Source: Microvirga sp.
GTDB lineage: Bacteria > Pseudomonadota > Alphaproteobacteria > Rhizobiales > Beijerinckiaceae
Assembly: GCA_031181145.1 (NCBI GenBank)
Contig: JAPSLB010000012.1
Span: 21,611-85,610, forward strand
Direction: 5' to 3'
Length of the DNA stretch: 64,000 bases
Within the stretch, counting starts at the first letter, position 1; each line of letters opens with the position of its first letter. Below, piece after piece: positions 1 through 64,000 of this stretch. The notes under the pieces are model-generated. The model made no database searches and was not told the origin of the DNA. It worked only from the letters and a program-made list of their open reading frames with translations. Both the position numbers and the translations under genes were made by a program.

Positions 1-1055
1 GGGATTTCGCCGACGATCCTGTCTCCCCGGACCGTGACGAGACGGTCGACCATATTGACCACCACGCATACGTGGTTCGGCACGATGCGAACCACATCCC
101 CAATCTGCGGCCGATCATTACAGCCCGCCAGATCCAGGAATCCGTGCTCCTCGGCAAACCGCGCGATCCTGGCCTGCGGATGCTCCAGGATCAGGCCATG
201 CCCCTCGAGCCCGCCCGTGTCGCTCGTCAGCGTCTTCGAGCCGGCATCGAGAATGCCGCGCTCGGCGCCGGCCCGGCTCACCACCGTGGCATAGACGGTA
301 AGGGCACAATCCTCGAGCCGCGCCACGCCAGCCGCCAGCATCATGCGATCATTGAACACCGATGTCCCGGCCCGGTGCTCGGTTACACCTTTGAGCTTGC
401 CGAGGTTGAGCAGATTTGGCGTGCCGCCCGAGGACACGATGCGCGGCTCGAGACCGAGTTCCCGCACCCCGGCGGTGGCGGCATCCAGAAACGCCTGCGT
501 CTCGGCCATGGCGTCTTCGGGCGGATACAGCATGAACCCGGCAAATGAGAGCCCCGGGCGGGACGCGATGTCCTTGGCCAGCGCGACAGCCTCGGCAATG
601 GTCTCGACCCCTGCCCGCTTGCGGCCGGTGTCGCACTCCACGACCACGTCGAGATCGCGTCCAGCGATCGCAGCCGCCTGCGGCAGGCCTTCCACGACCA
701 CCGGATTGTCCGCCGCGACCGTGACCTTGGCACGCGCCAGCAGCCGGCCGAGGCGGTTGAGCTTCTCCTCGCCCAAGATATTGTAGGAAATCAGGATGTC
801 GTCGTGCCCCGCTTCGGCCATGACCTCGGCTTCGCCGATCTTCTGGCAAGTGATGCCCCGCGCACCCGCGTCCCGCTGCATGGTGGCGATCACCGGGCTC
901 TTGTGAGTTTTGATATGAGGGCGATTGGCCACGCCCGCCGCATCGCATAGGGCCTGGACCCGCGCAATATTCCGTTCCACCACATCCAGATCGATAACGA
1001 CGGCCGGCGTCCCGAACCGTCGGGCAACTTCTTCCTTGAGGGCCTGAATGCTCAT
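1..1055 (-). CDS. DSD1-family PLP enzyme (D-threonine aldolase / D-serine deaminase-like), 3' end off the window
   Basis: The frame is open from the ATG at 1055 to the left edge (about 351 codons) and is missing from the ORF track because its stop lies outside. The N-terminal alanine-racemase-like barrel carries RPHIKTHKSP near residue 50, where this family places the PLP lysine. Later motifs are SSGGTPNLLNLGKL and the C-terminal PNHVCVVVN, the His-x-Cys metal site of D-threonine aldolases and fungal-type D-serine dehydratases. It therefore probably cleaves or deaminates a D-beta-hydroxy amino acid, using PLP and a divalent metal in the cytoplasm. The start lies 12 bases after the RidA stop, so the two are one operon. 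The exact substrate cannot be read from sequence. Confidence 0.85.
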   Translation of the reverse strand, partial: MSIQALKEEVARRFGTPAVVIDLDVVERNIARVQALCDAAGVANRPHIKTHKSPVIATMQRDAGARGITCQKIGEAEVMAEAGHDDILISYNILGEEKLNRLGRLLARAKVTVAADNPVVVEGLPQAAAIAGRDLDVVVECDTGRKRAGVETIAEAVALAKDIASRPGLSFAGFMLYPPEDAMAETQAFLDAATAGVRELGLEPRIVSSGGTPNLLNLGKLKGVTEHRAGTSVFNDRMMLAAGVARLEDCALTVYATVVSRAGAERGILDAGSKTLTSDTGGLEGHGLILEHPQARIARFAEEHGFLDLAGCNDRPQIGDVVRIVPNHVCVVVNMVDRLVTVRGDRIVGEI

Positions 1056-1067
1056 GATGGGTCCTGA

Positions 1068-1529
1068 TCAGTCTCGAATGAGGAGTATGGCTTCGATTTC
1101 AACCGTCATGCAATTGGGCAGCGAGCCCATGCCGACCGCCGAACGGGCATGCCGCCCGGCATCGCCCAGCACCTCGACAAGCAGATCGGAACAGCCGTTG
1201 ACGACCTTGGGATGGTCGGAGAAGTCCGGTTCGGCATTGACCATGCCAAGCAGTTTGACCACCGCCTCGATGCGGTTCAACTCACCGATGGCGGACTTGG
1301 CGACGGCCAGCAGGTTGAGGCCAGTCAGGCGTGCATCCTCGTAGCCTTCTTCGATGGTGGCATCGCGCCCGAGCCGGCCCGGCCGGTACGTACCGTCAGC
1401 ACGCTTCGGCCCCTGCCCCGACAGGTAGAGCAGATTGCCGACTCGCCGGTACGGCACATAATTGGCTACCGGCACCGGAGCCTCCGGCAGCACCAGGCCG
1501 AGGGAGGCCAATCTCTCTTCAGGCGTCAT
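1068..1529 (-). CDS. RidA/YjgF-family protein
   Basis: The protein is 153 residues starting MTPEERLASLG, behind an AGAGGA ribosome site; the ORF track start at 1682 reaches into the next gene and is not used. It matches the longer COG0251/YjgF subfamily: a strand-rich start with VGNLLYLSGQGP, and RSAVG followed by LPN and VEIEAIL, where RidA proteins keep the substrate-binding arginine. RidA proteins hydrolyse reactive enamine/imine intermediates released by PLP enzymes. Its place directly before a DSD1-type PLP enzyme fits that role. Some longer YjgF proteins are instead amidohydrolases for specific compounds, so the chemistry stays open. Confidence 0.85.
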   Translation of the reverse strand: MTPEERLASLGLVLPEAPVPVANYVPYRRVGNLLYLSGQGPKRADGTYRPGRLGRDATIEEGYEDARLTGLNLLAVAKSAIGELNRIEAVVKLLGMVNAEPDFSDHPKVVNGCSDLLVEVLGDAGRHARSAVGMGSLPNCMTVEIEAILLIRD

Positions 1530-1542
1530 GAGCTGTTTCCTC

Positions 1543-2676
1543 TCAGGCTTGATGCCACATTTGGCCGTTGATGACGACGCCTCGTGCGGCGAGGCGCATC
1601 GTTCCAGACAGGTGTTCGCCCGTCGAATCCTCATAATCGAAGGCCCCGTCCTGAAGCTCCAGGATCGAGGCGTCACCGACACTGCCAGGCCTGAAGGTAC
1701 CGAGTTCCGGACGCTTGAGAGCCTTCGCGGGATTTTCAGTCGCCGCCTTGATCACCTCGGCCAGGGGCATGCCCAGGCAGAGGAATTTCGAAAGCGTCGT
1801 CAGCAGGTCGAAAGCCGGCCCATCGATGCAGAGAGCATGCACGTCGCTGGAGATGCAGTCCGGCATGAAGCCGTTGTCCAGCATGACACGCGCCGTTCGG
1901 AACGAGAACGACCCCATGCCGTGCCCGATATCGAAGATGACACCGCGCTGGCGAGCATCGAGCACGGCCGGATGCACCTTGCCGTCCGAGGTTGCAGGCG
2001 TGTTCGGAAACGGCCGGAAGCAATGGGTGAGAACATCGCCTTCACGCAGACGCGCGAGCACCTCCGGCAAAGTCGGCGGCGGATGATCGATATGCACCAT
2101 CATGGGCATGTTCACCTGGTCCGCGACCTGGCGGCCGATATCCAGCGGGACCGTTCCCGAATTTCCCGAGGCATGGAATCCAACGCGAACCTTGATCCCG
2201 GCGAGCGTGTCCCGGTTGGCTTCGGCGACTTCAGCAGCGTCGATAGGCGCCATGAGGCGCAAATCCCCACTCTCCCCCACCATGACACGCTTGGAGAAGC
2301 CGTAGATCCCCGCAAAGGATACGTTGAGATAGGCAATGATCCGCACCGGCGACGGCTTGATCACATGCTCGAGGAATCCCGAGTAATTGCCAGGACCGGC
2401 GCTCCCCGTATCGACCATGGTCGTGCACCCGCCGCGGGCGAGGATCAGGGGATCGACGCCCAACGAGGTGCCGCCCCAATACACATGGGTATGGAGGTCG
2501 ATCAGTCCCGGCGTGACGATCTTGCCGCTTACATCATGGACCGCGCGAGCGCTTTCGGACAGATGATCGCCCATCGCCACGACCTTCCCGCCAGAAAAGG
2601 CGATGTCGGTCACCCGATCGACTGATTGAGATGGATCGATTACGCGCCCACCCCGCAAAACGAGATCAAAACTCAT
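1543..2676 (-). CDS. Amidohydrolase/deacetylase-family metallohydrolase (COG3964)
   Basis: The protein is 377 residues with an AGAAGGA ribosome site. It has the composite amidohydrolase-superfamily fold: an N-terminal strand domain (FDLVLRGGRVIDP), the first metal motif DLHTHVYWGG near residue 60, a lysine-containing strand (LAGIKVRVG) for the bridging carbamate, then MVHIDHPPP, THCFRP and SSDVHALCIDG supplying later His and Asp ligands. Members annotated as dihydroorotase are mostly deacetylases; characterised COG3964 enzymes act on N-acetyl-D-amino acids or acetylated hydroxy acids. Being first in an operon with RidA and a D-amino-acid-type PLP enzyme, it probably removes an N-acyl or similar cap. 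The N-acyl-D-amino acid assignment is inferred from context. Confidence 0.85.
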   Translation of the reverse strand: MSFDLVLRGGRVIDPSQSVDRVTDIAFSGGKVVAMGDHLSESARAVHDVSGKIVTPGLIDLHTHVYWGGTSLGVDPLILARGGCTTMVDTGSAGPGNYSGFLEHVIKPSPVRIIAYLNVSFAGIYGFSKRVMVGESGDLRLMAPIDAAEVAEANRDTLAGIKVRVGFHASGNSGTVPLDIGRQVADQVNMPMMVHIDHPPPTLPEVLARLREGDVLTHCFRPFPNTPATSDGKVHPAVLDARQRGVIFDIGHGMGSFSFRTARVMLDNGFMPDCISSDVHALCIDGPAFDLLTTLSKFLCLGMPLAEVIKAATENPAKALKRPELGTFRPGSVGDASILELQDGAFDYEDSTGEHLSGTMRLAARGVVINGQMWHQA

Positions 2677-2893
2677 CGCACGATCCTTCTTCTGGCACGG
2701 CCCAACTATGAAAATAAATTACATACACCGGTCACATTGACGAAACCAGGATCACTTCCTGCCGCTAGTTATCCCTAAAATCGGCGATTTGTCTGGTCAA
2801 GGCAATTGACAGCCGACGAGCCGACTTAATAAATTTTCATCACGCCCATCCGAAGCACAAGGGAACACACTGGGCGGATCGATGGAGGACTGC
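2677..2893. promoter_or_regulatory. Divergent promoter region with a repeated candidate operator
   Basis: This AT-richer stretch lies between the left-running enzyme genes and the right-running transporter genes. It holds two copies of one 17-base motif in opposite orientation: ATGAAAATAAATTACAT at 2708-2724 and, on the minus strand, ATGAAAATTTATTAAGT at 2824-2840. The first is itself an imperfect palindrome with six of eight pairs matched. One copy lies near each gene start, as expected for a shared regulator, and the RpiR-type protein encoded at the end of the transporter operon is the obvious candidate. No binding evidence exists in the sequence itself. Confidence 0.5.
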
Positions 2894-4459
2894 ATGAAAG
2901 ATCGTCGGGATCGCACGGGCGCGCTCACGAGGCGTGGACTCGGGCTCGCTGCAACCGGAATGGCTGCAGCCGTATTGTTCGCACCAAACCTCGCCTGGGC
3001 GCAGGCCACGACCAGCGCCAATCTCGCCATGGTCGGCGAGCCGCAATCTCTGGACCCAATGGCATCCACGGCCGATCTCGTCGGCCTCATCATGCAGCAT
3101 GTCTACGAACCGCTGTTTACCTTCGATGCCCAGTGGGCCATCCAGCCCATGCTGGCAGCCGAGATGCCGAAGATCTCCGCAGACGGCAAAACCTACACCG
3201 TCGAGATCCGCAAGGGTGTGAAACTCCACAATGGACGCGATCTAGACGCTGAGGACGTCGTCGCCTCTCTCAAACGATGGGTCGAGATGACGCCGCGCGG
3301 CAAGGGCCTCGCCAAGAGCATTGCCTCCATCTCCGCGAAAGGGCCATTGACGGTCGAGATCGCTCTCACGGAAGTCCAGCCGGCGCTGCTGGCGCACCTC
3401 GCGCTTCCGTCGGGCTTCGCCGCCATCATGGCAAAGGAGTCCATCGCCAATCCCCTCGTCGAGTTCATCGGCACCGGCCCCTATAAGTTCCGCGAGCGCA
3501 AGCCGGACCAGTACGTCGTCCTGGTGAAGAACGACGCCTACGCCTCCCGCAGTGAGCCCGCGAGCGGCTATGCAGGCAAGCGTGAAGCGAAAATCGACGA
3601 GTTACGCTTCATTCCCGTCCCGAACGCCAACACTCGCGTCGAAGGCGTCGTCGCAGGTCAGTATCAGTTCGCCGACCAGCTTCCCGTCGAGAGCAACAAG
3701 AAGGTGTCTTCGGCCTCCGGCGTGGCCGCCGTGGTGACCATGCCCTATGGCTTCCCCTACGTTCCGGTGAACACGAAACAGGGTCCGATGGCGGATGCGA
3801 AGATCCGTCAGGCGTTTCAGATGGCTTTGAATGCCGAGGAGCTTCTGCTCGTAGGATTCGGCGATCCGAAATTCTACCAGGTCGCCGGTGAGCATTTCCC
3901 GAAGGGATCCCCTTTTTACTCCACCGCGGGTACGGACAAATACAACAAGGGCGATGCCGAAGGTGCCAAGAAGCTTCTGGCGGAGGCCAAATACGACGGC
4001 GCTCCCATCCGCATCCTCAATTCCAAGCAGTATGACTTCCATAACCGCATGGCACTCGTGATGGCCGAGCAACTGAAGGCGGCCGGCTTCAATGTCACGC
4101 TCGACGTGGTCGATTGGGCAACCCTGATCCAGCGCCGCGGTGATCCGGCCCTGTGGGACGTCTATATTACCCACTCGGCCTTCCTGCCCGAACCGATGCT
4201 TTCACCGCCGCAGCTCGGGGACGGCGCTCCAGGCTGGTGGAAGACCCCTGCGAAGGATTCCGCGATCGCAGCCTTCAACAGCGAGCCGGATGCTGCGAAG
4301 CGCGGTGCTCTCTGGGGCAAGGTTCAGGAGGTCGTCTACGATGAGGTCCCCTACATCCGTATCGGCAACTTCGCATCGCTGAGCGGCGTATCAGCCAGGA
4401 TGAAGGGCTACACGCCAATGCCGTGGCCGGCCTTCTGGAACGTCGAAATCGCCAAGTAG
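2894..4459 (+). CDS. Dpp/Opp-type ABC transporter substrate-binding protein (SBP family 5)
   Basis: The start at 2894 is chosen over 2882 because GGAGG sits seven bases before it. The product is 521 residues with an export signal that has a twin-arginine look (LTRRGLGLAA) and ends AWAQA, so it is periplasmic. It has the SBP_bac_5 pattern: NLAMVGEPQSLDP, then YEPLFTFDAQWAIQPMLA, the KLHNGRDLDAEDV block and FIGTGPYKF. It delivers a peptide-like or other small organic ligand to the two permeases that follow. Given the divergent enzyme operon, an N-acyl amino acid or small peptide is a plausible ligand, but the family name does not fix this. Confidence 0.9.
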   Translation: MKDRRDRTGALTRRGLGLAATGMAAAVLFAPNLAWAQATTSANLAMVGEPQSLDPMASTADLVGLIMQHVYEPLFTFDAQWAIQPMLAAEMPKISADGKTYTVEIRKGVKLHNGRDLDAEDVVASLKRWVEMTPRGKGLAKSIASISAKGPLTVEIALTEVQPALLAHLALPSGFAAIMAKESIANPLVEFIGTGPYKFRERKPDQYVVLVKNDAYASRSEPASGYAGKREAKIDELRFIPVPNANTRVEGVVAGQYQFADQLPVESNKKVSSASGVAAVVTMPYGFPYVPVNTKQGPMADAKIRQAFQMALNAEELLLVGFGDPKFYQVAGEHFPKGSPFYSTAGTDKYNKGDAEGAKKLLAEAKYDGAPIRILNSKQYDFHNRMALVMAEQLKAAGFNVTLDVVDWATLIQRRGDPALWDVYITHSAFLPEPMLSPPQLGDGAPGWWKTPAKDSAIAAFNSEPDAAKRGALWGKVQEVVYDEVPYIRIGNFASLSGVSARMKGYTPMPWPAFWNVEIAK

Positions 4460-4485
4460 GCGAACTCTTTTCCCAAAAGAACAGC

Positions 4486-4512
4486 GACAGAGACGGATTG
4501 ATCGTCTCTGTC
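4486..4512 (+). terminator. Intercistronic hairpin after the binding-protein gene
   Basis: GACAGAGACG and CGTCTCTGTC form a ten-base-pair stem with a seven-base loop, between the binding-protein stop and the first permease. There is no long T-tract, so it more likely limits read-through and protects the upstream mRNA, giving more binding protein than permease. The operon at 28907 has a hairpin in the equivalent place. Confidence 0.55.
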
Positions 4513-4534
4513 CCCTTTCCCGGAGCAGAAAGCA

Positions 4535-5476
4535 ATGTGGCTCAAGCTCGGCCGTCGTCTTGGCAGCCTCGTCATCGTCATGTTCCTGGTGGCGACGATG
4601 GTCTTCTTCCTCACCCGGCTCGCTCCGGGAGACCCAGCGGCACTTATGTTGGGTGATCAGGCAACCGCAGAAGACATTGCGCGGCTGCGACAGGTCTACG
4701 GGCTCGACAAACCTATCCTCGTGCAGTTCATTCTGTGGCTCAAGGAGATCGCGACTGGTAATCTCGGTCAGTCGATCTTCCTGCAGCGCCCCGTCATCCA
4801 GGCTATCGCAGAGCGTGCAGAGCCCACGTTCTTCCTGGCACTCTTCTCCGTCTCCGTCGCAGCCCTGGTTGGCATCCCGGCTGGTATTGCCTCGGCCGTG
4901 TGGCGGGGGCGTCTAGTGGACCAGATCGTCAGCGGTCTCGCTATGCTGGCGGCGAATATCCCGAGCTTCTGGCTTGGCCTCATCTTCATTCAGCTTTTCG
5001 CCGTCCGGCTCGGCTGGTTTCCCGTCGCTGGCTATGGTGAGCCGGGCGCACCGTTCATGGAGCGTGTCCTTCACCTCGCACTGCCAGCTACAGTCCTTGG
5101 AATCGTCAACTCGGCCCTAATTGTCCGCTTCACACGAGCCAGCATGCTCGACGTGCTGAGCGAGGACTATGTCCGCACCGCCCGCTCGAAAGGTCTGTCC
5201 GAAGTACGCGTGGTTCTGCGCCACGCCTTCGGCAACGCACTGGTGCCGATCATCACTGTGGTGGGTCTCACGGCGGCCCTGCTGGTCGGTGGCGCCATTG
5301 TCACAGAAACCGTGTTTGGGCTCCCAGGCATCGGAAACCTAGTAGTCTCGGCGGTGCTGCGGCGCGACTACCCTGTCATCCAGGGGGCTCTCATTGTCGT
5401 CGCCGGAATCTATGTGCTGATCAATCTATTGATCGATATCATCTACACCTTCGTTGATCCTCGCGTGCGGTACTGA
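4535..5476 (+). CDS. Dpp-type ABC transporter permease (DppB-like)
   Basis: The product is 313 residues with about six hydrophobic segments. The first helix starts near residue 10 (LVIVMFLVATMVFFLTRLAPGDP), the RLAPGDP segment being typical of DppB-type permeases. The cytoplasmic EAA-like loop that contacts the ATPases is visible as DYVRTARSKGLSEVRVVLRHAFGNAL. It ends FVDPRVRY, as is usual for DppB. The next gene starts two bases after its stop, so they are translated as a pair. It forms one half of the membrane channel. Confidence 0.92.
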   Translation: MWLKLGRRLGSLVIVMFLVATMVFFLTRLAPGDPAALMLGDQATAEDIARLRQVYGLDKPILVQFILWLKEIATGNLGQSIFLQRPVIQAIAERAEPTFFLALFSVSVAALVGIPAGIASAVWRGRLVDQIVSGLAMLAANIPSFWLGLIFIQLFAVRLGWFPVAGYGEPGAPFMERVLHLALPATVLGIVNSALIVRFTRASMLDVLSEDYVRTARSKGLSEVRVVLRHAFGNALVPIITVVGLTAALLVGGAIVTETVFGLPGIGNLVVSAVLRRDYPVIQGALIVVAGIYVLINLLIDIIYTFVDPRVRY

Positions 5477-5478
5477 TC

Positions 5479-6327
5479 ATGGAGCAGTCTTCTCTTCTTC
5501 TGTTCTTACGCCGCATGTTCCGGCGCAAGCTCGTCCTCGTCGCTTTCGTCGTTTTGTGCGCCATTATGCTGATGGCGCTCCTCGCCCCGTGGATCGCACC
5601 ACACGAGCCGACGACGATTAGGGTCGTTCGCCGCCTCAAACCGCCTAGTGAGCTGAACTGGCTCGGAACCGACGAGTTCGGCCGGGATATTCTCTCTCGC
5701 ATCGTCTACGGTGCCCGCGCGTCGCTCGGCATCGGGCTTGCCGTAGTGCTCGTGTCGATGACGGTCGGCACGCTGTTCGGGCTCATGGCCGGTTACTTCC
5801 GGTCGCTTGACGGTATCATCATGCGGGTCGTTGACGCATTGATGGCGCTGCCCGACATTCTGCTGGCGATCTTCCTGGTAGCAGTCCTTGGAGCCTCTGC
5901 CTTCAACGTCGTGCTGGCTCTCTCCATCGTCTACACGCCGCGGGTGATCCGGGTGGTGCGCGCATCGACCTTGGTGATCCGCGAACTGCCGTTCGTCGAG
6001 GCAGCCCGCGCCTTGGGTGTTTCGACACGCCGTATCCTGTCCGTGCATATCCTCCTGAATGTCGCTTCGCCCGTTCTAGTGCAAGCGACGTTCATTTTTG
6101 CCTATGCCGTCCTGGCCGAAGCCGGCCTATCCTTCCTGGGCGCAGGCGTGCCACCGGAACTGCCGACCTGGGGGACCATGATCGCCTCCGGTCAGCAATA
6201 TGCAGACCAGGCTTTCTGGGTGGTGCTCTTCCCCGGACTCGCCATCGTGTTAGCGGCCCTTTCTCTGCAGGTCGTCGGAGACGGGTTGCGCGATATGCTC
6301 GATCCCAAATTGCGGAAGGCGCTATGA
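5479..6327 (+). CDS. Dpp-type ABC transporter permease (DppC-like)
   Basis: The product is 282 residues. It has an N-terminal cytoplasmic segment and a first helix (LVLVAFVVLCAIMLMALLAPWIAP), then the family signature LGTDEFGRDILSRIVYGARASL, five further hydrophobic segments and the coupling loop LPFVEAARALGVSTRRILSVHI. Near the C-terminus AGLSFLGAGVPPELPTWG is also typical of DppC. It pairs with the preceding DppB-like protein. Its last bases overlap the start of the ATPase gene by four (ATGA), which indicates coupled translation. Confidence 0.92.
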   Translation: MEQSSLLLFLRRMFRRKLVLVAFVVLCAIMLMALLAPWIAPHEPTTIRVVRRLKPPSELNWLGTDEFGRDILSRIVYGARASLGIGLAVVLVSMTVGTLFGLMAGYFRSLDGIIMRVVDALMALPDILLAIFLVAVLGASAFNVVLALSIVYTPRVIRVVRASTLVIRELPFVEAARALGVSTRRILSVHILLNVASPVLVQATFIFAYAVLAEAGLSFLGAGVPPELPTWGTMIASGQQYADQAFWVVLFPGLAIVLAALSLQVVGDGLRDMLDPKLRKAL

Positions 6328-7328
6328 ACATGGATACGCCTTCTCTTCTCTCGATCCAGGATCTCGAAGTCCGCTTTCGCACCGAAGACGGGGAGGTCAC
6401 ACCGGTTCGTGGAGTGACGCTCTCCGTCTCGCCGGGAGAGACGGTTGCTCTCGTCGGAGAATCCGGCTCCGGAAAATCCGTGACGAGCCTTGCCACAATG
6501 GGACTTCTCCCTCGCCCGGCAGGACGTGTCTCGGGAGGGAAGATTCTGTTCCGTCAGCGGTCTGGACAGACTGTCGATCTCGCGACACTGCCATTGCCCG
6601 ATCTACGCAGGCTGCGTGGCGCGGAGATCGCGATGGTCTTTCAGGAGCCGATGACGAGCCTTAACCCGGTTCTGACTGTGGGCGAGCAGATTGCCGAATC
6701 CGTTCGCCTGCACATGGGGCTTGGACATGCGTCCGCTCTCAAGCGGGCCGCGGAGATGCTTGACCTTGTGGAGATCCCGAACGCGCGGCGACGCGTCCAC
6801 GAGTACCCGCATCAAATGTCGGGAGGCATGCGCCAGAGAGTGATGATCGCGCTGGCCATGTCCTGCAATCCCTCTCTGCTCATCGCAGACGAGCCGACGA
6901 CAGCCCTCGACGTCACCATTCAGGCCCAGATTCTCGTGCTTATCCAACGGCTGCAGCGGGAGATTGGGATGGGCGTGCTGTTCATCACGCACAATCTCGG
7001 GGTCGTTGCTGAAATCGCGGACCGGGTAACGGTCATGTATGCCGGGCAAGTGGTTGAGACCGGTTCAGTTGGAGAGCTCTTCCGCACACCACGGCACCCC
7101 TATACAAGTGCACTGCTGAACTGCCTGCCGGCCCGCGCCCGACGCGGAGAGGATGGGCGCCGCGTGGTGCAGTCGATTCCCGGGTCGATCGGCAAGGTTG
7201 GCAACGGTTGCGCCTTCGCACCGCGCTGCGGCCAAGCAACCGACAGCTGCCAGGCAGGATCGGTCCTGCTGGAAACCGAAATGGATCGCAGCGTGCGCTG
7301 CCTGAGATGGAGGGAGATCCTCGCATGA
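6324..7328 (+). CDS. Dpp-type ABC transporter ATP-binding protein (DppD-like)
   Basis: The product is 334 residues. Walker A is GESGSGKS near residue 45, the Q-loop is [11 protein letters not shown], the signature is [12 protein letters not shown], Walker B is [12 protein letters not shown] and the switch histidine is in FITHNLG. The C-terminal oligopeptide-transport domain contains [15 protein letters not shown], a cysteine-bearing segment common to Opp/Dpp ATPases (in some of them an iron-sulfur site). It drives import with the DppF-like partner. It overlaps both neighbours by four bases. Confidence 0.93.
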
Positions 7329-8302
7329 GTGCTTCGCCGCTTCTGGTCGTCGAAGGCCTGACGAAACATTTCGGTCGGACGCCGCATCTCGTTCGCGCGG
7401 TCGAGGATGTCGGTTTCCATGTTGCCCCGGGCGAGGTACTGGGACTGGTCGGCGAGTCCGGATCGGGTAAGAGCACAATCGGGCGCCTTGTCCTGCGGCT
7501 CATCGATCCGACCTCCGGCACGATCCGATTTGCGGGCGAGGATATCTCGAAGCGCCCCGAACGGCAGCTTAAAGCACTCCGCCGCAATGCGCAGATGGTT
7601 TTCCAGGATCCTTATGCGAGCCTGAATCCCCGCCTACGTGTGCGTGACATCATCGGCGAAGCACTCGATGCCCATCGCCTCGCCGGCGGGGCCCGGCGTA
7701 CCGAACGGATCGGAGAGCTCCTGGAGACCGTCGGCCTGCCAGCCACACATATGACGCGTTTCCCGCATGAGTTTTCCGGCGGTCAGCGTCAGCGTATCGG
7801 AATAGCCCGGGCCCTTGCGGTTGAGCCAAAGTTAATCATCGCGGACGAGCCGGTTTCCGCGCTGGACGTGTCCGTTCAGGCCCAGGTGCTCAACCTGATG
7901 CAGGATCTCCGGCAACGCTTCGGCTTGACGATGTTGTTCATTTCGCATGACCTAGATGTCGTTGAACTCATGTGCGACCGCATCGCGGTGCTCTATCTGG
8001 GCCGCATTATGGAGATCGGGTCGACGGACGACGTTGTGTCGCGACCGCGCCATCCCTATACGCGAGCCCTTCTCGCAGCCTCGCCGAAAGCCGATCCCGA
8101 CGCACCGAAGATTCGTCGGATGCTCACGGGCGACATTCCTTCTCCCATGGCCCCTCCGTCAGGCTGCGTGTTCCGCACCCGGTGCCCGATGGCAACGGAG
8201 GAATGCGCACGCAGCATCCCGCAATTGCGCTCGGCAGGGGAGGATCATCAGTTCGCCTGCCACTACGACATGGCACATGGCGAAAGGCCTGCTGCGGCAT
8301 GA
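7325..8302 (+). CDS. Dpp-type ABC transporter ATP-binding protein (DppF-like)
   Basis: The start at 7325 ([11 protein letters not shown]) overlaps the previous stop by four bases; the ORF track start at 7208 lies inside the upstream gene. The product is 325 residues with Walker [11 protein letters not shown]-loop [15 protein letters not shown], signature [12 protein letters not shown], Walker [13 protein letters not shown] and FISHDLDVV. The C-terminal oligopeptide domain has [15 protein letters not shown]. It completes a standard five-gene importer (binding protein, B, C, D, F). The regulator gene starts inside its last codons. Confidence 0.93.
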
Positions 8303-9261
8303 TTGACGTCGATCCCATTCCCAACGTGTCGCCCGACGCTGGCTCGGACATCCTGCGGTCGATCAGTACCAACATCGACGCCATGTCGGACGGCCAGCGC
8401 CGCATCGCTGCGATGATCCTGGAGAACCCACACTGGGCCATGCAGGCCAACGTGGAGGAACTCGCCGCAAAGGCGGGCGTCAGTGCACCCACCATCGTAC
8501 GGTTCGCCCGCACGGTCGGTTGCGACGGGTTGCGCGATCTGAAGCTGAGGCTGGCGGGCGCTCTAGCGGTCGGTGCTCCCTACCTGCATCGCAGTGTAAC
8601 TCCGGGCGACAGCACCGCGGATGTCGTCCGCAATGTCGTTGGCAGCGTCACTTCGGTGCTTGCCGATTGGCAGCATCAGATTGTCCTGGCTGATGTGGAG
8701 CGGGCAGCGGAAGCCATACATCGCGCACGCAGAGTCGATTGTTTCGGAACTGGAGCAACCTCGAACTTCCTTGCCCTTGACATGCAGGCGCGTCTGTTCC
8801 GCCTCGGCATCACAGCGAACGCGTTCTCCGACGCTCATCTTCAGCTTGTCGCGGGCGCCATGCAGTCAGAGGAGGATGTGCTGTTCGCCATTTCCTTCGT
8901 TGGCCGCATGCCTACCCTCCTGGAGTCTGTTGCTGTCGCCAAAGAGCGGGGATCGGCGGTTATCGCCCTGACCCAGACGAACACTCCTCTCGCTGCGATG
9001 GCAGATATCGTGCTTGGCGTGGACGTTCCCAACGATGCGACCATGCGCGTCGGAAGTGACGCCTATGTCGTTCAATTGCTGATGATCGAGATCCTTATGG
9101 TCATCATCGGCCTCAAGCGTGGGCCGGAAACGCTTAGCCGCCTCGGCGAGATCCACGATATCCTGCTGACCCACGGTGTCGATAGTGATGATCCTTCGCT
9201 GTTGCATTGGGGCTGGAGACAGGTTTTGGGAGATGGGGGCAAAGAGGCAGGCAACCTGTGA
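8299..9261 (+). CDS. MurR/RpiR-family transcriptional regulator
   Basis: The start at 8299 overlaps the preceding stop by four bases and gives 320 residues; the longer ORF in the track reads back into the ATPase gene. The N-terminal HTH_6 domain (SDGQRRIAAMILENP, then VEELAAKAGVSAPTIVRFARTVGCDGLRDLK) is followed by a SIS domain with CFGTGATSNFLALDMQARLFRLG and VLFAISFVGRMPTLLESV. SIS domains normally sense a sugar phosphate or amino-sugar derivative, so the inducer may be a metabolite of the imported compound. It probably controls the divergent region at 2677-2893 and its own operon. Confidence 0.88.
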   Translation: MIDVDPIPNVSPDAGSDILRSISTNIDAMSDGQRRIAAMILENPHWAMQANVEELAAKAGVSAPTIVRFARTVGCDGLRDLKLRLAGALAVGAPYLHRSVTPGDSTADVVRNVVGSVTSVLADWQHQIVLADVERAAEAIHRARRVDCFGTGATSNFLALDMQARLFRLGITANAFSDAHLQLVAGAMQSEEDVLFAISFVGRMPTLLESVAVAKERGSAVIALTQTNTPLAAMADIVLGVDVPNDATMRVGSDAYVVQLLMIEILMVIIGLKRGPETLSRLGEIHDILLTHGVDSDDPSLLHWGWRQVLGDGGKEAGNL

Positions 9262-9329
9262 GCGCGAAACGGATACCTGCCAACGACGGAGAGCAACATT
9301 CTCGGAGAATCATGCCTACCCTAATCCCC

Positions 9330-9655
9330 TCATCGCTGAGGGCTGTTCCGATAAAAGACACGGGATCGCACAGGATGATCCTGCGGCACCATAGGAAGCT
9401 CGAAATCATCCGATGGATCCTATGTCATACCCAGCCGCTCCATGACAGCCTGCGAGCGATGATTGCCCCGCGCAGTGAAGGATACAGCCTCCCCAAACTT
9501 CAGGAAGTCGAAAGCATAACCCAGTGCACGCTGGGCAGCTTCAGTCGCGTAGCCCTTGCCCAGTGGTCAAAAGCCAGTCGCCAGCCCACTTCAACGCGCG
9601 GCGAAAAATGAGCCTCGAAGCGCGGGACGGACAAGCCGGGAAAGCCGACTAAACC
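9330..9655 (-). pseudogene. GNAT-family N-acetyltransferase remnant
   Basis: Three pieces of one GNAT domain lie on the minus strand in broken register. The first is VGFPGLSVPRFEAHFSPRVEVGWRLAFDHW. The second continues one frame over as KGYATEAAQRALGYAFDF and TARGNHRSQAVMERLGMT. An in-frame TAG (9420-9422) interrupts the conserved tail DPSDDFELPMVPQDHPVR before the natural stop at 9330. The shift lies in TTGCCCAGTGG near 9557-9563, where one missing base would restore W-G-K-G-Y. KGYATEAA is the acetyl-CoA binding loop. The N-terminal third is not recognisable. I judge it non-functional. Confidence 0.8.
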
Positions 9656-10148
9656 CTCAAGTCCGAGAAGTGCCAAAATGGCGACATTCGTTGTCCCTTC
9701 CCGAGCCTTACCCCGGCCGAACGGCTTTCTGACAACGAAAACCCTTTGCAGGTGCCGGAGTGAACCCTGAAAGCGGCAAACGGGACCGTTCCTGTCGATT
9801 GCCCAGCACGATCCTAGGGGAGCGCGCACGTGCCTGAGCGAGGGCTCGACCGCACCGGATGGCTTTCGGGCCTCCACGCCGGGCTGACAATCGCTACGCC
9901 TGCCGACGCCGCAATGCTGAATGGGCCCCGAATCTTGCAGGGCACCGCTCAGTCATCCGGCCGGGAGTCGATCCGAGGACATCGAACGCCTAGCCAATGA
10001 CATCGCGGCGGCCCTGCGGGGCCAATTCGATGCTCCGCCACCGCTAAGGAGCGCCCCGGGTGGTCAGATCATCGTCGTCTGCCGGCAGAATTGACGTTGC
10101 CTTCTCCCTCATCGGTATCCCGGACTCCCGAAGGAAGGGTGTCCCCGT
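9656..10148. other. Stretch without a recognisable gene
   Basis: The ORFs here on both strands have arginine- and serine-rich translations typical of shadow frames. One short plus-strand frame near 9975-10094 (EDIERLANDIAAALRGQFD) has a plausible composition but no start codon and no family I know; it could be the tail of a lost gene. I see no RNA gene or clear repeat. Confidence 0.4.
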
Positions 10149-11597
10149 CTATGCCAGGGCGTCCTCCGGCATACGTTGGTCCCCGGACGGGCTCTCCGGC
10201 CTATCGGCTCCGAATCGGATCTGCCTGTCACTGACCTTCCGAATCAGTTCCGTGTCATGGCTGACGATCAGGACGGCGCAGTTACGCTCCCGCGCCAGCT
10301 CGACGAGGAGCTCAATCGTTTCCTGCTGGGTGATGAGATCGAGTCGCGAGGTTGGCTCGTCGGCGAAGAGGAAGACCGGATCAAGCAGAAGGACACGTAG
10401 AAGCGCGAACCGCTGCAACTCGCCGCCCGAGACCTCGGTCGGCAGTCGGTCGAGAAGCTCGGGTGCCAGCCGCAGCCGTTCCAGGAGAGGTTCGATCCGC
10501 GCGGCATCCAATTGATGCCGCTTGACGAGATCAAGGATGGCGCGACGCAAGGTGATCCGCTGCGGGAAGGCCGACGGCGGATCCTGATAGAGTTTCTGGA
10601 GCTTGATCGCAGGCTGTCCTTCAGCGCGCTGGACCTTGCCCTCGTCCGGCGGAAGCAGCCCGAGCAGGATGTCGCCGAACGTGCTCTTGCCGCAGCCGCT
10701 CGGGCCTGTGACCCCGATGATCTCACCCGGGTGGACGGCGAGGTTCTGCCCGCTGAACAGCCGCTGTCCGCCACGAGCCTTGCCGAGTCCCTCTGCTGTC
10801 AGGACTGGCTTCCCTGTTGCCGGCCGCGGCTGTCCGTCCGGCCAGTGAGCAGGATCCGCCTCGATCAGTCGCCGGGTGTAGGCATGCTGCGGATTGCCGA
10901 GCACCGTCTCGGCCGCTCCCTGCTCGATGATGACGCCATTGAGCATCACCGCGAGGTCGCCGCCCATGCGCCGTGCCAGTTCGAGATCGTGCGTGATGGT
11001 CAGGAGGCCGCCTCCCTCCGCCACCTCACGCATGAGGAGCGCGATGACATCGTCGCGCCGGGCTACGTCCAGGCCCTTGGTCGGCTCGTCGGCAATGACG
11101 ATCCGCGCCCCGCCTGCCCGTGCCGCGGCGAAAGCCACACGCTGGGCCATGCCGCCGGAGAGCTGCGAGGGCAGCATGCCCCCGGCTCGGGCAAGACCAA
11201 GGTTGGCCAGATCGTCCTGCGCCCTACGGGTTGCGTCCGCTTCGCTCAGTCCCTGCACGAAGCCATAGCCTTCGGCCACCTGCTCGCGGGCCCGCATGGT
11301 GGGATCGAGCGCCAGCCACGGCTCCTGCGGCAGTACGGAGATCACGCGGCCCCACAGGGAACGGTGTGCCTGCCCTGAGGCAAGTGACAGTCGCTGACCT
11401 GCAATGGTGACGCTGCCCTCGGCGCGAAGACCAGTCGGCAACGTGCCCATGATGGCCTGCGCTAGAAGGCTCTTGCCCGAGCCGGTCTCGCCCAGGATCG
11501 TGAACGGGCGGCCGGGATGAAGCGACAGGGAGGCCGGCTCGACGATCCGCTCCCTGGCAAAGACGCAGACGCCGTCGGCGACTAGCAATGCGGTCAT
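10149..11597 (-). CDS. Tandem-fused ABC ATPase (DppD-DppF fusion) of a Zur-box-associated importer
   Basis: The product is 482 residues with two complete nucleotide-binding domains. Domain 1 has Walker A GETGSGKS near residue 36, signature LSGGMAQRVAFA, Walker B IVIADEPTKGLD and ITHDLE. Domain 2 starts near residue 265 with GPSGCGKST near 300, signature VSGGELQRFALLR, FLFADEPTSRLD and IVSHDTE. The short cysteine-containing Opp tails of separate DppD/DppF proteins are absent. Such double ATPases occur with nickel/peptide-type importers. It is the last gene of a four-gene cluster (binding protein, two permeases, ATPase) whose members overlap by four bases. Confidence 0.9.
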   Translation of the reverse strand: MTALLVADGVCVFARERIVEPASLSLHPGRPFTILGETGSGKSLLAQAIMGTLPTGLRAEGSVTIAGQRLSLASGQAHRSLWGRVISVLPQEPWLALDPTMRAREQVAEGYGFVQGLSEADATRRAQDDLANLGLARAGGMLPSQLSGGMAQRVAFAAARAGGARIVIADEPTKGLDVARRDDVIALLMREVAEGGGLLTITHDLELARRMGGDLAVMLNGVIIEQGAAETVLGNPQHAYTRRLIEADPAHWPDGQPRPATGKPVLTAEGLGKARGGQRLFSGQNLAVHPGEIIGVTGPSGCGKSTFGDILLGLLPPDEGKVQRAEGQPAIKLQKLYQDPPSAFPQRITLRRAILDLVKRHQLDAARIEPLLERLRLAPELLDRLPTEVSGGELQRFALLRVLLLDPVFLFADEPTSRLDLITQQETIELLVELARERNCAVLIVSHDTELIRKVSDRQIRFGADRPESPSGDQRMPEDALA

Positions 11598-12424
11598 CGT
11601 GCTTTCCTTCCGGCGATGAGGTTGAGGCTGAGGACGAGGAGGAACACGACGACGATCGGTTGCAGCAGGGCGTGAGGCGCCTCCTCGTAGTAGGGCAGCA
11701 GCTCGGTCATCATCAGGCCGAGTTCCGGTGTGGGCGGGCGCACGCCGACGCTGACGAAGCCCAGCGCCGCGATGGCCATGATGGCCGTGGCGGCCCCGAA
11801 GGCGCCGACCGTCAGGATCATGGGGGAGATCTCGGGCCAGAGATGCCGGCGGACGATGTAGGCGGGCCCGAAGCCGAGAAGTCGTGAGGCTTGCACGGCC
11901 GGTGAAGTGATGAGCGTGCGCGTGGTGGCTCGTGTCAGCCGGAAGTACTCGATCCAGAGCACCAGGGAAATGCCGACATACAGAGCCCAGGGCGAGTCCG
12001 GCGCGATGGCGGTCAGCATCAGCACGAGCAGCAGACCCGGGAGGGCCAGGGACACGTCACCGAGGATTGACAGCGCTCGGTCGACGATCCCGCCCTTCCA
12101 GGCCGCGAGGATGCCGAGCAGGACGCCGGGAACCGCAGCCGTCAGCACGCTGAGGAACGCCAGTCCCAGTGACAGCCGCAGGGCCGCCGCGAGGCGGGCC
12201 AGCATCGAGCGTCCGAGATGGTCGTAGCCGAGGGGCTCGCTCCAGCTCGGACCCGCCAGCACATTGCGCAGGCTCTGTTTCGTCGGATCCACTGGCCAGA
12301 CGAGCGGTGTCAGGAACGCGAACAGGACGATAAAGGCCAGGATCGTGAAGCCGATGAATCGGCCCACAGAGATGCGCTTCTGCTCCAACACGGAACTGGA
12401 GGAGTTCACTGCAATCGTCGTCAT
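11594..12424 (-). CDS. Opp/Nik-type ABC permease (DppC/NikC-like)
   Basis: The product is 276 residues, with a first helix near residue 25 (IGFTILAFIVLFAFLTPLVWP) and the family motif LGYDHLGRSMLARLAAALRLSLG in place of the usual LGTDxxGRD. The coupling loop is SPAVQASRLLGFGPAYIVRRHLWPEI, and the C-terminal helix is LLQPIVVVFLLVLSLNLIAG. Unlike the DppC at 5479 it lacks the PPELPTWG type ending and has VGVRPPTPELGLMM, as seen in metal/peptide-type relatives. It overlaps its neighbours by four bases on both sides. Confidence 0.88.
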   Translation of the reverse strand: MTTIAVNSSSSVLEQKRISVGRFIGFTILAFIVLFAFLTPLVWPVDPTKQSLRNVLAGPSWSEPLGYDHLGRSMLARLAAALRLSLGLAFLSVLTAAVPGVLLGILAAWKGGIVDRALSILGDVSLALPGLLLVLMLTAIAPDSPWALYVGISLVLWIEYFRLTRATTRTLITSPAVQASRLLGFGPAYIVRRHLWPEISPMILTVGAFGAATAIMAIAALGFVSVGVRPPTPELGLMMTELLPYYEEAPHALLQPIVVVFLLVLSLNLIAGRKAR

Positions 12425-13356
12425 GCCGTCTGCCTCCGGGGATCGATCAGGTAGCAGGCCAAGTCCACGAGTGCATTGAGCAGCACGAACATCAGACCCA
12501 TCACGAGGGCTGTGCCCTGGATCACAGGCACGTCACGGGCGAAGATCGCGTGGACGAGCGCATGGCCGATGCCGGGCCAGGCAAAGAGGGTTTCCACGAC
12601 GACGACGCCCTCGATGAGGTAGATGAACTGCACGCCGAGATAGGTCACGATCGGCACGCTCACGTTGCGCAGGCCATGGCGGAGAAACACCTGGGCCTCT
12701 GACAAACCCTTGGTGCGTCCGAAAGCGTAGTAGGGCGAGCTGACAACGCCTGCCATCGCATCCCGGGCCACGCGGCTCGAGACGGCGGCGAGCCCGAGCG
12801 CCAGCGTCAGGGCCGGCAGGATCAGGTTCTGCGGCTCGCCGTGTCCGGCCGCCGGAAGGATGCCCATTCCGGTCGCGAGAACGATGATGAGCAGGAGACC
12901 GACGACGAAGTGCGGCAGCGCGCGCAACGTGCTCGACACCAGGAGCAGTCCGCGGTCAATCGCCCCGCCCGGGCGGAGGCCGGCCAGGATGCCGAGGGGC
13001 GGCCCGATCAGGAGCGACATTAGCACTGCCGCGAGCGCGAGCTCCACCGTGTGACCGAGCTGGTGGCGCACCTCATCGATGACGGGCTCACCCGACACGA
13101 CAGACACACCGAGATCGAAGCGGACCAGGTCCCAGAACCATTGGCCGAGAGCAGCCGCGCCACCCCTGTCCAGCCCGAGCTCGGTGCGCACCGCGTTGGC
13201 TGCATCGGTGTTGACCATGTCGTAGCCGTAGCGGCCGGCTGCGATGCGGTAAGCCATGTCGCCGGGCAGCGCGCGGACCATGATGAAGGTCAGCACGCCC
13301 ACCGTCAGCGCGACAAGGAGCGCCTGGAAGAGACGATAGCCGAGAGTCCTTGTCAT
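12421..13356 (-). CDS. Opp/Nik-type ABC permease (DppB/NikB-like)
   Basis: The start MTRTLGYRL at 13356 overlaps the preceding TGA as ATGA, so it is preferred to the upstream GTG at 13365. The product is 311 residues with the DppB-type first helix and VRALPGDMAYRIAAGRYG, then five hydrophobic segments. The coupling loop is FGRTKGLSEAQVFLRHGLRNVS and the tail is ALVDLACYLIDPRRQTA. With the DppC-like partner it forms the channel of the importer behind the Zur box at 14900. Confidence 0.9.
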   Translation of the reverse strand: MTRTLGYRLFQALLVALTVGVLTFIMVRALPGDMAYRIAAGRYGYDMVNTDAANAVRTELGLDRGGAAALGQWFWDLVRFDLGVSVVSGEPVIDEVRHQLGHTVELALAAVLMSLLIGPPLGILAGLRPGGAIDRGLLLVSSTLRALPHFVVGLLLIIVLATGMGILPAAGHGEPQNLILPALTLALGLAAVSSRVARDAMAGVVSSPYYAFGRTKGLSEAQVFLRHGLRNVSVPIVTYLGVQFIYLIEGVVVVETLFAWPGIGHALVHAIFARDVPVIQGTALVMGLMFVLLNALVDLACYLIDPRRQTA

Positions 13357-14873
13357 TGCGCCCACCTCATGCTGGCGATGCCGAAGTTGCGCTCGAAGGG
13401 ATCAAGGCGCACGTTCTCCAGCTTCTTCGAGACGGCAGCCGTCTGCTGGTACCAGGCGATGGGGATCACCGGCAGTTCGCTTTGCAGGATTGAGACCGCC
13501 TTGTCGCGCAGGGGCTGACCTTGAGCCGTGTCCGAGATATTGGAGAGATCCTTGATCGCCTGGTCGAACTCAGCATTCGACCAGTTCATCGAACCCCAGT
13601 CGCCACCTTGGGGCGGGTAGTCCTGCAACATCGTGCCGATGGGATCGGGGACGAGTGCGAAGTTGCGCGCGGCCAGACCCATTTGCAGCGTCCCGTCCTG
13701 ATGCTTGGCCGGGATCTCGCTCGAATTGGTGGAGTTGATGGTGATCGCGACCCCCACCTCCTTGAGCTGTTCCTGGAGGACGGCAGCTACGAGCGGAAGC
13801 TCAGGTCGATCGGGATAGGTCACGAGGGTCAGGGCGAAGCGCTGGCCATCCTTCGCCAATACCCCATCTGATCCGGGTTTCCAGCCGAGATCGGCCAGCA
13901 GCGCCTTGGCCTTCGCGGGATCGTAGGTCAGCGGCGGGACGTTCGCATTGTGCCAGCTCGCGACGCTCGGCGGGAAGAGCTGGTTGGCGGCCGCCGGGTA
14001 GCGCAGGATGGCGGCCGCGATGCCCTCACGATCGACGGCAAGACTCAGGGCCTGCCGGGCGCGCGCGTCCTTCAGAAGCGGATCGCCCGCATTGACCTTC
14101 AGCAGGATGCTGCGCGGAATCGATACGGAGAGCACGCTGACCTTTGAGCTGCGGCTCAGGCGCGTGCGGCTGGCCGGGTCGAGGTTGAACACGTAGTCGG
14201 CGTCGCCGCTCTCGGCCATCAGGGCCCGGGTCTCGCCGCGGCCGACCGCCAGGTAGCTGGCGGCGCGAATGGAAGGCTTCTCGCCCCAGTACCCGTCGAA
14301 GCGCTCGACCGTCATCTTCTGCGGCGCTTGCAGCAGGCTGATCCTGAAGGGTCCGGTCCCGATGACCTGCGTGACCCTTCCCTTGTCGTCGTAGGCTGCG
14401 AGCGCCAGGATCGCCGTGGTATTCTGGGCGAGAAAAGCGAGCAGCGGAGCGAAGGGCTCGGAGAGGCGGATGACGACGTCATTGCCGTCCGCCGCGATGG
14501 TTTCGATCGGGGCTTTGTTGAGAATGCCGGGCTTCCCCCTCGCGACGGTCAGTGCAGCGACGACGGCCTCGGCCGTCAGGGGCGTGCCGTCATGGAAGAT
14601 TGCGTTCGAACGCAGCTTGAAACGCCAGACCTTGCCGTCGTCGGAGAGTTCCCAGGACGCGGCCAGCGCCGGGATGGGTTTGCCGGCCTCGTCCGCTCCG
14701 ACGAGCGTCTCGGCCACGCCCATCTTCAGGAAGAGATCGCCTGCCGTCGACGGGTCCGTGCCGTTGATTTCAAAGGGAGCCACGATGTCGAGGACATCGT
14801 CGCCCGCGGCGGCGTGGGCATGGCCAATGCCCAGCATGAGGCCGAGGGTGAGGGCTGAAACGGTGCGCAGCAT
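13353..14873 (-). CDS. SBP family 5 binding protein of the Zur-box-associated importer
   Basis: The start at 14873 (MLRTVSALTLGLMLG) gives a Sec signal ending HAHAAAG and 506 residues; the track start at 14921 reaches through the Zur box. The mature part has the family 5 layout: DIVAPFEINGTDP, ALAASWELSDDGKVWRFKLR, FHDGTPLTAEAV, GTGPFRI and the ARQALSLAVDREGIA block. Relatives bind peptides, nickel-ligand complexes or metallophores. Placement behind a Zur box suggests a zinc-bearing or zinc-binding organic ligand, which is an inference from regulation only. No permease or ATPase gene is missing from the cluster. Confidence 0.87.
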   Translation of the reverse strand: MLRTVSALTLGLMLGIGHAHAAAGDDVLDIVAPFEINGTDPSTAGDLFLKMGVAETLVGADEAGKPIPALAASWELSDDGKVWRFKLRSNAIFHDGTPLTAEAVVAALTVARGKPGILNKAPIETIAADGNDVVIRLSEPFAPLLAFLAQNTTAILALAAYDDKGRVTQVIGTGPFRISLLQAPQKMTVERFDGYWGEKPSIRAASYLAVGRGETRALMAESGDADYVFNLDPASRTRLSRSSKVSVLSVSIPRSILLKVNAGDPLLKDARARQALSLAVDREGIAAAILRYPAAANQLFPPSVASWHNANVPPLTYDPAKAKALLADLGWKPGSDGVLAKDGQRFALTLVTYPDRPELPLVAAVLQEQLKEVGVAITINSTNSSEIPAKHQDGTLQMGLAARNFALVPDPIGTMLQDYPPQGGDWGSMNWSNAEFDQAIKDLSNISDTAQGQPLRDKAVSILQSELPVIPIAWYQQTAAVSKKLENVRLDPFERNFGIASMRWAQ

Positions 14874-14899
14874 GGCGAGGTGCTCCCTTGGGCGGCATG

Positions 14900-14919
14900 G
14901 CGTATAATATACTATACGC
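14900..14919 (-). promoter_or_regulatory. Candidate Zur box upstream of the importer
   Basis: GCGTATAATATACTATACGC is a 20-base palindrome with nine of ten pairs matched, centred 36-37 bases upstream of the binding-protein start codon. It has the GTATA-n-TATAC architecture reported for alphaproteobacterial Zur sites and closely resembles the two palindromes between the COG0523 and zur-like genes 2 kb away. Zinc-loaded Zur there would block transcription, giving uptake only in zinc shortage. Confidence 0.75.
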
Positions 14920-15027
14920 AATAGCCTCGGATCCAGGCGCTGTCCAGTCCCGACTCAGCTGGCAACTCGTGCCTGCTCCTTTGCGGTGGCGGGACGATGA
15001 AGACCTAACCCGTTCCGACGGATGTGA

Positions 15028-15666
15028 TCACGGTTGACGCAAGGACTCGGTGATCGCGAGGAAGAGCCGCACGACGTCCATCCCCTCGATCGGCGGGGAG
15101 CGATGCCGGACATCAGGGCGATCCGCATCCGCTTCGCGTCCCCCAAGCATGAGCGCCACCCAACCGCGTTCCATCCGCCGGATCTGCTCCGGATCGATAC
15201 GAACTCCTGGGGCTGCGCCATGTAATATGGGGGATCCAGCCATTCGGTGCCCGGGCCGAGGCAGGTGCTCACGAGCCGGAAGCACACGTTGTCCGTATGG
15301 AACCCGAGGCAGGCGTCGTCCTCGATCACGTCGAGGCGAAGGGACAGGTGTCGGTTACCCGACACCCGCTCGAACATCAGCGCAATAAAGCTCAAGCCGT
15401 TGACGAGCTACTGCCTCATCCAGCCCGGCCCGATCCGGCGCCAAGTAGTTCTGCACCTGTAGCCGCAGTCCTGTCGGATCACCATCGAGCCGCAGGCGTG
15501 GCAGACGATCGACAGGCATCATATCGATCTCGGTCGTCACCACCAGCTCCAGGACGCGGGGCATGAGGCCGATCGGACCTGAGCGGAGGGCCTGCGTGTC
15601 AGCCTCTTCCCATCCGCGTCGGTACGGCCCCATTCGTTCGGGAAGCGCGGCGTGTTCAGGCTGCAT
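15028..15666 (-). pseudogene. DUF1826 gene broken over three reading frames
   Basis: Three overlapping minus-strand frames carry consecutive parts of one DUF1826 protein. The N-terminal part starts at 15666 (LPRLRLDGDPTGLRLQVQNYL). A central part has LRLDVIEDDACLGFHTDNVCFRLV and GPGTEWL. A C-terminal part has RSPPIEGMDVVRLFLAITE and stops at 15028. At least two single-base shifts are needed to join them, near 15370-15400 and 15230-15290. DUF1826 genes commonly follow COG0523 genes in zinc-starvation operons; here the candidate start overlaps the COG0523 stop by about ten bases. Function of the family is unknown. Confidence 0.82.
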
Positions 15667-16888
15667 CGGCGCGGCCCCAGAACGGAAAGGGATCGCGCAG
15701 GTGGCGATAGGCATTGGGATCGAAGCGCGTGGCGGTCAGTGATCCGGTCAGGCACTCATCGAGTGCCGCACGGATGGCGGCCTCGTCCATGCCGGTGCCG
15801 ATGAAGACGAGTTCCTGGCGACGATCGCCCCAGACCGGGCTCCAGTGCCGCTTCATCATGCCCCTCCATTCGGGGTGATCGGGCCAGTGCTGCTTCGGGA
15901 TCGCACTCCACCAATAGCCCATCGCCGTCACCCGTGCGATGGCGCCCGCGAGCGAGAATTCACCCACCCACTTCGGCCGAGTGGCGAGCCAGAAGTGCCC
16001 CTTCGCGCGGATCAGTCCCGGCCAGGTTCGGTTGATGAAGGCTTTGAACTTGTTGGGATGGAACGGTCGTCTGGCCCGATAGACGAAGCTCTGAATGCCA
16101 TACTCCTCCGTCTCCGGCGCATGCTCGGCATGGCCATAAAGCTCCTTGTACCAGAGTGGATGCCGCTGGGCCTTCTCCTCGTCGAACAGCCCGGTATCAA
16201 GGATACCGGAGAGCGCCACCTTGCCGAAATCGGTCTCGATCAGGCGTGCATCGGGGTTGAGCGCCACCACGACCTTGCGCACCAATGACAGCATATCAGA
16301 TGATACCTCCGACACCTTGTTGAGCACGACCACATCGGCGAACTCGATTTGCTCCACGAGCAGGCCGACGAGAGTCCGTTCATCGCCCTCGCCCGCTGTC
16401 GCGCCGCGGTCGCGCAGAAAGTCGTTCGAGCCGTAATCCTTCAGGAGATGCGCGGCATCGACCACGGTCACCATGGTGTCGAGCCGCGCCACATCCGAGA
16501 GGCAGTTTCCGTTCTCGTCCCGGAACGAGAACGTGCTCGCCACCGGCAAGGGCTCGGCGATGCCCGTTCCCTCGATCAGCAGGTAATCGAAGCGCCCTTC
16601 CTCACTCAGGCGTCGCACCTCCGCCAGGAGATCGTCGCGAAGGGTGCAGCAGATGCAGCCGTTGGTCATCTCCACCAGCCGCTCGTCCGTGCGGGAAAGA
16701 TTAGCGCCGCCGTCACGCACCAGATCGGCATCGATGTTGACCTCGCTCATGTCGTTGACGATCACCGCGACCTTGCGCCCTTCGCGATTGTTCAGGACGT
16801 GATTGAGCAAGGTGGTCTTTCCGGCACCGAGAAAGCCCGAAAGCACGGTCACGGGCAGGCGGCGGTCTGGGACTGACATATCGGACAT
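15656..16888 (-). CDS. COG0523 (CobW/ZigA-type) GTPase, zinc metallochaperone
   Basis: The start MSDMSVPDRR at 16888 gives 410 residues; the longer track ORF would read across the Zur boxes. The P-loop GFLGAGKTTLLNH lies near residue 20, the metal-binding CxCC motif is in NGCICCTLRDDL near 75, and the GTPase motif NKVSE follows. A CobW C-terminal domain starts near residue 275 (YGIQSFVYRARRPFHP). COG0523 proteins use GTP hydrolysis to hand metal to client proteins. Zur boxes in front of the gene point to zinc allocation during starvation, as for ZigA/ZagA. Its partner DUF1826 gene just downstream is broken. Confidence 0.9.
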   Translation of the reverse strand: MSDMSVPDRRLPVTVLSGFLGAGKTTLLNHVLNNREGRKVAVIVNDMSEVNIDADLVRDGGANLSRTDERLVEMTNGCICCTLRDDLLAEVRRLSEEGRFDYLLIEGTGIAEPLPVASTFSFRDENGNCLSDVARLDTMVTVVDAAHLLKDYGSNDFLRDRGATAGEGDERTLVGLLVEQIEFADVVVLNKVSEVSSDMLSLVRKVVVALNPDARLIETDFGKVALSGILDTGLFDEEKAQRHPLWYKELYGHAEHAPETEEYGIQSFVYRARRPFHPNKFKAFINRTWPGLIRAKGHFWLATRPKWVGEFSLAGAIARVTAMGYWWSAIPKQHWPDHPEWRGMMKRHWSPVWGDRRQELVFIGTGMDEAAIRAALDECLTGSLTATRFDPNAYRHLRDPFPFWGRADAA

Positions 16889-16924
16889 GAGCGGGAGACT
16901 CCGGTGTCGGGGTTGCTGGCTTGC

Positions 16925-16967
16925 TATGTATAGTATACTGTACGTAAGCCTATCCGTATAATGTACG
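16925..16967. promoter_or_regulatory. Two candidate Zur boxes in a divergent promoter
   Basis: TATGTATAGTATACTGTACGTA (16925-16946) is a palindrome with nine of eleven pairs matched around the perfect core AGTATACT. CGTATAATGTACG (16955-16967) has five of six pairs matched around a central base. Their centres lie about 25 bases apart. They sit between the COG0523 start (16888, minus) and the zur-like start (16983, plus), so both genes could be zinc-repressed. Confidence 0.72.
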
Positions 16968-16982
16968 TCAAGAGGCCAGCGC

Positions 16983-17351
16983 ATGAATTCGGAAATGTCG
17001 GGCCAGCCGGACGCCCTGTCACCCGTGCAGAGCGGCATCCGGGAGATCCTTGGATCGGCTAATCGTCCGCTGATGGCGGTCACTCCGCCGACGGCTTATC
17101 GTAACCTGGCCCGTCTCGTCGAGCATGGGCTGGTCCACCGCATCGAGACGCTCAGCGCCTATGTCACCTGTCCCAGGCACCATCACGGCGAGCTCGCGGC
17201 CTTCGCGATTTGCAGCGGCTGGGACCCTGTCGAGGAACTCGACGATCCCGGCATCAGCCGCAGCCTTCATGCATGGAGCGAGGCTCGTGCCTTTAGGCTC
17301 GAAGGCACAGGCCTTGATCTCAATGGGCTCTGCGCCGCCTGCTCCCCCTGA
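16983..17351 (+). CDS. Shortened Zur/Fur-family regulator, possibly defective
   Basis: The protein is 122 residues, while Zur proteins are usually about 150-165. The opening LSPVQSGIREILGSANRPL matches the first Fur-family helix, but the text then jumps to VTPPTAYRNLARLVEHGLVHRIE; the helix-turn segment that normally lies between them (the YDLLxxL region) is missing, about 20 residues. The regulatory part keeps a His cluster (CPRHHHGE) and the last CxxC (LCAACSP). The usual ICxxCG reads ICSGWD, so one structural zinc cysteine is lost. It may be an inactive relic or an altered regulator; another zur gene elsewhere would then control the boxes. Confidence 0.65.
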   Translation: MNSEMSGQPDALSPVQSGIREILGSANRPLMAVTPPTAYRNLARLVEHGLVHRIETLSAYVTCPRHHHGELAAFAICSGWDPVEELDDPGISRSLHAWSEARAFRLEGTGLDLNGLCAACSP

Positions 17352-17392
17352 CACCCTACGCCTTCCCAGCAGCATCCCTGAAAGGATACCCG

Positions 17393-18319
17393 ATGCTCAC
17401 TCGCAGAACCGCCATGGCCGCCTTGTTCCCGGCAACCATTGCGCTTTCGTGGCTCTCAGCCCCTGCCCTGGCCCAGGCTCCGAAGCTGAAGGTCGTGGCC
17501 TCGTTCTCGATCCTAGCCGACCTCACAAGCCAGGTCGGCGGCGACCGCATCGAAGTCAGCGCTCTCGTCGGCCCGGACGGCGACGCCCATGTGTTCTCGC
17601 CCAAGCCCGCCGATGCCAAGAAGGTCGCCGATGCACGGGTCGTCGTGGTGAACGGTCTCGGCTTCGAGGGTTGGATGAACCGTCTGCTCAGGTCGTCGGG
17701 GAGCAAGGCCGCTCTCGTAACGGCCAGCACGGGTGTGAGGCCACTCCGGAGCGAGGAGCACGGTCATGATCATGCCGGGCACAGTCATGGTGAGTTCGAT
17801 CCCCATGCCTGGCAAGACGTTACGAACGTCAAGGTCTACGTCACCAACATCCGTGACGGATTGGTCAAGGCGGATCCCGCGGGCAAGGAAACGTACGAGG
17901 CCAATGCCAAGGCCTACCTTGCCGAGCTCGACGCACTCGATGCCGAGGTAAAGGCGGCGGTCGGATCGATCCCGCAGGAGCGGCGCAAGGTCATCACGAC
18001 CCATGATGCCTTTGGTTACTTCTCCAAGGCCTATGGGCTTGAGTTCCTGTCGCCGCAAGGCGTCTCGACCGATGCGGAGGCCTCCGCCGCAGACGTGGCG
18101 AGGATCGTGCGCCAGATCATGACCGAGCGCATCCCGGCGGTGTTCCTGGAAAATATCTCGGATCCGCGCCTGATCGAGCGCATCTCGAAGGAATCGGGAG
18201 CGCGGATCGGCGGACGGCTCTACTCCGACGCCCTGTCGAAGCCGAACGGGCCAGCCGGCACCTACATCGACATGATCCGCAGCAACGTGATGGAAATCAC
18301 GAAGGCGCTCGTGAGCTGA
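17393..18319 (+). CDS. ZnuA/AztC-like zinc-binding protein of an ABC transporter
   Basis: The product is 308 residues with a signal peptide ending PALAQA, so it is periplasmic. It belongs to the cluster A-I metal-binding proteins: VVASFSILADLTSQVGGDRIEV, DGDAHVFSPKPADAKKV with the first metal His, FDPHAWQDVTN, a His-rich loop (HGHDHAGHSHGEFDPH) and TTHDAFGYFSKAYGLEFLSPQGVSTDAE. The acidic ligand lies near the C-terminus (RLYSDALS). It starts 41 bases after the zur-like gene, so they are probably cotranscribed. No ZnuB/ZnuC gene follows, so the membrane parts must be elsewhere. Confidence 0.9.
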   Translation: MLTRRTAMAALFPATIALSWLSAPALAQAPKLKVVASFSILADLTSQVGGDRIEVSALVGPDGDAHVFSPKPADAKKVADARVVVVNGLGFEGWMNRLLRSSGSKAALVTASTGVRPLRSEEHGHDHAGHSHGEFDPHAWQDVTNVKVYVTNIRDGLVKADPAGKETYEANAKAYLAELDALDAEVKAAVGSIPQERRKVITTHDAFGYFSKAYGLEFLSPQGVSTDAEASAADVARIVRQIMTERIPAVFLENISDPRLIERISKESGARIGGRLYSDALSKPNGPAGTYIDMIRSNVMEITKALVS

Positions 18320-18354
18320 CAGGCTAGCCATAGAGCAATGCCGTCTCCATCGAA

Positions 18355-18376
18355 GTCAGGCTAACGTTAGCCTGAC
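18355..18376. terminator. Perfect 22-base palindrome after znuA-like gene
   Basis: GTCAGGCTAACGTTAGCCTGAC equals its own reverse complement. As RNA it would form a nine-pair stem with a four-base loop, 36 bases after the znuA-like stop. There is no T-tract. It is probably a terminator or mRNA 3' end structure; an operator is possible but no gene start is near. Confidence 0.5.
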
Positions 18377-18539
18377 CTCGCCGCGTCAATCGGTTCATGA
18401 CGCCTGATGTCCGATGTGGGTCAGGTAGTGTGACTCCCCGCCCGTATGGAATGTCTGCCTATGCAAGGATTGCTGCCATTGGGCTCGTGTCTCAGGTGTG
18501 CCAGAAGCCGGCGTTTCTCGTTGTCATCCATTACGCAGT

Positions 18540-18567
18540 GAGCCGCCGTGAGGCTTCACGGCGGCTC
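18540..18567 (-). terminator. Strong hairpin after the PepSY gene
   Basis: GAGCCGCCGTGA and TCACGGCGGCTC form a perfect twelve-base-pair stem with a four-base loop, starting eight bases after the PepSY stop codon. It lies between two convergent genes, so it can end transcription from either side, although no T-run follows. Confidence 0.65.
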
Positions 18568-18574
18568 AACCGCG

Positions 18575-19945
18575 TCAAGTCTTACGAGTGCGCTCTCTCA
18601 TCAAGGTCCAATCGAGCGCCAGCATGATCAGTAAGGACAGTCCGACGAGGGGGAACACGATACCTCCTACGACAAGGATGGCAATCACTCCCCGGAACAC
18701 ACGGTGATCCGTTGGAGCCGGGGGCACGCCGAGCGATCCCGGCGGCCTGCGCTTCCACCACATGACCCCGGCCGAGATCGCCAGCACCACGATCGCCATG
18801 CAGACGGCGAGCAGAACGATCTGGTTCGCGAGCCCGAACTGCTGCCCCATGTGAACGTTGATGCCGAACTCCAGCCACCTCCCGAGCGGACCATAATCCG
18901 CATAGCCCATGTCAATGAGTGGCTTGCCCGAGTACTGGTCGAGATGCACGACGCGCTGCCGCGACAGGTCGTCCGGATAGACCGAGGCAGAGTAGACGCC
19001 CTTCGGTGAGGTCGGGATGGCGACGGTGTATCCACGATGCAGCCCCATCACGTCGAAGATGCCAATGGCCTTGTCCAGCCCGATGGGCTCCGCACCATGG
19101 ACGTGTCCGCCGGATTCCGGAACCTGCGCCTGTTCCAGCGACCAAGTTGTGGGGCTGACGTGGCCCAGATGTTCGTCGGACATCGGCACCGCCACGCGCA
19201 CACCGGCCGGATACCCGAAGTTGTGGCCATTGGCCCACTCGTTCACCTTGCCGCCCCAGACGTTGGACCACGGCATGCCGGTGATCGCCAGAAACACGAT
19301 GAAGAAGCTCACGAAGATGCCCGTCACCGCGTGGGTGTCGCGCCAGAACACTCGCTTGCCTGGTGTCCCGCGAACCGACACGACGCCTCCCGTTTGACGC
19401 CGCGGCCACCAGAGATAGATGCCGGTTCCCACAAGAAGAACGGACCATCCCGCCGCGATCTCAATGAGGGCGCGGGTCACGGTCCCGAAGTACTTCAGGC
19501 TGTGGAGGTAGCGGATCGTCCACATGACGGTACCGCGATCCGGCAGGGTTCCCAATACCTGGCCGCCGTAGGGATTGACGTAGACGGCCAGCCGCTCGCC
19601 GGATGCCGTATTGATCGTCACCTCCGCGGAGGAGGTCGGCGTCGTTGGGTCGGTGAACTTGATGGCCGTGCCGGGCTGGGCCGCAAGGGCCGCCGCAACC
19701 ATGACGGAAGGTGCAACCCGGGTCGAGGCATCCTGCACCTCGACTCGCTTGAGATCCGCATGGACGAGGCCATCGATCTCATCCTTGAACAGATAGAGGC
19801 CTCCCGTGATTGCGAGCGTGATGAGGAAAGGCAGCACGAGGAGACCTGCGTAGAAGTGCCAGCGCCAGACGGCGCGGTAGAGATTGGACGAGCTGCTTTG
19901 CGGGCGCGCGACGTCGGGGCCCCAGCTCACGGATTGATCGGACAT
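18575..19945 (-). CDS. PepSY-associated TM-helix protein (iron-regulated/siderophore-reductase type)
   Basis: The product is 456 residues. It starts with the family opening LYRAVWRWHFYAGLLVLPFLITLAITGGLYLFKDEID (first helix about residues 30-55), then a periplasmic PepSY-like part, IRYLHSLKYFG, a helix pair ending IYLWWPRR near 185, a helix at about 215 (GIFVSFFIVFLAITGMPWSNVWG), and HMGQQFGLANQIVLLAVCMAIVVL near 380 with further hydrophobic segments to the end. Conserved histidines in membrane segments could hold haem. Relatives reduce ferric siderophores or couple to metal uptake; the nearby zinc genes do not prove a link. The product sits in the inner membrane. Confidence 0.88.
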   Translation of the reverse strand: MSDQSVSWGPDVARPQSSSSNLYRAVWRWHFYAGLLVLPFLITLAITGGLYLFKDEIDGLVHADLKRVEVQDASTRVAPSVMVAAALAAQPGTAIKFTDPTTPTSSAEVTINTASGERLAVYVNPYGGQVLGTLPDRGTVMWTIRYLHSLKYFGTVTRALIEIAAGWSVLLVGTGIYLWWPRRQTGGVVSVRGTPGKRVFWRDTHAVTGIFVSFFIVFLAITGMPWSNVWGGKVNEWANGHNFGYPAGVRVAVPMSDEHLGHVSPTTWSLEQAQVPESGGHVHGAEPIGLDKAIGIFDVMGLHRGYTVAIPTSPKGVYSASVYPDDLSRQRVVHLDQYSGKPLIDMGYADYGPLGRWLEFGINVHMGQQFGLANQIVLLAVCMAIVVLAISAGVMWWKRRPPGSLGVPPAPTDHRVFRGVIAILVVGGIVFPLVGLSLLIMLALDWTLMRERTRKT

Positions 19946-20027
19946 GGATGTTGCTCAGGTCAGCGTCGAGGGACGCAGCACGAAACCTTGCCGCTCGCGA
20001 GGAGCGGCGGACGAAGCGAATTGTTAC

Positions 20028-20432
20028 TCAGCTTCGCAGAGGTGGGGCTCGTGCTTCCGCGACGTGCGGCCGTTCATAACGCCTCGCGGGCGGCAGCGGA
20101 GCGCCAGTGGCTTCGAGTTCGTGGAACAGCTCTACCCGCTGGATGGTGGGCGGCGTTCCGGGGAGCGCGGCGGTTCGGACAAAGGAAACCTGACACAGGA
20201 TCGCGCAGAATGCGTGGTGATCGCCTTCCTCGGCCGGCGCGGTTGGATCGCTGTTCCTGCCGTGATCAGCCAAACTGGAACAGATAATGAGGTTCGGATC
20301 CTGGAGGAAGCCTGCCGCTAATCCTTGGGCGAGGGCACCGGCCAGTCCCTGGAACGCCAGGAAATAGATCATCGCGGCGGCCAGCAGGCCACCGGACCGA
20401 CGATCCTTCAGTAGCTTCCGTAGGCTCTTCAT
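20028..20432 (-). CDS. Small secreted/membrane protein, DUF2946-like
   Basis: The product is 134 residues. A hydrophobic segment near residues 17-41 (LLAAAMIYFLAFQGLAGALAQGLAAGF) is followed by a short region with ICSSLADHG and DHHAFCAILC, a Cys/His pattern like that of DUF2946 proteins, which often accompany PepSY or TonB-dependent metal-uptake genes. It lies 82 bases upstream of the PepSY gene on the same strand and may share its transcript. Function is unknown; a role in metal handling is only suggested by the Cys/His residues. Confidence 0.6.
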   Translation of the reverse strand: MKSLRKLLKDRRSGGLLAAAMIYFLAFQGLAGALAQGLAAGFLQDPNLIICSSLADHGRNSDPTAPAEEGDHHAFCAILCQVSFVRTAALPGTPPTIQRVELFHELEATGAPLPPARRYERPHVAEARAPPLRS

Positions 20433-21328
20433 CCGGCTTCGTGGCGCCCTTTTCGTGAACCCGTAGGCGAGTTTCCTAGATCAATGCGCCCCAATGATCA
20501 ATTTCCTACCGGTTTTCCGGCATCAGTCAGAGAAAAGGTCAGCCTCTTCGGTACCTCTAGGTCTGAAACTCTCTTCGTAGCTCTAATGCAGATGGCAGAT
20601 CAGTGCTTACCGCAGAGGCGATGCGTACATGATCCCGCCCTTGACCAAGCTAGTTCAAGCCCCTGTTCAGGGCGCACGCGGTCCTCGGACCGAGATTGCG
20701 GTCGGAGATCTCGCCGGACGGAACCCACCTTCCTGATCTAGCAGACGCCGCACGTCCGGCTCCGTCGACGCACGCATGGCCTCGGTATTGAATGGCGGTC
20801 TCTTCCGTCGGCAGCGACCTGAGCCATGTCCCGAACGCCAGCACCCCGATTGCGGTGAAGAGGGTTCCGCCAAGGGTCCACATGATCACGCCGCCGAGTT
20901 GCTGATCCTCGAGGGGCGACAAGCCCCAGGACCATGTCGTGCCGAGACCATCAACGGGTTCTATCAATCCGTGACCGACAGAAGCATGTCGCTGTCGAAG
21001 ACACACACGCTTCTTGTGAACGATACCTGGGGTGGAGCAACGATAGAGGACTTGTTCAAGGTTGAGCCTGAGGCGTGCGAAAGCGGCGCGATGTCACTGC
21101 CGGATGACCAGGTCGAGGTCAGTTGGACTTTGGAGTCGGAGCATCGCACACTGAGATAGGCGGAGACGGGTGGCCCGCCAGTGCACTGGCGAGCCGTCAG
21201 GGTTTCGACTCGGTGCTGCTTGAGCGCGTGCCAGGGCGCCAACTCAAGGGGCACGTGACGATTGGCGATACCCCTGACGGCTTGTGCGTGAACCTCAGTG
21301 CTCCATTCGTGAACTTGCGGCCGCAGTC
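20433..21328. other. Decayed stretch between DUF2946-like and DUF2239 genes
   Basis: Apart from the CtaG fragment listed separately I recognise nothing. A short plus-strand frame at 20986-21159 (MSLSKTHTLLVND) has no ribosome site or known relative. ORFs 20484-20741 and 20964-21254 look like chance frames. Confidence 0.4.
20788..20940 (-). pseudogene. Fragment of a cytochrome c oxidase assembly (CtaG/COG3336-type) gene
   Basis: Fifty residues on the minus strand, WGLSPLEDQQLGGVIMW followed by TLGGTLFTAIGVLAFGTWL, match the C-terminal helices of caa3-type CtaG membrane proteins, where SPLEDQQLAGLIMW is strongly conserved. No start, no N-terminal helices and no sensible continuation are present, so this is the tail of a lost gene. 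Confidence 0.65.
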
Positions 21329-22021
21329 ATGGCCGATACACCCCTGTCTACTTACACCGCCTTCCGGCACTTCAGCTTGCTCGCCCGAGGCGAGCTGTCC
21401 ACCGTTGCTTTTGCCGTAAAGCGCACCCATGAGACCGGCCCAACACAGGCCGTCCTCATCTTCGAGGATGCCACAGGACGGCAGATTGACTTGGATCTGA
21501 GGGGCAGCGACGAGGATGTGCTCGCTCGGCACCAATCCGGGGCTGCTGAGGATAAGGCGTCTGCTGAACCTCGCGGCCAGGGACGTTCCAAACTTGGGGT
21601 GACAGCCCGGGAGGTCACGCTGTTGCCACGTCAGCGGGATTGGCTGAACGCGCAGTCTGGAGGAGCGTCAGGGACCTTGCGACGGCTTGTGGGCGAAGCA
21701 ATGCGTAAGGATGCTGAGAACGGACGATCCGCCCGCAATGCGGCCTACTGCTTCATGGCGGCTGTAGCGGGTAACCTTCCCGGCTTCGAGGAGACATCAC
21801 GAGCTCTGTTTGCCGGCAACCGAGAACGGTTCGAGGTTCTTCTCGCAAGCTGGCCGGAGGACGTGAGAACTCACACGATCCAAATAGCTTTCGGCAACAA
21901 ATCAACGAAGGTCCCAATTGGGCCAAAGGCAGAAGTTCCTCTGCCCTTCACAAGGATCCACTCACGCGGCATGAGCAGAACTGCGCGTTACGTCCGAGAG
22001 GTGCTAGAAGCAAGTTCCTAG
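21329..22021 (+). CDS. DUF2239-family protein with extended C-terminus
   Basis: The start MADTPLSTYTAFRHFSLLARGEL at 21329 is chosen because it begins at the family's usual first residues; the upstream 15 codons look non-coding. The family pattern is clear: VLIFEDATGRQIDLDLRG, then LGVTAREVTLLPRQRDWLNAQSGGASGTLRRLV near residues 95-130 and RFEVLLASWPEDVRTH. The last 35 or so residues (KSTKVPIGPKAEVPLPF onward) go past the usual end of the family, which suggests a lost stop or a late frameshift. DUF2239 proteins are cytoplasmic and of unknown function. Confidence 0.8.
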   Translation: MADTPLSTYTAFRHFSLLARGELSTVAFAVKRTHETGPTQAVLIFEDATGRQIDLDLRGSDEDVLARHQSGAAEDKASAEPRGQGRSKLGVTAREVTLLPRQRDWLNAQSGGASGTLRRLVGEAMRKDAENGRSARNAAYCFMAAVAGNLPGFEETSRALFAGNRERFEVLLASWPEDVRTHTIQIAFGNKSTKVPIGPKAEVPLPFTRIHSRGMSRTARYVREVLEASS

Positions 22022-22149
22022 TTCGGCCAGGGCCTACGCTCCCCCGATAAGCCCGCAAGCGGCACGAGAGATGTTTCAAGGGGGATCAATGGTTCTGCAC
22101 CGCGGCACTCTGGCCGCAGTGCATCGAGCCAAGGCTAGGAAATAGCTTA

Positions 22150-23067
22150 TCAGGCCACCGCAGCTATGCTGGTCCGCGCCTTTCTGGCCAAGGCCCTGGT
22201 AGCATCGACGCAGGCTTGGCCGACATGCCAGTATCGTTCATGCAATTCGATATTGAAAATGACTCCCTGCGGGAAAACACAGGCTTCCATCAGCCCATCC
22301 CAGGGAATGTCACCCCAACCCACCGGCAAATGAAGATCGCCGTGGCCGTAGGCGACCCGCTCGCCGAGCGTGAACATCCAGATGTCATCTTGACGGCCAA
22401 AGGAGTCATGTATGTGCAGATGCTTGGCGAATGGCGCCAGAGCTGCGCATTCGGCCACAAGATCGCCCCCTGTAAAGGAGAGATTCAGGTAGGCATGGCT
22501 GAAATCCAGGGTGGCCATCACATGGCTGTGGTTGACAGCCGTAAGCTCGCGGGCGAGTCGCGCCGGGGTCGCCGTGTGGACCTTGCCCTCATAACCGCCA
22601 AAGAGATTCTCGACGCAGAGAACAACATTGTTCTGACGTGCGAGATCTCCGGCGCGGACGAGCCATTCCCGCTGCCGACCGTAAGCCTCTTCGATCCCGT
22701 CGTGCTGCGTCACACCGATCAAACCGGAATGCATGACGTAGTGAACCGCACCAAGCTCTGCGGCGATTTCAAGCGACGCCTGTAGAATCTCGAAATGTCG
22801 TTGATTACGGAACGTCGCGTCAAAGAAATTAACGGCCAGCGGCCCATGAACCGTATAACTCACGTCGCGTCCTGCGCAGATCGCCTTCAGAGCGGCAAGC
22901 TGATCCCTGCGGATCCGCCCCCCGACAACAAGATCCAGGTCGAAGATTGGCAGCTCGATCGTATCCACACCAAAAGCCTGGGCTTGATCAAGGTTCCTCG
23001 CAAGCTCGCTAAGATCCGGCCTGCCGGCCTTGGCCGAAATGCCGGTGCCGAGAACGTGCTGTATCAT
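22150..23067 (-). CDS. TIM-barrel sugar phosphate isomerase/epimerase
   Basis: The product is 305 residues behind an AGAGGAG ribosome site. It has the AP-endonuclease-2/xylose-isomerase-like barrel: LGTGISAKAGRPDLSELARNLDQAQAFGVDTIELPI, SYTVHGPL, ELGAVHYVMHSG, VVLCVENLFGG (metal Glu), ATLDFSHAYLN (Asp and His ligands), HLHIHDSFG and NIELHERYW as the last Glu. These supply the usual divalent metal site for 1,2-hydride or proton shifts on sugars. It lies downstream of the phosphodiesterase and phosphatase genes, probably turning the released sugar into a usable ketose. Start is 367 bases from the HAD gene, so it may have its own promoter. Confidence 0.85.
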   Translation of the reverse strand: MIQHVLGTGISAKAGRPDLSELARNLDQAQAFGVDTIELPIFDLDLVVGGRIRRDQLAALKAICAGRDVSYTVHGPLAVNFFDATFRNQRHFEILQASLEIAAELGAVHYVMHSGLIGVTQHDGIEEAYGRQREWLVRAGDLARQNNVVLCVENLFGGYEGKVHTATPARLARELTAVNHSHVMATLDFSHAYLNLSFTGGDLVAECAALAPFAKHLHIHDSFGRQDDIWMFTLGERVAYGHGDLHLPVGWGDIPWDGLMEACVFPQGVIFNIELHERYWHVGQACVDATRALARKARTSIAAVA

Positions 23068-23434
23068 CGAGAAAAGCTCCTCTTGAGAAAGAACAGGCGA
23101 CTGCCTTGGTCATAGTCTTGGATTCAATGCGAGTTTCTGTTGCTACGCAGAAATGGACAGGGGCTGTCAGAAGGATCGGAGATGCGGGCTGGCGTAGCCA
23201 TCCTTCGAGGCTCTCTGCTGCCGGGAATGTTGGTAAGGACAATGCTCCGATAAGGAATGTATGTGACAGCAGTTCAATGTTCGCATGACCCGAGCGTAAC
23301 ATTTGGCCCAACCGCTGCTTCATGCTTCTGTTGAACGATCAGGATTTGTCACCTAAGCCAACTGCAGCACTGATGTCCCCAGCGGCACACTCGCTCTGCC
23401 TCGACTGCAAACCTTTAAGTATCTCCAGCCGCAA
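23068..23434. other. Gap between the HAD and epimerase genes
   Basis: No credible gene: translated frames lack family motifs. It is unusually long for this tight operon and ends with a good ribosome site for the epimerase, so an extra promoter is possible. I see no convincing hairpin. Confidence 0.4.
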
Positions 23435-24136
23435 TCATGCATGAACCGGCGTTTGAATCCGTTCGCGCGAGTGAATATCGACGATGATGTCGTGCAATTC
23501 ACTTGCACCGTAGGCGATGTTCGAGGCACCTGCGGCAAGCAGTATATCCTCGCGACCGGGACGCGGATCGTTCAGATCAATGAAGCCTACTGCGCGCACG
23601 CCGGCTGCTCTAGCGGCCTCGATGCCATGGGGACTGTCATCGACGAACAAGGCGCGTTCCGGAACAACGCCGCAACGCTCCAGACACAAGAGCGGAAGAT
23701 CCGGGGCAGGCTTGCCGCGTGCCACCATGTCGGCGCTATAGACATGCGGCGCGAAATGCCGCCAGATCGGCAGGATACCCAAGCTGTTGACGAGCCGCTC
23801 CAACTTACTGTTAGATGCAACGCATTTTCGGATATCAAGCGACTCTAAGACCTGCGCGATACCAGGCATTTCCCTCAGCTGGCGATGAAACTCTGGGAAT
23901 AGATGGGTTTGATAATCGGCAAGGACGGCAGCCGGATCGCTGATGCGATAGTCATTCCGCATGATATGCTGCGTGTCTTCCGCACTTGCGCCTGTGAACG
24001 CGACCAAGACCTCGTGCGGATTGATTGTTACACCCGAAACGCGATGGATCGCTTCGGCAAGGACGCGCGAGGCAAGCGGCTCACTATCGATCAGCACGCC
24101 ATCGCAATCGAATATCAACAGATCTAATCCTGGCAT
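23435..24136 (-). CDS. HAD-superfamily phosphatase (CbbY/beta-phosphoglucomutase-like)
   Basis: The product is 233 residues. Motif I is FDCDGVLIDSEP near residue 10, with the nucleophile and acid/base aspartates. A helical cap follows (residues about 20-85), then motif II VASNSKLERL, and motifs III/IV in RGKPAPDLPLLCLERCGVVPERALFVDDSPHGIEAARAAGV. The GKPAPD and DDSPHGIEAA blocks are typical of sugar-phosphate phosphatases such as YniC/YfbT relatives. It sits between the glycerophosphodiester phosphodiesterase and the sugar epimerase, so it likely removes the phosphate left on a sugar after diester cleavage. Confidence 0.88.
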   Translation of the reverse strand: MPGLDLLIFDCDGVLIDSEPLASRVLAEAIHRVSGVTINPHEVLVAFTGASAEDTQHIMRNDYRISDPAAVLADYQTHLFPEFHRQLREMPGIAQVLESLDIRKCVASNSKLERLVNSLGILPIWRHFAPHVYSADMVARGKPAPDLPLLCLERCGVVPERALFVDDSPHGIEAARAAGVRAVGFIDLNDPRPGREDILLAAGASNIAYGASELHDIIVDIHSRERIQTPVHA

Positions 24137-24207
24137 TCACTTGGGCTTTCATTGACAATGCGGGAGCATCCTGCAGGGGAGACCGCCTCCAGGTCGCGTT
24201 CCGATCC

Positions 24208-24960
24208 TTAGGTTCGCGCTGCTTGCAGCCTTAAGGCCAGATCAGGATTGTCCGAAGTCAGATAACCAAGTTCCTTGCTGAGCCAATATCGCAGCGCTTC
24301 TTCATCATTGATGGTCCAAACGCACAATTTATCTATGGGAAACAAGGCAATGACGCGCTCCCACTCGGCCTCCATCAGTTCGTGATGAACGGCGATCACA
24401 TCAACCAGGGGCTTTGCCCTAGAAACGAACGCCTCGATTCCTCCTGCCCTCTCAGCCCAGTCCACATTAACAGATACGAGTCTCCTAATATCGGCCGCCT
24501 GCTGCTGACAGGCTTCCAGGACAGCCAAGTCGAAGCAGGTCAACCAACATCGATCCGCGACTTTGTAGCGACGCAGCATGTCGGCCGCCTTCTCCGCAAG
24601 TCCTGGGTAGGCACGCTTGTTCTCGTCATGCTTAATCTCGACGTGCAACAGGACCCCGTGAGCAGGGGCGAGTATATCAAGCACCTCTTCAAGGGAAGGA
24701 ACGGTGTCTCCGGTCAATCCTGCCGGACCTATCAGCCGCACGGCTTTGCGTTTCTCCGGGCTGAGAAACCTCACGGGGCCGCTGCTGTCTGTCGTGCGGT
24801 CCAGGGTGGCGTCATGAATGACAAGAATCTCCCCGGCCTCGCTTAGATGCAGGTCCATCTCCACCGCTTTCACGCCAAGCTCCAGCACATTGCGGAAACC
24901 AGAGAGTGAGTTTTCGGCCCATATGTTTCGTGCGCCGCGATGGCCGATAATCATCGTCAT
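24208..24960 (-). CDS. Glycerophosphodiester phosphodiesterase family protein
   Basis: The product is 250 residues without a signal peptide, so cytoplasmic like UgpQ. IIGHRGARNIWAENSL at the start holds the catalytic His and metal Glu, AVEMDLHLSEAGEILVIHDATLDRTT the second acidic pair and the second catalytic His, and HVEIKHDEN a further Glu/Lys. The tail VCVWTINDEEALRYWLSKELGYLTSDNPDLAL is typical. It hydrolyses a phosphodiester bond, classically glycerol-3-phosphate diesters. Being directly downstream of a complete Opp-type importer (45 bases after the permease stop), its substrate is probably the imported compound. Confidence 0.92.
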   Translation of the reverse strand: MTMIIGHRGARNIWAENSLSGFRNVLELGVKAVEMDLHLSEAGEILVIHDATLDRTTDSSGPVRFLSPEKRKAVRLIGPAGLTGDTVPSLEEVLDILAPAHGVLLHVEIKHDENKRAYPGLAEKAADMLRRYKVADRCWLTCFDLAVLEACQQQAADIRRLVSVNVDWAERAGGIEAFVSRAKPLVDVIAVHHELMEAEWERVIALFPIDKLCVWTINDEEALRYWLSKELGYLTSDNPDLALRLQAART

Positions 24961-25005
24961 GATTCAAAATTCCATTCTATGGGACGGTGGCCGTTTCGGA
25001 ACAGT

Positions 25006-25881
25006 TCAACGCACTGTGGGATCGAGCCTGTCACGCAGCCAGTCCCCGACAACGGAGATCGAGAGCGTCGTCAGCATGATGACGAAGGCAGGCGCCAGCA
25101 TGACCCAAGGGGCTCGCGTCAGATACTCACGGCCGAAGCCGACCATATTACCCAAGGAGGTATCAGGGGGCTGGACACCCAGCCCCAGGAATGAGAGGCC
25201 GCTCTCCATCAGAATGATCTCCGGAAAGGTTAGAGTCATCGAAACGATGATGGTCGAGGCGACATTCGGCAGGATGTGCTTGAGGTAAACCCGGGCCGGG
25301 GTTGCGCCCAGCTGGACAACGGCTGCGGCGTAGCCTTGTGCGCCAGCCGAGATGGCAAGACCGCGCGCTATGCGAGCATAGCGTTCCCAACCGTAAAAGC
25401 TCATCAGGAGGACAAGGAGCGTCATGGACGATCCGAAGAAAGCCAGGACTGAGAGAGACAGGATCATGAAGGGCAAGGCGGCTTGAAAATCCGCCAACGT
25501 CAGGACCAAGTGCTCGACGATCCCACGAAAACGGGCCGCGAGAAAACCCAAGGTAGTTCCGAACACCGCCGAGAGCACTGTGGCCCCAAATGCGATAACC
25601 AGTGAGACCCGGATTGATTCCATCAGGCGCGAAAGAACATCTCGCCCAAGCTCATCAGTTCCGAGCCAGTGACCAGGCGTTCCCGGAACAGCGAGGCGGG
25701 CTGACAGATCCATCTTGGTGACAGGATAAGGCCGCAGCAGATCGGTCGAGATCGCGGCAAAAATCATTAGAGCCAGCCAACCAGCCCCGCAGATCACGAG
25801 AAGCGGCATCCTGCTCCGGATACGTCGCAGCAGGCCTGGACTCGCAGCGTCGACCACATTGTCTCCGGCAAGATCGGTCAT
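25006..25881 (-). CDS. Dpp-type ABC permease (DppC-like) of the phosphodiester operon
   Basis: The start MTDLAGDNVVD at 25881, behind GGTGGAA, gives 291 residues; the track ORF beginning at 26349 reads through the upstream permease in another frame. The family motif LGTDELGRDVLSRLMESIRVSL lies near residue 80, the coupling loop is GAQGYAAAVVQLGATPARVYLKHILPN, and the end is SGLSFLGLGVQPPDTSLGNM and RDRLDPTVR. About six hydrophobic segments are present. It pairs with the DppB-like protein encoded just upstream (14-base gap). Confidence 0.9.
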   Translation of the reverse strand: MTDLAGDNVVDAASPGLLRRIRSRMPLLVICGAGWLALMIFAAISTDLLRPYPVTKMDLSARLAVPGTPGHWLGTDELGRDVLSRLMESIRVSLVIAFGATVLSAVFGTTLGFLAARFRGIVEHLVLTLADFQAALPFMILSLSVLAFFGSSMTLLVLLMSFYGWERYARIARGLAISAGAQGYAAAVVQLGATPARVYLKHILPNVASTIIVSMTLTFPEIILMESGLSFLGLGVQPPDTSLGNMVGFGREYLTRAPWVMLAPAFVIMLTTLSISVVGDWLRDRLDPTVR

Positions 25882-25895
25882 AATTCCACCCACTC

Positions 25896-26852
25896 TCAAT
25901 GTGCCGCCGATTTGCTGCGCAGGCGCGGGTCCAGCCAGCCATACATTATGTCCACGGCGAGATTTGCCAAAACCATCGTGCCAGCAATGACCAGAAGAAG
26001 GCACTGCACGACTGCAAGGTCGCGGTTGGAAACAGAGACGACGAGCAGACGCCCGACTCCCGGCCAGGAAAATATTGTCTCCACCACGACCGCGCCGGCG
26101 ATCAGGGAGCCGATCATGAAGCCCACAATGGTGACGATCGGCACCGACGCGTTGGGAAGCGCATGTTTCCAAACCACATCCCGCCAGCTCATCCCTTTGG
26201 CCGATGCGGTACGGATATAAGGTTGGCCAAGCACCTCGATCATGGCCGAACGCGAGAAACGGGCGAGAATGCCGATGCCGCCGATGCTCATGGTCAGGGT
26301 TGGAAGAATGCCATGCATCCATGTATCCTGTCCGCCCGAGGGAAGCCATCCGAGTGTGACCGAGAAGATCAGTACCAGCAACAATCCGACTACGAACGAA
26401 GGGATTGTGAAGCCGAAAACGGCCATCATGATCACGCCGCGATCCGCAATGCTTTGCCTATGGAGAGCGGCATAGACGCCGGCTGGAATACCGATGCCGA
26501 CCTTCAGGATCAGTGCCGGAATCGTCAGCTGAAGTGTGGTGGGGATACGCTCCAGGACCAGCTGCAGAGCCGGAGACTTATCCCGCATCGAAACCCCGAA
26601 ATCGAGTGACCAGAGCGATTTCAGATAGGCCCAGTACTGCACGACGATGGGATCGTTCAGCCCCCAGCGCTCGCGAAAGGCCTCAATGGCATCCTGAGGA
26701 GCATCAGGACCAAGCAGAATCTGGGCAGGATCACCGGACAGACGCAGTACGCAGAAAGCGAAAGTCATCACCAACAGTATGGTAATGGCAGCGCGCAGCA
26801 TTCGAGAGAGAAAAAAGGAGAGCATGTGACCCGATCTGTAGACGTAGCTCAC
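25896..26852 (-). CDS. Dpp-type ABC permease (DppB-like) of the phosphodiester operon
   Basis: Two starts are possible: GTG at 26852, overlapping the preceding TGA, or ATG at 26825 (MLSFFLSRMLRAAITILLV), which begins where the family usually does. I keep the longer one because of the four-base overlap, without certainty. The product has about 310-318 residues, with LRLSGDPAQILLGPDAP after the first helix, the coupling loop PYIRTASAKGMSWRDVVWKHALPNAS and the tail LAVDIMYGWLDPRLRSK. It forms half of the importer's channel. Confidence 0.9.
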   Translation of the reverse strand: MSYVYRSGHMLSFFLSRMLRAAITILLVMTFAFCVLRLSGDPAQILLGPDAPQDAIEAFRERWGLNDPIVVQYWAYLKSLWSLDFGVSMRDKSPALQLVLERIPTTLQLTIPALILKVGIGIPAGVYAALHRQSIADRGVIMMAVFGFTIPSFVVGLLLVLIFSVTLGWLPSGGQDTWMHGILPTLTMSIGGIGILARFSRSAMIEVLGQPYIRTASAKGMSWRDVVWKHALPNASVPIVTIVGFMIGSLIAGAVVVETIFSWPGVGRLLVVSVSNRDLAVVQCLLLVIAGTMVLANLAVDIMYGWLDPRLRSKSAAH

Positions 26853-27832
26853 GCCACAAGGGGAGCATCGGACTGAGCGATGAGATGGCAGGCCGCAATG
26901 TGCCCGGTGCCTACTGCCCCCAGTTTAGGCGCGGAGGTCCGACAGGAAGGCAAAACCACAGGGCAACGTGGATGAAAGGCGCAACCTGCGGGCCGCCGGG
27001 CTGGGTTGGGCGGTTCGCCCTGCAGGATGATGCGGGCTTCCAGCTTCCGCCCGGGAACCGGGACTGAGGAAACCAATGCCCGTGTATAGGGATGCTGCGG
27101 ATGGGTAAAGATCACATCCGACGAGGCCTCTTCAACGATCCGGCCCAAATACATCACCGCGACACGATCAGTGATGTTCCGCACGACTTTCAGGTCATGG
27201 CTGATGAACACCATGGCAATGCCATGTTTCTCTTGCAGGTCGCGGAGCAGATTCACCACCTGAGCCTGAATGGATACGTCGAGAGCGGAGACGGGCTCGT
27301 CACAAACCAGGAGCCGTGGCTCGGTTGCGAGGGCTCGTGCGATGATCACGCGCTGGCGCTGGCCGCCTGATAGCTCATGAGGGTAACGCCCCGCCTGGTC
27401 GCTCCGGAGACCGACGGCGGACATCAACTCGGCCACACGTTCCTTCACCTCGGATTTCGTGGCAAGCCCGTGAATCACCAAAGGCTCACCGATCTGCTCT
27501 GCAATCGACAAGCGACGGTCGAGGGCCGCCAGCGGGTCCTGAAACACAAGCTGCATCTGGGCACGGAGCCTGCGCCATTCCGTCGTGCCCATGGCCGGCA
27601 TCGGCTGCCCGTCGAACACTACCTGACCTTCGGTAGCGGGATCGATGCCCAAGAGCATGCGGCCGAGCGTCGACTTTCCGGAGCCGCTTTCGCCTACAAC
27701 TCCCAAAGTTTCCCCTGCCGAAAGCGAGAGGCTCACTCTATCGACGGCGCGAACGAGGGTGGGCTTTTTCCAAAGTCCCCTCGAAATCTCATAGACCCGC
27801 ACGAGGTCTCTGGCCTCCAGGAGAGCGGTCAT
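26849..27832 (-). CDS. Dpp-type ABC ATP-binding protein (DppF-like)
   Basis: The product is 327 residues: Walker [10 protein letters not shown] near residue 50, Q-loop [15 protein letters not shown], signature [12 protein letters not shown], Walker [13 protein letters not shown], and FISHDLKVV. The C-terminal Opp domain has [19 protein letters not shown]. It overlaps the DppD-like gene before it by four bases. It energises the same importer as the two permeases that follow. Confidence 0.93.
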
Positions 27833-28827
27833 GCCGCGGCACTTTCGTGCTGGCCCGAAGTGCAGGAAGACTTGCTGATCCCGGTCACCGGATGGAAGCA
27901 GGAGAGGAAGCGGCCATCCGGTTGAGGTTTCAATACGGGCAGGTTGCTGCGGCAGAAATCGGTGGCTCGATCACAGCGTGGTGAGAACGCACAACCATTG
28001 GACAGATTCCTCGGGTCTGGAACGGTACCGTGGATGGGAACGAGCCTTTCGCGCCCTCCCTCCAACCGAGGAATGGCGTCGAACAACCCGCGGGTATAGG
28101 GATGGCGCGGGTTGCCGAACGTCGCATCTATCCGCCCCTCCTCGACAATGCGGCCGGCATACATGACGCAAATGCGATCGCAAACCTGACTGACTGCGCC
28201 GAGATCATGGGAAATGAACACCATGGCCATGCCCGTTTCAGCGCGCACGGCGCTGAGGAGGTCCAAGATCTGTGCCTGAATCGTGGCGTCGAGCGCCGTA
28301 GTCGGCTCATCCGCGATCAACAGATCCGGCTCACCTGCGAGGGCCATCGCAATCATGATGCGCTGACACTGGCCACCTGAAAGCTCATGGGGATAAGTAT
28401 CGGAGCGTTTCCTGGCATCAGGAATGCCGACCATGTCCATGAGGCGGATGGCCTCGAGACGCGCGGCGTCCCCCATCAACCCGCGGTGGATCCGCAATGT
28501 CTCGGCTATCTGTCGGCCCACACGGATCACGGGATTCAACGAGGAGGAAGGATCTTGGAAGATCATCGCGACACGTCCTCCCCGCACTCCTTCCAGGGTG
28601 GAGCGCGAGGCGCCGCAAAGCTCCTGGCCGTCAAGGGTCACGGATCCCGTGACGCGTGCCGTGCCTGGCAGCAGGCCGAGGGCAGCAAGCCAGGTCACTG
28701 ACTTTCCGCAGCCGGACTCTCCTACCAGTCCTAATGCTTCCCCCTTCGCAACATCCAGATTGACGCCATGGAGAACTTGTGTCCCATCAAACGCAACGCG
28801 CAAGTCGCGTATCGAGATGAAGGGCAT
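27829..28827 (-). CDS. Dpp-type ABC ATP-binding protein (DppD-like)
   Basis: The start MPFISIRDLRVAF at 28827 has a good AAAGGA ribosome site, so it is preferred to the track start at 28854. The product is 332 residues: Walker A GESGCGKS, Q-loop IFQDPSSSLNP, signature LSGGQCQRIMIA, Walker [22 protein letters not shown], and the Opp tail GCAFSPRCDRATDFC. It follows the binding-protein gene after an intercistronic hairpin. Confidence 0.93.
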   Translation of the reverse strand: MPFISIRDLRVAFDGTQVLHGVNLDVAKGEALGLVGESGCGKSVTWLAALGLLPGTARVTGSVTLDGQELCGASRSTLEGVRGGRVAMIFQDPSSSLNPVIRVGRQIAETLRIHRGLMGDAARLEAIRLMDMVGIPDARKRSDTYPHELSGGQCQRIMIAMALAGEPDLLIADEPTTALDATIQAQILDLLSAVRAETGMAMVFISHDLGAVSQVCDRICVMYAGRIVEEGRIDATFGNPRHPYTRGLFDAIPRLEGGRERLVPIHGTVPDPRNLSNGCAFSPRCDRATDFCRSNLPVLKPQPDGRFLSCFHPVTGISKSSCTSGQHESAAA

Positions 28828-28906
28828 AACAGGTCCTTTCTGCTCGATGAGCATGGAACGATTGGGCTCAACTCGATATTCACGCGGTAAGGCGATGAAG
28901 AGATAA

Positions 28907-28930
28907 CCCCGGCAGGCTCTCCTGCCGGGG
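28907..28930 (-). terminator. Intercistronic hairpin after the binding-protein gene
   Basis: CCCCGGCAGG and CCTGCCGGGG form a perfect ten-base-pair stem with a CTCT loop, twelve bases after the binding-protein stop and before the DppD-like gene. It lacks a long T-run. Like the one at 4486 it probably gives partial termination and mRNA protection, raising the binding-protein level. Confidence 0.65.
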
Positions 28931-28942
28931 CTTGGCCGCCCA

Positions 28943-30571
28943 TCAGAAGGACCAGTTCTCCTTGCGGAAATCCATTGCGAATGCCGGAGCCGCCTTCCAC
29001 TTCAGGGCAGATTTCACGCCGGTGAATACTGCATTCTGATGAATGACCTGATAGGCCGGGTCCTCGCGCTCGCAAATCTCGAGCATGCGAGCGAAGGCTT
29101 TCTTGCGGGCGGCACGGTCCGTGGACTTCTGGATGATGTCGGCCATCTTGTTGGCCTCTTCGTTGGTCCAGTCCTTCTTCTGCTGAACCTCGCCGTTCGG
29201 ACCGAACTGGACGACGATCGTAGCTACCGGGTCGTTGAAAGCTGCGCCTGCCGACCAGTCGCGCACGCCGCGCGGAGTGGAGGCGTCGTGGATCTGCCCC
29301 CAATTTTCCTTCATTTCGATTTCAACGTTCAGGCCGACCTGCTTCCACATCTCAACCATGATTTGCGCGTTGGACACTTGGTTGGTGTAGTAGTTGTTCA
29401 GAACCCTGAAGGGGACGGCGTCGCCCTTGTAGCCTGCCTGCCTCAGCAGATCTCCGGCCAGCTTCGGATCGTAGGCTGGCGCGTCCCAGCCGTTGATGAA
29501 CATGTCGCCGTAGAATTCGAACTGAAGCCCCTTCGGCACGCGGGTCTTGCCGGCCCACAGCGCCTCGACGATCGCTTGGCGATCGATGGCATGGGACATG
29601 GCGCGGCGCACCAGCGGGTTTTCCAGGACCGGATGGTACTTGTTGAAGGTCGAAATGCGGTGGTTCATGATCGGCGAACCCTGCACCTCGAAGCCGCTGG
29701 CTGCTTCCACGGCATCGATCTGATCCGGCGGCAGGTCGCAGGCGAAGTCATACTCGCCGGACAGGAGACCGTTCACGCGCGAGGACACCTCCGGCACTTC
29801 CACGAAGCGAATCTGCTGCAGTGGCGGGCGACCGCCCCAGTAATCGTCGTGGGCTTCCAGAACCAGCGAAACATCGGGCCTGTACTCGACTACCTTGTAG
29901 GGGCCGGTCGTGATGGGTTTGCGTGCCCATTCCGCATAGGATTTGGCCTCATCCCAGGCACGGCGGCTCGTGATCTGGCTGCCGAACGCGAACAGGCGGC
30001 CCTCTAGCGTCACGTCGGGCGATGCGTTGTGAAAGCGGACCGTGTACTTGTTGACTGCCTCAACGCCGCGCAGGGCGGGCCAAATGCGGCGGGCGACGCC
30101 GGGGATGGAAGCCGGAAGTTCCTTGTCGGTCTTAGGCTTGTAATTGTCCTCGTAGATGGTCTTGCCCCCGTCCGGCTGCGTATCGGCAAACATGCGCTCG
30201 GCCGAGAAGGAGAATACCACATCATCGGCGGTCATCTCGTCGCCGTTGTGGAACCGTACGCCTTCGCGCAGCTTGAGTTCGACAGTCTTGTCGTCGAGGC
30301 GCTTCCATTCGGTAGCAAGACCCGGAACCGGGCCCTGATTACCCATCCAGTTGCGCAGGATCAGGCCCTCCCACAGGTTCGGGAAGAACACACGCTCACC
30401 AACATTGGACTGCTCGTACCAAACGTCGAGGGTGTTGTTGATGGTGATCTTCTGCACTGCGATGGAAATTGAGGGGCGTGCGCTCTGCCCGATGGCGAAG
30501 CGGGGCAGGATCAGGGTCCCGCCGGTAGCACCGAGGAGACCAAGTGCCTGACGGCGGTTCATCTTCAGCAT
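28943..30571 (-). CDS. SBP family 5 binding protein of the phosphodiester operon
   Basis: The start at 30571 has GGGAG seven bases upstream. The product is 542 residues with a twin-arginine-type signal (MNRRQALGLLGATGGTLILPRFAIGQ). Family blocks are NVGERVFFPNLWEGLI, VRFHNGDEMTADDVVFSF, ITTGPYKVVEYRPD and NPLVRRAMSHAIDRQAIVEALW, typical of SBP_bac_5. It heads an eight-gene left-running operon: binding protein, two ATPases, two permeases, phosphodiesterase, phosphatase, epimerase. AccA, the agrocinopine-binding protein, is of the same broad family, so a sugar-phosphodiester ligand is plausible by gene order. Confidence 0.9.
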   Translation of the reverse strand: MLKMNRRQALGLLGATGGTLILPRFAIGQSARPSISIAVQKITINNTLDVWYEQSNVGERVFFPNLWEGLILRNWMGNQGPVPGLATEWKRLDDKTVELKLREGVRFHNGDEMTADDVVFSFSAERMFADTQPDGGKTIYEDNYKPKTDKELPASIPGVARRIWPALRGVEAVNKYTVRFHNASPDVTLEGRLFAFGSQITSRRAWDEAKSYAEWARKPITTGPYKVVEYRPDVSLVLEAHDDYWGGRPPLQQIRFVEVPEVSSRVNGLLSGEYDFACDLPPDQIDAVEAASGFEVQGSPIMNHRISTFNKYHPVLENPLVRRAMSHAIDRQAIVEALWAGKTRVPKGLQFEFYGDMFINGWDAPAYDPKLAGDLLRQAGYKGDAVPFRVLNNYYTNQVSNAQIMVEMWKQVGLNVEIEMKENWGQIHDASTPRGVRDWSAGAAFNDPVATIVVQFGPNGEVQQKKDWTNEEANKMADIIQKSTDRAARKKAFARMLEICEREDPAYQVIHQNAVFTGVKSALKWKAAPAFAMDFRKENWSF

Positions 30572-31011
30572 TCGAATTCTCCCTTGCCAAGCATCGTGGG
30601 CGAGCCGGTCGAACGTCCTGGACGTGTCTCAAGAAGCTGCTGGCGGCGCGGGAAGAACGCCGTCCAGGTGCAACGGCTTGCGTCATAGAGAAGGCATGCA
30701 AAGGTTGGATGATGGTTAGGTGAAGGTTCAGTGACGCTCGAGCCACTCTGGCGACAACTGAATGCTGTTACGCTCTTATATCGCTGGAGAGATATGAATT
30801 CAGCCTATGCGCCTGTCGTAGGATCAACGCATTACGGAAGCGCCTAACATTGGCAGCTCAGCTCTGGGTCAATCGGTAACGTTGAGCGGGCCAAACGAAG
30901 AGCCGCTGGTCGCCCGTTAAGCGGACTAAGCTCTTTGGTCCGAGAAGCGCCAGCGGCGGGCCTTCCGGCGCACGGGCGGTGAGCCAGTCTTGAGCGTCCC
31001 GTCCTTGGCAA
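30572..31011. other. Upstream region of the phosphodiester operon plus an unassigned fragment
   Basis: The part next to 30571 must hold the operon promoter; no clear operator is visible. On the minus strand at 30858-30998 a frame reads GPPLALLGPKSLVRLTGDQ and ends PAQRYRLTQS before a stop. It looks protein-like but has no start, and I do not recognise it; it may be the tail of a lost gene. Confidence 0.4.
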
Positions 31012-32004
31012 TCAGGGTTCCAGCTCGCCCCGACTGAAACTGTTTCGGTAGGCCGCGGGTGTCGTCCCAAGCTTTTGCCGAAAATGATGCCGCATCGTGT
31101 CCGCCGACCCGAAGCCCGATGCCTCGGCAATCTGCTGAATCGGCTCGGACGTTGCTTCCAGAAGATCACGGGCCTTCGCGAGCCTTTCCGCCAACAGCCA
31201 CTTGCCCGGCGTGGTCCCGGTCGCTGCCTGAAACCGCCGCAGGAACGTTCGCGGGCTCATCCCCACGACCTGCGCCATGGCTTCGATCGTGTAATCGGAG
31301 TGAGCATCCTGGCGCAGGCGGTCCAGCAACGGAGCCAAGCGGGAGCTTTCATACGGAGCGGGCACTGGACGCTCGACGAACTGAGCCTGTCCGCCATCCC
31401 GGTGCGGCGGAACGACAAGCCGGCGGGCCACCTTGTTGGCCGCCTCGGTCCCGAAGTCGCGGCGTACAAGATGAAGGCACAGATCGATCCCGGCCGCGCT
31501 GCCGGCGGACGTGAGGACTGACCCCTCATCGATGTACAAGACATCAGGCTCAACTCTAATAGCCGGAAACCGTGCCGACAGGGCCTCGGCGTAGCGCCAG
31601 TGGGTGGTGGCCCGCTTGCCGTCCAGAAGATCGGCCGCCGCCAGAACGAAGACTCCCGAGCAGATGGACAGGATCCGGGCGCCTGCCGCATGGGCCTGCC
31701 TCAAGGCGGTACTGAGACTGTCCGGGACGGGCGTATCAATGCCGCGCCAGCCCGGGACAATGATGGTCCCGGCGGTCTTGAGGAGGCCGAGATCGCCGTC
31801 CGCCAGGATGCGCACGCCGCCGATGCCACGTAGCTCACCCGCATCCGCAGCGCAGACGGCAAACTCGTACCAATCCGGCCCCATCTCGGGGCGCGGCAAG
31901 CCGAAGACCTCGACGGCGACACCAAACTCGAACGTGCACAGGCCGTCATAGGCAATGGCGACGACGCGCCGGTTCAAAAGTGTGCGGGAAGTCATTTTTG
32001 GCAT
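31012..32004 (-). CDS. ftrA: GlxA/FtrA-family AraC-type transcriptional regulator
   Basis: The start at 32004 or 31995 is undecided because GGAGG lies three or twelve bases upstream. The product has about 330 residues. It has an N-terminal DJ-1/PfpI-like domain (VVAIAYDGLCTFEFGVAVEVFGLPR, then ILSICSGVFVLAAADLLDGKRATTHW with the nucleophile-position Cys) and a C-terminal AraC domain with two helix-turn-helix motifs (YTIEAMAQVVGMSPRTFLRRFQAATGTTPGKWL and IQQIAEASGFGSADTMRHHF). FtrA-type proteins are often divergent from a rhodanese gene, as here, and probably regulate it. The inducer is unknown. Confidence 0.87.
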   Translation of the reverse strand: MPKMTSRTLLNRRVVAIAYDGLCTFEFGVAVEVFGLPRPEMGPDWYEFAVCAADAGELRGIGGVRILADGDLGLLKTAGTIIVPGWRGIDTPVPDSLSTALRQAHAAGARILSICSGVFVLAAADLLDGKRATTHWRYAEALSARFPAIRVEPDVLYIDEGSVLTSAGSAAGIDLCLHLVRRDFGTEAANKVARRLVVPPHRDGGQAQFVERPVPAPYESSRLAPLLDRLRQDAHSDYTIEAMAQVVGMSPRTFLRRFQAATGTTPGKWLLAERLAKARDLLEATSEPIQQIAEASGFGSADTMRHHFRQKLGTTPAAYRNSFSRGELEP

Positions 32005-32091
32005 GATCCTCCGGATACATGGCAAGAATGCCAACTACAAGGCCAAGCGGTGCTGAAGCATGATGGCCTCGTTGCCCGCCAGGAGGACACC

Positions 32092-32517
32092 ATGAGCCTT
32101 GTCACTGCTACCCCTGCTGCTCCATCCGAGATCGCCATCGAACACCTCTCACGCCGGCTGTCGGTCGAGACAGACTGCGCCGACGTTGCGGCTGCCATGG
32201 AGTCGGGCGAGATGGATTTCGTGCTTCTCCACGTCGTCGGATCGAGCACAGCTTATGAGAAGCGGCACGTCCCGGGCGCCCTGCATCTCCCGCACCGGCA
32301 GATCACGTGCGAGCGCATGACGGAGTGGCCAAAAGACACCCTATTCGTGGTCTACTGCGCCGGCCCGCACTGCAATGGCGCCGACCAGGCAGCCCTGAAG
32401 CTGGCGCGGCTTGGCAGGCCAGTGAAGGTTATGATCGGCGGCATCACAGGCTGGGCCGATGAAGGTCTTCCCTTCGCGTCGGGGTCGGAGCCAGGAACCC
32501 TCGGCATGGCAACATGA
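32092..32517 (+). CDS. Rhodanese-like domain protein
   Basis: The start at 32092 has AGGAGG at the ideal distance. The product is 141 residues, a single rhodanese domain: FVLLHVVGSSTAYEKRHVPGALHLPHRQI and the active loop VVYCAGPHCNGADQAALKLARLG with the catalytic Cys of CAGPHC. It ends GGITGWADEGLPF. Such proteins carry sulfane sulfur. It is divergent from the FtrA-type regulator 87 bases away, which probably controls it. Confidence 0.9.
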   Translation: MSLVTATPAAPSEIAIEHLSRRLSVETDCADVAAAMESGEMDFVLLHVVGSSTAYEKRHVPGALHLPHRQITCERMTEWPKDTLFVVYCAGPHCNGADQAALKLARLGRPVKVMIGGITGWADEGLPFASGSEPGTLGMAT

Positions 32518-32647
32518 CCATGGCGAAAGGGCAAAGCGGCACGAAGGTCCGTAGAGGATCACGCGCTGACGATCCCCTGCCCTTCGGGAAGGTCCGGTGC
32601 TCCTTGCCTTTAGCGGACATTCAGTTGACGTCCGAATAGGTCATGCG

Positions 32648-33430
32648 TGGACGGCTCCCTGTTGGCGAGGGATTTGTTTGACGCTTCTGCTAGGCTGGTC
32701 GGTGCGGCCATGTGTTCGACCTGTTGCTGCGGTGCTCATGACCGCTGGCCATAATGCCCTTCGCGAAGGGGTCTCGACCAAATCCTCGTATTCCAAGATG
32801 CTCTGGGCCCGCTTCCCGGCGCGGCCGGATCCCGCATTAGTGTCCCTACGCCCTTCCCAACCTCATCACCGAACTCCCTCAGCGATGATTCTGCCACCTG
32901 CACGGCAGGCTCACGATAGCGCTCGCCCTTGGCCATGAACGCCCACACCATGCGAGCCACCTTGTTGGCCAGAGCCACCGCCGCCACTTTGGTGGCCCGC
33001 CGTGCCAGCAACTGCACGAGCCACGGTCGCCGGGTACCATGCCGCTGGGCATAGCGGATCACCGCCTCGCAGATCGCCTCGGCATCGGTCATGTCGTTCT
33101 TCTGCCGCTTCATGTAAGGTTTGACGTTGGCGGGTGGCATGAGCTTCACCTGGTGGCTCAGGCTCTGGAGTTCGCGCGACCCGTGACGAGCCGAGGCACA
33201 GGCCCCGATGCCGATCAGACAGGATGGCAGGCTGGCAAAGAACTTCAGCACCTGCCCTCGCCTGACCTGGCGCCGGGTTAGCACCTCGCCCGTGGCGCTG
33301 ATGCCGTGCGCCTGGAAGACGGACTTGGCGATATCCAAACCATTGATGGTGACCGGGCTCATGGGCTGCTCCTGTGTCGCTGGCTGCTGACAACAGCCAT
33401 GCTACCTCACCGCTCGGTGGGAGCCGTCCA
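32648..33430 (-). mobile_element. Internally deleted IS110/IS1111-type element
   Basis: A truncated transposase frame is bracketed by a perfect 12-base inverted repeat: TGGACGGCTCCC at 32648-32659 and GGGAGCCGTCCA at 33419-33430. Subterminal inverted repeats are a mark of the IS1111 subgroup of the IS110 family. The element is about 0.8 kb, where intact ones are about 1.3-1.5 kb, which agrees with the internal transposase deletion. No target duplication is expected for this family. Confidence 0.7.
32736..33362 (-). pseudogene. IS110-family transposase, middle deleted
   Basis: The 208-residue frame starts with the DEDD-type N-domain (TINGLDIAKSVFQAHG, then VKLMPPANVKPYMKRQKNDMTDAEAICEAVIRYAQ) and jumps directly to the far C-terminal ARRATKVAAVALANKVARMVWAFMAKGERYREPA. 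The RNA-guided-recombinase core (Tnp_20 domain with its catalytic Ser) between them is gone; normal length is about 340. Not active. Confidence 0.85.
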
Positions 33431-33507
33431 AAGTATCATTTCAAGACCTTTGGGAGTTCGCCGCGTCCTAGCCTAAAGCGGCATTCGGTAGCAAAGACTG
33501 CCAAATG

Positions 33508-33790
33508 CTAGGCAATTGACGAACCGGGAAAGGTCTTGGTCTCCTCCAAAGCTGCTCTTGCCGCGCTCTCCAGAGCGCACACGGCAAGAAGGTATGGACC
33601 CGGCCCATGGCCGATCCGAGATACGCCCAACTCGGCAAGTCTTGCGGCGGGAGGGGGCTTTCGCCTGCCATGATGTTCACCGGGAGCGGCGAGCCTTTCA
33701 TCCAGCGAGCAATAAGCCTCTCGTCGACCAGGCCGGCACGAACAAGCCGTCGGCACCCGCGCCGACAGTGCAGGGCCGCCCTCCCCGGCC
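33508..33790 (-). pseudogene. Isocitrate lyase/PEP mutase-family fragment, frameshifted
   Basis: Three minus-strand frames carry the last 85 or so residues of a PrpB-like enzyme in order: GAGADGLFVPA, then GLVDERLIARWMKGSPLPVNIMAG, then RLAELGVSRIGHGPGPYLLAVCALESAARAALEE before the stop at 33508. At least two frameshifts separate them, and the catalytic N-terminal part is missing: just upstream lies the next broken gene. It is a relic of a C-C lyase gene. Confidence 0.78.
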
Positions 33791-34563
33791 TAGGGAACCA
33801 GGACGACCTTACCGACCGTCCCGCGGCTCTCCAGAGCGCGATGTGCATCAGCAACCTGTTCAAGCGGATAGCGCCCTCCCTGCGTCACCGTCAGCCTGCC
33901 ATTGGCAGCTTGGCCGAGCAGCCAGGCGAGATCCGTCTTCAGTTTGTCGGGTGTCAGCAAGGGCAGCAGGGCAAAGCCCTTCAAGGACTGGTTCCGGGCG
34001 AACAGCTTCTCCATCGCAGCGTGATCGAGACTGAAGCGACCAAGTGCGCCGAAGACCAGCTCTCCGCCCGGAGCCAAGGCGTCGAGGCAGGCCTTCGTGA
34101 AGGTGCCGCCGATGAACTCGTAGATGATGTCGGCCCCGCTGCCGCCGGTCGCCCCGCGGACACGCTCCACCTAGTCCGAACTGCTGTAGTTGATAGCGAT
34201 GTCGGCTCCGAGCGACAGCGCCAGCTTGCGCTTCTCGTCCGAACCCGCGGCCGCGATCACGAGCCTTGCGCCACTGTCGCGGGCAAGCTGCACCAGCAGC
34301 GATCCGACACCACCGGCCGCCGCATTGACCAGCACGGACCTGTCCTTCGGCGGGCTATGCCGGACGAGATGTAGGGCTGTCAGTCCCTGCACCATGAGGG
34401 CGGTGGCATCCTTGAACGATACTCCGTCGGGCACGGCAACAACGGAAGTCGCGTCAGCGACCACATAATCCGCGTAGCCACCACTGCGGCCGATGGCAAA
34501 CAACGGCACGGCAACACGGAGGACTTCAGGACCGCCGAAGCGGCTCAGTTGGACGCCTCTCAT
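33790..34563 (-). pseudogene. NADPH:quinone oxidoreductase (zinc-less MDR) with deletion and nonsense codon
   Basis: The frame starts MRGVQLSRFGGPEVLRV, then jumps to FAIGRSGGYADYVV, losing the roughly 75 residues of the catalytic GroES-like domain. The Rossmann part is present (VLVNAAAGGVGSLLVQLARDSGARLVIAA). A TAG at 34171-34173 splits YSSSD from VERVRGATGGSGADIIYEFIGG; a Trp codon is usual there. The rest continues in the same frame to 33790. Two independent lesions make function unlikely. It is divergent from an intact HxlR regulator, the usual partner of such genes. Confidence 0.85.
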
Positions 34564-34659
34564 TGATGGCCTCACGCTTGTTGCCGGCGAGATCATTTGC
34601 CTATAGTCCGACGATCGGCTCTACACACTCTTTCGTGCCATACTGACCGGGAGGTAACC

Positions 34660-35115
34660 ATGGCGGACATGATGAAGAGGCTGCCGGCACTCCCGGCCGA
34701 ACGGGCACTGAAGGTGATCTCTGGGCGCTGGAAGGCGATCCTCCTCTACCATCTGTTCGATGGCCCGAAGCGGCTCTCGGAGTTGAAGCGGCTGGTTCCG
34801 GATGTGAGCCAGAAGGTGCTGATCCAGCAGCTCCGCGAACTGGAGGAGCACGGCCTCGTCCACCGTGAGGTCTTCCGTCAGGTGCCGCCCCGGGTCGACT
34901 ATTCGGCAACCGCTCTCGGTCTGAGCCTCGAGCCCGTCTTGCGGGCCTTGTGCGAGTGGGGACAGCGGCACGCCGCGGAGTTGAACGAACTCGATCGCCT
35001 CGCCGCATGCGCAGTCAGGCCCACAGGCTTGAGGACGCCCCAGCACGCTGCCAGCCAGGAGAACCTCCCTTCATTCGATGGCAAGGATCGCGGAAACGGC
35101 CTCTCACCCCATTGA
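34660..35115 (+). CDS. HxlR-family transcriptional regulator
   Basis: The start MADMMKRLPALP at 34660 follows GGGAGG by five bases. The product is 151 residues with the HxlR winged helix: ALKVISGRWKAILLYHLFDGPKRLSELKRLVPDVSQKVLIQQLRELEEHGLVHREVFRQVPPRVDYSATALG. The usual N-terminal redox Cys before the helix is absent here. The C-terminal 40 residues are unlike the family and low in hydrophobics. It faces the ruined quinone oxidoreductase gene 97 bases away, so its likely target has been lost. Confidence 0.88.
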   Translation: MADMMKRLPALPAERALKVISGRWKAILLYHLFDGPKRLSELKRLVPDVSQKVLIQQLRELEEHGLVHREVFRQVPPRVDYSATALGLSLEPVLRALCEWGQRHAAELNELDRLAACAVRPTGLRTPQHAASQENLPSFDGKDRGNGLSPH

Positions 35116-35862
35116 AGTCAACTCGTCAGGATCGCCAAAAAGGCGTTGGGCCTGGACGATCGCAGATATGTTCAACAAGGTGGCCTCGAGGGATTGAACG
35201 CATCGCGGCGGCCTTCCCGAAGAGTGACGAGAACAATTGCCGAGAAGGTTAGGCCAACCTTGGCCGGGTCGATGCAGCGCGTGGTCAGGGCCGGACATAT
35301 GTGCGGCCTCCGATGCGGATCACAGGCCGCGGGCCCGGATGGGCGTTCGCGGATCAGGTCCCAATCAGAGCCGCCTTACTGGCCAGCGCACCCGTACCGG
35401 CAGCGGCGGCATCGGTCTTCTGGCGCTTGACGCAAGGCTTCACGTCAGCCGGCGGGATCAGCCGAACCTGATGACCAGACCCGGAAATCTCACGCGCCCG
35501 GTGATGAGAATTGCCGCAGGCCTCCATCGCCACCGTGCAGGGCGGTTGGCCGGCATGGAACGCGAGCACCTGGTGCCGCCGCAGCTTCCGGCGGAACAGG
35601 ACCGCTCCGGACGCAGCGGCGCCGTGAACCTGGAACACGTTCTGCGCCAGCCTCGCCCATGGACGCCTCCCTCGAGTGGCGCTCAACACCTCCCCCGCGG
35701 CACTCGAAGGCCGTTGCGGCGCGTCCACCCCATGAGAACCATCCGCTTCCCCACTTCCGCCATCTCTGATGTGAAGTATGGGATTGTGGGATGCTTCGCG
35801 GTTGAAGAGAAGCGTCATCAAGGCCAACAGCCGCAAAGCCAAGGAAAGCTGGAGCCGAGCCC
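35116..35862. other. Decayed stretch with an IS110 scrap
   Basis: Besides the IS110-type fragment at 35396-35647 I recognise no gene. The plus ORF 35237-35956 is a shadow reading into the lipase gene. A minus frame ending SAIVQAQRLFGDPDELTSMG (35104-35298) is unassigned. Confidence 0.45.
35396..35647 (-). pseudogene. IS110-family transposase N-terminal fragment
   Basis: The frame AQNVFQVHGAAASGAVLFRRKLRRHQVLAF, then CTVAMEACGNSHH and HQVRLIPPADVKPCVKRQKTDA, matches the first 90 or so residues of IS110-type transposases, including the second acidic position (MEACG) and the KxKxDA-like segment. Start codon, remainder and element ends are missing. It differs clearly from the copy at 32736, so it is a separate, older insertion. 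Confidence 0.75.
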
Positions 35863-36801
35863 ATGTATGCCCTACCGACCACTCCCTTGGACTTCCTTGA
35901 CGCGGACCGACCCACCTCTTGGGACTTCTTCAACAACACCTGTCGCCAGAATTTGATCGAAGAAACCGGGCTCACCCTGTTGGATTTCTTCCACGCCGCC
36001 CAATGGACCTACTCGCACCTCACCGAGGCGCCGCCGCAGCCCTTCACCCTGATCGACGAAGCGTTCGATCGGGATGCAGGCTTTTATGGAGCCGCATTGA
36101 GAGTGGACGCCCCCGATGGCACAGACCAGATCGTCATCGCCTTCGAGGGCACGGACCCCTCCAGCCAGACCTTGAGAACAGACCCGGTCTTCCTGGCAGG
36201 CCAACTCGATGCTGATGCTCAGATCTACCTGGGCCAAATTCCCGAAGCATTCACGGACGCTTTTAACTTTACCCAAGAGGTTCTGGAGGCTGCCGAGGTG
36301 CTTGGCATTCCAAAGGAGAACATTTACGTGACAGGCCATTCGCTCGGAGGGGCTGAGGCCGGGTATGTGGCGGCGCAGCTTGACCTGGGAGGCGCAACTT
36401 TCGGAGCTCCTGGTATTTCTGCTTCCGTCATTCCGGAAGGCGGCACACCGGGTCTCGTCAATTACGTGGTGTACGGCGATCCTGTTGGGAACTACGCGGG
36501 CGAGCCGCCGAACCGATTGAGCAATATTCTCTACAGCGACGATATTCTCCACTTCGGCGAAGTTCAGTATATCGGCTCGCCGGCCGGCGGCCTGCAACTG
36601 GATACTGCCAACGCTCTGCTTGCCCCGAACAGAACCGACACCGAGGAGCTGGCGGGCCTCGGCTTGCTGGCAGATGCCGTGAAGTACCACCTGATCACGT
36701 CCTACGAGGACGCATTGCAGCCTGATGTGGACGCTCAAGCGATGGTCGGGAGCTTGCTGGCAAACCTGGACGTCAGCCCGGTGCCTGACCTGTGGGTCTG
36801 A
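35863..36801 (+). CDS. Class 3 lipase-like alpha/beta hydrolase
   Basis: The product is 312 residues. The nucleophile elbow is YVTGHSLGGAEAGYVAAQL near residue 165, and IVIAFEGTDPSSQ near 90 corresponds to the oxyanion-loop strand (usually AFRGT). DPVGNYAGEPPNRL and the later HFGEVQYIG fit the acid and histidine region. No signal peptide is seen. Many relatives continue into calcium-binding repeat tails for type I secretion; here the protein stops soon after the hydrolase domain, and the following DNA belongs to an unrelated lyase fragment, so a C-terminal tail may have been lost. Confidence 0.75.
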   Translation: MYALPTTPLDFLDADRPTSWDFFNNTCRQNLIEETGLTLLDFFHAAQWTYSHLTEAPPQPFTLIDEAFDRDAGFYGAALRVDAPDGTDQIVIAFEGTDPSSQTLRTDPVFLAGQLDADAQIYLGQIPEAFTDAFNFTQEVLEAAEVLGIPKENIYVTGHSLGGAEAGYVAAQLDLGGATFGAPGISASVIPEGGTPGLVNYVVYGDPVGNYAGEPPNRLSNILYSDDILHFGEVQYIGSPAGGLQLDTANALLAPNRTDTEELAGLGLLADAVKYHLITSYEDALQPDVDAQAMVGSLLANLDVSPVPDLWV

Positions 36802-36821
36802 CCAACCTCTATGATGCGACG

Positions 36822-37004
36822 TGGCTGTGGTCGGAGATGCGGCCGGATCTGCTCATGCGTTTCGACCCGAACACGGAGTCCTTCCAGAATTGGCCTATTC
36901 CCTCAGGTGGGATTCACGCCGGCATTGTTCGCCACATGCGACCGACGCGGGGCGGCCATCTTCTCATCCATCAGAGCAGTACGAATAGAATTCTCCTCGT
37001 TACG
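36822..37004 (+). pseudogene. C-terminal fragment of a Vgb-type (virginiamycin B lyase-like) beta-propeller
   Basis: WSEMRPDLLMRFDPNTESF followed by QNWPIPSGGIHAGIVRHM is one beta-propeller blade of the Vgb/streptogramin lyase family (compare VRFDPNTEEVKVW in the intact gene at 57802). No start and only about one blade remain. It begins 20 bases after the lipase stop, so the two were joined by deletion. Confidence 0.65.
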
Positions 37005-37348
37005 TCTCTGAATGCGGCCGCGACCCGTTGTTACGCGCAAGTCGGGGAACTGCCCCTGCGCAAGCCTCCTCCCGGCCGGCTGCCCGCGGGGCGCTTGTGC
37101 TCGCACCACCACCGGCGCGATAGAACTCCTTGCAATGACAGGTCCGGAATAGGGAGCGCCAACGCCACAGCGCATCTCGAGCCGATCCGTTTGGACGCCA
37201 ATCTTTCGAAGGTCGCCTTTGGGTTATTCTCTGCTGATCTCCTGACCGCCGCGAACGTCGGCTTTGGCCGAGTCAACCGCCTTCGGCCAGACGTCTCAGA
37301 TGTGCCATAGGTGGGCATTACCCGCCAGCCAATATTGGTGAGTGAGAG
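37005..37348. other. Stretch without a recognisable gene
   Basis: Frames on both strands are arginine-rich and lack motifs. The minus-strand frame RRRLTRPKPTFAAVRRSAENNPKATFERL resembles translations of repeated intergenic DNA in rhizobial genomes rather than a protein. Nothing else seen. Confidence 0.4.
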
Positions 37349-38161
37349 CTATCGCAGGAAAAGGTCCCTAGCCTCTTTTGGTGTCGCGACGCCCAGCCCT
37401 AGAGATCTGGCAGCATCCGCAACGCCGCGAACCAGAGCGGCATTGTCCGGAGCCAAACTCCCGTCCGGCAGATGAAGGTTGTTTTCGAACCCGACCCGAA
37501 CATGGCCGCCGAGGCAGGCTGCAGTGACGGCGCAAGCCGCTTCGCGACGGCCGAACGCACATAGTGACCAAGGCAGATCAAGGTTCCAGGCGTTCAGGAA
37601 TGACAGCAGATCATTCGGCGATGACTGCTGCCCCTGCGCATAGCGTCCGAGAACGAACAAGACACTTGCCCTGGTGCGGGGAATGACCGCACGATCCAGC
37701 AGATCCCCGAACCGCCGCACGTCACCCTCATCATAGAGAATGTGCTGAACGAACGCTCCGCGATCAGCCTGCTCCTTTAGGAACCGGGTGGCCACTGTCT
37801 CGGATGCCGCGTCGGGAATGAGTTCGCGCACTGCGACAGAGAAGGCTTCGGGCTGAAGCCCTTGCATCGCTGCGATCTGCTGGGCGGGCGTGTAGAGGCC
37901 GACGGCCTCGGTAGTGACCTGAACGATCAGATCGGAACCGGCTTCCTGCCGAACTGCTGCAATGGCAGCCCGATACAGGTCGGGGTCGAGCGAGTGCCGC
38001 CCTTCCGCATCACGGACATGCAGATGGATCATGGCAGCCCCTGCCTCCTGGCAGCGGGCCGCGTCAAGGCCGATCTCCTCCGGCGTGAGCGGAACGGCAG
38101 GATGGTCGGCCTTTCCACGGCGCGCGCCATTGGGAGCGACCGTGATGATCAGAGGGTTCAT
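37349..38161 (-). CDS. Beta-keto acid cleavage enzyme (BKACE, DUF849)
   Basis: The product is 270 residues with the BKACE barrel: PLIITVAPNGARRGKADHPAVPLTPEEIG, MIHLHVRDAEGRHSLD with the two zinc histidines near residue 47, SDLIVQVTTEAVG, and VRVGFENNLHLPDGSLAPDN with the late acidic ligand. BKACEs condense a beta-keto acid with acetyl-CoA and cleave it to acetoacetyl-CoA and a new acid-CoA product; substrates include 3-keto-5-aminohexanoate and dehydrocarnitine. Its first base is shared with the stop of the dehydrogenase gene. Context suggests it cleaves the keto acid made by that dehydrogenase. Confidence 0.9.
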   Translation of the reverse strand: MNPLIITVAPNGARRGKADHPAVPLTPEEIGLDAARCQEAGAAMIHLHVRDAEGRHSLDPDLYRAAIAAVRQEAGSDLIVQVTTEAVGLYTPAQQIAAMQGLQPEAFSVAVRELIPDAASETVATRFLKEQADRGAFVQHILYDEGDVRRFGDLLDRAVIPRTRASVLFVLGRYAQGQQSSPNDLLSFLNAWNLDLPWSLCAFGRREAACAVTAACLGGHVRVGFENNLHLPDGSLAPDNAALVRGVADAARSLGLGVATPKEARDLFLR

Positions 38162-39084
38162 TATGGCTCCCCAGCGACCTCTGTCCGCGACTTGAGGATG
38201 TGAAGAAGAGCTCTGTCCCTTCGCTCCTCTAACTCCTGAATTGTGCGGTCTCCAGCTTCTTCAGCAACGCCTTCCACGATCCGCTTCTGCACCTCCGGGC
38301 CCAACGTCGGGTTTCCGAGAGAGGCCCAGCGTCTGACTTGACTCGGTCCCAGATGAGCGAGGTAGTGCTCAATGCCACCCGGGCCGCCGCCGAGATGATA
38401 GGTCATGTGCGCCCCCATCACGGCCCAGCGCAGACCTGGGCCGTTGCAGAGGGCAGCGTCGATATCAGCAACGCTCGCCACACCCTGTTCCACAAGGTAG
38501 ACCGCCTCTCGATAGAGGGCGGACGAGAGCCGGTTCGCGATGTGGCCCGGCATCTCACGATTAAGGATAACGGGTCGGCGCCCGAGTGTCCGATAAAACC
38601 TGGCGGCTTGCTGAACGATGCCTCCGTCCTCTCCAACAATTTCAACAAGCGGGACAAGGTGCGGCGGATTGAAAGGATGGGCCAGAATGTGGCGCCTTTT
38701 GTGGTGGCACTCCCCAATCAGGCGACTGCGCAGAAGGGACGAGGTACTGCCGGCAACGATGACCTCGGGTGGTACTAACCGGTCGATTTCGGCAAGCAGG
38801 CGGCGCTTCAGTTCTTCGGACTCCGGTGCATTTTCCTGAACGAACTCTACCCCATCCAGGGCAGTGGCCAGATCAGTGGAGAAACTGACGGCGCCGCGTC
38901 CAGTCCACCCGAGTTCTGCTAGTTGCGGCAGCGCTCGGCCCAGGAACTGCTGCAATCTCTCCTCGGCATCCGCAGACGGGTCCGTCGCACGAACATCAAG
39001 CCCATGGGCGATGAACAGCGCCGCCCAACTGGCGCCAACCGTGCCGCACCCGACGACGCCGACGGTCCGTGGCTTGACTATCAT
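38161..39084 (-). CDS. 3-hydroxyacyl-CoA dehydrogenase-family NAD-dependent oxidoreductase
   Basis: The product is 307 residues. The Rossmann start is TVGVVGCGTVGASWAALFIAHG. FVQENAPESEELKRRL, STSSLL and HPFNPPHLVPLVEIV (catalytic His) are typical of single-function relatives such as carnitine 3-dehydrogenase and gulonate 3-dehydrogenase. The C-terminal dimer domain has REMPGHIANRLSSALYREAVYLVEQG and LRWAVMGAHMTYHLGGGPGG. It probably oxidises a beta-hydroxy acid to the beta-keto acid used by the BKACE encoded next, which overlaps it by one base. Carnitine is one possible substrate, not established. Confidence 0.88.
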   Translation of the reverse strand: MIVKPRTVGVVGCGTVGASWAALFIAHGLDVRATDPSADAEERLQQFLGRALPQLAELGWTGRGAVSFSTDLATALDGVEFVQENAPESEELKRRLLAEIDRLVPPEVIVAGSTSSLLRSRLIGECHHKRRHILAHPFNPPHLVPLVEIVGEDGGIVQQAARFYRTLGRRPVILNREMPGHIANRLSSALYREAVYLVEQGVASVADIDAALCNGPGLRWAVMGAHMTYHLGGGPGGIEHYLAHLGPSQVRRWASLGNPTLGPEVQKRIVEGVAEEAGDRTIQELEERRDRALLHILKSRTEVAGEP

Positions 39085-39100
39085 CTTAATCTCCTCATCG

Positions 39101-40984
39101 TCAGGCGCCTGTTACCGCCATCTCAGGTTCCGGCACCCTGATGCGATGCCGCCGCATCAGCCACAGCAGGACGAAGGCCAGGGTCGCAACCCCAAGCCCG
39201 TACCAGGTCGGGAACACGGACAGGACGGCGATCGCCAGCAGGACGGCTGCGTTGAGCACGCGGGACGCAAAGAACTGCGCGCCGCCGAAGAACAGCGCGA
39301 ATGCCATCGTGAAAACCACTCCCGAGACGACGGCCTCGGCAATGTCGAACCATGTGCCGGAGGCAAGCATGCCCGGATAGGCTAGGAACATGAAGGGGAT
39401 CACGTAGGTCACCGCACCCAGCTTGCAGGCCTCGCGGGCGACCGCCGTCCAACTGGTCTGGGCGATCCCCGCAGCCACGAACACGGCGACACAGACGGGC
39501 GGAGTGATGACCGAGATGGTCGCGTAGTAGAAGACGAACATGTGCGCAACGATCGGCTCGATGCCGACCTTGATCAGTGCAGGAGCCAGCACGGCGGCGA
39601 CCAAGACGTAGGCCGCCGTGGTCGGTATGCCCATACCCAACACCATGCAGACCAGGGCCGTCACGAGCGCGATCAGCCAGATCGAATCCGCTGCAAGGCT
39701 GACGATCAGCGAGGAAAGCGTCACGCCGAGGCCCGTCAGGTTGACCATGCTCACCAAGATCTGGGCAGCCGCCAGCAATACACCGATCATCACGAGAGCC
39801 CGGCCCGCGTCCTCCAGGCTATTGACGATCAAGCGGATCGCCTTCCGAAGGTCGGGCAGGGACCGGACGTTCAGCAGGAGGTAGGAGGCGAAGAGGCCGG
39901 TCACGCCCAAGAAGGCGGCGGATTGCACCGAGCGTCCCGTCAGGAGGCCGTACAGGAGCGCCGCGAAGGCGGCGATAATCGGGCCGATCCGACGCGGGGC
40001 AAGGACGCTGGACCAGGGCGGCATCTCGGACTCGGGAACGATCCTCAGCCCCCGGTTCAGCGCGATGAAGTGGATCGTCGCGAAACATCCGAGATAGTAG
40101 AGGAACGCCGGCAGCAGGGCAGCCTTGGCCAGATCGAAGTAGCTGCGCCCGATGATCTCCGCCATGACGAAGGCGGCCGCACCCATGACGGGAGGAGCGA
40201 TCTGTCCGCCCGTTGAGGCCACTGCCTCGATCCCGCCCGCCAGCGCGGGCGAATATCCCAACCGCTTCATCAGCGGGATCGTGAAGTTCCCGGTCGTCGC
40301 AACGTTCGCGACTGCGCTGCCGCTGATGGTGCCGAAGAGGCCCGATGCGACGGTGCCGATCTTCGCGGCACCGCCGGGGCTGCGCCCGCTCAGGCGGATG
40401 GCGAGGTCCATAAAGGTCTGCCCGCCGCCGGTGAAGAGGAGGACGCTGCCGAATAGGATGAATGCCCCGATGGTGGTGCTGGCCACGCCAACGAGCAGCC
40501 CCCAGATACCCAGGTCACCGAGAAGCAGCGTCTCCGTCACGAAGTCGACGTCGAATCCCCTGTGGCCGAGCGTTCCCGGGATGTACTGGCCGAGCAGGGC
40601 GTAAGCGATGCCAGAAAGGGTGATCACCGGGAAAATGCCGCCGATGGCCCGGCGGGACACCTCCAGGATCGTCAGGACGATGCCCACCGTGAGCGCAATG
40701 TCCGCGTAGGTCGCCGTCGGGAGTCCGTTCATGATCTCGTCGTAGTTGACGATGACGTAGGAGCAGGCCCCGATGGAGACGGCGGCAAGCCCCAGGTCGG
40801 CGAGGATTCCCGCTGGACGCCAGCGCTTGCCGGCGCCCAGCGGGAACATGAGAAGGCCGAGGCATATCACCAGGGCCAAGAAGATCGCCCTTTGGATCAG
40901 TCCCTCGAACGATCCAAAGGCGGATGTGTAGAGTATGAAGACGCCCAGGAGGACGGCCATTCCCTTTGTCAGTCCGGCTTGCAC
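39101..40984 (-). CDS. TRAP transporter fused 4TM-12TM (DctQM-type) permease
   Basis: The product is 627 residues with about 16 hydrophobic segments, the small and large TRAP membrane proteins fused as usual for TAXI systems. It has GNFTIPLMKRLGYSPALAGGIEAVASTGGQIAPPVMGAAAFVMAE and MVLGMGIPTTAAYVLVAAVLAPALIKVGIEPIVAHMFVFYYA, both strongly conserved in the DctM half. It imports a carboxylate-type solute using an ion gradient, fed by the TAXI binding protein encoded just upstream (27-base gap). Confidence 0.92.
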   Translation of the reverse strand: MQAGLTKGMAVLLGVFILYTSAFGSFEGLIQRAIFLALVICLGLLMFPLGAGKRWRPAGILADLGLAAVSIGACSYVIVNYDEIMNGLPTATYADIALTVGIVLTILEVSRRAIGGIFPVITLSGIAYALLGQYIPGTLGHRGFDVDFVTETLLLGDLGIWGLLVGVASTTIGAFILFGSVLLFTGGGQTFMDLAIRLSGRSPGGAAKIGTVASGLFGTISGSAVANVATTGNFTIPLMKRLGYSPALAGGIEAVASTGGQIAPPVMGAAAFVMAEIIGRSYFDLAKAALLPAFLYYLGCFATIHFIALNRGLRIVPESEMPPWSSVLAPRRIGPIIAAFAALLYGLLTGRSVQSAAFLGVTGLFASYLLLNVRSLPDLRKAIRLIVNSLEDAGRALVMIGVLLAAAQILVSMVNLTGLGVTLSSLIVSLAADSIWLIALVTALVCMVLGMGIPTTAAYVLVAAVLAPALIKVGIEPIVAHMFVFYYATISVITPPVCVAVFVAAGIAQTSWTAVAREACKLGAVTYVIPFMFLAYPGMLASGTWFDIAEAVVSGVVFTMAFALFFGGAQFFASRVLNAAVLLAIAVLSVFPTWYGLGVATLAFVLLWLMRRHRIRVPEPEMAVTGA

Positions 40985-41011
40985 GCTGCGACCCTCCCGC
41001 CCACGAGTTCC

Positions 41012-41980
41012 TTAGGACGACTTCGGCATCAGATTTGCCGGGATCTCGACGTTCTTCTCCTTGAGGTAGCGAACGACGCCTGGGTGGAGAGGAACCGTCC
41101 CGTTCTCGAGCGTCAGCTTGATCATGTCGGCTCCCTTGAGGCTGTCGAGCGCCGCGGCCTGGACCGTCTGGTCCTCGAAGACGGCCTTCGCGATCTGGTA
41201 TGCGACCTCGTCCGACATTCCGGGACGGGCATGCACGGCCAGACCGAAGCTCCAGGTGCTGTAGGCGGGCACGCCGTCGGCGGCGCCAGCCGGGATGTTG
41301 ACAACGGAGAGATCCGGAAACTTATCGGCGACGACCTTCTGCTGCTCGGGCGTCAGCGACAGGACGCGGACCGGCGTGAGGGTGGCGATGTCGAGGGAGG
41401 ATCCATCCAGCTTGTCGCCCACGCCGGACTTGACGTAACCGATGACGCGATTGTCCTTGATCGAATCGACGATGTCCGTCGTCGAGCCGCGGACATACTC
41501 AGGCGAGACATCGAGGGCCTTAAAGACCGCCTCTGCCGTCTTCTCCGTCGCCGAACCCTTCAACCCGGGATTAAAGCGCTTTCCTTTCAAGTCAGCTAGT
41601 GATGTGACGCCGCTGTCGGCGCGCACGATCACGTTCTGCGGTGCGGGCGAGTAGACGAAGAGCAGGCGGCTGTCGACCTTTCTACCTTCGAACTCGCCCT
41701 CCCCGGCAAAGGCTTGGTAGCCGACGTTCGTCGTGACGAGGCCGAGATCGATCTGATTGCGGCCAATGCGCCGGAGGTTGTCGACGGTCGCGCCCGTCTC
41801 GACGACCGAGCTTTCGACTTTGGGAACCTTGCCGTTGATCAACTGCGACAGGGCGACGAAGTAGCCGTATTGGCTCGACGATGCCGAGGAGGCGCCGATC
41901 AGAAGCTTCTCCTGAGCCACGACCGGCGTCGACACTGCGACGACACAGGCGGCAAGCGCCACGATCCAACTGCGGTTCAT
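41012..41980 (-). CDS. TAXI-family TRAP solute-binding protein
   Basis: The start MNRSWIVALAACVVAV at 41980 has GGGAGG upstream and overlaps the previous stop as ATGA; the track start at 42025 is too early. The product is 322 residues with a signal ending PVVAQE. TAXI features: LLIGASSASSSQYGYFVALSQLIN, ESSVVETGATVDNLRRI, DLKGKRFNPGLKGSATEKTAEAVFKALDV and PAYSTWSFGLAVHARPG. It collects the solute for the fused TRAP permease. The ligand is unknown; the catabolic genes suggest a beta-hydroxy carboxylate. Confidence 0.9.
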   Translation of the reverse strand: MNRSWIVALAACVVAVSTPVVAQEKLLIGASSASSSQYGYFVALSQLINGKVPKVESSVVETGATVDNLRRIGRNQIDLGLVTTNVGYQAFAGEGEFEGRKVDSRLLFVYSPAPQNVIVRADSGVTSLADLKGKRFNPGLKGSATEKTAEAVFKALDVSPEYVRGSTTDIVDSIKDNRVIGYVKSGVGDKLDGSSLDIATLTPVRVLSLTPEQQKVVADKFPDLSVVNIPAGAADGVPAYSTWSFGLAVHARPGMSDEVAYQIAKAVFEDQTVQAAALDSLKGADMIKLTLENGTVPLHPGVVRYLKEKNVEIPANLMPKSS

Positions 41981-42345
41981 GCTGTTATTTCCTCCCTTAA
42001 TTGTAGGATTGTCTCCGGGACCCATACGGGTATCGACAGGACAAGGAATGCGTTTGTCTTGCCGTGTCCATCAAGGTTCAGCGCATCGTTGACGCCGCCC
42101 TCGAGAACATCATCGATCACGAAGTTGAGCGCCCCCAGCCGGGGCAGCTCGTACCGCTCGACCTTTGTCGGCCGACGGTGGCTGAACAGTTCGGCGACAC
42201 GCTCGGCGGTCACTTGCTCCCGGATGACCGGGAAGAACTCGGCGCGGTAGGCGATGACGCTGATGTTGATGCGGTTTCCCTTGTCACCGGTCCGGCCATG
42301 GGCGAGGCGATGCAGAGGAGTTTCGATGAGGCGGGACATGTCCAT
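41977..42345 (-). CDS. AtuA-like C-terminal ferredoxin-fold protein
   Basis: The start MDMSRLIETPLHRLAHGRTGDKGNRINISVIAY at 42345 gives 122 residues; the longer ORF in the track overlaps the upstream gene. LAHGRTGDKGNxxNI is the hallmark of the small domain that follows AtuA/DUF1446 domains, fused to them in some organisms and separate here. It lies eight bases after the AtuA gene and overlaps the TAXI gene by four. The pair probably forms one enzyme of unknown reaction, related to terpene utilisation in Pseudomonas. Confidence 0.85.
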   Translation of the reverse strand: MDMSRLIETPLHRLAHGRTGDKGNRINISVIAYRAEFFPVIREQVTAERVAELFSHRRPTKVERYELPRLGALNFVIDDVLEGGVNDALNLDGHGKTNAFLVLSIPVWVPETILQLREEITA

Positions 42346-42353
42346 TATGGCAC

Positions 42354-43712
42354 TCAATCCATCATTTCCACGTTCGGCTTCACGAGCTCGCGCTGGATGT
42401 AGCCCGAGGCGGTTGCAATCCGCCTGCGCACCGCGCTTCTCACCCCGCCTCCTCCGGCAGGTCCGCATGTGTAGAGGGCAAGAACCTCCTCACCAGCGCG
42501 CTCCGCTGTCCGGCGGTCCGGCGCGGCTACGGCAATGCGCATACGGACATCGCCGGAGTGAGCGAAGTAACCGTCGAGCCACGCCCCTGCATCATCGTTG
42601 AACACGCTCGCCACGCCGATGATGTCGCCGCGAACTCTCACGTTAGGACCAACGTGCCCGATACGCCGCTGCACGACGTCCATGGCGAGCCTCGCCCGTT
42701 CGGCGGCATTGGGGCCTGCATACGAGATCTCGCCCTCGCCCAGCCAGCCGCCATCGTATCCGACGGTCACCTTCAGACGGTCAGGCCGCTGGTGGCCTGC
42801 AGCACCCGTGACCGAGACCTGGTTAGGAGCGATGCCCGCCACCTCCACCTCTGTCACGTCGAGCGTGATATCGGGCGTGAGGTAGCGTGCGGGATCGTGG
42901 ATCTCGTACAGCATCTGCTCGATCACCGTGCGCCGATCCACCAAGCCACCGGTGTCGTGGGCCTTCATAACGGTGAAGCGGCCGTCCGCCTCCATCGAGA
43001 CGATGGGAAATCCGATCATGTGCGGGTCGGGCACATTCTTGAATCCGGGATCGGCGAAGTAGCCGCCGGTCACTTGGGCGCCGCACTCCAGGAGATGCCC
43101 GGCAAGGGTTCCGGAAGCGATGAGTCGATGCTCATCAAGCGACCAACCGTGATGATGGATGAAGGGTGCAAGGGCCAAGGACGGATCCGCCACTCGCCCG
43201 GTGACGACGACGTCTGCTCCGGCGACGAGGGCCTCCACGAGCGGGGCGGCCCCCACATACGCATTGGCGGAGATGAACTCGCCTCTTGGGAAGGGGGCTC
43301 CGTCCTCCTGCTCCAGAGCCGATACTGCTCCACTCGCGATCAGGTCGTCTCCCGTGACCACGGCGATACGCATCTTGCGGCAGCCTAGCCGGCGTCCCAA
43401 CGCATGAATTGTCCGTGCAGCCGCATGAGGATTGGCGGCGCCGAAATTCCCGAGAATGCGAATATTGTAGGTAAGGCAGGCATCGAGAACTGGTTCGAGC
43501 ATTCGCTCGAGCAACGGCTCAAACCCGTTTTCGGGATTCTGCTGGCGGGCCAATTGAGCGAGAGCCAGCGTCCGCTCGCCCAAGGTCTCGAACATGATGG
43601 CGGCCGGTCTCCCGGAGCGGATCAGCGTACGGACGACGGGCTCAGGAGCGTCCAGGCGATCTCCCGAGAAACCTGCGCCACAGCCGACGAGAATCGGAGC
43701 GTTATCGCCCAT
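42354..43712 (-). CDS. AtuA/DUF1446-family acyclic-terpene-utilisation-like protein
   Basis: The start MGDNAPILVGCGAGFSGDRLDAPEPVV at 43712 is preceded by GGGAGGAG. The product is 452 residues. The family pattern is plain: GCGAGFSGDR, FETLGERTLALAQLARQQNPENGF, NIRILGNFGAANPHAAARTI, VVTGDDL, GADVVVTGRVADPSLALAPFIHHHGW, AGHLLECGAQVTGGYFADPG and VFNDDAGAWLDGYFAHSGDVRMRI. Reaction unknown; the family is linked to breakdown of citronellol-type and other branched acids. It is the first gene of the left-running operon with TRAP import and beta-keto acid cleavage, divergent from a LysR gene. Confidence 0.88.
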   Translation of the reverse strand: MGDNAPILVGCGAGFSGDRLDAPEPVVRTLIRSGRPAAIMFETLGERTLALAQLARQQNPENGFEPLLERMLEPVLDACLTYNIRILGNFGAANPHAAARTIHALGRRLGCRKMRIAVVTGDDLIASGAVSALEQEDGAPFPRGEFISANAYVGAAPLVEALVAGADVVVTGRVADPSLALAPFIHHHGWSLDEHRLIASGTLAGHLLECGAQVTGGYFADPGFKNVPDPHMIGFPIVSMEADGRFTVMKAHDTGGLVDRRTVIEQMLYEIHDPARYLTPDITLDVTEVEVAGIAPNQVSVTGAAGHQRPDRLKVTVGYDGGWLGEGEISYAGPNAAERARLAMDVVQRRIGHVGPNVRVRGDIIGVASVFNDDAGAWLDGYFAHSGDVRMRIAVAAPDRRTAERAGEEVLALYTCGPAGGGGVRSAVRRRIATASGYIQRELVKPNVEMMD

Positions 43713-43791
43713 ACATCGGCTCCTCCCGAGCGTTTCCTGCCAAGCGATTATTGCTTTTGCTTCCATACAAGCTGCGGGAGGTCCACTTATT

Positions 43792-43826
43792 TGACAAATC
43801 GATTTATCGGATCAATCTATTTGTCA
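43792..43826. promoter_or_regulatory. Candidate LysR operator overlapping the regulator start
   Basis: TGACAAAT (43792-43799) and ATTTGTCA (43819-43826) are perfect inverted arms 19 bases apart in the divergent region between the AtuA and LysR genes. The right arm touches the regulator's first possible start codon, a layout typical of autorepression by LysR proteins that activate the divergent operon. Confidence 0.6.
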
Positions 43827-43831
43827 TGGTT

Positions 43832-44725
43832 ATGGATCTCAGCATCCGGCAGCTCCGCGCCTTTCGCGCCGTTGCCGAAGTCGGCAGCTTCAGTGAGGCT
43901 GCGGTACGCCTGCATCTGTCCCAGCCAGCCTTGAGCGCCACAATCCAAAAGCTTGAGGATGCTGTACAGGCGCGCCTGTTCGACCGCACGACACGGCAGG
44001 TTCTCCTGACCCCCGAGGGTGAGGAACTGTTTCGGCTCTCAAGTCGCCTCGTCGACGAGTTCGAGGCCGTGACGGACAACCTCCAAGATTACCTGGAGCG
44101 CCGCCGCGGCCGCATCGTCGTGGCTGCCCTTCCGTCGCTAGCCGCCGTGACGCTGCCTCCTGCCCTCGCCCGCCTCAAATCGCAGCACCCGGGAATCGAC
44201 ATCCTCGTCCGAGACACCTTGCATGGAGAGATCCTGGATCTGGTTGAGAGCGGGATCGCGGACTTTGGACTGACGGTCCCCCCTTCGACCAGCAAGAGGC
44301 TCGACTTCGAGCCGCTGATCGTCGACCGTTTCGTCATGGTATGCGCGCGCAATCACCCCCTGGCGTCCCATGAGTGGGTAACGTGGAGCCAGATGGTGCA
44401 ATACCCGATCATCACGATGGCGAAGACGTCGAGCGTGCGCCAATACATTGACGCAGCCTGCGCCCAGGCGTGCATCGAATCGTCCAGCCAGTACGACGCC
44501 GAGCACCTCGCAACGGTCGGTGCCCTGGTCAAGGAAGGACTGGGTATCGCGGCCCTGCCTTCTCTGTCGATGCCGCTTTTGCAGTTTGCCGATCTGGCCG
44601 AAATTCCAATCACGGCACCCGAAGTCCAGCGGACCATGGGGATCATAAAGCGGACAGGGCGTTCACCTTCAGTTGCAGCCAGGGCGCTGATCGACCTGTT
44701 GACCGCAATACATCTTCCCGGCTGA
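43832..44725 (+). CDS. LysR-family transcriptional regulator
   Basis: The start is MDLSIRQLRAF at 43832 or two codons earlier; neither has a clear ribosome site. The product is 297 residues. The N-terminal winged helix is LRAFRAVAEVGSFSEAAVRLHLSQPALSATIQKLEDAVQARLFDRTTRQVLLTPEG, and the effector domain has RRGRIVVAALPSLAAVTLPPALARLKSQHPGIDILV and VGALVKEGLGIAALP. It likely senses an intermediate of the AtuA/BKACE pathway and controls the divergent operon through the inverted repeat at 43792. Confidence 0.9.
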   Translation: MDLSIRQLRAFRAVAEVGSFSEAAVRLHLSQPALSATIQKLEDAVQARLFDRTTRQVLLTPEGEELFRLSSRLVDEFEAVTDNLQDYLERRRGRIVVAALPSLAAVTLPPALARLKSQHPGIDILVRDTLHGEILDLVESGIADFGLTVPPSTSKRLDFEPLIVDRFVMVCARNHPLASHEWVTWSQMVQYPIITMAKTSSVRQYIDAACAQACIESSSQYDAEHLATVGALVKEGLGIAALPSLSMPLLQFADLAEIPITAPEVQRTMGIIKRTGRSPSVAARALIDLLTAIHLPG

Positions 44726-45001
44726 ACGACAGCTTCGGGTCAGACCAGGAAATTGGCGAGCCTCCAGCAATGTCGGCCCTTTCCTTTTCGGCAATCACAT
44801 CATCGGTCCTGTGTACCTCGTTCGTACTTCACAAGCGGGAACACTCTTGCGCGACGGCGTGCTCCAAGAGGGGAATCCAGATGTGATGCCAAATCAGGCT
44901 GGTTTGAAGCGCTGGGCTGAAGCCTCAGTACTGTTGCATGACACACGGCGCACCTGGGCATCCATATGAGAGAGTTTATGCGCCCTAGTGCATGGCACCT
45001 A

Positions 45002-45916
45002 TTACATGGCGCTTGGCATTCCCAGGCGCCGGGAGACATCCAACGCGATCTTGTCTAGTTCATCAATGCAATCCTGGAGAATCTGGGAAGGTCTCGACGC
45101 CAGCGGGAAGAGCAAAAGGGTTCTAAAATGCACAGCCGGCGCGAACGGCTTCAGGATCAAACCGTTGTTCATGTATACCTCAGCTGTCAGAGGATTGACG
45201 AGACCGCATCCCAACTTGGCTTGAACCATCGAACAGACAGTTGAGGAAAAGGGCGTTTCGAGAACGACCCGCGGTTGGACGTTGGCCGCGGCAAGAATGG
45301 AGTCAGCCTCTCTGCGTGTCGTATCCTCCGGCGCCAGTGCTATGAACTCTTCGCCTTGCAGATGGGCTGGTGTCACGACGTCGATATCTTCCAAGCGATG
45401 CCCTGGATATACCGCGAGACATGCCCGGCACGTCATAAATGGTCGGGCAATAACACCGGTTACGTCTACCTCGTCCGCTGCGATCCCAAGGTCGAACTGC
45501 CCTGACGCGATCAGGTCGCGAATAGTAGAGGAAAGATGTGCCTGCAGCGTGATAGCGACCTGTGGATGCCTGTTTCGGAATTGACGAAGGGCCCGCGGCA
45601 CGATGTTGGTGCTCAACGCCGACAGGCTTGCAAGCCGGATCTCGCCGGAGCCGAAGTCTCGTATTCTGGCTGCTGCGGTGCGCAAACGAGCCATCCCGAG
45701 GAAGGACGCCTCGACCTCCCGCTGAAAGAGCTTGCCTTCCGGCGTCGGGACCATTCGCCCCTTCGTCCGTTCGAAGAGCGGAAATCCGATAGACCGCTCC
45801 AGTTCCTGGATTGCCTTGCTGACGGCCGGCTGCGAGATTCGGAGAACTTCCGCGGCCCGCGAGGCTGTACCTGCCGTCATAACGGCGTGAAACACGTCAA
45901 TCTGCCGTTGGTTCAT
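45002..45916 (-). CDS. LysR-family transcriptional regulator
   Basis: The product is 304 residues. The DNA-binding part is RQIDVFHAVMTAGTASRAAEVLRISQPAVSKAIQELERSIGFPLFERTKGRMVPTPEG, and the effector part has LASLSALSTNIVPRALRQFRNRHPQVAITLQAHLSSTIRDLIASGQFDLGIA. It resembles regulators of opine and amino-acid uptake operons. It is divergent from the C-S lyase/Ehu operon (117 bases between the starts) and probably regulates it. The 276 bases downstream to the other LysR gene hold no gene I can see. Confidence 0.9.
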   Translation of the reverse strand: MNQRQIDVFHAVMTAGTASRAAEVLRISQPAVSKAIQELERSIGFPLFERTKGRMVPTPEGKLFQREVEASFLGMARLRTAAARIRDFGSGEIRLASLSALSTNIVPRALRQFRNRHPQVAITLQAHLSSTIRDLIASGQFDLGIAADEVDVTGVIARPFMTCRACLAVYPGHRLEDIDVVTPAHLQGEEFIALAPEDTTRREADSILAAANVQPRVVLETPFSSTVCSMVQAKLGCGLVNPLTAEVYMNNGLILKPFAPAVHFRTLLLFPLASRPSQILQDCIDELDKIALDVSRRLGMPSAM

Positions 45917-46033
45917 GTCCTATTCCGTTTTTGGCCCAGCGCATATAACCTGGAAGAATAGACTACCTCAATCATCATATTGGACTGAATAAGGGGGCTA
46001 TGGTCTAGTTTCGGCTCAGCAAGGATAATGTGT

Positions 46034-47233
46034 ATGAGCGATTGGACCGATTGTGTGATTTCGTCAGAAGCGAGCCGAGAGGGCTTCGCGAGTTTGGGGA
46101 TCCCGGTTTATCGAGCCTCCACCATCCCTTTCCCTGACGCCAAGAGCTACCAGACCCGCCACGAGCGTGGGGACGATGGGTATAGCTACGGCTTGTCGGG
46201 AACACCGACCTCTCGCTCGCTCGCGCAAAAGATTACCGCTCTTCAGCAAGGCCTAAGGACGTTTCTGGTCCCGTCGGGACAGGCCGCGATCACGGTTGCC
46301 ATTCTGTCGTTCGTGCAGGCCGGAGATCGTATTCTGATCGCCGATACGGTCTACCCGCCGCTGCGCGACTTTGCAGAGCGTGATCTCCGACGCCTTGGGG
46401 TCGATATCGCATTCTACGATCCTATGGCTCCTGACGAGCTAGAGCACATCATATGCGGTAAGACCCGGCTGATCTGGGCCGAGTCGCCAGGCTCCACGAC
46501 GATGGAGGTTCAGGACATGGCTCGCCTTGCCGACATCGCCCATCGGCATGGTGCCCTACTGGCGTGTGACAACACATGGGCAACCCCGTTGTATTTCAAG
46601 CCGCTTGCTCACGGTGCCGACATCGTCGTAGAAGCCCTGACAAAGTATTTTTCTGGTCACTCCGATGTCCTGATGGGGGCAATTACGGTTCGCGATCAGA
46701 CCGCAGCTGCGGCCATCAAGGGAAAACTCAGCCGTCTCGGCATTGGAGTATCGCCTGATGATTGCTCACTGGTCCTGCGTGGAATGGAGACTATGCCCAT
46801 CCGTCTCCAATACTCGTCCGAGGTCACGAAGCGCTTGCTTTCCTCGATCGCCGAGCAACCAACCGTGGATCGAATTCTCTACCCTGCTTTGAGCACATGT
46901 CCGGGCCACGAAATCTGGAAACGCGACTTCAAGGGTGCAAGCAGTGTTTTCGGGATCGTCTTCACGCCCGATGCAACACCGCACGTCTTCGCGGCGCTCG
47001 ATGAATTCAGGGTATTCGTCATCGGGGCATCGTGGGGTGGGACGCGGAGCCTGGTCGCTCCGATGCCTGTCAAGGCGAACCGCACCGCAAAGCCCTGGGA
47101 GGGAGAGGACCTCGTCCTGCGTGTCAGCATCGGCGTAGAATCGTTTGCCGATCTCCAGGACGACCTCGACCGGTTCTTCAATCACCTGAACCGGCACTCT
47201 GTAGCGGCCACTCTGGCTGCTCAGTCCACCTGA
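46034..47233 (+). CDS. Cys/Met-metabolism PLP enzyme (cystathionine beta-lyase MetC-like)
   Basis: The start MSDWTDCVISSEASREG at 46034 is eight bases after AAGGA, better than the ATG at 46028. The product is 399 residues. Family blocks are TSRSLAQKITALQQGLRTFLVPSGQAAITVAILSFVQAGDRIL, LIWAESPGSTTMEVQDM, LLACDNTWATPLYFKPLAHGADIVVEALTKYFSGHSDVLMG with the PLP lysine in TKYFSGHSD, and ASWGGTRSL near the end. MetC-type enzymes cleave C-S bonds beta to the amino acid carbon. Being first in an amino-acid import operon, it likely cleaves an imported S-substituted cysteine rather than serving methionine synthesis. Confidence 0.88.
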   Translation: MSDWTDCVISSEASREGFASLGIPVYRASTIPFPDAKSYQTRHERGDDGYSYGLSGTPTSRSLAQKITALQQGLRTFLVPSGQAAITVAILSFVQAGDRILIADTVYPPLRDFAERDLRRLGVDIAFYDPMAPDELEHIICGKTRLIWAESPGSTTMEVQDMARLADIAHRHGALLACDNTWATPLYFKPLAHGADIVVEALTKYFSGHSDVLMGAITVRDQTAAAAIKGKLSRLGIGVSPDDCSLVLRGMETMPIRLQYSSEVTKRLLSSIAEQPTVDRILYPALSTCPGHEIWKRDFKGASSVFGIVFTPDATPHVFAALDEFRVFVIGASWGGTRSLVAPMPVKANRTAKPWEGEDLVLRVSIGVESFADLQDDLDRFFNHLNRHSVAATLAAQST

Positions 47234-47280
47234 GAAGCCACTACCTTTACATATTCAAGCAACAAAGAGAGGGAAACGTG

Positions 47281-48159
47281 ATGCTGAAGATGACCAGAAG
47301 AGTATCGATCAAGGCGAGTCTCGCTGCAGTTGCCCTGATGGCGATCGGGAGCGGATCCGCAGCGCATGCGCAGACGGGGGCCAGGGAGCGCCTTGCGTCC
47401 GGAAAGTTGACCATCGGAATCCATAACCGGGCACCTTGGGGTTTCCGCAGCGGCACAGGCGAAGTAAGCGGGTATCATCCCGACCTCGTCAAGGCGGCTC
47501 TTGAACCGCTCGGGATCAAAGAAATCAACTTCGTCATCACCGAGTTCGGCGCGCTCATTCCGGGATTGAACGCCAACCGGTTCGACATGATTGCGTCCGG
47601 CATTGCCATTACCCCAAAGCGTTGCCAGGAGGTAATCTTCAGTGAGCCGGATCTGGCGGTGGGCGACGGCCTCATCGTAAAGCAGGGCAACCCGCAGAAC
47701 ATCCATAGCTATGCCGATTTTGCCAAGAACCCGAAGCTCCGGCTTGCCGGCGGAAGAGGCACGGAGAACACCAAGAACGCCATTGCTGCAGGCGTCCCCG
47801 AGAATCAGATCCTGCAACTGAATGAATCGACGGACCTGGTCTCGGCGGTGATCGGCGGCCGTGCCGATGCCGCAACGCTGTCCGCTCCCAGCGTTGTCGC
47901 GTTTCTCCAGGACAAGAACGTCAAAGGCCTTGAAAGAGCAACGCCCTTTACCGGCCTGATGCGGGAGGATGGGCGCCCTGCGGCAATGTACACCGCGATC
48001 GCCTTCCGGTCCGACGATACGGCCCTTCGGGATCTTTTCAACGAGAGGCTCGCGAAGCTGAAAGCCGATGGCACGGTGCGGAAGATCATGGAGACCTACG
48101 GCTTCACTGACGCAGAGACGGCCCCTGACATCAAGACCGCGGACATCTGTAAGGGATAG
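47281..48159 (+). CDS. Polar-amino-acid type ABC binding protein (EhuB-like)
   Basis: The start MLKMTRRVSIKASLAAVALMA at 47281 is preceded by GAGAGGG; the track start lies in the lyase gene. The product is 292 residues with a signal ending AAHAQ. It is an SBP family 3 protein closest in pattern to the ectoine binder EhuB: GEVSGYHPDLVKAALEPLGIKEINFVITEFGALIPGLNANRFDMIASGIAITPKRCQEVIFSEP, then VKQGNPQNIHSYADFAKNP. The ligand is likely a zwitterionic amino acid derivative; ectoine itself is possible but the neighbouring C-S lyase argues for a sulfur-containing one. Confidence 0.88.
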   Translation: MLKMTRRVSIKASLAAVALMAIGSGSAAHAQTGARERLASGKLTIGIHNRAPWGFRSGTGEVSGYHPDLVKAALEPLGIKEINFVITEFGALIPGLNANRFDMIASGIAITPKRCQEVIFSEPDLAVGDGLIVKQGNPQNIHSYADFAKNPKLRLAGGRGTENTKNAIAAGVPENQILQLNESTDLVSAVIGGRADAATLSAPSVVAFLQDKNVKGLERATPFTGLMREDGRPAAMYTAIAFRSDDTALRDLFNERLAKLKADGTVRKIMETYGFTDAETAPDIKTADICKG

Positions 48160-48191
48160 TAGGCTCTGGTCACCGACAAGGATTCCTTAGA

Positions 48192-48851
48192 ATGAGTTTT
48201 GTCGACATCCTGATCGGCATTTTCGATGGGTTCGGCGTCACAGCCTCCGTTACTCTATGGGGGATGGCCTACGCCGTACCTTTTGCCCTCGTCTTTGGAA
48301 TCCTCCAGCATTTCACGACGGGACCGGTACGCTTCGCTGTGACCTCGATCATCGAGTTCTGGCGCAGTTCGCCGGTCATCGTCCTGCTGTTCGTGTTCTA
48401 TTATACGCTTCCAACGATTGGGATCACCCTATCCGGGATCACCGTGGCTGCCATGGCTCTCGGGCTCAACATCGGCGGTTATGGCAGCCAGGCAGTACGA
48501 GCTGCGCTCCAGTCTCTCGACCCCGGACAGGTTGAGGCAGGAAAGGCACTCGGTCTGCGCCGCATCCAAATCCTGATGCTGATCGAACTGCCGCAGGCGT
48601 TTAAGGCGATGACGCCGACCTTCATCAACCAGTTCATTCAGCTCATCAAGGGAACCGCCTTGGTTTCGCTTATTACGCTGACGGACATGACATTTCGCGC
48701 GAAGGAGATCTCACAGCTGCAATATGACCCGGTTGGGACGTATACGGCACTCCTCGTGGCATATTTTATCGTTTGCTACCCGGCGACCATATTCGGGCGG
48801 TGGGTCGAGAAGCGCGTAGCGATCAGCGAAAGGACTCAAGGTGAAATTTAA
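48192..48851 (+). CDS. Amino-acid ABC transporter permease (EhuC-like)
   Basis: The product is 219 residues with about five hydrophobic segments and an AAGGA ribosome site. It has the HEQ-type permease features FWRSSPVIVLLFVFYYTLP, ALGLNIGGYGSQAVRAALQSLDPGQVEAGKALGLRRIQILMLIELPQAFKAMTP and LIKGTALVSLITLTDMTFRAKEI. It overlaps the second permease gene by eleven bases. The two form the channel of the importer. Confidence 0.9.
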   Translation: MSFVDILIGIFDGFGVTASVTLWGMAYAVPFALVFGILQHFTTGPVRFAVTSIIEFWRSSPVIVLLFVFYYTLPTIGITLSGITVAAMALGLNIGGYGSQAVRAALQSLDPGQVEAGKALGLRRIQILMLIELPQAFKAMTPTFINQFIQLIKGTALVSLITLTDMTFRAKEISQLQYDPVGTYTALLVAYFIVCYPATIFGRWVEKRVAISERTQGEI

Positions 48852-49500
48852 TCTCGCCTTCGCGATCGAAAGTCTGCCGCTCATTCTCTCTGCGTTGTGG
48901 ACGACGGTCTGGGTCACGGTGGCGAGCTGCGCCGGCGCAGCTTTGCTGGGTTTCCTTTTGGAGATTGCGCGCCGTTCCAGTCGAGCGATGTCCTACGTCA
49001 TGCGGTTTGTGATCGATTTCATCCGCTCCACCCCGCTCCTGGTGCAGCTCTATTTCCTCTATTTTGTCCTACCCTTCTACGGCGTCACGCTTCCCTCGTT
49101 CGTCGTAGGCATCATGGGATTGAGCATCTACTACAGCGGCTACCTGGCAGAGGTCTTCAAGGCCGGTATTGACGGTATCCCCGTCGGACAGTTCGAGGCG
49201 GCTCAATCGCTCGGCCTCAAGCGCCTGGATGTCGTTGTCTTCGTCATAGCGCCCCAGATGCTTCGAAACATCGCGGCTCCCATGGGGAATTATTTCGTAT
49301 CGATCCTGAAGGCGACACCATACCTGGCCATCATCGCTGTCCCTGAAATGCTCGGAGAGGCCATGGAAATCGCGTCGGACACATTCAGGTATGCCGAGCC
49401 GATGCTGACCGTTGGTGTTGTCTTCCTTGTACTTGCCGTCGCGGTGGCCCAACTGGTCCGGCTCCTGGAGATGCGTCTCCTGAAGTCCGCAAAGCGCTGA
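48841..49500 (+). CDS. Amino-acid ABC transporter permease (EhuD-like)
   Basis: The GTG start at 48841 follows AAAGGA and lies inside the end of the first permease gene. The product is 219 residues: FIRSTPLLVQLYFLYFVLPFYGV, IYYSGYLAEVFKAGIDGIPVGQFEAAQSLGLKRLDVVVFVIAPQMLRNIAAPMGNYFVSILKATPYLAII. These are the standard substrate-channel and EAA-loop segments of polar amino acid permeases. Confidence 0.9.
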   Translation: MKFNLAFAIESLPLILSALWTTVWVTVASCAGAALLGFLLEIARRSSRAMSYVMRFVIDFIRSTPLLVQLYFLYFVLPFYGVTLPSFVVGIMGLSIYYSGYLAEVFKAGIDGIPVGQFEAAQSLGLKRLDVVVFVIAPQMLRNIAAPMGNYFVSILKATPYLAIIAVPEMLGEAMEIASDTFRYAEPMLTVGVVFLVLAVAVAQLVRLLEMRLLKSAKR

Positions 49501-49513
49501 AAGAGTTCATAGC

Positions 49514-50290
49514 ATGCAGGTAGACGCATTGATTGGTTCCCGCTGTGCTTCACAACGGTCCGAAGCTGCCGTGGACATCGTTTCTCTGAACAAGTGGTAC
49601 GGCACATTCCATGTCCTGAGGGACGTCGATCTCCGGGTCGAGCCCGGCCAGCAGATCGTCATCTGCGGGCCCTCGGGCTCAGGGAAATCCACTCTGATAC
49701 GTTGCATCAACCAGCTGGAACGGCATCAACGCGGGCAGATCTTCATTCACGGTTGTGAAGTAAGCCCTAAAACTCGGGCGCTACACGAACTGCGCCGCGA
49801 CGTGGGAATGGTGTTCCAGCACTTCAACCTTTTTCCTCACCTCACGGTACTCCAGAACTGTACGTTGGCTCTGCGTCGTGCGCGGGGGATTGCACGCCAA
49901 GAGGCGGAGGACGTTGCGCGTCACTACCTAGAGCGGGTCCGGATCCCCGAGCAGATGGGAAAGTATCCAAGCCAGCTTTCAGGGGGCCAACAGCAGCGTG
50001 TTGCGATCGCGCGAGCTCTCTGTATGCGTCCGAAGGTCATGCTGTTTGACGAGCCGACATCAGCCCTTGACCCGGAGATGATCAACGAAGTGCTCGACGT
50101 GATGATCGAACTTGCACGGGACGGCATGACCATGCTGTGCGTAACCCATGAGATGGGGTTCGCCCGGAAGGTGGCGGATTCCATTGTCTTCATGGATGGG
50201 GGGCGCATCGTCGAGCAGGCGCCGCCGTTGGAGTTCTTTGCCAACCCGCAGAATGAGCGGACGAGAACGTTCCTTGGTCAAATCCTCTGA
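49514..50290 (+). CDS. Amino-acid ABC transporter ATP-binding protein (EhuA/GlnQ-like)
   Basis: The product is 258 residues from the ATG at 49514; a GTG at 49571 (VDIVSLNKWYGTFHVL) would give the family's usual start and cannot be excluded. Walker A is GPSGSGKST, Q-loop VFQHFNLFPHLTV, signature LSGGQQQRVAIA, Walker B VMLFDEPTSALDPEM and VTHEMGFARKVAD. This completes a four-gene polar amino acid importer with the three genes before it. Confidence 0.92.
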   Translation: MQVDALIGSRCASQRSEAAVDIVSLNKWYGTFHVLRDVDLRVEPGQQIVICGPSGSGKSTLIRCINQLERHQRGQIFIHGCEVSPKTRALHELRRDVGMVFQHFNLFPHLTVLQNCTLALRRARGIARQEAEDVARHYLERVRIPEQMGKYPSQLSGGQQQRVAIARALCMRPKVMLFDEPTSALDPEMINEVLDVMIELARDGMTMLCVTHEMGFARKVADSIVFMDGGRIVEQAPPLEFFANPQNERTRTFLGQIL

Positions 50291-50341
50291 AACACAGATC
50301 GCAGAATTTCACCCTAACTAAGGTCCCGAGGAGATCAGACC

Positions 50342-51403
50342 GTGTCTACCGCCAGCCGAATTTGGACCTCAGTCGATTTCAATAAGGACGGGAAGCAGTC
50401 CGATTATCTCCGGCTGCCCTTCTCATCGGACACATCGGCCTATGGTTGGCTTCCAATCCCCCTGATTTGCATCAGAAACGGATCAGGTCCGACGATCCTC
50501 CTCACGGCGGGCAACCATGGAGACGAGTACGAGGGACAGATCGCTTTGATCAGGCTCGCTCAGGAGATTGCTCCTTCTGAAGTTCACGGACGGATCGTTA
50601 TTCTTCCCGCCTTGAACTACCCAGCCGTGGCGGCAGGCCGGCGCGTCTCACCAATCGACGAGGGGAACCTCAATCGCCTCTTTCCCGGGCGATCTGACGG
50701 ATCGCCAACGGAAATGCTTGCGCATTATATCAACGATGTCCTCTTCCCGATGACGGACATGGTGATCGATCTGCATTCCGGCGGCCGGTCTCTCGAGTAC
50801 CTGCCGCTGGCGCTCGCGCGGCCCGGTCTAACACCTACAAACCAGAAGGCTGTGAAAGAATTGCTGGCCGTGTTTGGCGCTCCTGTCAGCGTGCTGACAG
50901 ACGGCGATGGGGGCGGGGGAGCTACCACGCTCTACGCAGCGGCTGAGAAGCGTGGAATTCCCGCTTTGACGACCGAACTTGGAGGAGGAGCGACTCTTTC
51001 CCCTGAGGGCTTGAAGATTGCGGAAGATGGCATCCGACGTGTGCTCAAGCACTACGGCGTGGTCCCGAACCTCGAGGTGAACGCATCAGCTGGGTCTCAC
51101 CTCATGAGGTCTCTTGGGCGGAACTCCGCAATCTATTCGCCCGAGAATGGGTTGTTTGAACCGCTGGTGAATGTCGGCGATACGGTGGAGGAAGGTCAAG
51201 CGGCGGGCATTGTCTACTTCTATGACAACCCCTTGCGTGAACCCCTGAGGCTTTATTTCCCCGCAACCGGCAGGGTCAGCTGCCGACGGTTCCCCACTCT
51301 CACCGCGCGAGGCGACTGCCTGTACAACCTGATGTCGGGATTGGAGGACGCTGAGGCCAACCAGGCGATAGCCTCGCACGAGCTGCGGCGTACCCAGCCT
51401 TAG
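50342..51403 (+). CDS. Succinylglutamate desuccinylase/aspartoacylase-family deacylase (DoeB-like)
   Basis: The GTG start has GAGGAG upstream. The product is 353 residues. Zinc motifs are GNHGDEYEGQ near residue 58 (His and Glu) and IDLHSGGRSLEYLPLALARPG near 140 (third His); EGNLNRLFPGRSDGSPTEMLAHYI supplies the Asn-Arg substrate contacts. GGVNTE is replaced by TTELGGGATLSPEG, as in DoeB, the N-acetyl-diaminobutyrate deacetylase of ectoine breakdown. No DoeA (ectoine hydrolase) lies beside it, so here it more likely removes an N-acyl group from another imported amino acid derivative. Confidence 0.85.
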   Translation: MSTASRIWTSVDFNKDGKQSDYLRLPFSSDTSAYGWLPIPLICIRNGSGPTILLTAGNHGDEYEGQIALIRLAQEIAPSEVHGRIVILPALNYPAVAAGRRVSPIDEGNLNRLFPGRSDGSPTEMLAHYINDVLFPMTDMVIDLHSGGRSLEYLPLALARPGLTPTNQKAVKELLAVFGAPVSVLTDGDGGGGATTLYAAAEKRGIPALTTELGGGATLSPEGLKIAEDGIRRVLKHYGVVPNLEVNASAGSHLMRSLGRNSAIYSPENGLFEPLVNVGDTVEEGQAAGIVYFYDNPLREPLRLYFPATGRVSCRRFPTLTARGDCLYNLMSGLEDAEANQAIASHELRRTQP

Positions 51404-52364
51404 CAGGCTCACGCGAAGAGGGATTGTCGCCCCGATTGGCGAGCGGCAAGTCCGGATCGTAGTTTCAGCGTTGTATAGAGCTCGATCGCAGCAGTCCGGG
51501 CTCTGTTGATGAAATCAGGCAAAGTGCCGATTTCCTGAAGAAATCGTGGAGCGGGCAATCGGAATCGAACGCACGACCCTCAGCTCGGGAATACAGTTCT
51601 CCGCGCAGATGAGCGCGATGGTTGTATAAGGGCCATGATGGCTAACTCTCAGAAAATGTGGCTAGAATGCCATAGACTTTGAATGCACCCCAGTCAGGCA
51701 GACTTCAGATAATTGCGGCAAACAGGCCAGAATGCTGTGATTTTCGTTGTATCACTGTTGCATTGCAGGGGGCGCTGCTTTTGGCAGGGGCACAGCTGGA
51801 GCCTTCGAAGGCCATGTCCCTCGACCGTGCTTGGCAAACTATAAACGTTCAACAGCCATTCTTGGCGTGCTTGGTCTTGGCAATTGCACGGACTTGGTGG
51901 ATCCTGGCCCACCGCTGTACCTACGATTACGGCTGGACGATCGCTTTCGGCTGGAGCCAGCCGTCAGGCATAGGCGCGTAAACGTCAACCGACGGTACAA
52001 AATGTAACATTCGACGGACCAAATGGCGGTCCGCTTGTAGCACCGTTCCTCGAGCTTGTTCACGGTCCGCGTGGCCCCGATAGGTATAGGCCTGGCGAGG
52101 ACGGATCTCCCCGGTCACCTCGCGTAGCTTGTGGCAGGCGCAGGCCAAGACCTCACGGCTTGTGTCGGTGCCTGGAACGCGGTATCTCATCCCGATGTTT
52201 TTGATCCAGAACATTGCCGCCGCCAATGTTCCGTTCGCCGGCCGCCCGGCGGGCGCGTTCCCTATTCGCGTCTCCGGATAGCAGCGGGATTCGGCTAGGC
52301 CGCCCTCTCCCGCCCGGAGACGGTGCAACAAGCGGCCTGCCTGGAATCAAAGACAGTTTCAATC
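51404..52364. other. Long stretch without a recognisable intact gene
   Basis: This region holds the tRNA-like fragment described separately. A minus frame at 51927-52331 (FWIKNIGMRYRVPGTDTSREVL) has some protein-like composition but no start site or family I know. Others look like chance ORFs. Confidence 0.4.
51547..51591 (-). tRNA. 3' fragment of a tRNA-Gly-like gene (pseudo-tRNA, possible attachment-site relic)
   Basis: On the minus strand TTCCCGAGCTGAGGGTCGTG leads to a TTCGATTC T-loop and ends GCCCGCTCCA, following tRNA-Gly(CCC) from the anticodon loop to the CCA end. The 5' half is missing (no D-arm; the sequence before the anticodon loop does not pair). Two T-stem pairs are broken (G-G and C-C), so it is not a working tRNA. 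Fragments running from the anticodon loop to the 3' end are what tyrosine-recombinase elements leave as attachment-site copies. Confidence 0.6.
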
Positions 52365-53570
52365 ATGCTCGCATCTCTTCGAGATCGACGGGACGGCCCC
52401 GTGACCGGCTCCCGTCGTCGTATCATCTTCGCCCTACTGATGCTCTGCGCAGTCCTGTCCCTTGCAGGAACCGACCTCGTCCTGCCGGCCGTGCCTGAGC
52501 TGCCGGCGATCTTTGCGACAAACGAGGCCACCGCGCAGCTCGTGTTGGCCTCCTATGTCGCCGGGACGGCCATGGGACTCTTGCTCTTCGGGGCGCTGGC
52601 GGATCGCCTGACCCCGCGAACCCTGGTCGTGTCCTCGCTCGTTGTTTTTGCAGCCGCGTCGATGGCTTGCGCCCTCTCATCGAATATCTGGGCATTGATT
52701 GTGCTGCGCTTTGTGCAGGGGACCGCATCGGCAGCCGCACCTGTCTTCGGGCCCGCCATCATCAGGCAGATCTTCAGCGAAAAGGCCGGTGTTCGTGCCA
52801 TTGGCTTTCTCGGCAGCGTCGAATCCCTCGTTCCCGCTCTCGCGCCCATCCTCGGCGTCGTTCTGCTCGCCAGGTTCGGTTGGCAAAGCTCGTTCGAGGT
52901 TGTCGGCGTTGTGGCGATCGTCACGGCAGCGCTGATCTTCCGGCTGGGGCTGCCGCACCAGCCAGAAGCGGCTGGTGCACACGGAAGCTATCGCGCACTC
53001 CTCCTGGACCCGGTGTTCATGCGATATGCACTGTCCCAAGCAATGACATTGGCCGGCTTGGTCGTCTTTGTCTTCGGCGCCCCGGCCGTGATCGTGGGGA
53101 CCATGGGCGGAACCCTGCATGATTTCATCGCCATGCAGATGTGCGGCGTCCTCGGCTTCATCGTTGCGGCCAATCTGACCTCCAGGTGCGCCGAGCGCTG
53201 GGGCACCGAGCGCATCATCTTCTTCGGGACGGCCATGGCCCTGGCAAGCGCCGTAACGATCCTGGCCTATGCTCTCGCCGGCGGGAGCGACAGTGCAGTG
53301 CTTCCAGCATTGTTCCTGCCGATGAACGTTGGCCTGGGGCTTCGCGGCCCGCTCGGCTTCTACCGCGGGATCGTTGCGTCCGGCACCAACAATGCTCGCG
53401 GCTCGGCTCTGATCGTTTTCTTCATTCTGGCGATGACCAGTTTGGGCACGATCGTAGCTGCGCCTTTGATCAACCAGGGTTTATGGGCACTCGGTGCGGT
53501 GACCTGCGGGATCCATGCTGTGTCCGTCGGCTTGCTTCTCCTGCTGCCCGGAATGCCTGAGGCGAGCTGA
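52365..53570 (+). CDS. MFS efflux transporter (Bcr/CflA-like)
   Basis: The start is taken as MLASLRDRRDG at 52365; one at 52323 is also open and neither has a strong ribosome site. The product is about 401 residues with twelve hydrophobic segments. The first helix contains GTDLVLPAVPELPAIFATNEATAQLVLASYVAGTAMGLLLFGALADRLTPRTLVVSS, i.e. the Bcr-type start and the A-motif (GxLaDRxxxR). RFVQGTASAAAPVFGPAIIRQIF is the helix 4/5 drug:proton antiporter region. The substrate is unknown. It is 45 bases upstream of a VOC protein gene and may be cotranscribed with it. Confidence 0.85.
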   Translation: MLASLRDRRDGPVTGSRRRIIFALLMLCAVLSLAGTDLVLPAVPELPAIFATNEATAQLVLASYVAGTAMGLLLFGALADRLTPRTLVVSSLVVFAAASMACALSSNIWALIVLRFVQGTASAAAPVFGPAIIRQIFSEKAGVRAIGFLGSVESLVPALAPILGVVLLARFGWQSSFEVVGVVAIVTAALIFRLGLPHQPEAAGAHGSYRALLLDPVFMRYALSQAMTLAGLVVFVFGAPAVIVGTMGGTLHDFIAMQMCGVLGFIVAANLTSRCAERWGTERIIFFGTAMALASAVTILAYALAGGSDSAVLPALFLPMNVGLGLRGPLGFYRGIVASGTNNARGSALIVFFILAMTSLGTIVAAPLINQGLWALGAVTCGIHAVSVGLLLLLPGMPEAS

Positions 53571-53615
53571 CAACCTCATGATTCGATATGGTATGTCTGA
53601 CAAAGGGAGGCCGAT

Positions 53616-54020
53616 TTGAAGCACAGCATCGCGCATATTGCTCTCGTGGTTCGCGACTACGATGAGGCCATCGAGTTTTACGTCGACAAGCTCCGCTTTG
53701 AGCTGGTCGAGGACACGTACCAGCCGGAGCAGGACAAGCGTTGGGTTGTCGTTCGCCCCCAAGGCGATGGAACGACGTCCTTGCTTCTGGCCCGCGCCTC
53801 CACTCCCCACCAGGAGGCGTTCATCGGCAACCAGGCTGGTGGCCGCGTTTTCCTGTTCCTTCGGACCGATGACTTTCAGAGAGATTACGCCGCGATGGTT
53901 GAGCAGGGCATCAAGTTCGTTCGCGAGCCCAAGCAGGCCCCCTACGGCACCGTCGCCGTGTTCGAGGATCTGTACGGCACTCTGTGGGATCTCGTTCAAT
54001 TCACGGACGGCCGGGACTGA
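53616..54020 (+). CDS. VOC-family (glyoxalase/bleomycin resistance fold) protein
   Basis: The TTG start at 53616 follows GGGAGG by seven bases. The product is 134 residues, one VOC domain: IAHIALVVRDYDEAIEFYVDKLRFELVEDT, then RWVVVRPQGDGTTSLLLARAS, VFLFLRTDDFQRDYAAMVEQGIKFVREPKQAPYGTVAVFEDLYGTLWDLVQF. The metal positions His/Glu seem partly kept (HIAL, FEDLYG). Substrate unknown. Confidence 0.87.
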   Translation: MKHSIAHIALVVRDYDEAIEFYVDKLRFELVEDTYQPEQDKRWVVVRPQGDGTTSLLLARASTPHQEAFIGNQAGGRVFLFLRTDDFQRDYAAMVEQGIKFVREPKQAPYGTVAVFEDLYGTLWDLVQFTDGRD

Positions 54021-54256
54021 GCGCCCCGCAGACCGGATCTCGCAAAACGGAAACTACGGAACGTGGCGTTCAAGATTAGAGCGCCTCCGTAGACTGGCGA
54101 GACGGTCCACGAAAGGTCAGCAATGGGTCTGGCAGTGAAGTTTGCCGCCCTTCCGGAGTGTCTGGCGCTCCCCGCGTGAGTGGACATACGCCGTACTTCA
54201 GGGAAGTGCCAGGAGCGGTTCCCATAAGAGAATTTGCTCTTGCATTTCCCGTGATC

Positions 54257-54282
54257 ATTCCATAAGTCTCGACATATGGAAT
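54257..54282. promoter_or_regulatory. Candidate ArsR operator overlapping the arsR start codon
   Basis: ATTCCATA (54257-54264) and TATGGAAT (54275-54282) are perfect inverted arms separated by ten bases; the right arm contains the arsR ATG. No ribosome site precedes that ATG, so the mRNA may be leaderless, with the operator over the promoter. Binding of ArsR here would repress the whole operon until arsenite is present. Confidence 0.65.
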
Positions 54283-54632
54283 CAGAGAACGTCATCCTGG
54301 CCCTCGCGGCCTTGGCCCAGCCGACCCGCCTTGACGTGTTTCGCCTCCTGGTGAGGCACGAACCGGACGGGCTGCCCGCAGGCGACATCGCCCGGGAACT
54401 GGCCGTTCCGCACAACACCATGTCCTCGCACCTCGGCATCCTCTCCCGGGCGGCGCTCGTCCGCTCCGAGCGCCGAAGCCGCTCGATCATCTACCGCGCC
54501 GACCTCGATCGGCTCAGCGAGGTCGTGACGTTCCTGCTCAAGGATTGCTGCGGCGGCCATCCCGGTGTGTGCGCTCCCTTGATCGATGCTCTCGCCCCCT
54601 GCTGTCCCTCCAAGGAGACCCTCGATGGCTGA
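54276..54632 (+). CDS. arsR: ArsR-family arsenite-responsive repressor
   Basis: The product is 118 residues. The winged helix is LAQPTRLDVFRLLVRHEPDGLPAGDIARELAVPHNTMSSHLGILSRAALVRSERRSRSIIYRADL. The arsenite site is not the classic ELCVCDL of plasmid R773 but a C-terminal cluster, Cys91, Cys92 and Cys99 (DCCGGHPGVC), plus a later CC pair, matching the Acidithiobacillus-type ArsR. It heads the operon and overlaps the phosphatase-type arsenate reductase gene by eight bases. Confidence 0.92.
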   Translation: MESENVILALAALAQPTRLDVFRLLVRHEPDGLPAGDIARELAVPHNTMSSHLGILSRAALVRSERRSRSIIYRADLDRLSEVVTFLLKDCCGGHPGVCAPLIDALAPCCPSKETLDG

Positions 54633-55167
54633 CCGTCCCTACAATGTGCTGTTCCTGTGCACGGGCAACACCGCCCGTTCCATCCTGGCCGAGGGCATCC
54701 TGCGTAAGGACGGCGCGGGCCGCTTCAACGCCTTCTCCGCAGGCAGCCAGCCGAAGGGCACCGTCAATCCGTTTGCCCTGAAGGTGCTCGACAGCCTCAG
54801 CTATCCGGCGGACGGCTTCCGCTCCAAGAGCTGGGACGAGTTCACCGGACCGGATGCACCCGCGATGGACTTCATCTTCACCGTCTGCGACAGCGCGGCG
54901 GGCGAGGCCTGCCCGGTGTGGCTGGGCCATCCGGCAACGGCCCACTGGGGCATCGAGGATCCCGCTGCTGTCGAGGGCGCCGACATCGAGAAGGAACGGG
55001 CCTTCGTCCAGGCCGCCAAATACCTCAAGAATCGGATCTCCGCCTTCCTGGCCCTGCCCATGTCGAGCCTCGACCAGGTCGCCCTCACCCATCACCTGCG
55101 GGAGATCGGAAAGCTGGATGGCGCAACCCCTGCGACCGTCCTGCCTTTCGACCGCCGCTCGGCCTGA
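54625..55167 (+). CDS. Arsenate reductase of the low-molecular-weight phosphatase type
   Basis: The start MADRPYNVLFLC at 54625 follows AAGGAG. The product is 180 residues with the P-loop CTGNTARS near residue 10 (Cys, with Arg at plus six), FSAGSQPKG, and FIFTVCDSAAGEACPVW carrying the later Cys residues of the thioredoxin-coupled mechanism. It reduces arsenate to arsenite. The C-terminal 40 residues (SSLDQVALTHHLREIGKLDG) go beyond the shortest family members but are common in alphaproteobacterial ones. Confidence 0.9.
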   Translation: MADRPYNVLFLCTGNTARSILAEGILRKDGAGRFNAFSAGSQPKGTVNPFALKVLDSLSYPADGFRSKSWDEFTGPDAPAMDFIFTVCDSAAGEACPVWLGHPATAHWGIEDPAAVEGADIEKERAFVQAAKYLKNRISAFLALPMSSLDQVALTHHLREIGKLDGATPATVLPFDRRSA

Positions 55168-55175
55168 GGTTCCCC

Positions 55176-55601
55176 ATGGACGTCATCATCTACCACAACC
55201 CGGACTGCGGTACGTCCCGCAACACCCTGGCCATGATCCGCAATGCCGGCATCGAGCCGCATGTCATCGAGTACCTGAAGACCCCGCCGACACGGCTCCT
55301 GCTGCGCCAGCTCATCGGCCGCATGGGGCTCAGCGTCCGCGACGTCATCCGCGAGAAGGGCACCCCTTACAAGGAACTCGGTCTCGACGATCGATCCCTG
55401 AGCGACGAGCAGCTTCTGGACGCCATGATGGCGCACCCGGTCCTGATCAACCGCCCCATCGTCGTGACACCGAAGGGCGTGCGCCTGTGCCGTCCGTCGG
55501 AAGCCGTTCTCGATCTGCTGCCGCCGCAACGGGGCGAGTTCGTCAAGGAGGACGGCGAACGCGTGGTGGACGAGCACGGACGTCGCGTGGCTACCGCCTG
55601 A
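55176..55601 (+). CDS. arsC: Arsenate reductase of the glutaredoxin-coupled (ArsC) type
   Basis: The start MDVIIYHNPDCGTSRNTLAMIRNAG at 55176 gives 141 residues. The active Cys12 lies in HNPDCGTSRNT, and LINRPIVVTPKGVRLCRPSE has the conserved Arg residues that hold arsenate. It uses glutathione and glutaredoxin. It is the second, unrelated arsenate reductase of the operon, lying eight bases after the first. Confidence 0.93.
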   Translation: MDVIIYHNPDCGTSRNTLAMIRNAGIEPHVIEYLKTPPTRLLLRQLIGRMGLSVRDVIREKGTPYKELGLDDRSLSDEQLLDAMMAHPVLINRPIVVTPKGVRLCRPSEAVLDLLPPQRGEFVKEDGERVVDEHGRRVATA

Positions 55602-55612
55602 AGGATTCCCGC

Positions 55613-56671
55613 ATGTCGCTCTTTGAACGCTATCTGACCCTCTGGGTCGCCCTGTGCATTGTCGTGGGCATCGCCCTCGGCTCGCTGATGCCAGGCGTGT
55701 TCCAGGCCATCGGCACAGTCGAGATCGCCAGCGTCAACCTGCCTGTCGCCGTGCTGATCTGGCTCATGATCATCCCCATGCTGCTCAAGATCGACTTCGC
55801 CGCCATGGGCGAAGTCCGCAGCCAATGGCGCGGTATTGGCATTACCCTGCTGGTGAACTGGGCCTTCAAGCCGTTCCTGATGGCGGTGCTCGGCTGGATC
55901 TTCATCGGCTACCTGTTTCGCTCCTGGCTGCCGGAACCGCAGATCGACAGCTACATCGCAGGCCTGATCCTTCTCGGTGCTGCCCCCTGCACCGCCATGG
56001 TTTTCGTCTGGAGCCATCTGTGCAGCGGTGAGCCGCGCTTCACGATCAGCCAGGTTGCCCTCAATGACGTGGTAATGGTGTTCGCGTTCGCGCCTATCGT
56101 GGCGCTCCTGCTCGGGCTCTCCGCCATCACCGTGCCATGGAATACGCTCCTGCTGTCGGTGGGCCTTTACATCATCGTGCCCGTGGTCATCGCCTATGTG
56201 GTGCGCTCCCGCCTGCTCGCCTCGGGCGGTGAGCCCGCGCTCAAGGCCCTGCTCGCACGCATTCAGCCCTTGTCGCTTGCCGCGCTGCTCGCGACTCTTG
56301 TGCTCCTCTTCGCCTTCCAGGGTGGGCAGATCCTGGCCCAGCCGCTGGTCATCGCGATCCTGGCCGTGCCGATTATCTTCCAGGCCTACCTGACCTTCGG
56401 TTTTGCCTATTGGCTCAACCGCGTCAGCGGCGAGGCCCATTGCGTGGCGGGCCCCTCGGCCCTGATCGGGGCAAGCAACTTCTTCGAACTCGCGGTGGCG
56501 ACCGCCATCAGCCTGTTCGGCTTCGAGTCGGGCGCGGCGCTTGCGACCGTCGTCGGTGTCCTTGTCGAGGTTCCGGTGATGCTGTCGCTCGTGAAGGCGG
56601 TCAACCATTCCCGTGGCTGGTACGAGCGGAGCAACAGGCTCCTGGAGCGGAAGGTCGCGGCCGGTGAGTGA
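55613..56671 (+). CDS. acr3: ACR3-family arsenite efflux transporter
   Basis: The start [23 protein letters not shown] at 55613 gives 352 residues and about ten membrane helices. [15 protein letters not shown] and [24 protein letters not shown], with the arsenite-binding Cys of the APC motif, are conserved in ACR3. So is [56 protein letters not shown]. It exports arsenite made by the two reductases. The arsH start overlaps its end by eight bases. Confidence 0.95.
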
Positions 56672-57398
56672 GCTTCCCAACGTCGACTTCTCGGCCCTCC
56701 ACGTGCCGGACCTCGGCAAGCTGGAGCCGCGGCGCGTGTCCACGCACCCTCCCCGCATTCTCCTGCTCTACGGCTCGCTGCGGGAGCGCTCCTACAGCCG
56801 CTCCCTCACTCTTGAGGCGGAGCGCCTGCTCCGGCACTTTGGCGCCGAGACCCGTGTCTTTGATCCGCGTGGCCTTCCGCTGCCGGACGCTACTGCCAGC
56901 GATCATCCCAAGGTGCAGGAGCTGCGAGAGCTGTCGCTCTGGTCCGAAGGCCAAGTCTGGTGCAGCCCGGAACGGCACGGCGCCATGAGCGCGGTGATGA
57001 AGGCGCAGATCGACTGGATTCCGCTCGCGACGGGATCGGTACGTCCGACGCAGGGGCGTACGTTGGCCGTGATGCAGGTCTGCGGCGGCTCCCAGTCGTT
57101 CAACGCCGTCAATCAACTGCGCGTGCTCGGGCGCTGGATGCGGATGGTCACGATCCCGAATCAGTCCTCCGTGGCCAAGGCGTTCCAGGAGTTCGACGAG
57201 ACCGGACGGATGAAACCCTCCTCCTACTACGATCGTGTGGTGGACGTGATGGAGGAGCTGATGAAGTTCACGCTGCTGACCCGCGATCGCTCGGACTATC
57301 TCACCGACCGCTACAGCGAGCGCAAGGAAGCGGCCGAGAAGGAAGCCAAGCGCCTGGCCGCGGACGCCATGAGCCACGAAATCAAGGCAGCGGAATAG
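56664..57398 (+). CDS. arsH: ArsH flavoprotein
   Basis: The GTG start at 56664 gives [23 protein letters not shown], the normal ArsH beginning, in 244 residues; the track start lies in acr3. It has the NADPH-dependent FMN reductase fold: [27 protein letters not shown] (FMN loop), [53 protein letters not shown] and the long C-terminal tail. ArsH oxidises trivalent organoarsenicals and gives resistance to them. It is the last gene of the operon, convergent with a cytochrome gene. Confidence 0.94.
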
Positions 57399-57418
57399 CG
57401 CGCGATGGGCAAGCGTCC

Positions 57419-57805
57419 TTAGGGGCGAGGGGTGGATCGCAGATAGGCAATCAGGTCCGCGCGATCGGCGCCATCGTCGATCCCCTGGAACTGCATGCTG
57501 GTCTTCGGGACAACGGCTTCGGGCTCGGCGGTGAACCTGTCTAGCAGCTCTTGCGACCAGACCCTTTCGCGGGCGGCGAAACGGCGCATGGCCGGTGAGT
57601 AGTCGAAGCCGTCCTGCGCCGCGATGGAGCGTCCGACGATGCCCGCAAGGTTCGGCCCCTGTAGGTTTGTCTCGCCTGGCACGATCGAGTGGCACGAGTA
57701 GCAGTACTGGAACATCCGCTCGCCGCGCGCTGCGTCGCCGGCGTGCACCGGTAAGGTCATTCCGAAAAGGACGGCGCAGGCAAGGTGCGCCGGGGTGTGC
57801 CTCAC
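57419..57805 (-). CDS. Class I c-type cytochrome, periplasmic
   Basis: The product is 128 residues with a signal peptide ending PVHAG. One haem site CYSCH lies near residue 35 and the methionine ligand is probably in KTSMQFQGIDDGADRADLIAYL. That is the pattern of small cytochromes c of the c2/c550 type. Its start overlaps the stop of the Vgb gene by four bases, so the two are translated together, suggesting a shared periplasmic role. Confidence 0.9.
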   Translation of the reverse strand: MRHTPAHLACAVLFGMTLPVHAGDAARGERMFQYCYSCHSIVPGETNLQGPNLAGIVGRSIAAQDGFDYSPAMRRFAARERVWSQELLDRFTAEPEAVVPKTSMQFQGIDDGADRADLIAYLRSTPRP

Positions 57806-58773
57806 CGCGTCGTTCCAGTACGGATCACCACGAGCCTGTCCGCACCGGATTCGGGCAGCCAGACCTCGCCCGGCCGGCCGAGGATCTGGCGCACGTTCGC
57901 CCCCTCCTCAGATTTCGGGATGGTCGTGAAAGCCTCGGTCTTGGGATCAAAGGAATGGATGGCATTACCGCCGAAGTCGGACACCCAGACCATGTCGCGC
58001 TCATCGACATAGACCGCATAGGCCTTTGGACTGTCGCCGGGCAGTTTCCATGCCTTCCACTCGCCTGACTCCGGATCGTGCATCGACAACTGGCCGGAGT
58101 TCCACTCGGAGATCCACAGACGGCCCTGGCTATCGGCCCAAACCCGCCGCGCGCCCTGGTTCGGGGTCGGGGGCTCGATCACCCTGGCCTCGCCTGTTTC
58201 CAGGTCGATCCTCGCCAGGTGATTGCCCGCAAGGGAGACGTAGTAGACCTCGCCGTCCCGGGTCGAAGCAATGCCGTAGGGGCCACGCCCATCGGGATCC
58301 TTGAAGACCTTGATGTCGCCGGTCTTCGGATCGAGGCGGCCATAGATGCCGTTTTGTCCGGTGAACCAATGCACGCCGTTCCTGTCGAACGCGCCCGTGT
58401 TGAGATTGGTGTAGCCGGTCTCCTTGGGCAGTCGCCAGACCTTCACCTCCTCCGTATTCGGATCAAACCTCACGATGGCGTTCTGCCCACCGTCAGTGAT
58501 CCAGGCTGCCCCGTCTGGCCCCTGAATCACGCCGTGAGGCGCCGACTTCGGCCCGAGCGGCACCTCGCGCACCTGGCCGGACTTCGGGTCGAGGATACCG
58601 AGCGCGCCGTTGCGCTGGGCCGTGTACCAGACCTTCCCATCGGGAGCCGGGGCGACATCGTGCGGGCGCGCTCCTTGCGGGAGATCGTAGACTTGGCGGT
58701 CGAGAGCGGATGCGGACGTGGCAACGAGGGCGGCAGTTGCCGCAAAAGCAAGGCGACGGAGCAGCGCGACCAT
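57802..58773 (-). CDS. Vgb-family (virginiamycin B lyase-like) secreted beta-propeller
   Basis: The start MVALLRRLAFAATAALVATSASA at 58773 has AGGAGG. The product is 323 residues with a signal peptide and then about seven repeats of the propeller blade (ARPHDVAPAPDGKVWYTAQRNGALGILDPKSGQ, SAPHGVIQGPDGAAWITDGG, GPYGIASTRDGEVYYVS, GARRVWADSQGRLWISEWNSG, KAYAVYVDERDMVWVSDFGGNAIHSF). True streptogramin lyases are cytoplasmic; exported relatives like this one are of unknown function. The four-base overlap with a cytochrome c gene suggests a redox partner. Confidence 0.85.
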   Translation of the reverse strand: MVALLRRLAFAATAALVATSASALDRQVYDLPQGARPHDVAPAPDGKVWYTAQRNGALGILDPKSGQVREVPLGPKSAPHGVIQGPDGAAWITDGGQNAIVRFDPNTEEVKVWRLPKETGYTNLNTGAFDRNGVHWFTGQNGIYGRLDPKTGDIKVFKDPDGRGPYGIASTRDGEVYYVSLAGNHLARIDLETGEARVIEPPTPNQGARRVWADSQGRLWISEWNSGQLSMHDPESGEWKAWKLPGDSPKAYAVYVDERDMVWVSDFGGNAIHSFDPKTEAFTTIPKSEEGANVRQILGRPGEVWLPESGADRLVVIRTGTTR

Positions 58774-58867
58774 GGGAGCCTCCTGCTGGCGGTGCAGAGC
58801 ATGGAGCCAGTTTGTGTCAGCCACCGGGCCGGACAAGACAGGACGTGATCACACCGCCGCGACCTCC

Positions 58868-59284
58868 TCAGGTTTGCAGAATGGGGAACTTCGCACCGGC
58901 GACGGCGCTCAGGAGCACGACCAGCCATGGCGGCGTCTTCCACATGAACAGCAGCAGGAACGCGGACGCCGCCAGAGCGAAGTCGGCTGCCCCCAGGATC
59001 CCGGCCGTCCAGACAGGGTGATACAGAGCGGCCAGCAGCAAACCCACCACGGCGGCATTGACGCCCTTCAGAGCGGACTGCGCCATCGGCCTGCGGCGCA
59101 GGTTCTCCCAGAACGGCAGGGTGCCAAGGACCAGCAGGAACGAAGGCGTGAAGACGGCGACAAGGCACAGGGCCGCCCCCGCCCATCCGTTGGGCTGCGG
59201 ATCCATGACGGCGCCGAGATAGGCTGCGAAGGTGAACAGCGGTCCTGGCACCGCCTGGGCCGCGCCGTAACCGGCCAGCAACCC
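58868..59284 (-). pseudogene. ChrA chromate transporter, C-terminal fragment
   Basis: The frame LLAGYGAAQAVPGPLFTFAAYLGAV and the following four or five hydrophobic segments (WAGAALCLVAVFTPSFLLVLGTLPFWENLR, LKGVNAAVVGLLLAALYHPVW) are the second half of ChrA. The PGPLFTFAAYLG stretch is the conserved motif of that half. Upstream of residue 1 of the match the frame becomes unrelated sequence, and the DUF1127 fragment of the other strand begins, so the gene was cut near 59287. At most 140 of about 400 residues remain. Confidence 0.8.
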
Positions 59285-59289
59285 GGAGC

Positions 59290-59493
59290 CGCAGGCATGT
59301 CGCTGCCCTTGGCGAGCTGAACGACCATCTCCTGCGCGACATCGGCCTTGAGCGGACAGACGTCCTCGCCGCCTTGGCTCAGCCCCGCTACCGCGATCCC
59401 TCACGGATGCTCAAGATCCTATGCTGCCACGGCCGCGTCTTCATCGAGCGCGTGCGCGACGGCTTCGCTCCCCGCCCCGCCTCCTGCTGCTGA
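59290..59493 (+). pseudogene. DUF1127 protein, 5'-truncated
   Basis: The plus frame LGELNDHLLRDIGLERTDVLAALAQPRYRDPSRMLKILC ends RPASCC before TGA. LxDHLLRDIGL is the DUF1127 hallmark. There is no start codon; the reading frame runs into the truncated chrA of the opposite strand. Only the C-terminal 55 or so residues survive. Confidence 0.65.
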
Positions 59494-59508
59494 ACAAGGA
59501 GCCCTCCC

Positions 59509-59907
59509 AAGACCCCGCTCGACAACCTTCCCGTCGCCGTGATCGGCGCCGGCCCCGTCGGACTGGCCGCCGCCGCCCACCTGATCCAGCGCGGCTTGCC
59601 CGTGAAGCTCTATGAGGCCGGTACTACGGTCGCCGCCAACGTCCGCGACTGGGGTCATGTCCGCCTGTTCTCGCCATGGGAGTACAACACCGACACGGCC
59701 GCCCGTGCCCTGCTCTAGGCCCACAGCTGGCAGGAGCCTCCCGGGAAGGTCATGCCGACGGGATCGGACCTGTACGAGGCCTACCTCAAGCCGTTGGCCG
59801 AGACGCCGGAGATGGCAGCGGTGATCGAGACCAATGCCAAGGTAATGGCGATCACCCGGCAGAGCGCCGACAAGGTGCTCAGCAAGGACCGCGCGTCAAA
59901 GCCTTGA
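59509..59907 (+). pseudogene. FAD/NAD(P)-binding flavoprotein with lost start, nonsense codon and missing 3' end
   Basis: LPVAVIGAGPVGLAAAAHLIQRGLPVKLYEAG is a Rossmann dinucleotide fold, followed by ANVRDWGHVRLFSPWEYNTDTAARALL, typical of the flavoprotein found in many ars clusters. Where the ATG should stand, seven bases after GGAG, the codon is AAG. A TAG at 59716-59718 follows ARALL, after which the frame continues (AHSWQEPPGKVMPTGSDLYEAYLKPLAETPEM). The frame ends at 59907, far short of the 400 or more residues expected. Three lesions make it dead. Confidence 0.8.
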
Positions 59908-60333
59908 ATGCAGCCGGCAGCTTGTTCCGTCGCAACGTTTTGGGCGATCTGTTCGACCAGTTCTGATCGTTTCCGCCTCGGGGGCTTGATAAAAACCGAC
60001 CTGCGTCAGATCGCGATCCGCCGCTAGGGCATCGAGAAACGCTGCAACGGACCGTCGCACGCGCACGGCAAGCTCGTCTGCGGACAGATCGTCGGGAAGG
60101 CGGGCGGAACGGATCGTCTCGCGCAGCTGGGTCCGGAACAGCGTGATCAGCTCGGCGTAAACAGCCGCTTTGCTAGCGAAATAGAGATAGAAGGCCGGCT
60201 GACTTACCTCGGCCTTGGAAACAATGTCGGAGATGCGGGTTCCATCGAAGCAATTTGTCGCAAACGCTTGTGCAGCCGCAGTTAGGAGGTGTGCTCGGGT
60301 ACGTTCTCCTTGGTTTGCCTCGTCTCGGTGCTG
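59896..60333 (-). pseudogene. TetR-family regulator, no start codon and frameshifted tail
   Basis: The minus frame ERTRAHLLTAAAQAFATNCFDGTRISDIVSKAEVSQPAFYLYFASKAAVYAELITLFRTQLRE is a TetR DNA-binding domain, but a TAA lies two codons before it and no ATG, GTG or TTG start exists. After EAPEAE-like text the frame goes off; one base over, KRSELVEQIAQNVATEQAAGCIQG continues the effector domain, which is then cut where the flavoprotein fragment ends. The track omits it because no start is present. Confidence 0.75.
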
Positions 60334-61112
60334 TTAAGTAATATGAGGCAACAGTAACTTTTTACCCGGAGCGACCTCTGCTTGCAAAGGGGAAGAGTAG
60401 GAGGAATTGGATCCGTAGCAAGTTATGCTGAGTTCCAAAAAAGCGGCCCAGACTGCGAGAAAAACGGCGCTGGCGCCGGCCTTCCTACCCCACGGCCTAT
60501 CCGGGTACTGTTGCCGTCACGACCGTCGATCATGAGCTGAACGTCCACCAGCACGATGCGGGGCTCATGGGTTGACCTTGCGGCTCCCGGCGTGAATGTC
60601 TGAACGGCCTCCACCCAGGGTAGTAGTTCCCTCAGAACAGACACATCCTATGCAATGCCGTTTGTGTCCGCCGCCGTAGAGGTCCTGCTTGCCTCGCGTC
60701 TCGATCTTGACCTGAAAACGGTTTAGGTCCGGCTGGAGGACGTTACCCTCGCTCTGGGCGAGCCCGGGCGGGATCCCACTTTCAGGTTCGGCCTGATCCA
60801 GACGGCAGGCTTGTGTGCGGCGCCCATGGAACCTCCCGCGATTGCGACCGCTCCGGAGCAACCGTCTGCTGCCTCCCATGAGAGATAAGTCGTAGAAATG
60901 CTCTGACTTGCAACAGACTTTTCGGTTCGGACACGTCTCTCGAGCGCTGCCGCTTGTGCCAGTGACTCGGGCGGCATCAATTGCGTTGCAGATCATCATC
61001 GTGATGATGCGCTGAAGCAGCAATGAGGAACAATGGATCAATAGGGTGAGCACCCCGCGCCACAGAAGCGACGCGGGATGCTTACGATCGAATGGTCGAT
61101 CGCGTATCTGGC
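60334..61112. other. Stretch without a recognisable gene
   Basis: ORFs 60423-60644, 60565-61053 and 60723-60980 (minus) have no motif or ribosome site. The only structure I see is the hairpin listed at 61050. Possibly more eroded DNA. Confidence 0.45.
61050..61081 (-). terminator. Hairpin downstream of the DUF1236 gene
   Basis: GCACCCCGCG (61050-61059) and CGCGGGATGC (61072-61081) pair over nine of ten positions with a twelve-base loop, about 30 bases after the DUF1236 stop. Probably its terminator, although a T-run is lacking. Confidence 0.5.
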
Positions 61113-61739
61113 TTAACGCTCAATTACAGTCACAACGCGCCGGCTGCTGCCTTCGACGATGTAGTACCGGTTGCCCACGAGCACGACCTTACAATCCTGC
61201 ACACCGGTGATCAGGCTCTCCAAGGTGGTCGGGCAATCAACGAGTTCCGTGACCGTTGTCGGCACCGTCTGCCCCACCGTTATGGTAACGTTCTGCTGCA
61301 CGGGCCGGATGTTGACACTTCGCAGCGTCTCAACCGCTCGGGTGCGCTGTTCACCTGTGATGTTAACGGTTGTTGAGCTGCTGGTAGTGCCCGCGGTTCC
61401 GCCAGACGTGCCTGGTGCGGCTCCACCCGTTGCAGTGCCGCCGCTGGACGTGCTACCCGAGGCAGCACCGCCGGAGGTGCCGCCGCTCGCACCTCCCGTG
61501 CTGCTACCGGACGATGTCCCCGATGCAGCCCCTCCTGACGTGCCAGCTCCGCTGCCCGAGGTACCGGAACCGCCACTGGAAGCATCACCGCCACCACCGG
61601 TCTGCGGAGCGACCGTTGTTCCGCCCGAAGAACCCGATGTGCCTGACGATCCACCTGAACCGCCACTTGTCTGAGCCATAGCGACTACGCTCAGCGAAAG
61701 AGCGGCCGCTGCAGCGGTCGTCAAGAACAGTACACGCAT
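61113..61739 (-). CDS. DUF1236 secreted protein with Gly/Ser/Thr-rich linker
   Basis: The ATG at 61739 has a near-ideal AGGAGGTGAC ribosome site. The product is 208 residues: a signal peptide ending VVAMAQ, about 100 residues of almost pure Gly, Ser, Thr and Ala (SGGSGGSSGTSGSSGG type), then the DUF1236 domain TVNITGEQRTRAVETLRSVNIRPVQQNVTITVGQTVPTTVTELVDCPTTLESLITGVQDCKVVLVGNRYYIVE. The two Cys could form a disulfide. The low-complexity part is a flexible linker, perhaps anchoring the domain to the envelope. DUF1236 is common in Hyphomicrobiales and of unknown function. Confidence 0.85.
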   Translation of the reverse strand: MRVLFLTTAAAAALSLSVVAMAQTSGGSGGSSGTSGSSGGTTVAPQTGGGGDASSGGSGTSGSGAGTSGGAASGTSSGSSTGGASGGTSGGAASGSTSSGGTATGGAAPGTSGGTAGTTSSSTTVNITGEQRTRAVETLRSVNIRPVQQNVTITVGQTVPTTVTELVDCPTTLESLITGVQDCKVVLVGNRYYIVEGSSRRVVTVIER

Positions 61740-62518
61740 GTGTCACCTCCTGAATCGGCTGAGTGCCCTTGCACTTCAAACCATCCAATAAACGGGGGTC
61801 ACCTCCATCTGTTCCCATGAAGCGTTGGGTTATAAGCGTATATCGCAAATATAGATGCCGCGCTGAATGCCATGATCACCGGTCGATGATCTTCACTCGC
61901 AGCAAGGTGAACAAAGTTATTTGTATGCTCGGGTATAAAATGAACAGACATTAACAATTTCTGTACGGTTTCTTCACTGATGCCGACAGCGAGAGGTCGT
62001 GGACTCCACCTTCATAGCGGTCGAGTTCCAGCCGGTGTTCGATGCCCACAACTATCTCAGCAATAAACGGAGCGCACCGGCGTTTATTCCCCACGAACCG
62101 CCGAAACACCCGCGCGGCGTATCGTTCATCCTCGATCGCCCCGGACAAACGGGCTTCGTGCCCGAAGGCAATCCAGCGCCGGCAGAAGGAAGGCATGCTG
62201 TTGAACGATGTCGAACAGCGCACCTCAAAATACCTGAACAAGATCATCGAGGCGGACCACAATGCGCCGAGGCGCGTGATCCGGCCGCCCCACGGCTCCC
62301 AGAGGATGAAAACCGCCCCCGCGTCGCTGAACGGCTTTGCAGTCATGCGCATGATCCGTCGCGGACACTGCGTCCCGACACAGCCCGGTGCGGCAGTCAC
62401 CCGCCTCGTGAATCAGTTCTTCGGTCTTGCCTCCTGAGCAACTGCCTCGACCAGGCTTGTTGTGCCCGTTCCAAGTTAGTGCGACAGAGCCGTCCGGACT
62501 AACCTTTGAGGTGACGCA
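61740..62518. other. AT-richer promoter region and IS remnant
   Basis: 61740-61975 is noticeably AT-rich and probably carries the strong DUF1236 promoter. 62190-62437 is the IS6-type fragment. The remainder has no recognisable gene. Confidence 0.45.
62190..62437 (+). pseudogene. IS6-family transposase C-terminal fragment
   Basis: The plus frame LNDVEQRTSKYLNKIIEADHNAPRRVIRPPHGSQRMKTAPASLNGFAVMRMIRRGHC followed by RLVNQFFGLAS matches the end of IS6-type DDE transposases, including the last catalytic Glu in NKIIEADH. The first two thirds are missing and I see no flanking inverted repeats. Inactive. Confidence 0.78.
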
Positions 62519-62899
62519 ATGGCGAAACTAATGCTTACGATCTCCGCCCTGTACCTTGCTACCGTCGGCTTGGCGCTAATGTTCTTCCCATTGCAATTTG
62601 GGACGGGCGCGGTGCCGAAAGATGCTGCGCCGGAACTGCTTGCCCTCCTGCGTTTGCTAGGCGGACCGTTCCTCGGGATTGCCGTGCTGAACTGGCTGTC
62701 GAGGGATGTCGAGGCGTCGGCATCCCGCCCGGTTGTGCTTGCAAACATCGTGGGATTCGGAGCCGTGGCGGCCAATGACGTCTGGGGCGTTGCGAGCGGC
62801 GAAGCGCGAGACATCGCAAAGATATTTTTGGTTGTCCACCTGCTTTTCACCTTTGCTTTTTTGGCGACGGCCCGTTCCATGCAGCGCGGCCACCGCTAA
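62519..62899 (+). CDS. Small integral membrane protein of unknown function
   Basis: The product is 126 residues with a TTTGAGGTGACGC leader giving a GAGGTG ribosome site. Four hydrophobic segments are predicted: about residues 5-27 (LTISALYLATVGLALMFFP), 41-60 (LLALLRLLGGPFLGIAVLNWL), 70-90 (VVLANIVGFGAVAANDVWGV) and 98-118 (IAKIFLVVHLLFTFAFLATA). Similar small four-helix proteins are scattered in Hyphomicrobiales without assigned role. Its good codon pattern contrasts with the eroded neighbours, so it is probably intact. Confidence 0.7.
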   Translation: MAKLMLTISALYLATVGLALMFFPLQFGTGAVPKDAAPELLALLRLLGGPFLGIAVLNWLSRDVEASASRPVVLANIVGFGAVAANDVWGVASGEARDIAKIFLVVHLLFTFAFLATARSMQRGHR

Positions 62900-63231
62900 G
62901 CAGGAGCGCCGCAATGAGCGAACATGGGAGGGTGATCGTCGAAGAAGTCTGACAGGGCTGATGTGGATTGGTGTTGACGGGCGTCGCCTTCGTCGAGCGG
63001 TGGGCTGGCTGGACCTTGTCGGCTCGCCTGCGGGGCCGAGCGCATAACCGAGGGGCTCGATCAGGCCCCACGCCACAGCCTGACGGGCGATCGTTCGTTC
63101 ACATCCTGTAAGGAGATGAAAGAGATCACCATTCTCCACTATTGTTTTGTAACGGATCCGGAGCTTGCGGCAAGCCCCGGGTCGTGCCCCATAAACGCTG
63201 CCTTCGATTCGAACTTGAGGGAGCAGTGAGG
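62900..63231. other. Stretch without a recognisable gene
   Basis: ORFs on both strands (62657-63139, 62706-63047, 62847-63071) overlap the membrane protein gene or lack motifs. The end must contain the promoter of the glycosyltransferase gene. Nothing else seen. Confidence 0.4.
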
Positions 63232-64000
63232 ATGCGTGTGCTATTGTCGACCTATGGGTTGCGCGGAGACGTCCAGCCGCTGGTGGGACTTGGCCTAGCC
63301 TTGCAGACGATCAGCGTGGAGGCGCTGGCATGCGCTCCGCCTAATGCGGTCTGAACCGCGCCGGGATTCCCGGGGGCTCCAACTCCTGACAGGATGGAGC
63401 CATGACAAAGATACCCCCTTATTCACCAGCGGTCCGCGAGCGGGGCCTACGCGCGGGGCTGACGAGCCGAGAACAGGAGGGATTAAGGCGCTCGAACGTG
63501 AGGTGCGGGAGCTGCGCCAGGCCAACGAGATCCTACGCAAGGCCAGCGCGTATTTTGCCCAGGCGGAGCTCGACCGGCGGTTCAAGCCATGAAGGCCTTT
63601 ATCGACGAGCATCGGGACGTCTACGGGGGTCGAGCCGATCTGCCGCGTTCTGCCGATCGCCCCATTAACCTACTATGAGCATGCCGCCCGCAGGGCCAAT
63701 CCCGACCGCAGACCAGCCCGCGAGCGCCGTGATGCCGACCTGTGCCGGGAGATCCACCGGCGCGGGCCGTGGCGATCCTTCGAGGCCGTCGAGTTTTCCA
63801 CCCTCGAATGGGCGACTGGTTCAACAACCGGCGCCTGTTCAAGCCCATCGGCAACATTCCGCCCGCCGAGGCGGAAGCCGCCTGCTACGCCCAGCTTGAG
63901 GTCATGCTGATGGCCGCGTCGTATCCAAGCCAATCAGCCTCCGGAAAACGCGGCGCAGTTCAGAATTCGTGGAGTTGCTGGACGAGTTGGCCTGTCGCTG
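63232..64000 (+). pseudogene. UGT-type glycosyltransferase gene split by an IS element
   Basis: The first 40 codons from the ATG at 63232 ([25 protein letters not shown], then CAPPNAV) are the unmistakable start of an MGT/UGT-like glycosyltransferase (GT1 family). They run exactly to the left end of an IS3-type element at 63352. Directly after its right end, at 63963, the same phase resumes with EFVELLDELACR, matching the usual PPDxEFVELL continuation, and runs off the window. The gene was active on lipid or natural-product glycosylation before insertion; now it is interrupted. Confidence 0.82.
63352..63962 (+). mobile_element. Internally deleted IS3-family element with inverted repeats
   Basis: The ends TGAACCGCGCCGGGATTCCC (from 63352) and, on the other strand, TGAACTGCGCCGCGTTTTCC (from 63962) match at 22 of 27 positions over the full repeat and start with TG as in IS3. 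Inside, OrfA begins [15 protein letters not shown] at 63402, loses part of its helix-turn-helix and changes frame, and ends [34 protein letters not shown] at 63592, overlapping OrfB as ATGA. OrfB ([13 protein letters not shown]) is frameshifted near 63625 and lacks most of the DDE core. Length 611 versus about 1.2-1.3 kb; not autonomous. No target duplication is visible. Confidence 0.82.

Follow-up and report, generated by a model that had tools for sequence, protein, structure and literature searches.

Does a Zur protein that has lost part of its DNA-binding domain still take part in zinc control, or is it what remains of a gene that is being lost? The question is raised by a short open reading frame, here called zur2, in the window that we analyzed (64,000 nucleotides) from a draft Microvirga genome (4.56 Mb, 93 contigs, about 90% complete). 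The frame encodes 122 residues from an ATG with AAGAGG upstream, and lies between the divergently transcribed zigA and an aztC-like gene that starts directly downstream, 41 nt past its end (Table 1). The aztC-like product scores 342.5 bits against NCBIfam AztC, slightly below the cut-off of 350.

The preliminary description of this DNA took the frame to encode a Zur-like protein, and profile and structure comparisons agree. The product matches NCBIfam PRK11639 (49.9 bits, E 2.9e-13), a score under the curated cut-off, as are those of the intact Zurs of the genus; the match covers profile positions 58-147 only and is confined to the part of the protein past the missing segment. Pfam FUR gives 18.7 bits against a cut-off of 23.1, with the alignment beginning at profile position 40. 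The top PDB matches (phmmer) are XcZur (PDB ID: 7dh7) and EcZur (PDB ID: 4mtd), the AlphaFold2 model resembles 7dh8 with a TM of 0.74 (Foldseek), and the closest structural matches to the model are holo-Zur chains. By these comparisons the protein is a homologue with the Fur/Zur fold: it shares with EcZur (PDB IDs: 4MTD; 4MTE) and XcZur (PDB IDs: 7DH7; 7DH8) the helix alpha-4, the hinge, the C-terminal alpha/beta dimerization domain and recognizable site B ligands and second CxxC motif, and differs from both in lacking alpha-3 and in having an incomplete site A. A wrongly chosen frame or start was rejected, since the start codon and the upstream AAGAGG are common to M. makkahensis, and no other start restores the segment.

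Table 1. Features of the zur2 locus, in window coordinates.
Feature	Position	Strand	Basis
zigA, zinc metallochaperone GTPase, divergent from zur2	15656..16888	-	NCBIfam NF038288, 609.5 bits (cut-off 600)
Zur-box-like dyad A, TGTATAGTATACTGTACG	16927..16944	.	Kept in 4/4 zur2 promoters; window scan
Zur-box-like dyad B, CTATCCGTATAATGTACG	16950..16967	.	Kept in 4/4 zur2 promoters; CGTACCATATAATGTACG in two
zur2, probable degenerate Zur paralogue, 122 aa	16983..17351	+	Profile matches, synteny, tree grouping
Deletion junction, codons Met31-Ala32-Val33	17073..17081	+	Nucleotide alignment with M. makkahensis (L040)
Recognition helix alpha-4 (residues 36-47), kept	17088..17123	+	AlphaFold2 model; full-length control H32-40, H47-59
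Sensory site B ligands His52, Cys63, His66-68, Glu85, kept	17136..17237	+	Alignment with 36 main Zurs
Structural site A, first CxxC broken: Cys77-Ser-Gly-Trp80-Asp81 (TGC AGC GGC TGG GAC)	17211..17225	+	
Second CxxC, Cys117 and Cys120, kept	17331..17342	+	Alignments
aztC-like zinc ABC transporter substrate-binding protein	17393..18319	+	Pfam ZnuA, 311 bits

Alignment with the syntenic M. makkahensis gene shows that 36 bp, encoding 12 residues (TAYEILNRLQTR in M. makkahensis), are deleted in frame from zur2; a DNA-binding segment is thus absent as first described, but it is shorter than the "about 20" residues then estimated. For the full-length sister, AlphaFold2 predicts helices at residues 14-25, 32-40 and 47-59 (the last being the recognition helix); the deleted stretch forms the helix 32-40, which is alpha-3 of the winged helix. 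The model of zur2 lacks this helix while the helix 36-47 is present, and the complete N-terminal winged helix (alpha-2, alpha-3, alpha-4) is therefore broken by the deletion of alpha-3. Mean pLDDT over blocks of the DNA-binding domain falls from 92-97 in the full-length control to 71-79 in zur2, and the rmsd to holo-Zur is larger, at 3.2 A compared with 2.2 A; the C-terminal dimerization domain is still folded in the predicted model. In EcZur, most DNA contacts come from residues 44-72, with Tyr45 providing a key hydrogen bond (PMC4219657), and by alignment the equivalent of Tyr45 falls inside the deleted stretch. Repeats of ACGGC exactly 36 bp apart flank the segment in M. makkahensis, and the sequence is compatible with a slipped-strand deletion between them, though the gene has 14 5-mer pairs of this kind spaced 30-60 bp apart, making the repeats weak evidence of slippage. 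No other Zur lacking alpha-3 was found among 397 genomes of the family, in a scan of 85,000 species or among 48 Microvirga genomes, and the idea that this is a genus-wide form was rejected on the same grounds.

The second lesion lies in the structural zinc site. Trp80 replaces the second cysteine of the first CxxC and is followed by aspartate where glycine is conserved, confirming the change of ICxxCG to ICSGWD remarked on earlier. Cysteine occupies this position (alignment position 104) in all 36 main Zurs of the genus and in the three other copies of zur2, and the main Zurs all keep the four structural cysteines, of which zur2 has three in its two CxxC motifs. The lost residue belongs to the same site as Cys103 of EcZur, whose C103S mutant forms no stable dimer, does not bind DNA and does not repress (PMC4219657). 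Sensory site B, with ligands assigned from EcZur (PMC4219657), is present at all four of its positions (His, Cys, His, Glu), which are invariant across the 36 main Zurs (alignment positions H76/C87/H91/E109). Compared with intact orthologues, zur2 thus carries lesions of the kind that mark a pseudogene, the 36-bp loss of alpha-3 and the change of Cys to Trp, and these probably disable it.

A second, full-length zur, which the preliminary description had suggested looking for, does exist in the genome. This gene, zur1, is canonical in sequence (contig C25, G000:C25:55748-56125) and belongs to the same family as zur2, with about 42% identity; unlike zur2, it has alpha-3, the four cysteines of site A and a complete site B. 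The zur2 locus is rare: only 4 of the 48 Microvirga genomes carry it, with the zigA-zur2-aztC arrangement syntenic in M. makkahensis (L040), Microvirga sp. VF16 and a third genome (G026). In the tree the zur2 copies form one group with moderate support (83/68), sister to the main zur of the genus, and the copies from this genome and M. makkahensis are sisters (99/99). A recent origin of zur2 as a copy of zur1 was rejected, since it groups with the three syntenic genes. These occupy the same slot between zigA and aztC behind the same promoter dyads, and all three have alpha-3, unlike zur2 of the window. The M. makkahensis gene (L040 6001-6402; 80% identity) has its last site-A cysteine changed to Tyr, a different cysteine from the one lost here, and those of VF16 and G026 (49-52%) keep all four.

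Other genes of the island are also altered in these relatives. The zigA of M. makkahensis (L040:4693-5906) is split in two frames near residue 338, as a pseudogene or through an assembly error, and aztC of VF16 (L008:1924-2805) has a changed frame at its end with the loss of about 20 C-terminal residues. Together with the M. makkahensis cysteine loss, this makes the locus look prone to decay. Between VF16 and the window dS is 0.30 for zigA and about 1.0-1.3 for zur2 and aztC; zigA of VF16 is thus closer than its neighbors, which points to a mosaic history of the island. In a search of plasmids the VF16 locus alone came near, on a 1.4-Mb replicon (plasmid).

Zur boxes had also been noted ahead of the frame, and comparison of the four orthologous promoters upholds this, insofar as two Zur-box-like dyads are kept at 4 of 4 loci amid otherwise changed zigA-zur2 intergenic sequence. 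The comparison yields a clear motif for the Microvirga Zur box, CGTATA-N6-TATACG; perfect copies precede znuC-type operons in many Microvirga that lack zur2, and one also precedes an aztD-like gene. Within the window a perfect box (CGTATAATATACTATACG, 14901-14918) lies ahead of an operon for a NikA/CntA-like ABC transporter (14876 down to 11594), which suggests zinc-controlled uptake of a metallophore or metal. A genome-wide scan allowing two mismatches did not outperform its reversed control (25 against 64 forward matches), and the box evidence is therefore limited to the cross-species footprint and to boxes that match perfectly. These candidate boxes would naturally be read by zur1, in which case zinc starvation probably still induces zur2.

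For zur2 of this genome and of M. makkahensis, pairwise dN/dS is 0.28, compared with 0.15 for aztC and 0.13 for zigA, and it is also 0.28 for the intact zur2 pair of VF16 and G026, so that most of the divergence appears to have accrued under constraint. A branch model leaned toward relaxation on this genome's zur2 branch (2dL 4.17) with an unstable estimate, and the end branch is 0.21 for this genome against 0.12. As the branch test gave the same boundary value for the intact M. makkahensis aztC, and the synonymous sites of the outgroup are near saturation, we set branch dN/dS aside as proof of relaxation. When random substitutions were introduced into zur2, the frame was still open in 80% of copies after 10 and in 64% after 20; an unconstrained frame often stays open this long, and the open frame is thus no evidence of function. 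Selection against premature stops, via polarity on aztC, could also act here. A recent loss of zur2 fits all of these data.

We consider it probable that zur2 is a degenerating duplicate, dead in DNA binding, on an accessory zinc-scavenging island, with zinc control residing in zur1. It would be a second, accessory Zur gene on an island under Zur-box control (the NikA/CntA-like transporter, zigA, zur2 and aztC); loss of alpha-3 together with a broken site A should abolish DNA binding; and the intact zur1 would carry zinc control, including that of the zigA-zur2-aztC promoter. The suggestion of a relic, one half of what was first proposed, is supported by the intact zur1, the rarity of the locus and the loss of a structural zinc ligand in each of two sister copies. 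Its other half, a dominant partner, gained no positive evidence and runs counter to the behavior of EcZur C103S. Against a relic stand the open frame, the intact start and promoter dyads, the full set of site B ligands and a pairwise dN/dS equal to that of the intact pair. The dyads imply that zur2 would be produced once zur1 has left the DNA, and the short protein might then pair with zur1 through its C-terminal domain, titrating or poisoning it in a positive feedback on zinc uptake. The predicted fold of the dimerization domain and the retention of site B and one CxxC would permit this, but the site that holds the EcZur dimer together is short of one ligand (PMC4219657), the two proteins are only about 42% identical, the form is confined to this one genome among those scanned and no excess conservation of a dimer surface came to light. 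As EcZur C103S forms no stable dimer (PMC4219657), easy heterodimer formation is also spoken against, and we regard such a partnership as improbable; that zur2 acts as a dominant-negative anti-Zur, induced by zinc starvation, sensing and dimerizing without binding DNA, seems to us very improbable indeed.

The intact site B, an overall dN/dS well below 1 and the closeness of aztC would also suit a use free of specific DNA binding, as a zinc buffer or as a leader frame for aztC. No sequence feature has been gained in zur2, however, its fold is expected to be unstable without site A, and the dN/dS signal may be older than the deletion, so we think this unlikely. An error of sequencing or assembly, the true gene having alpha-3, the cysteine or both, has to be considered for a single draft genome in many contigs, but the loss is a clean one without a frameshift, with a plausible origin by slippage, and separate substitutions at conserved sites occur as well (Val53Ala, Cys95Trp and Gly96Asp, in alignment columns), which makes it improbable too. 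Most likely, then, zur2 is the relic of an ordinary gene recently broken and not a regulator of a novel type.

As a relic, zur2 would represent an accessory second zur in the course of being lost while the adjoining zinc-uptake genes stay under the same promoter. If the shortened protein had an activity, nature would have supplied a rare test of whether a Zur can tune a full-length partner when its own DNA-reading helix pair is missing.

The comparison also points to an unusual neighbor of zur1. A second Zur-like protein is encoded beside it, outside the window (L004:2049-2504; G000:C25:56326-56781), with a near-invariant winged-helix half and no cysteine at site B or in either CxxC. A further 35 rows from the genus have it next to zur1; among 149 genomes sampled from the family, matches at 86% identity or more are confined to Microvirga.
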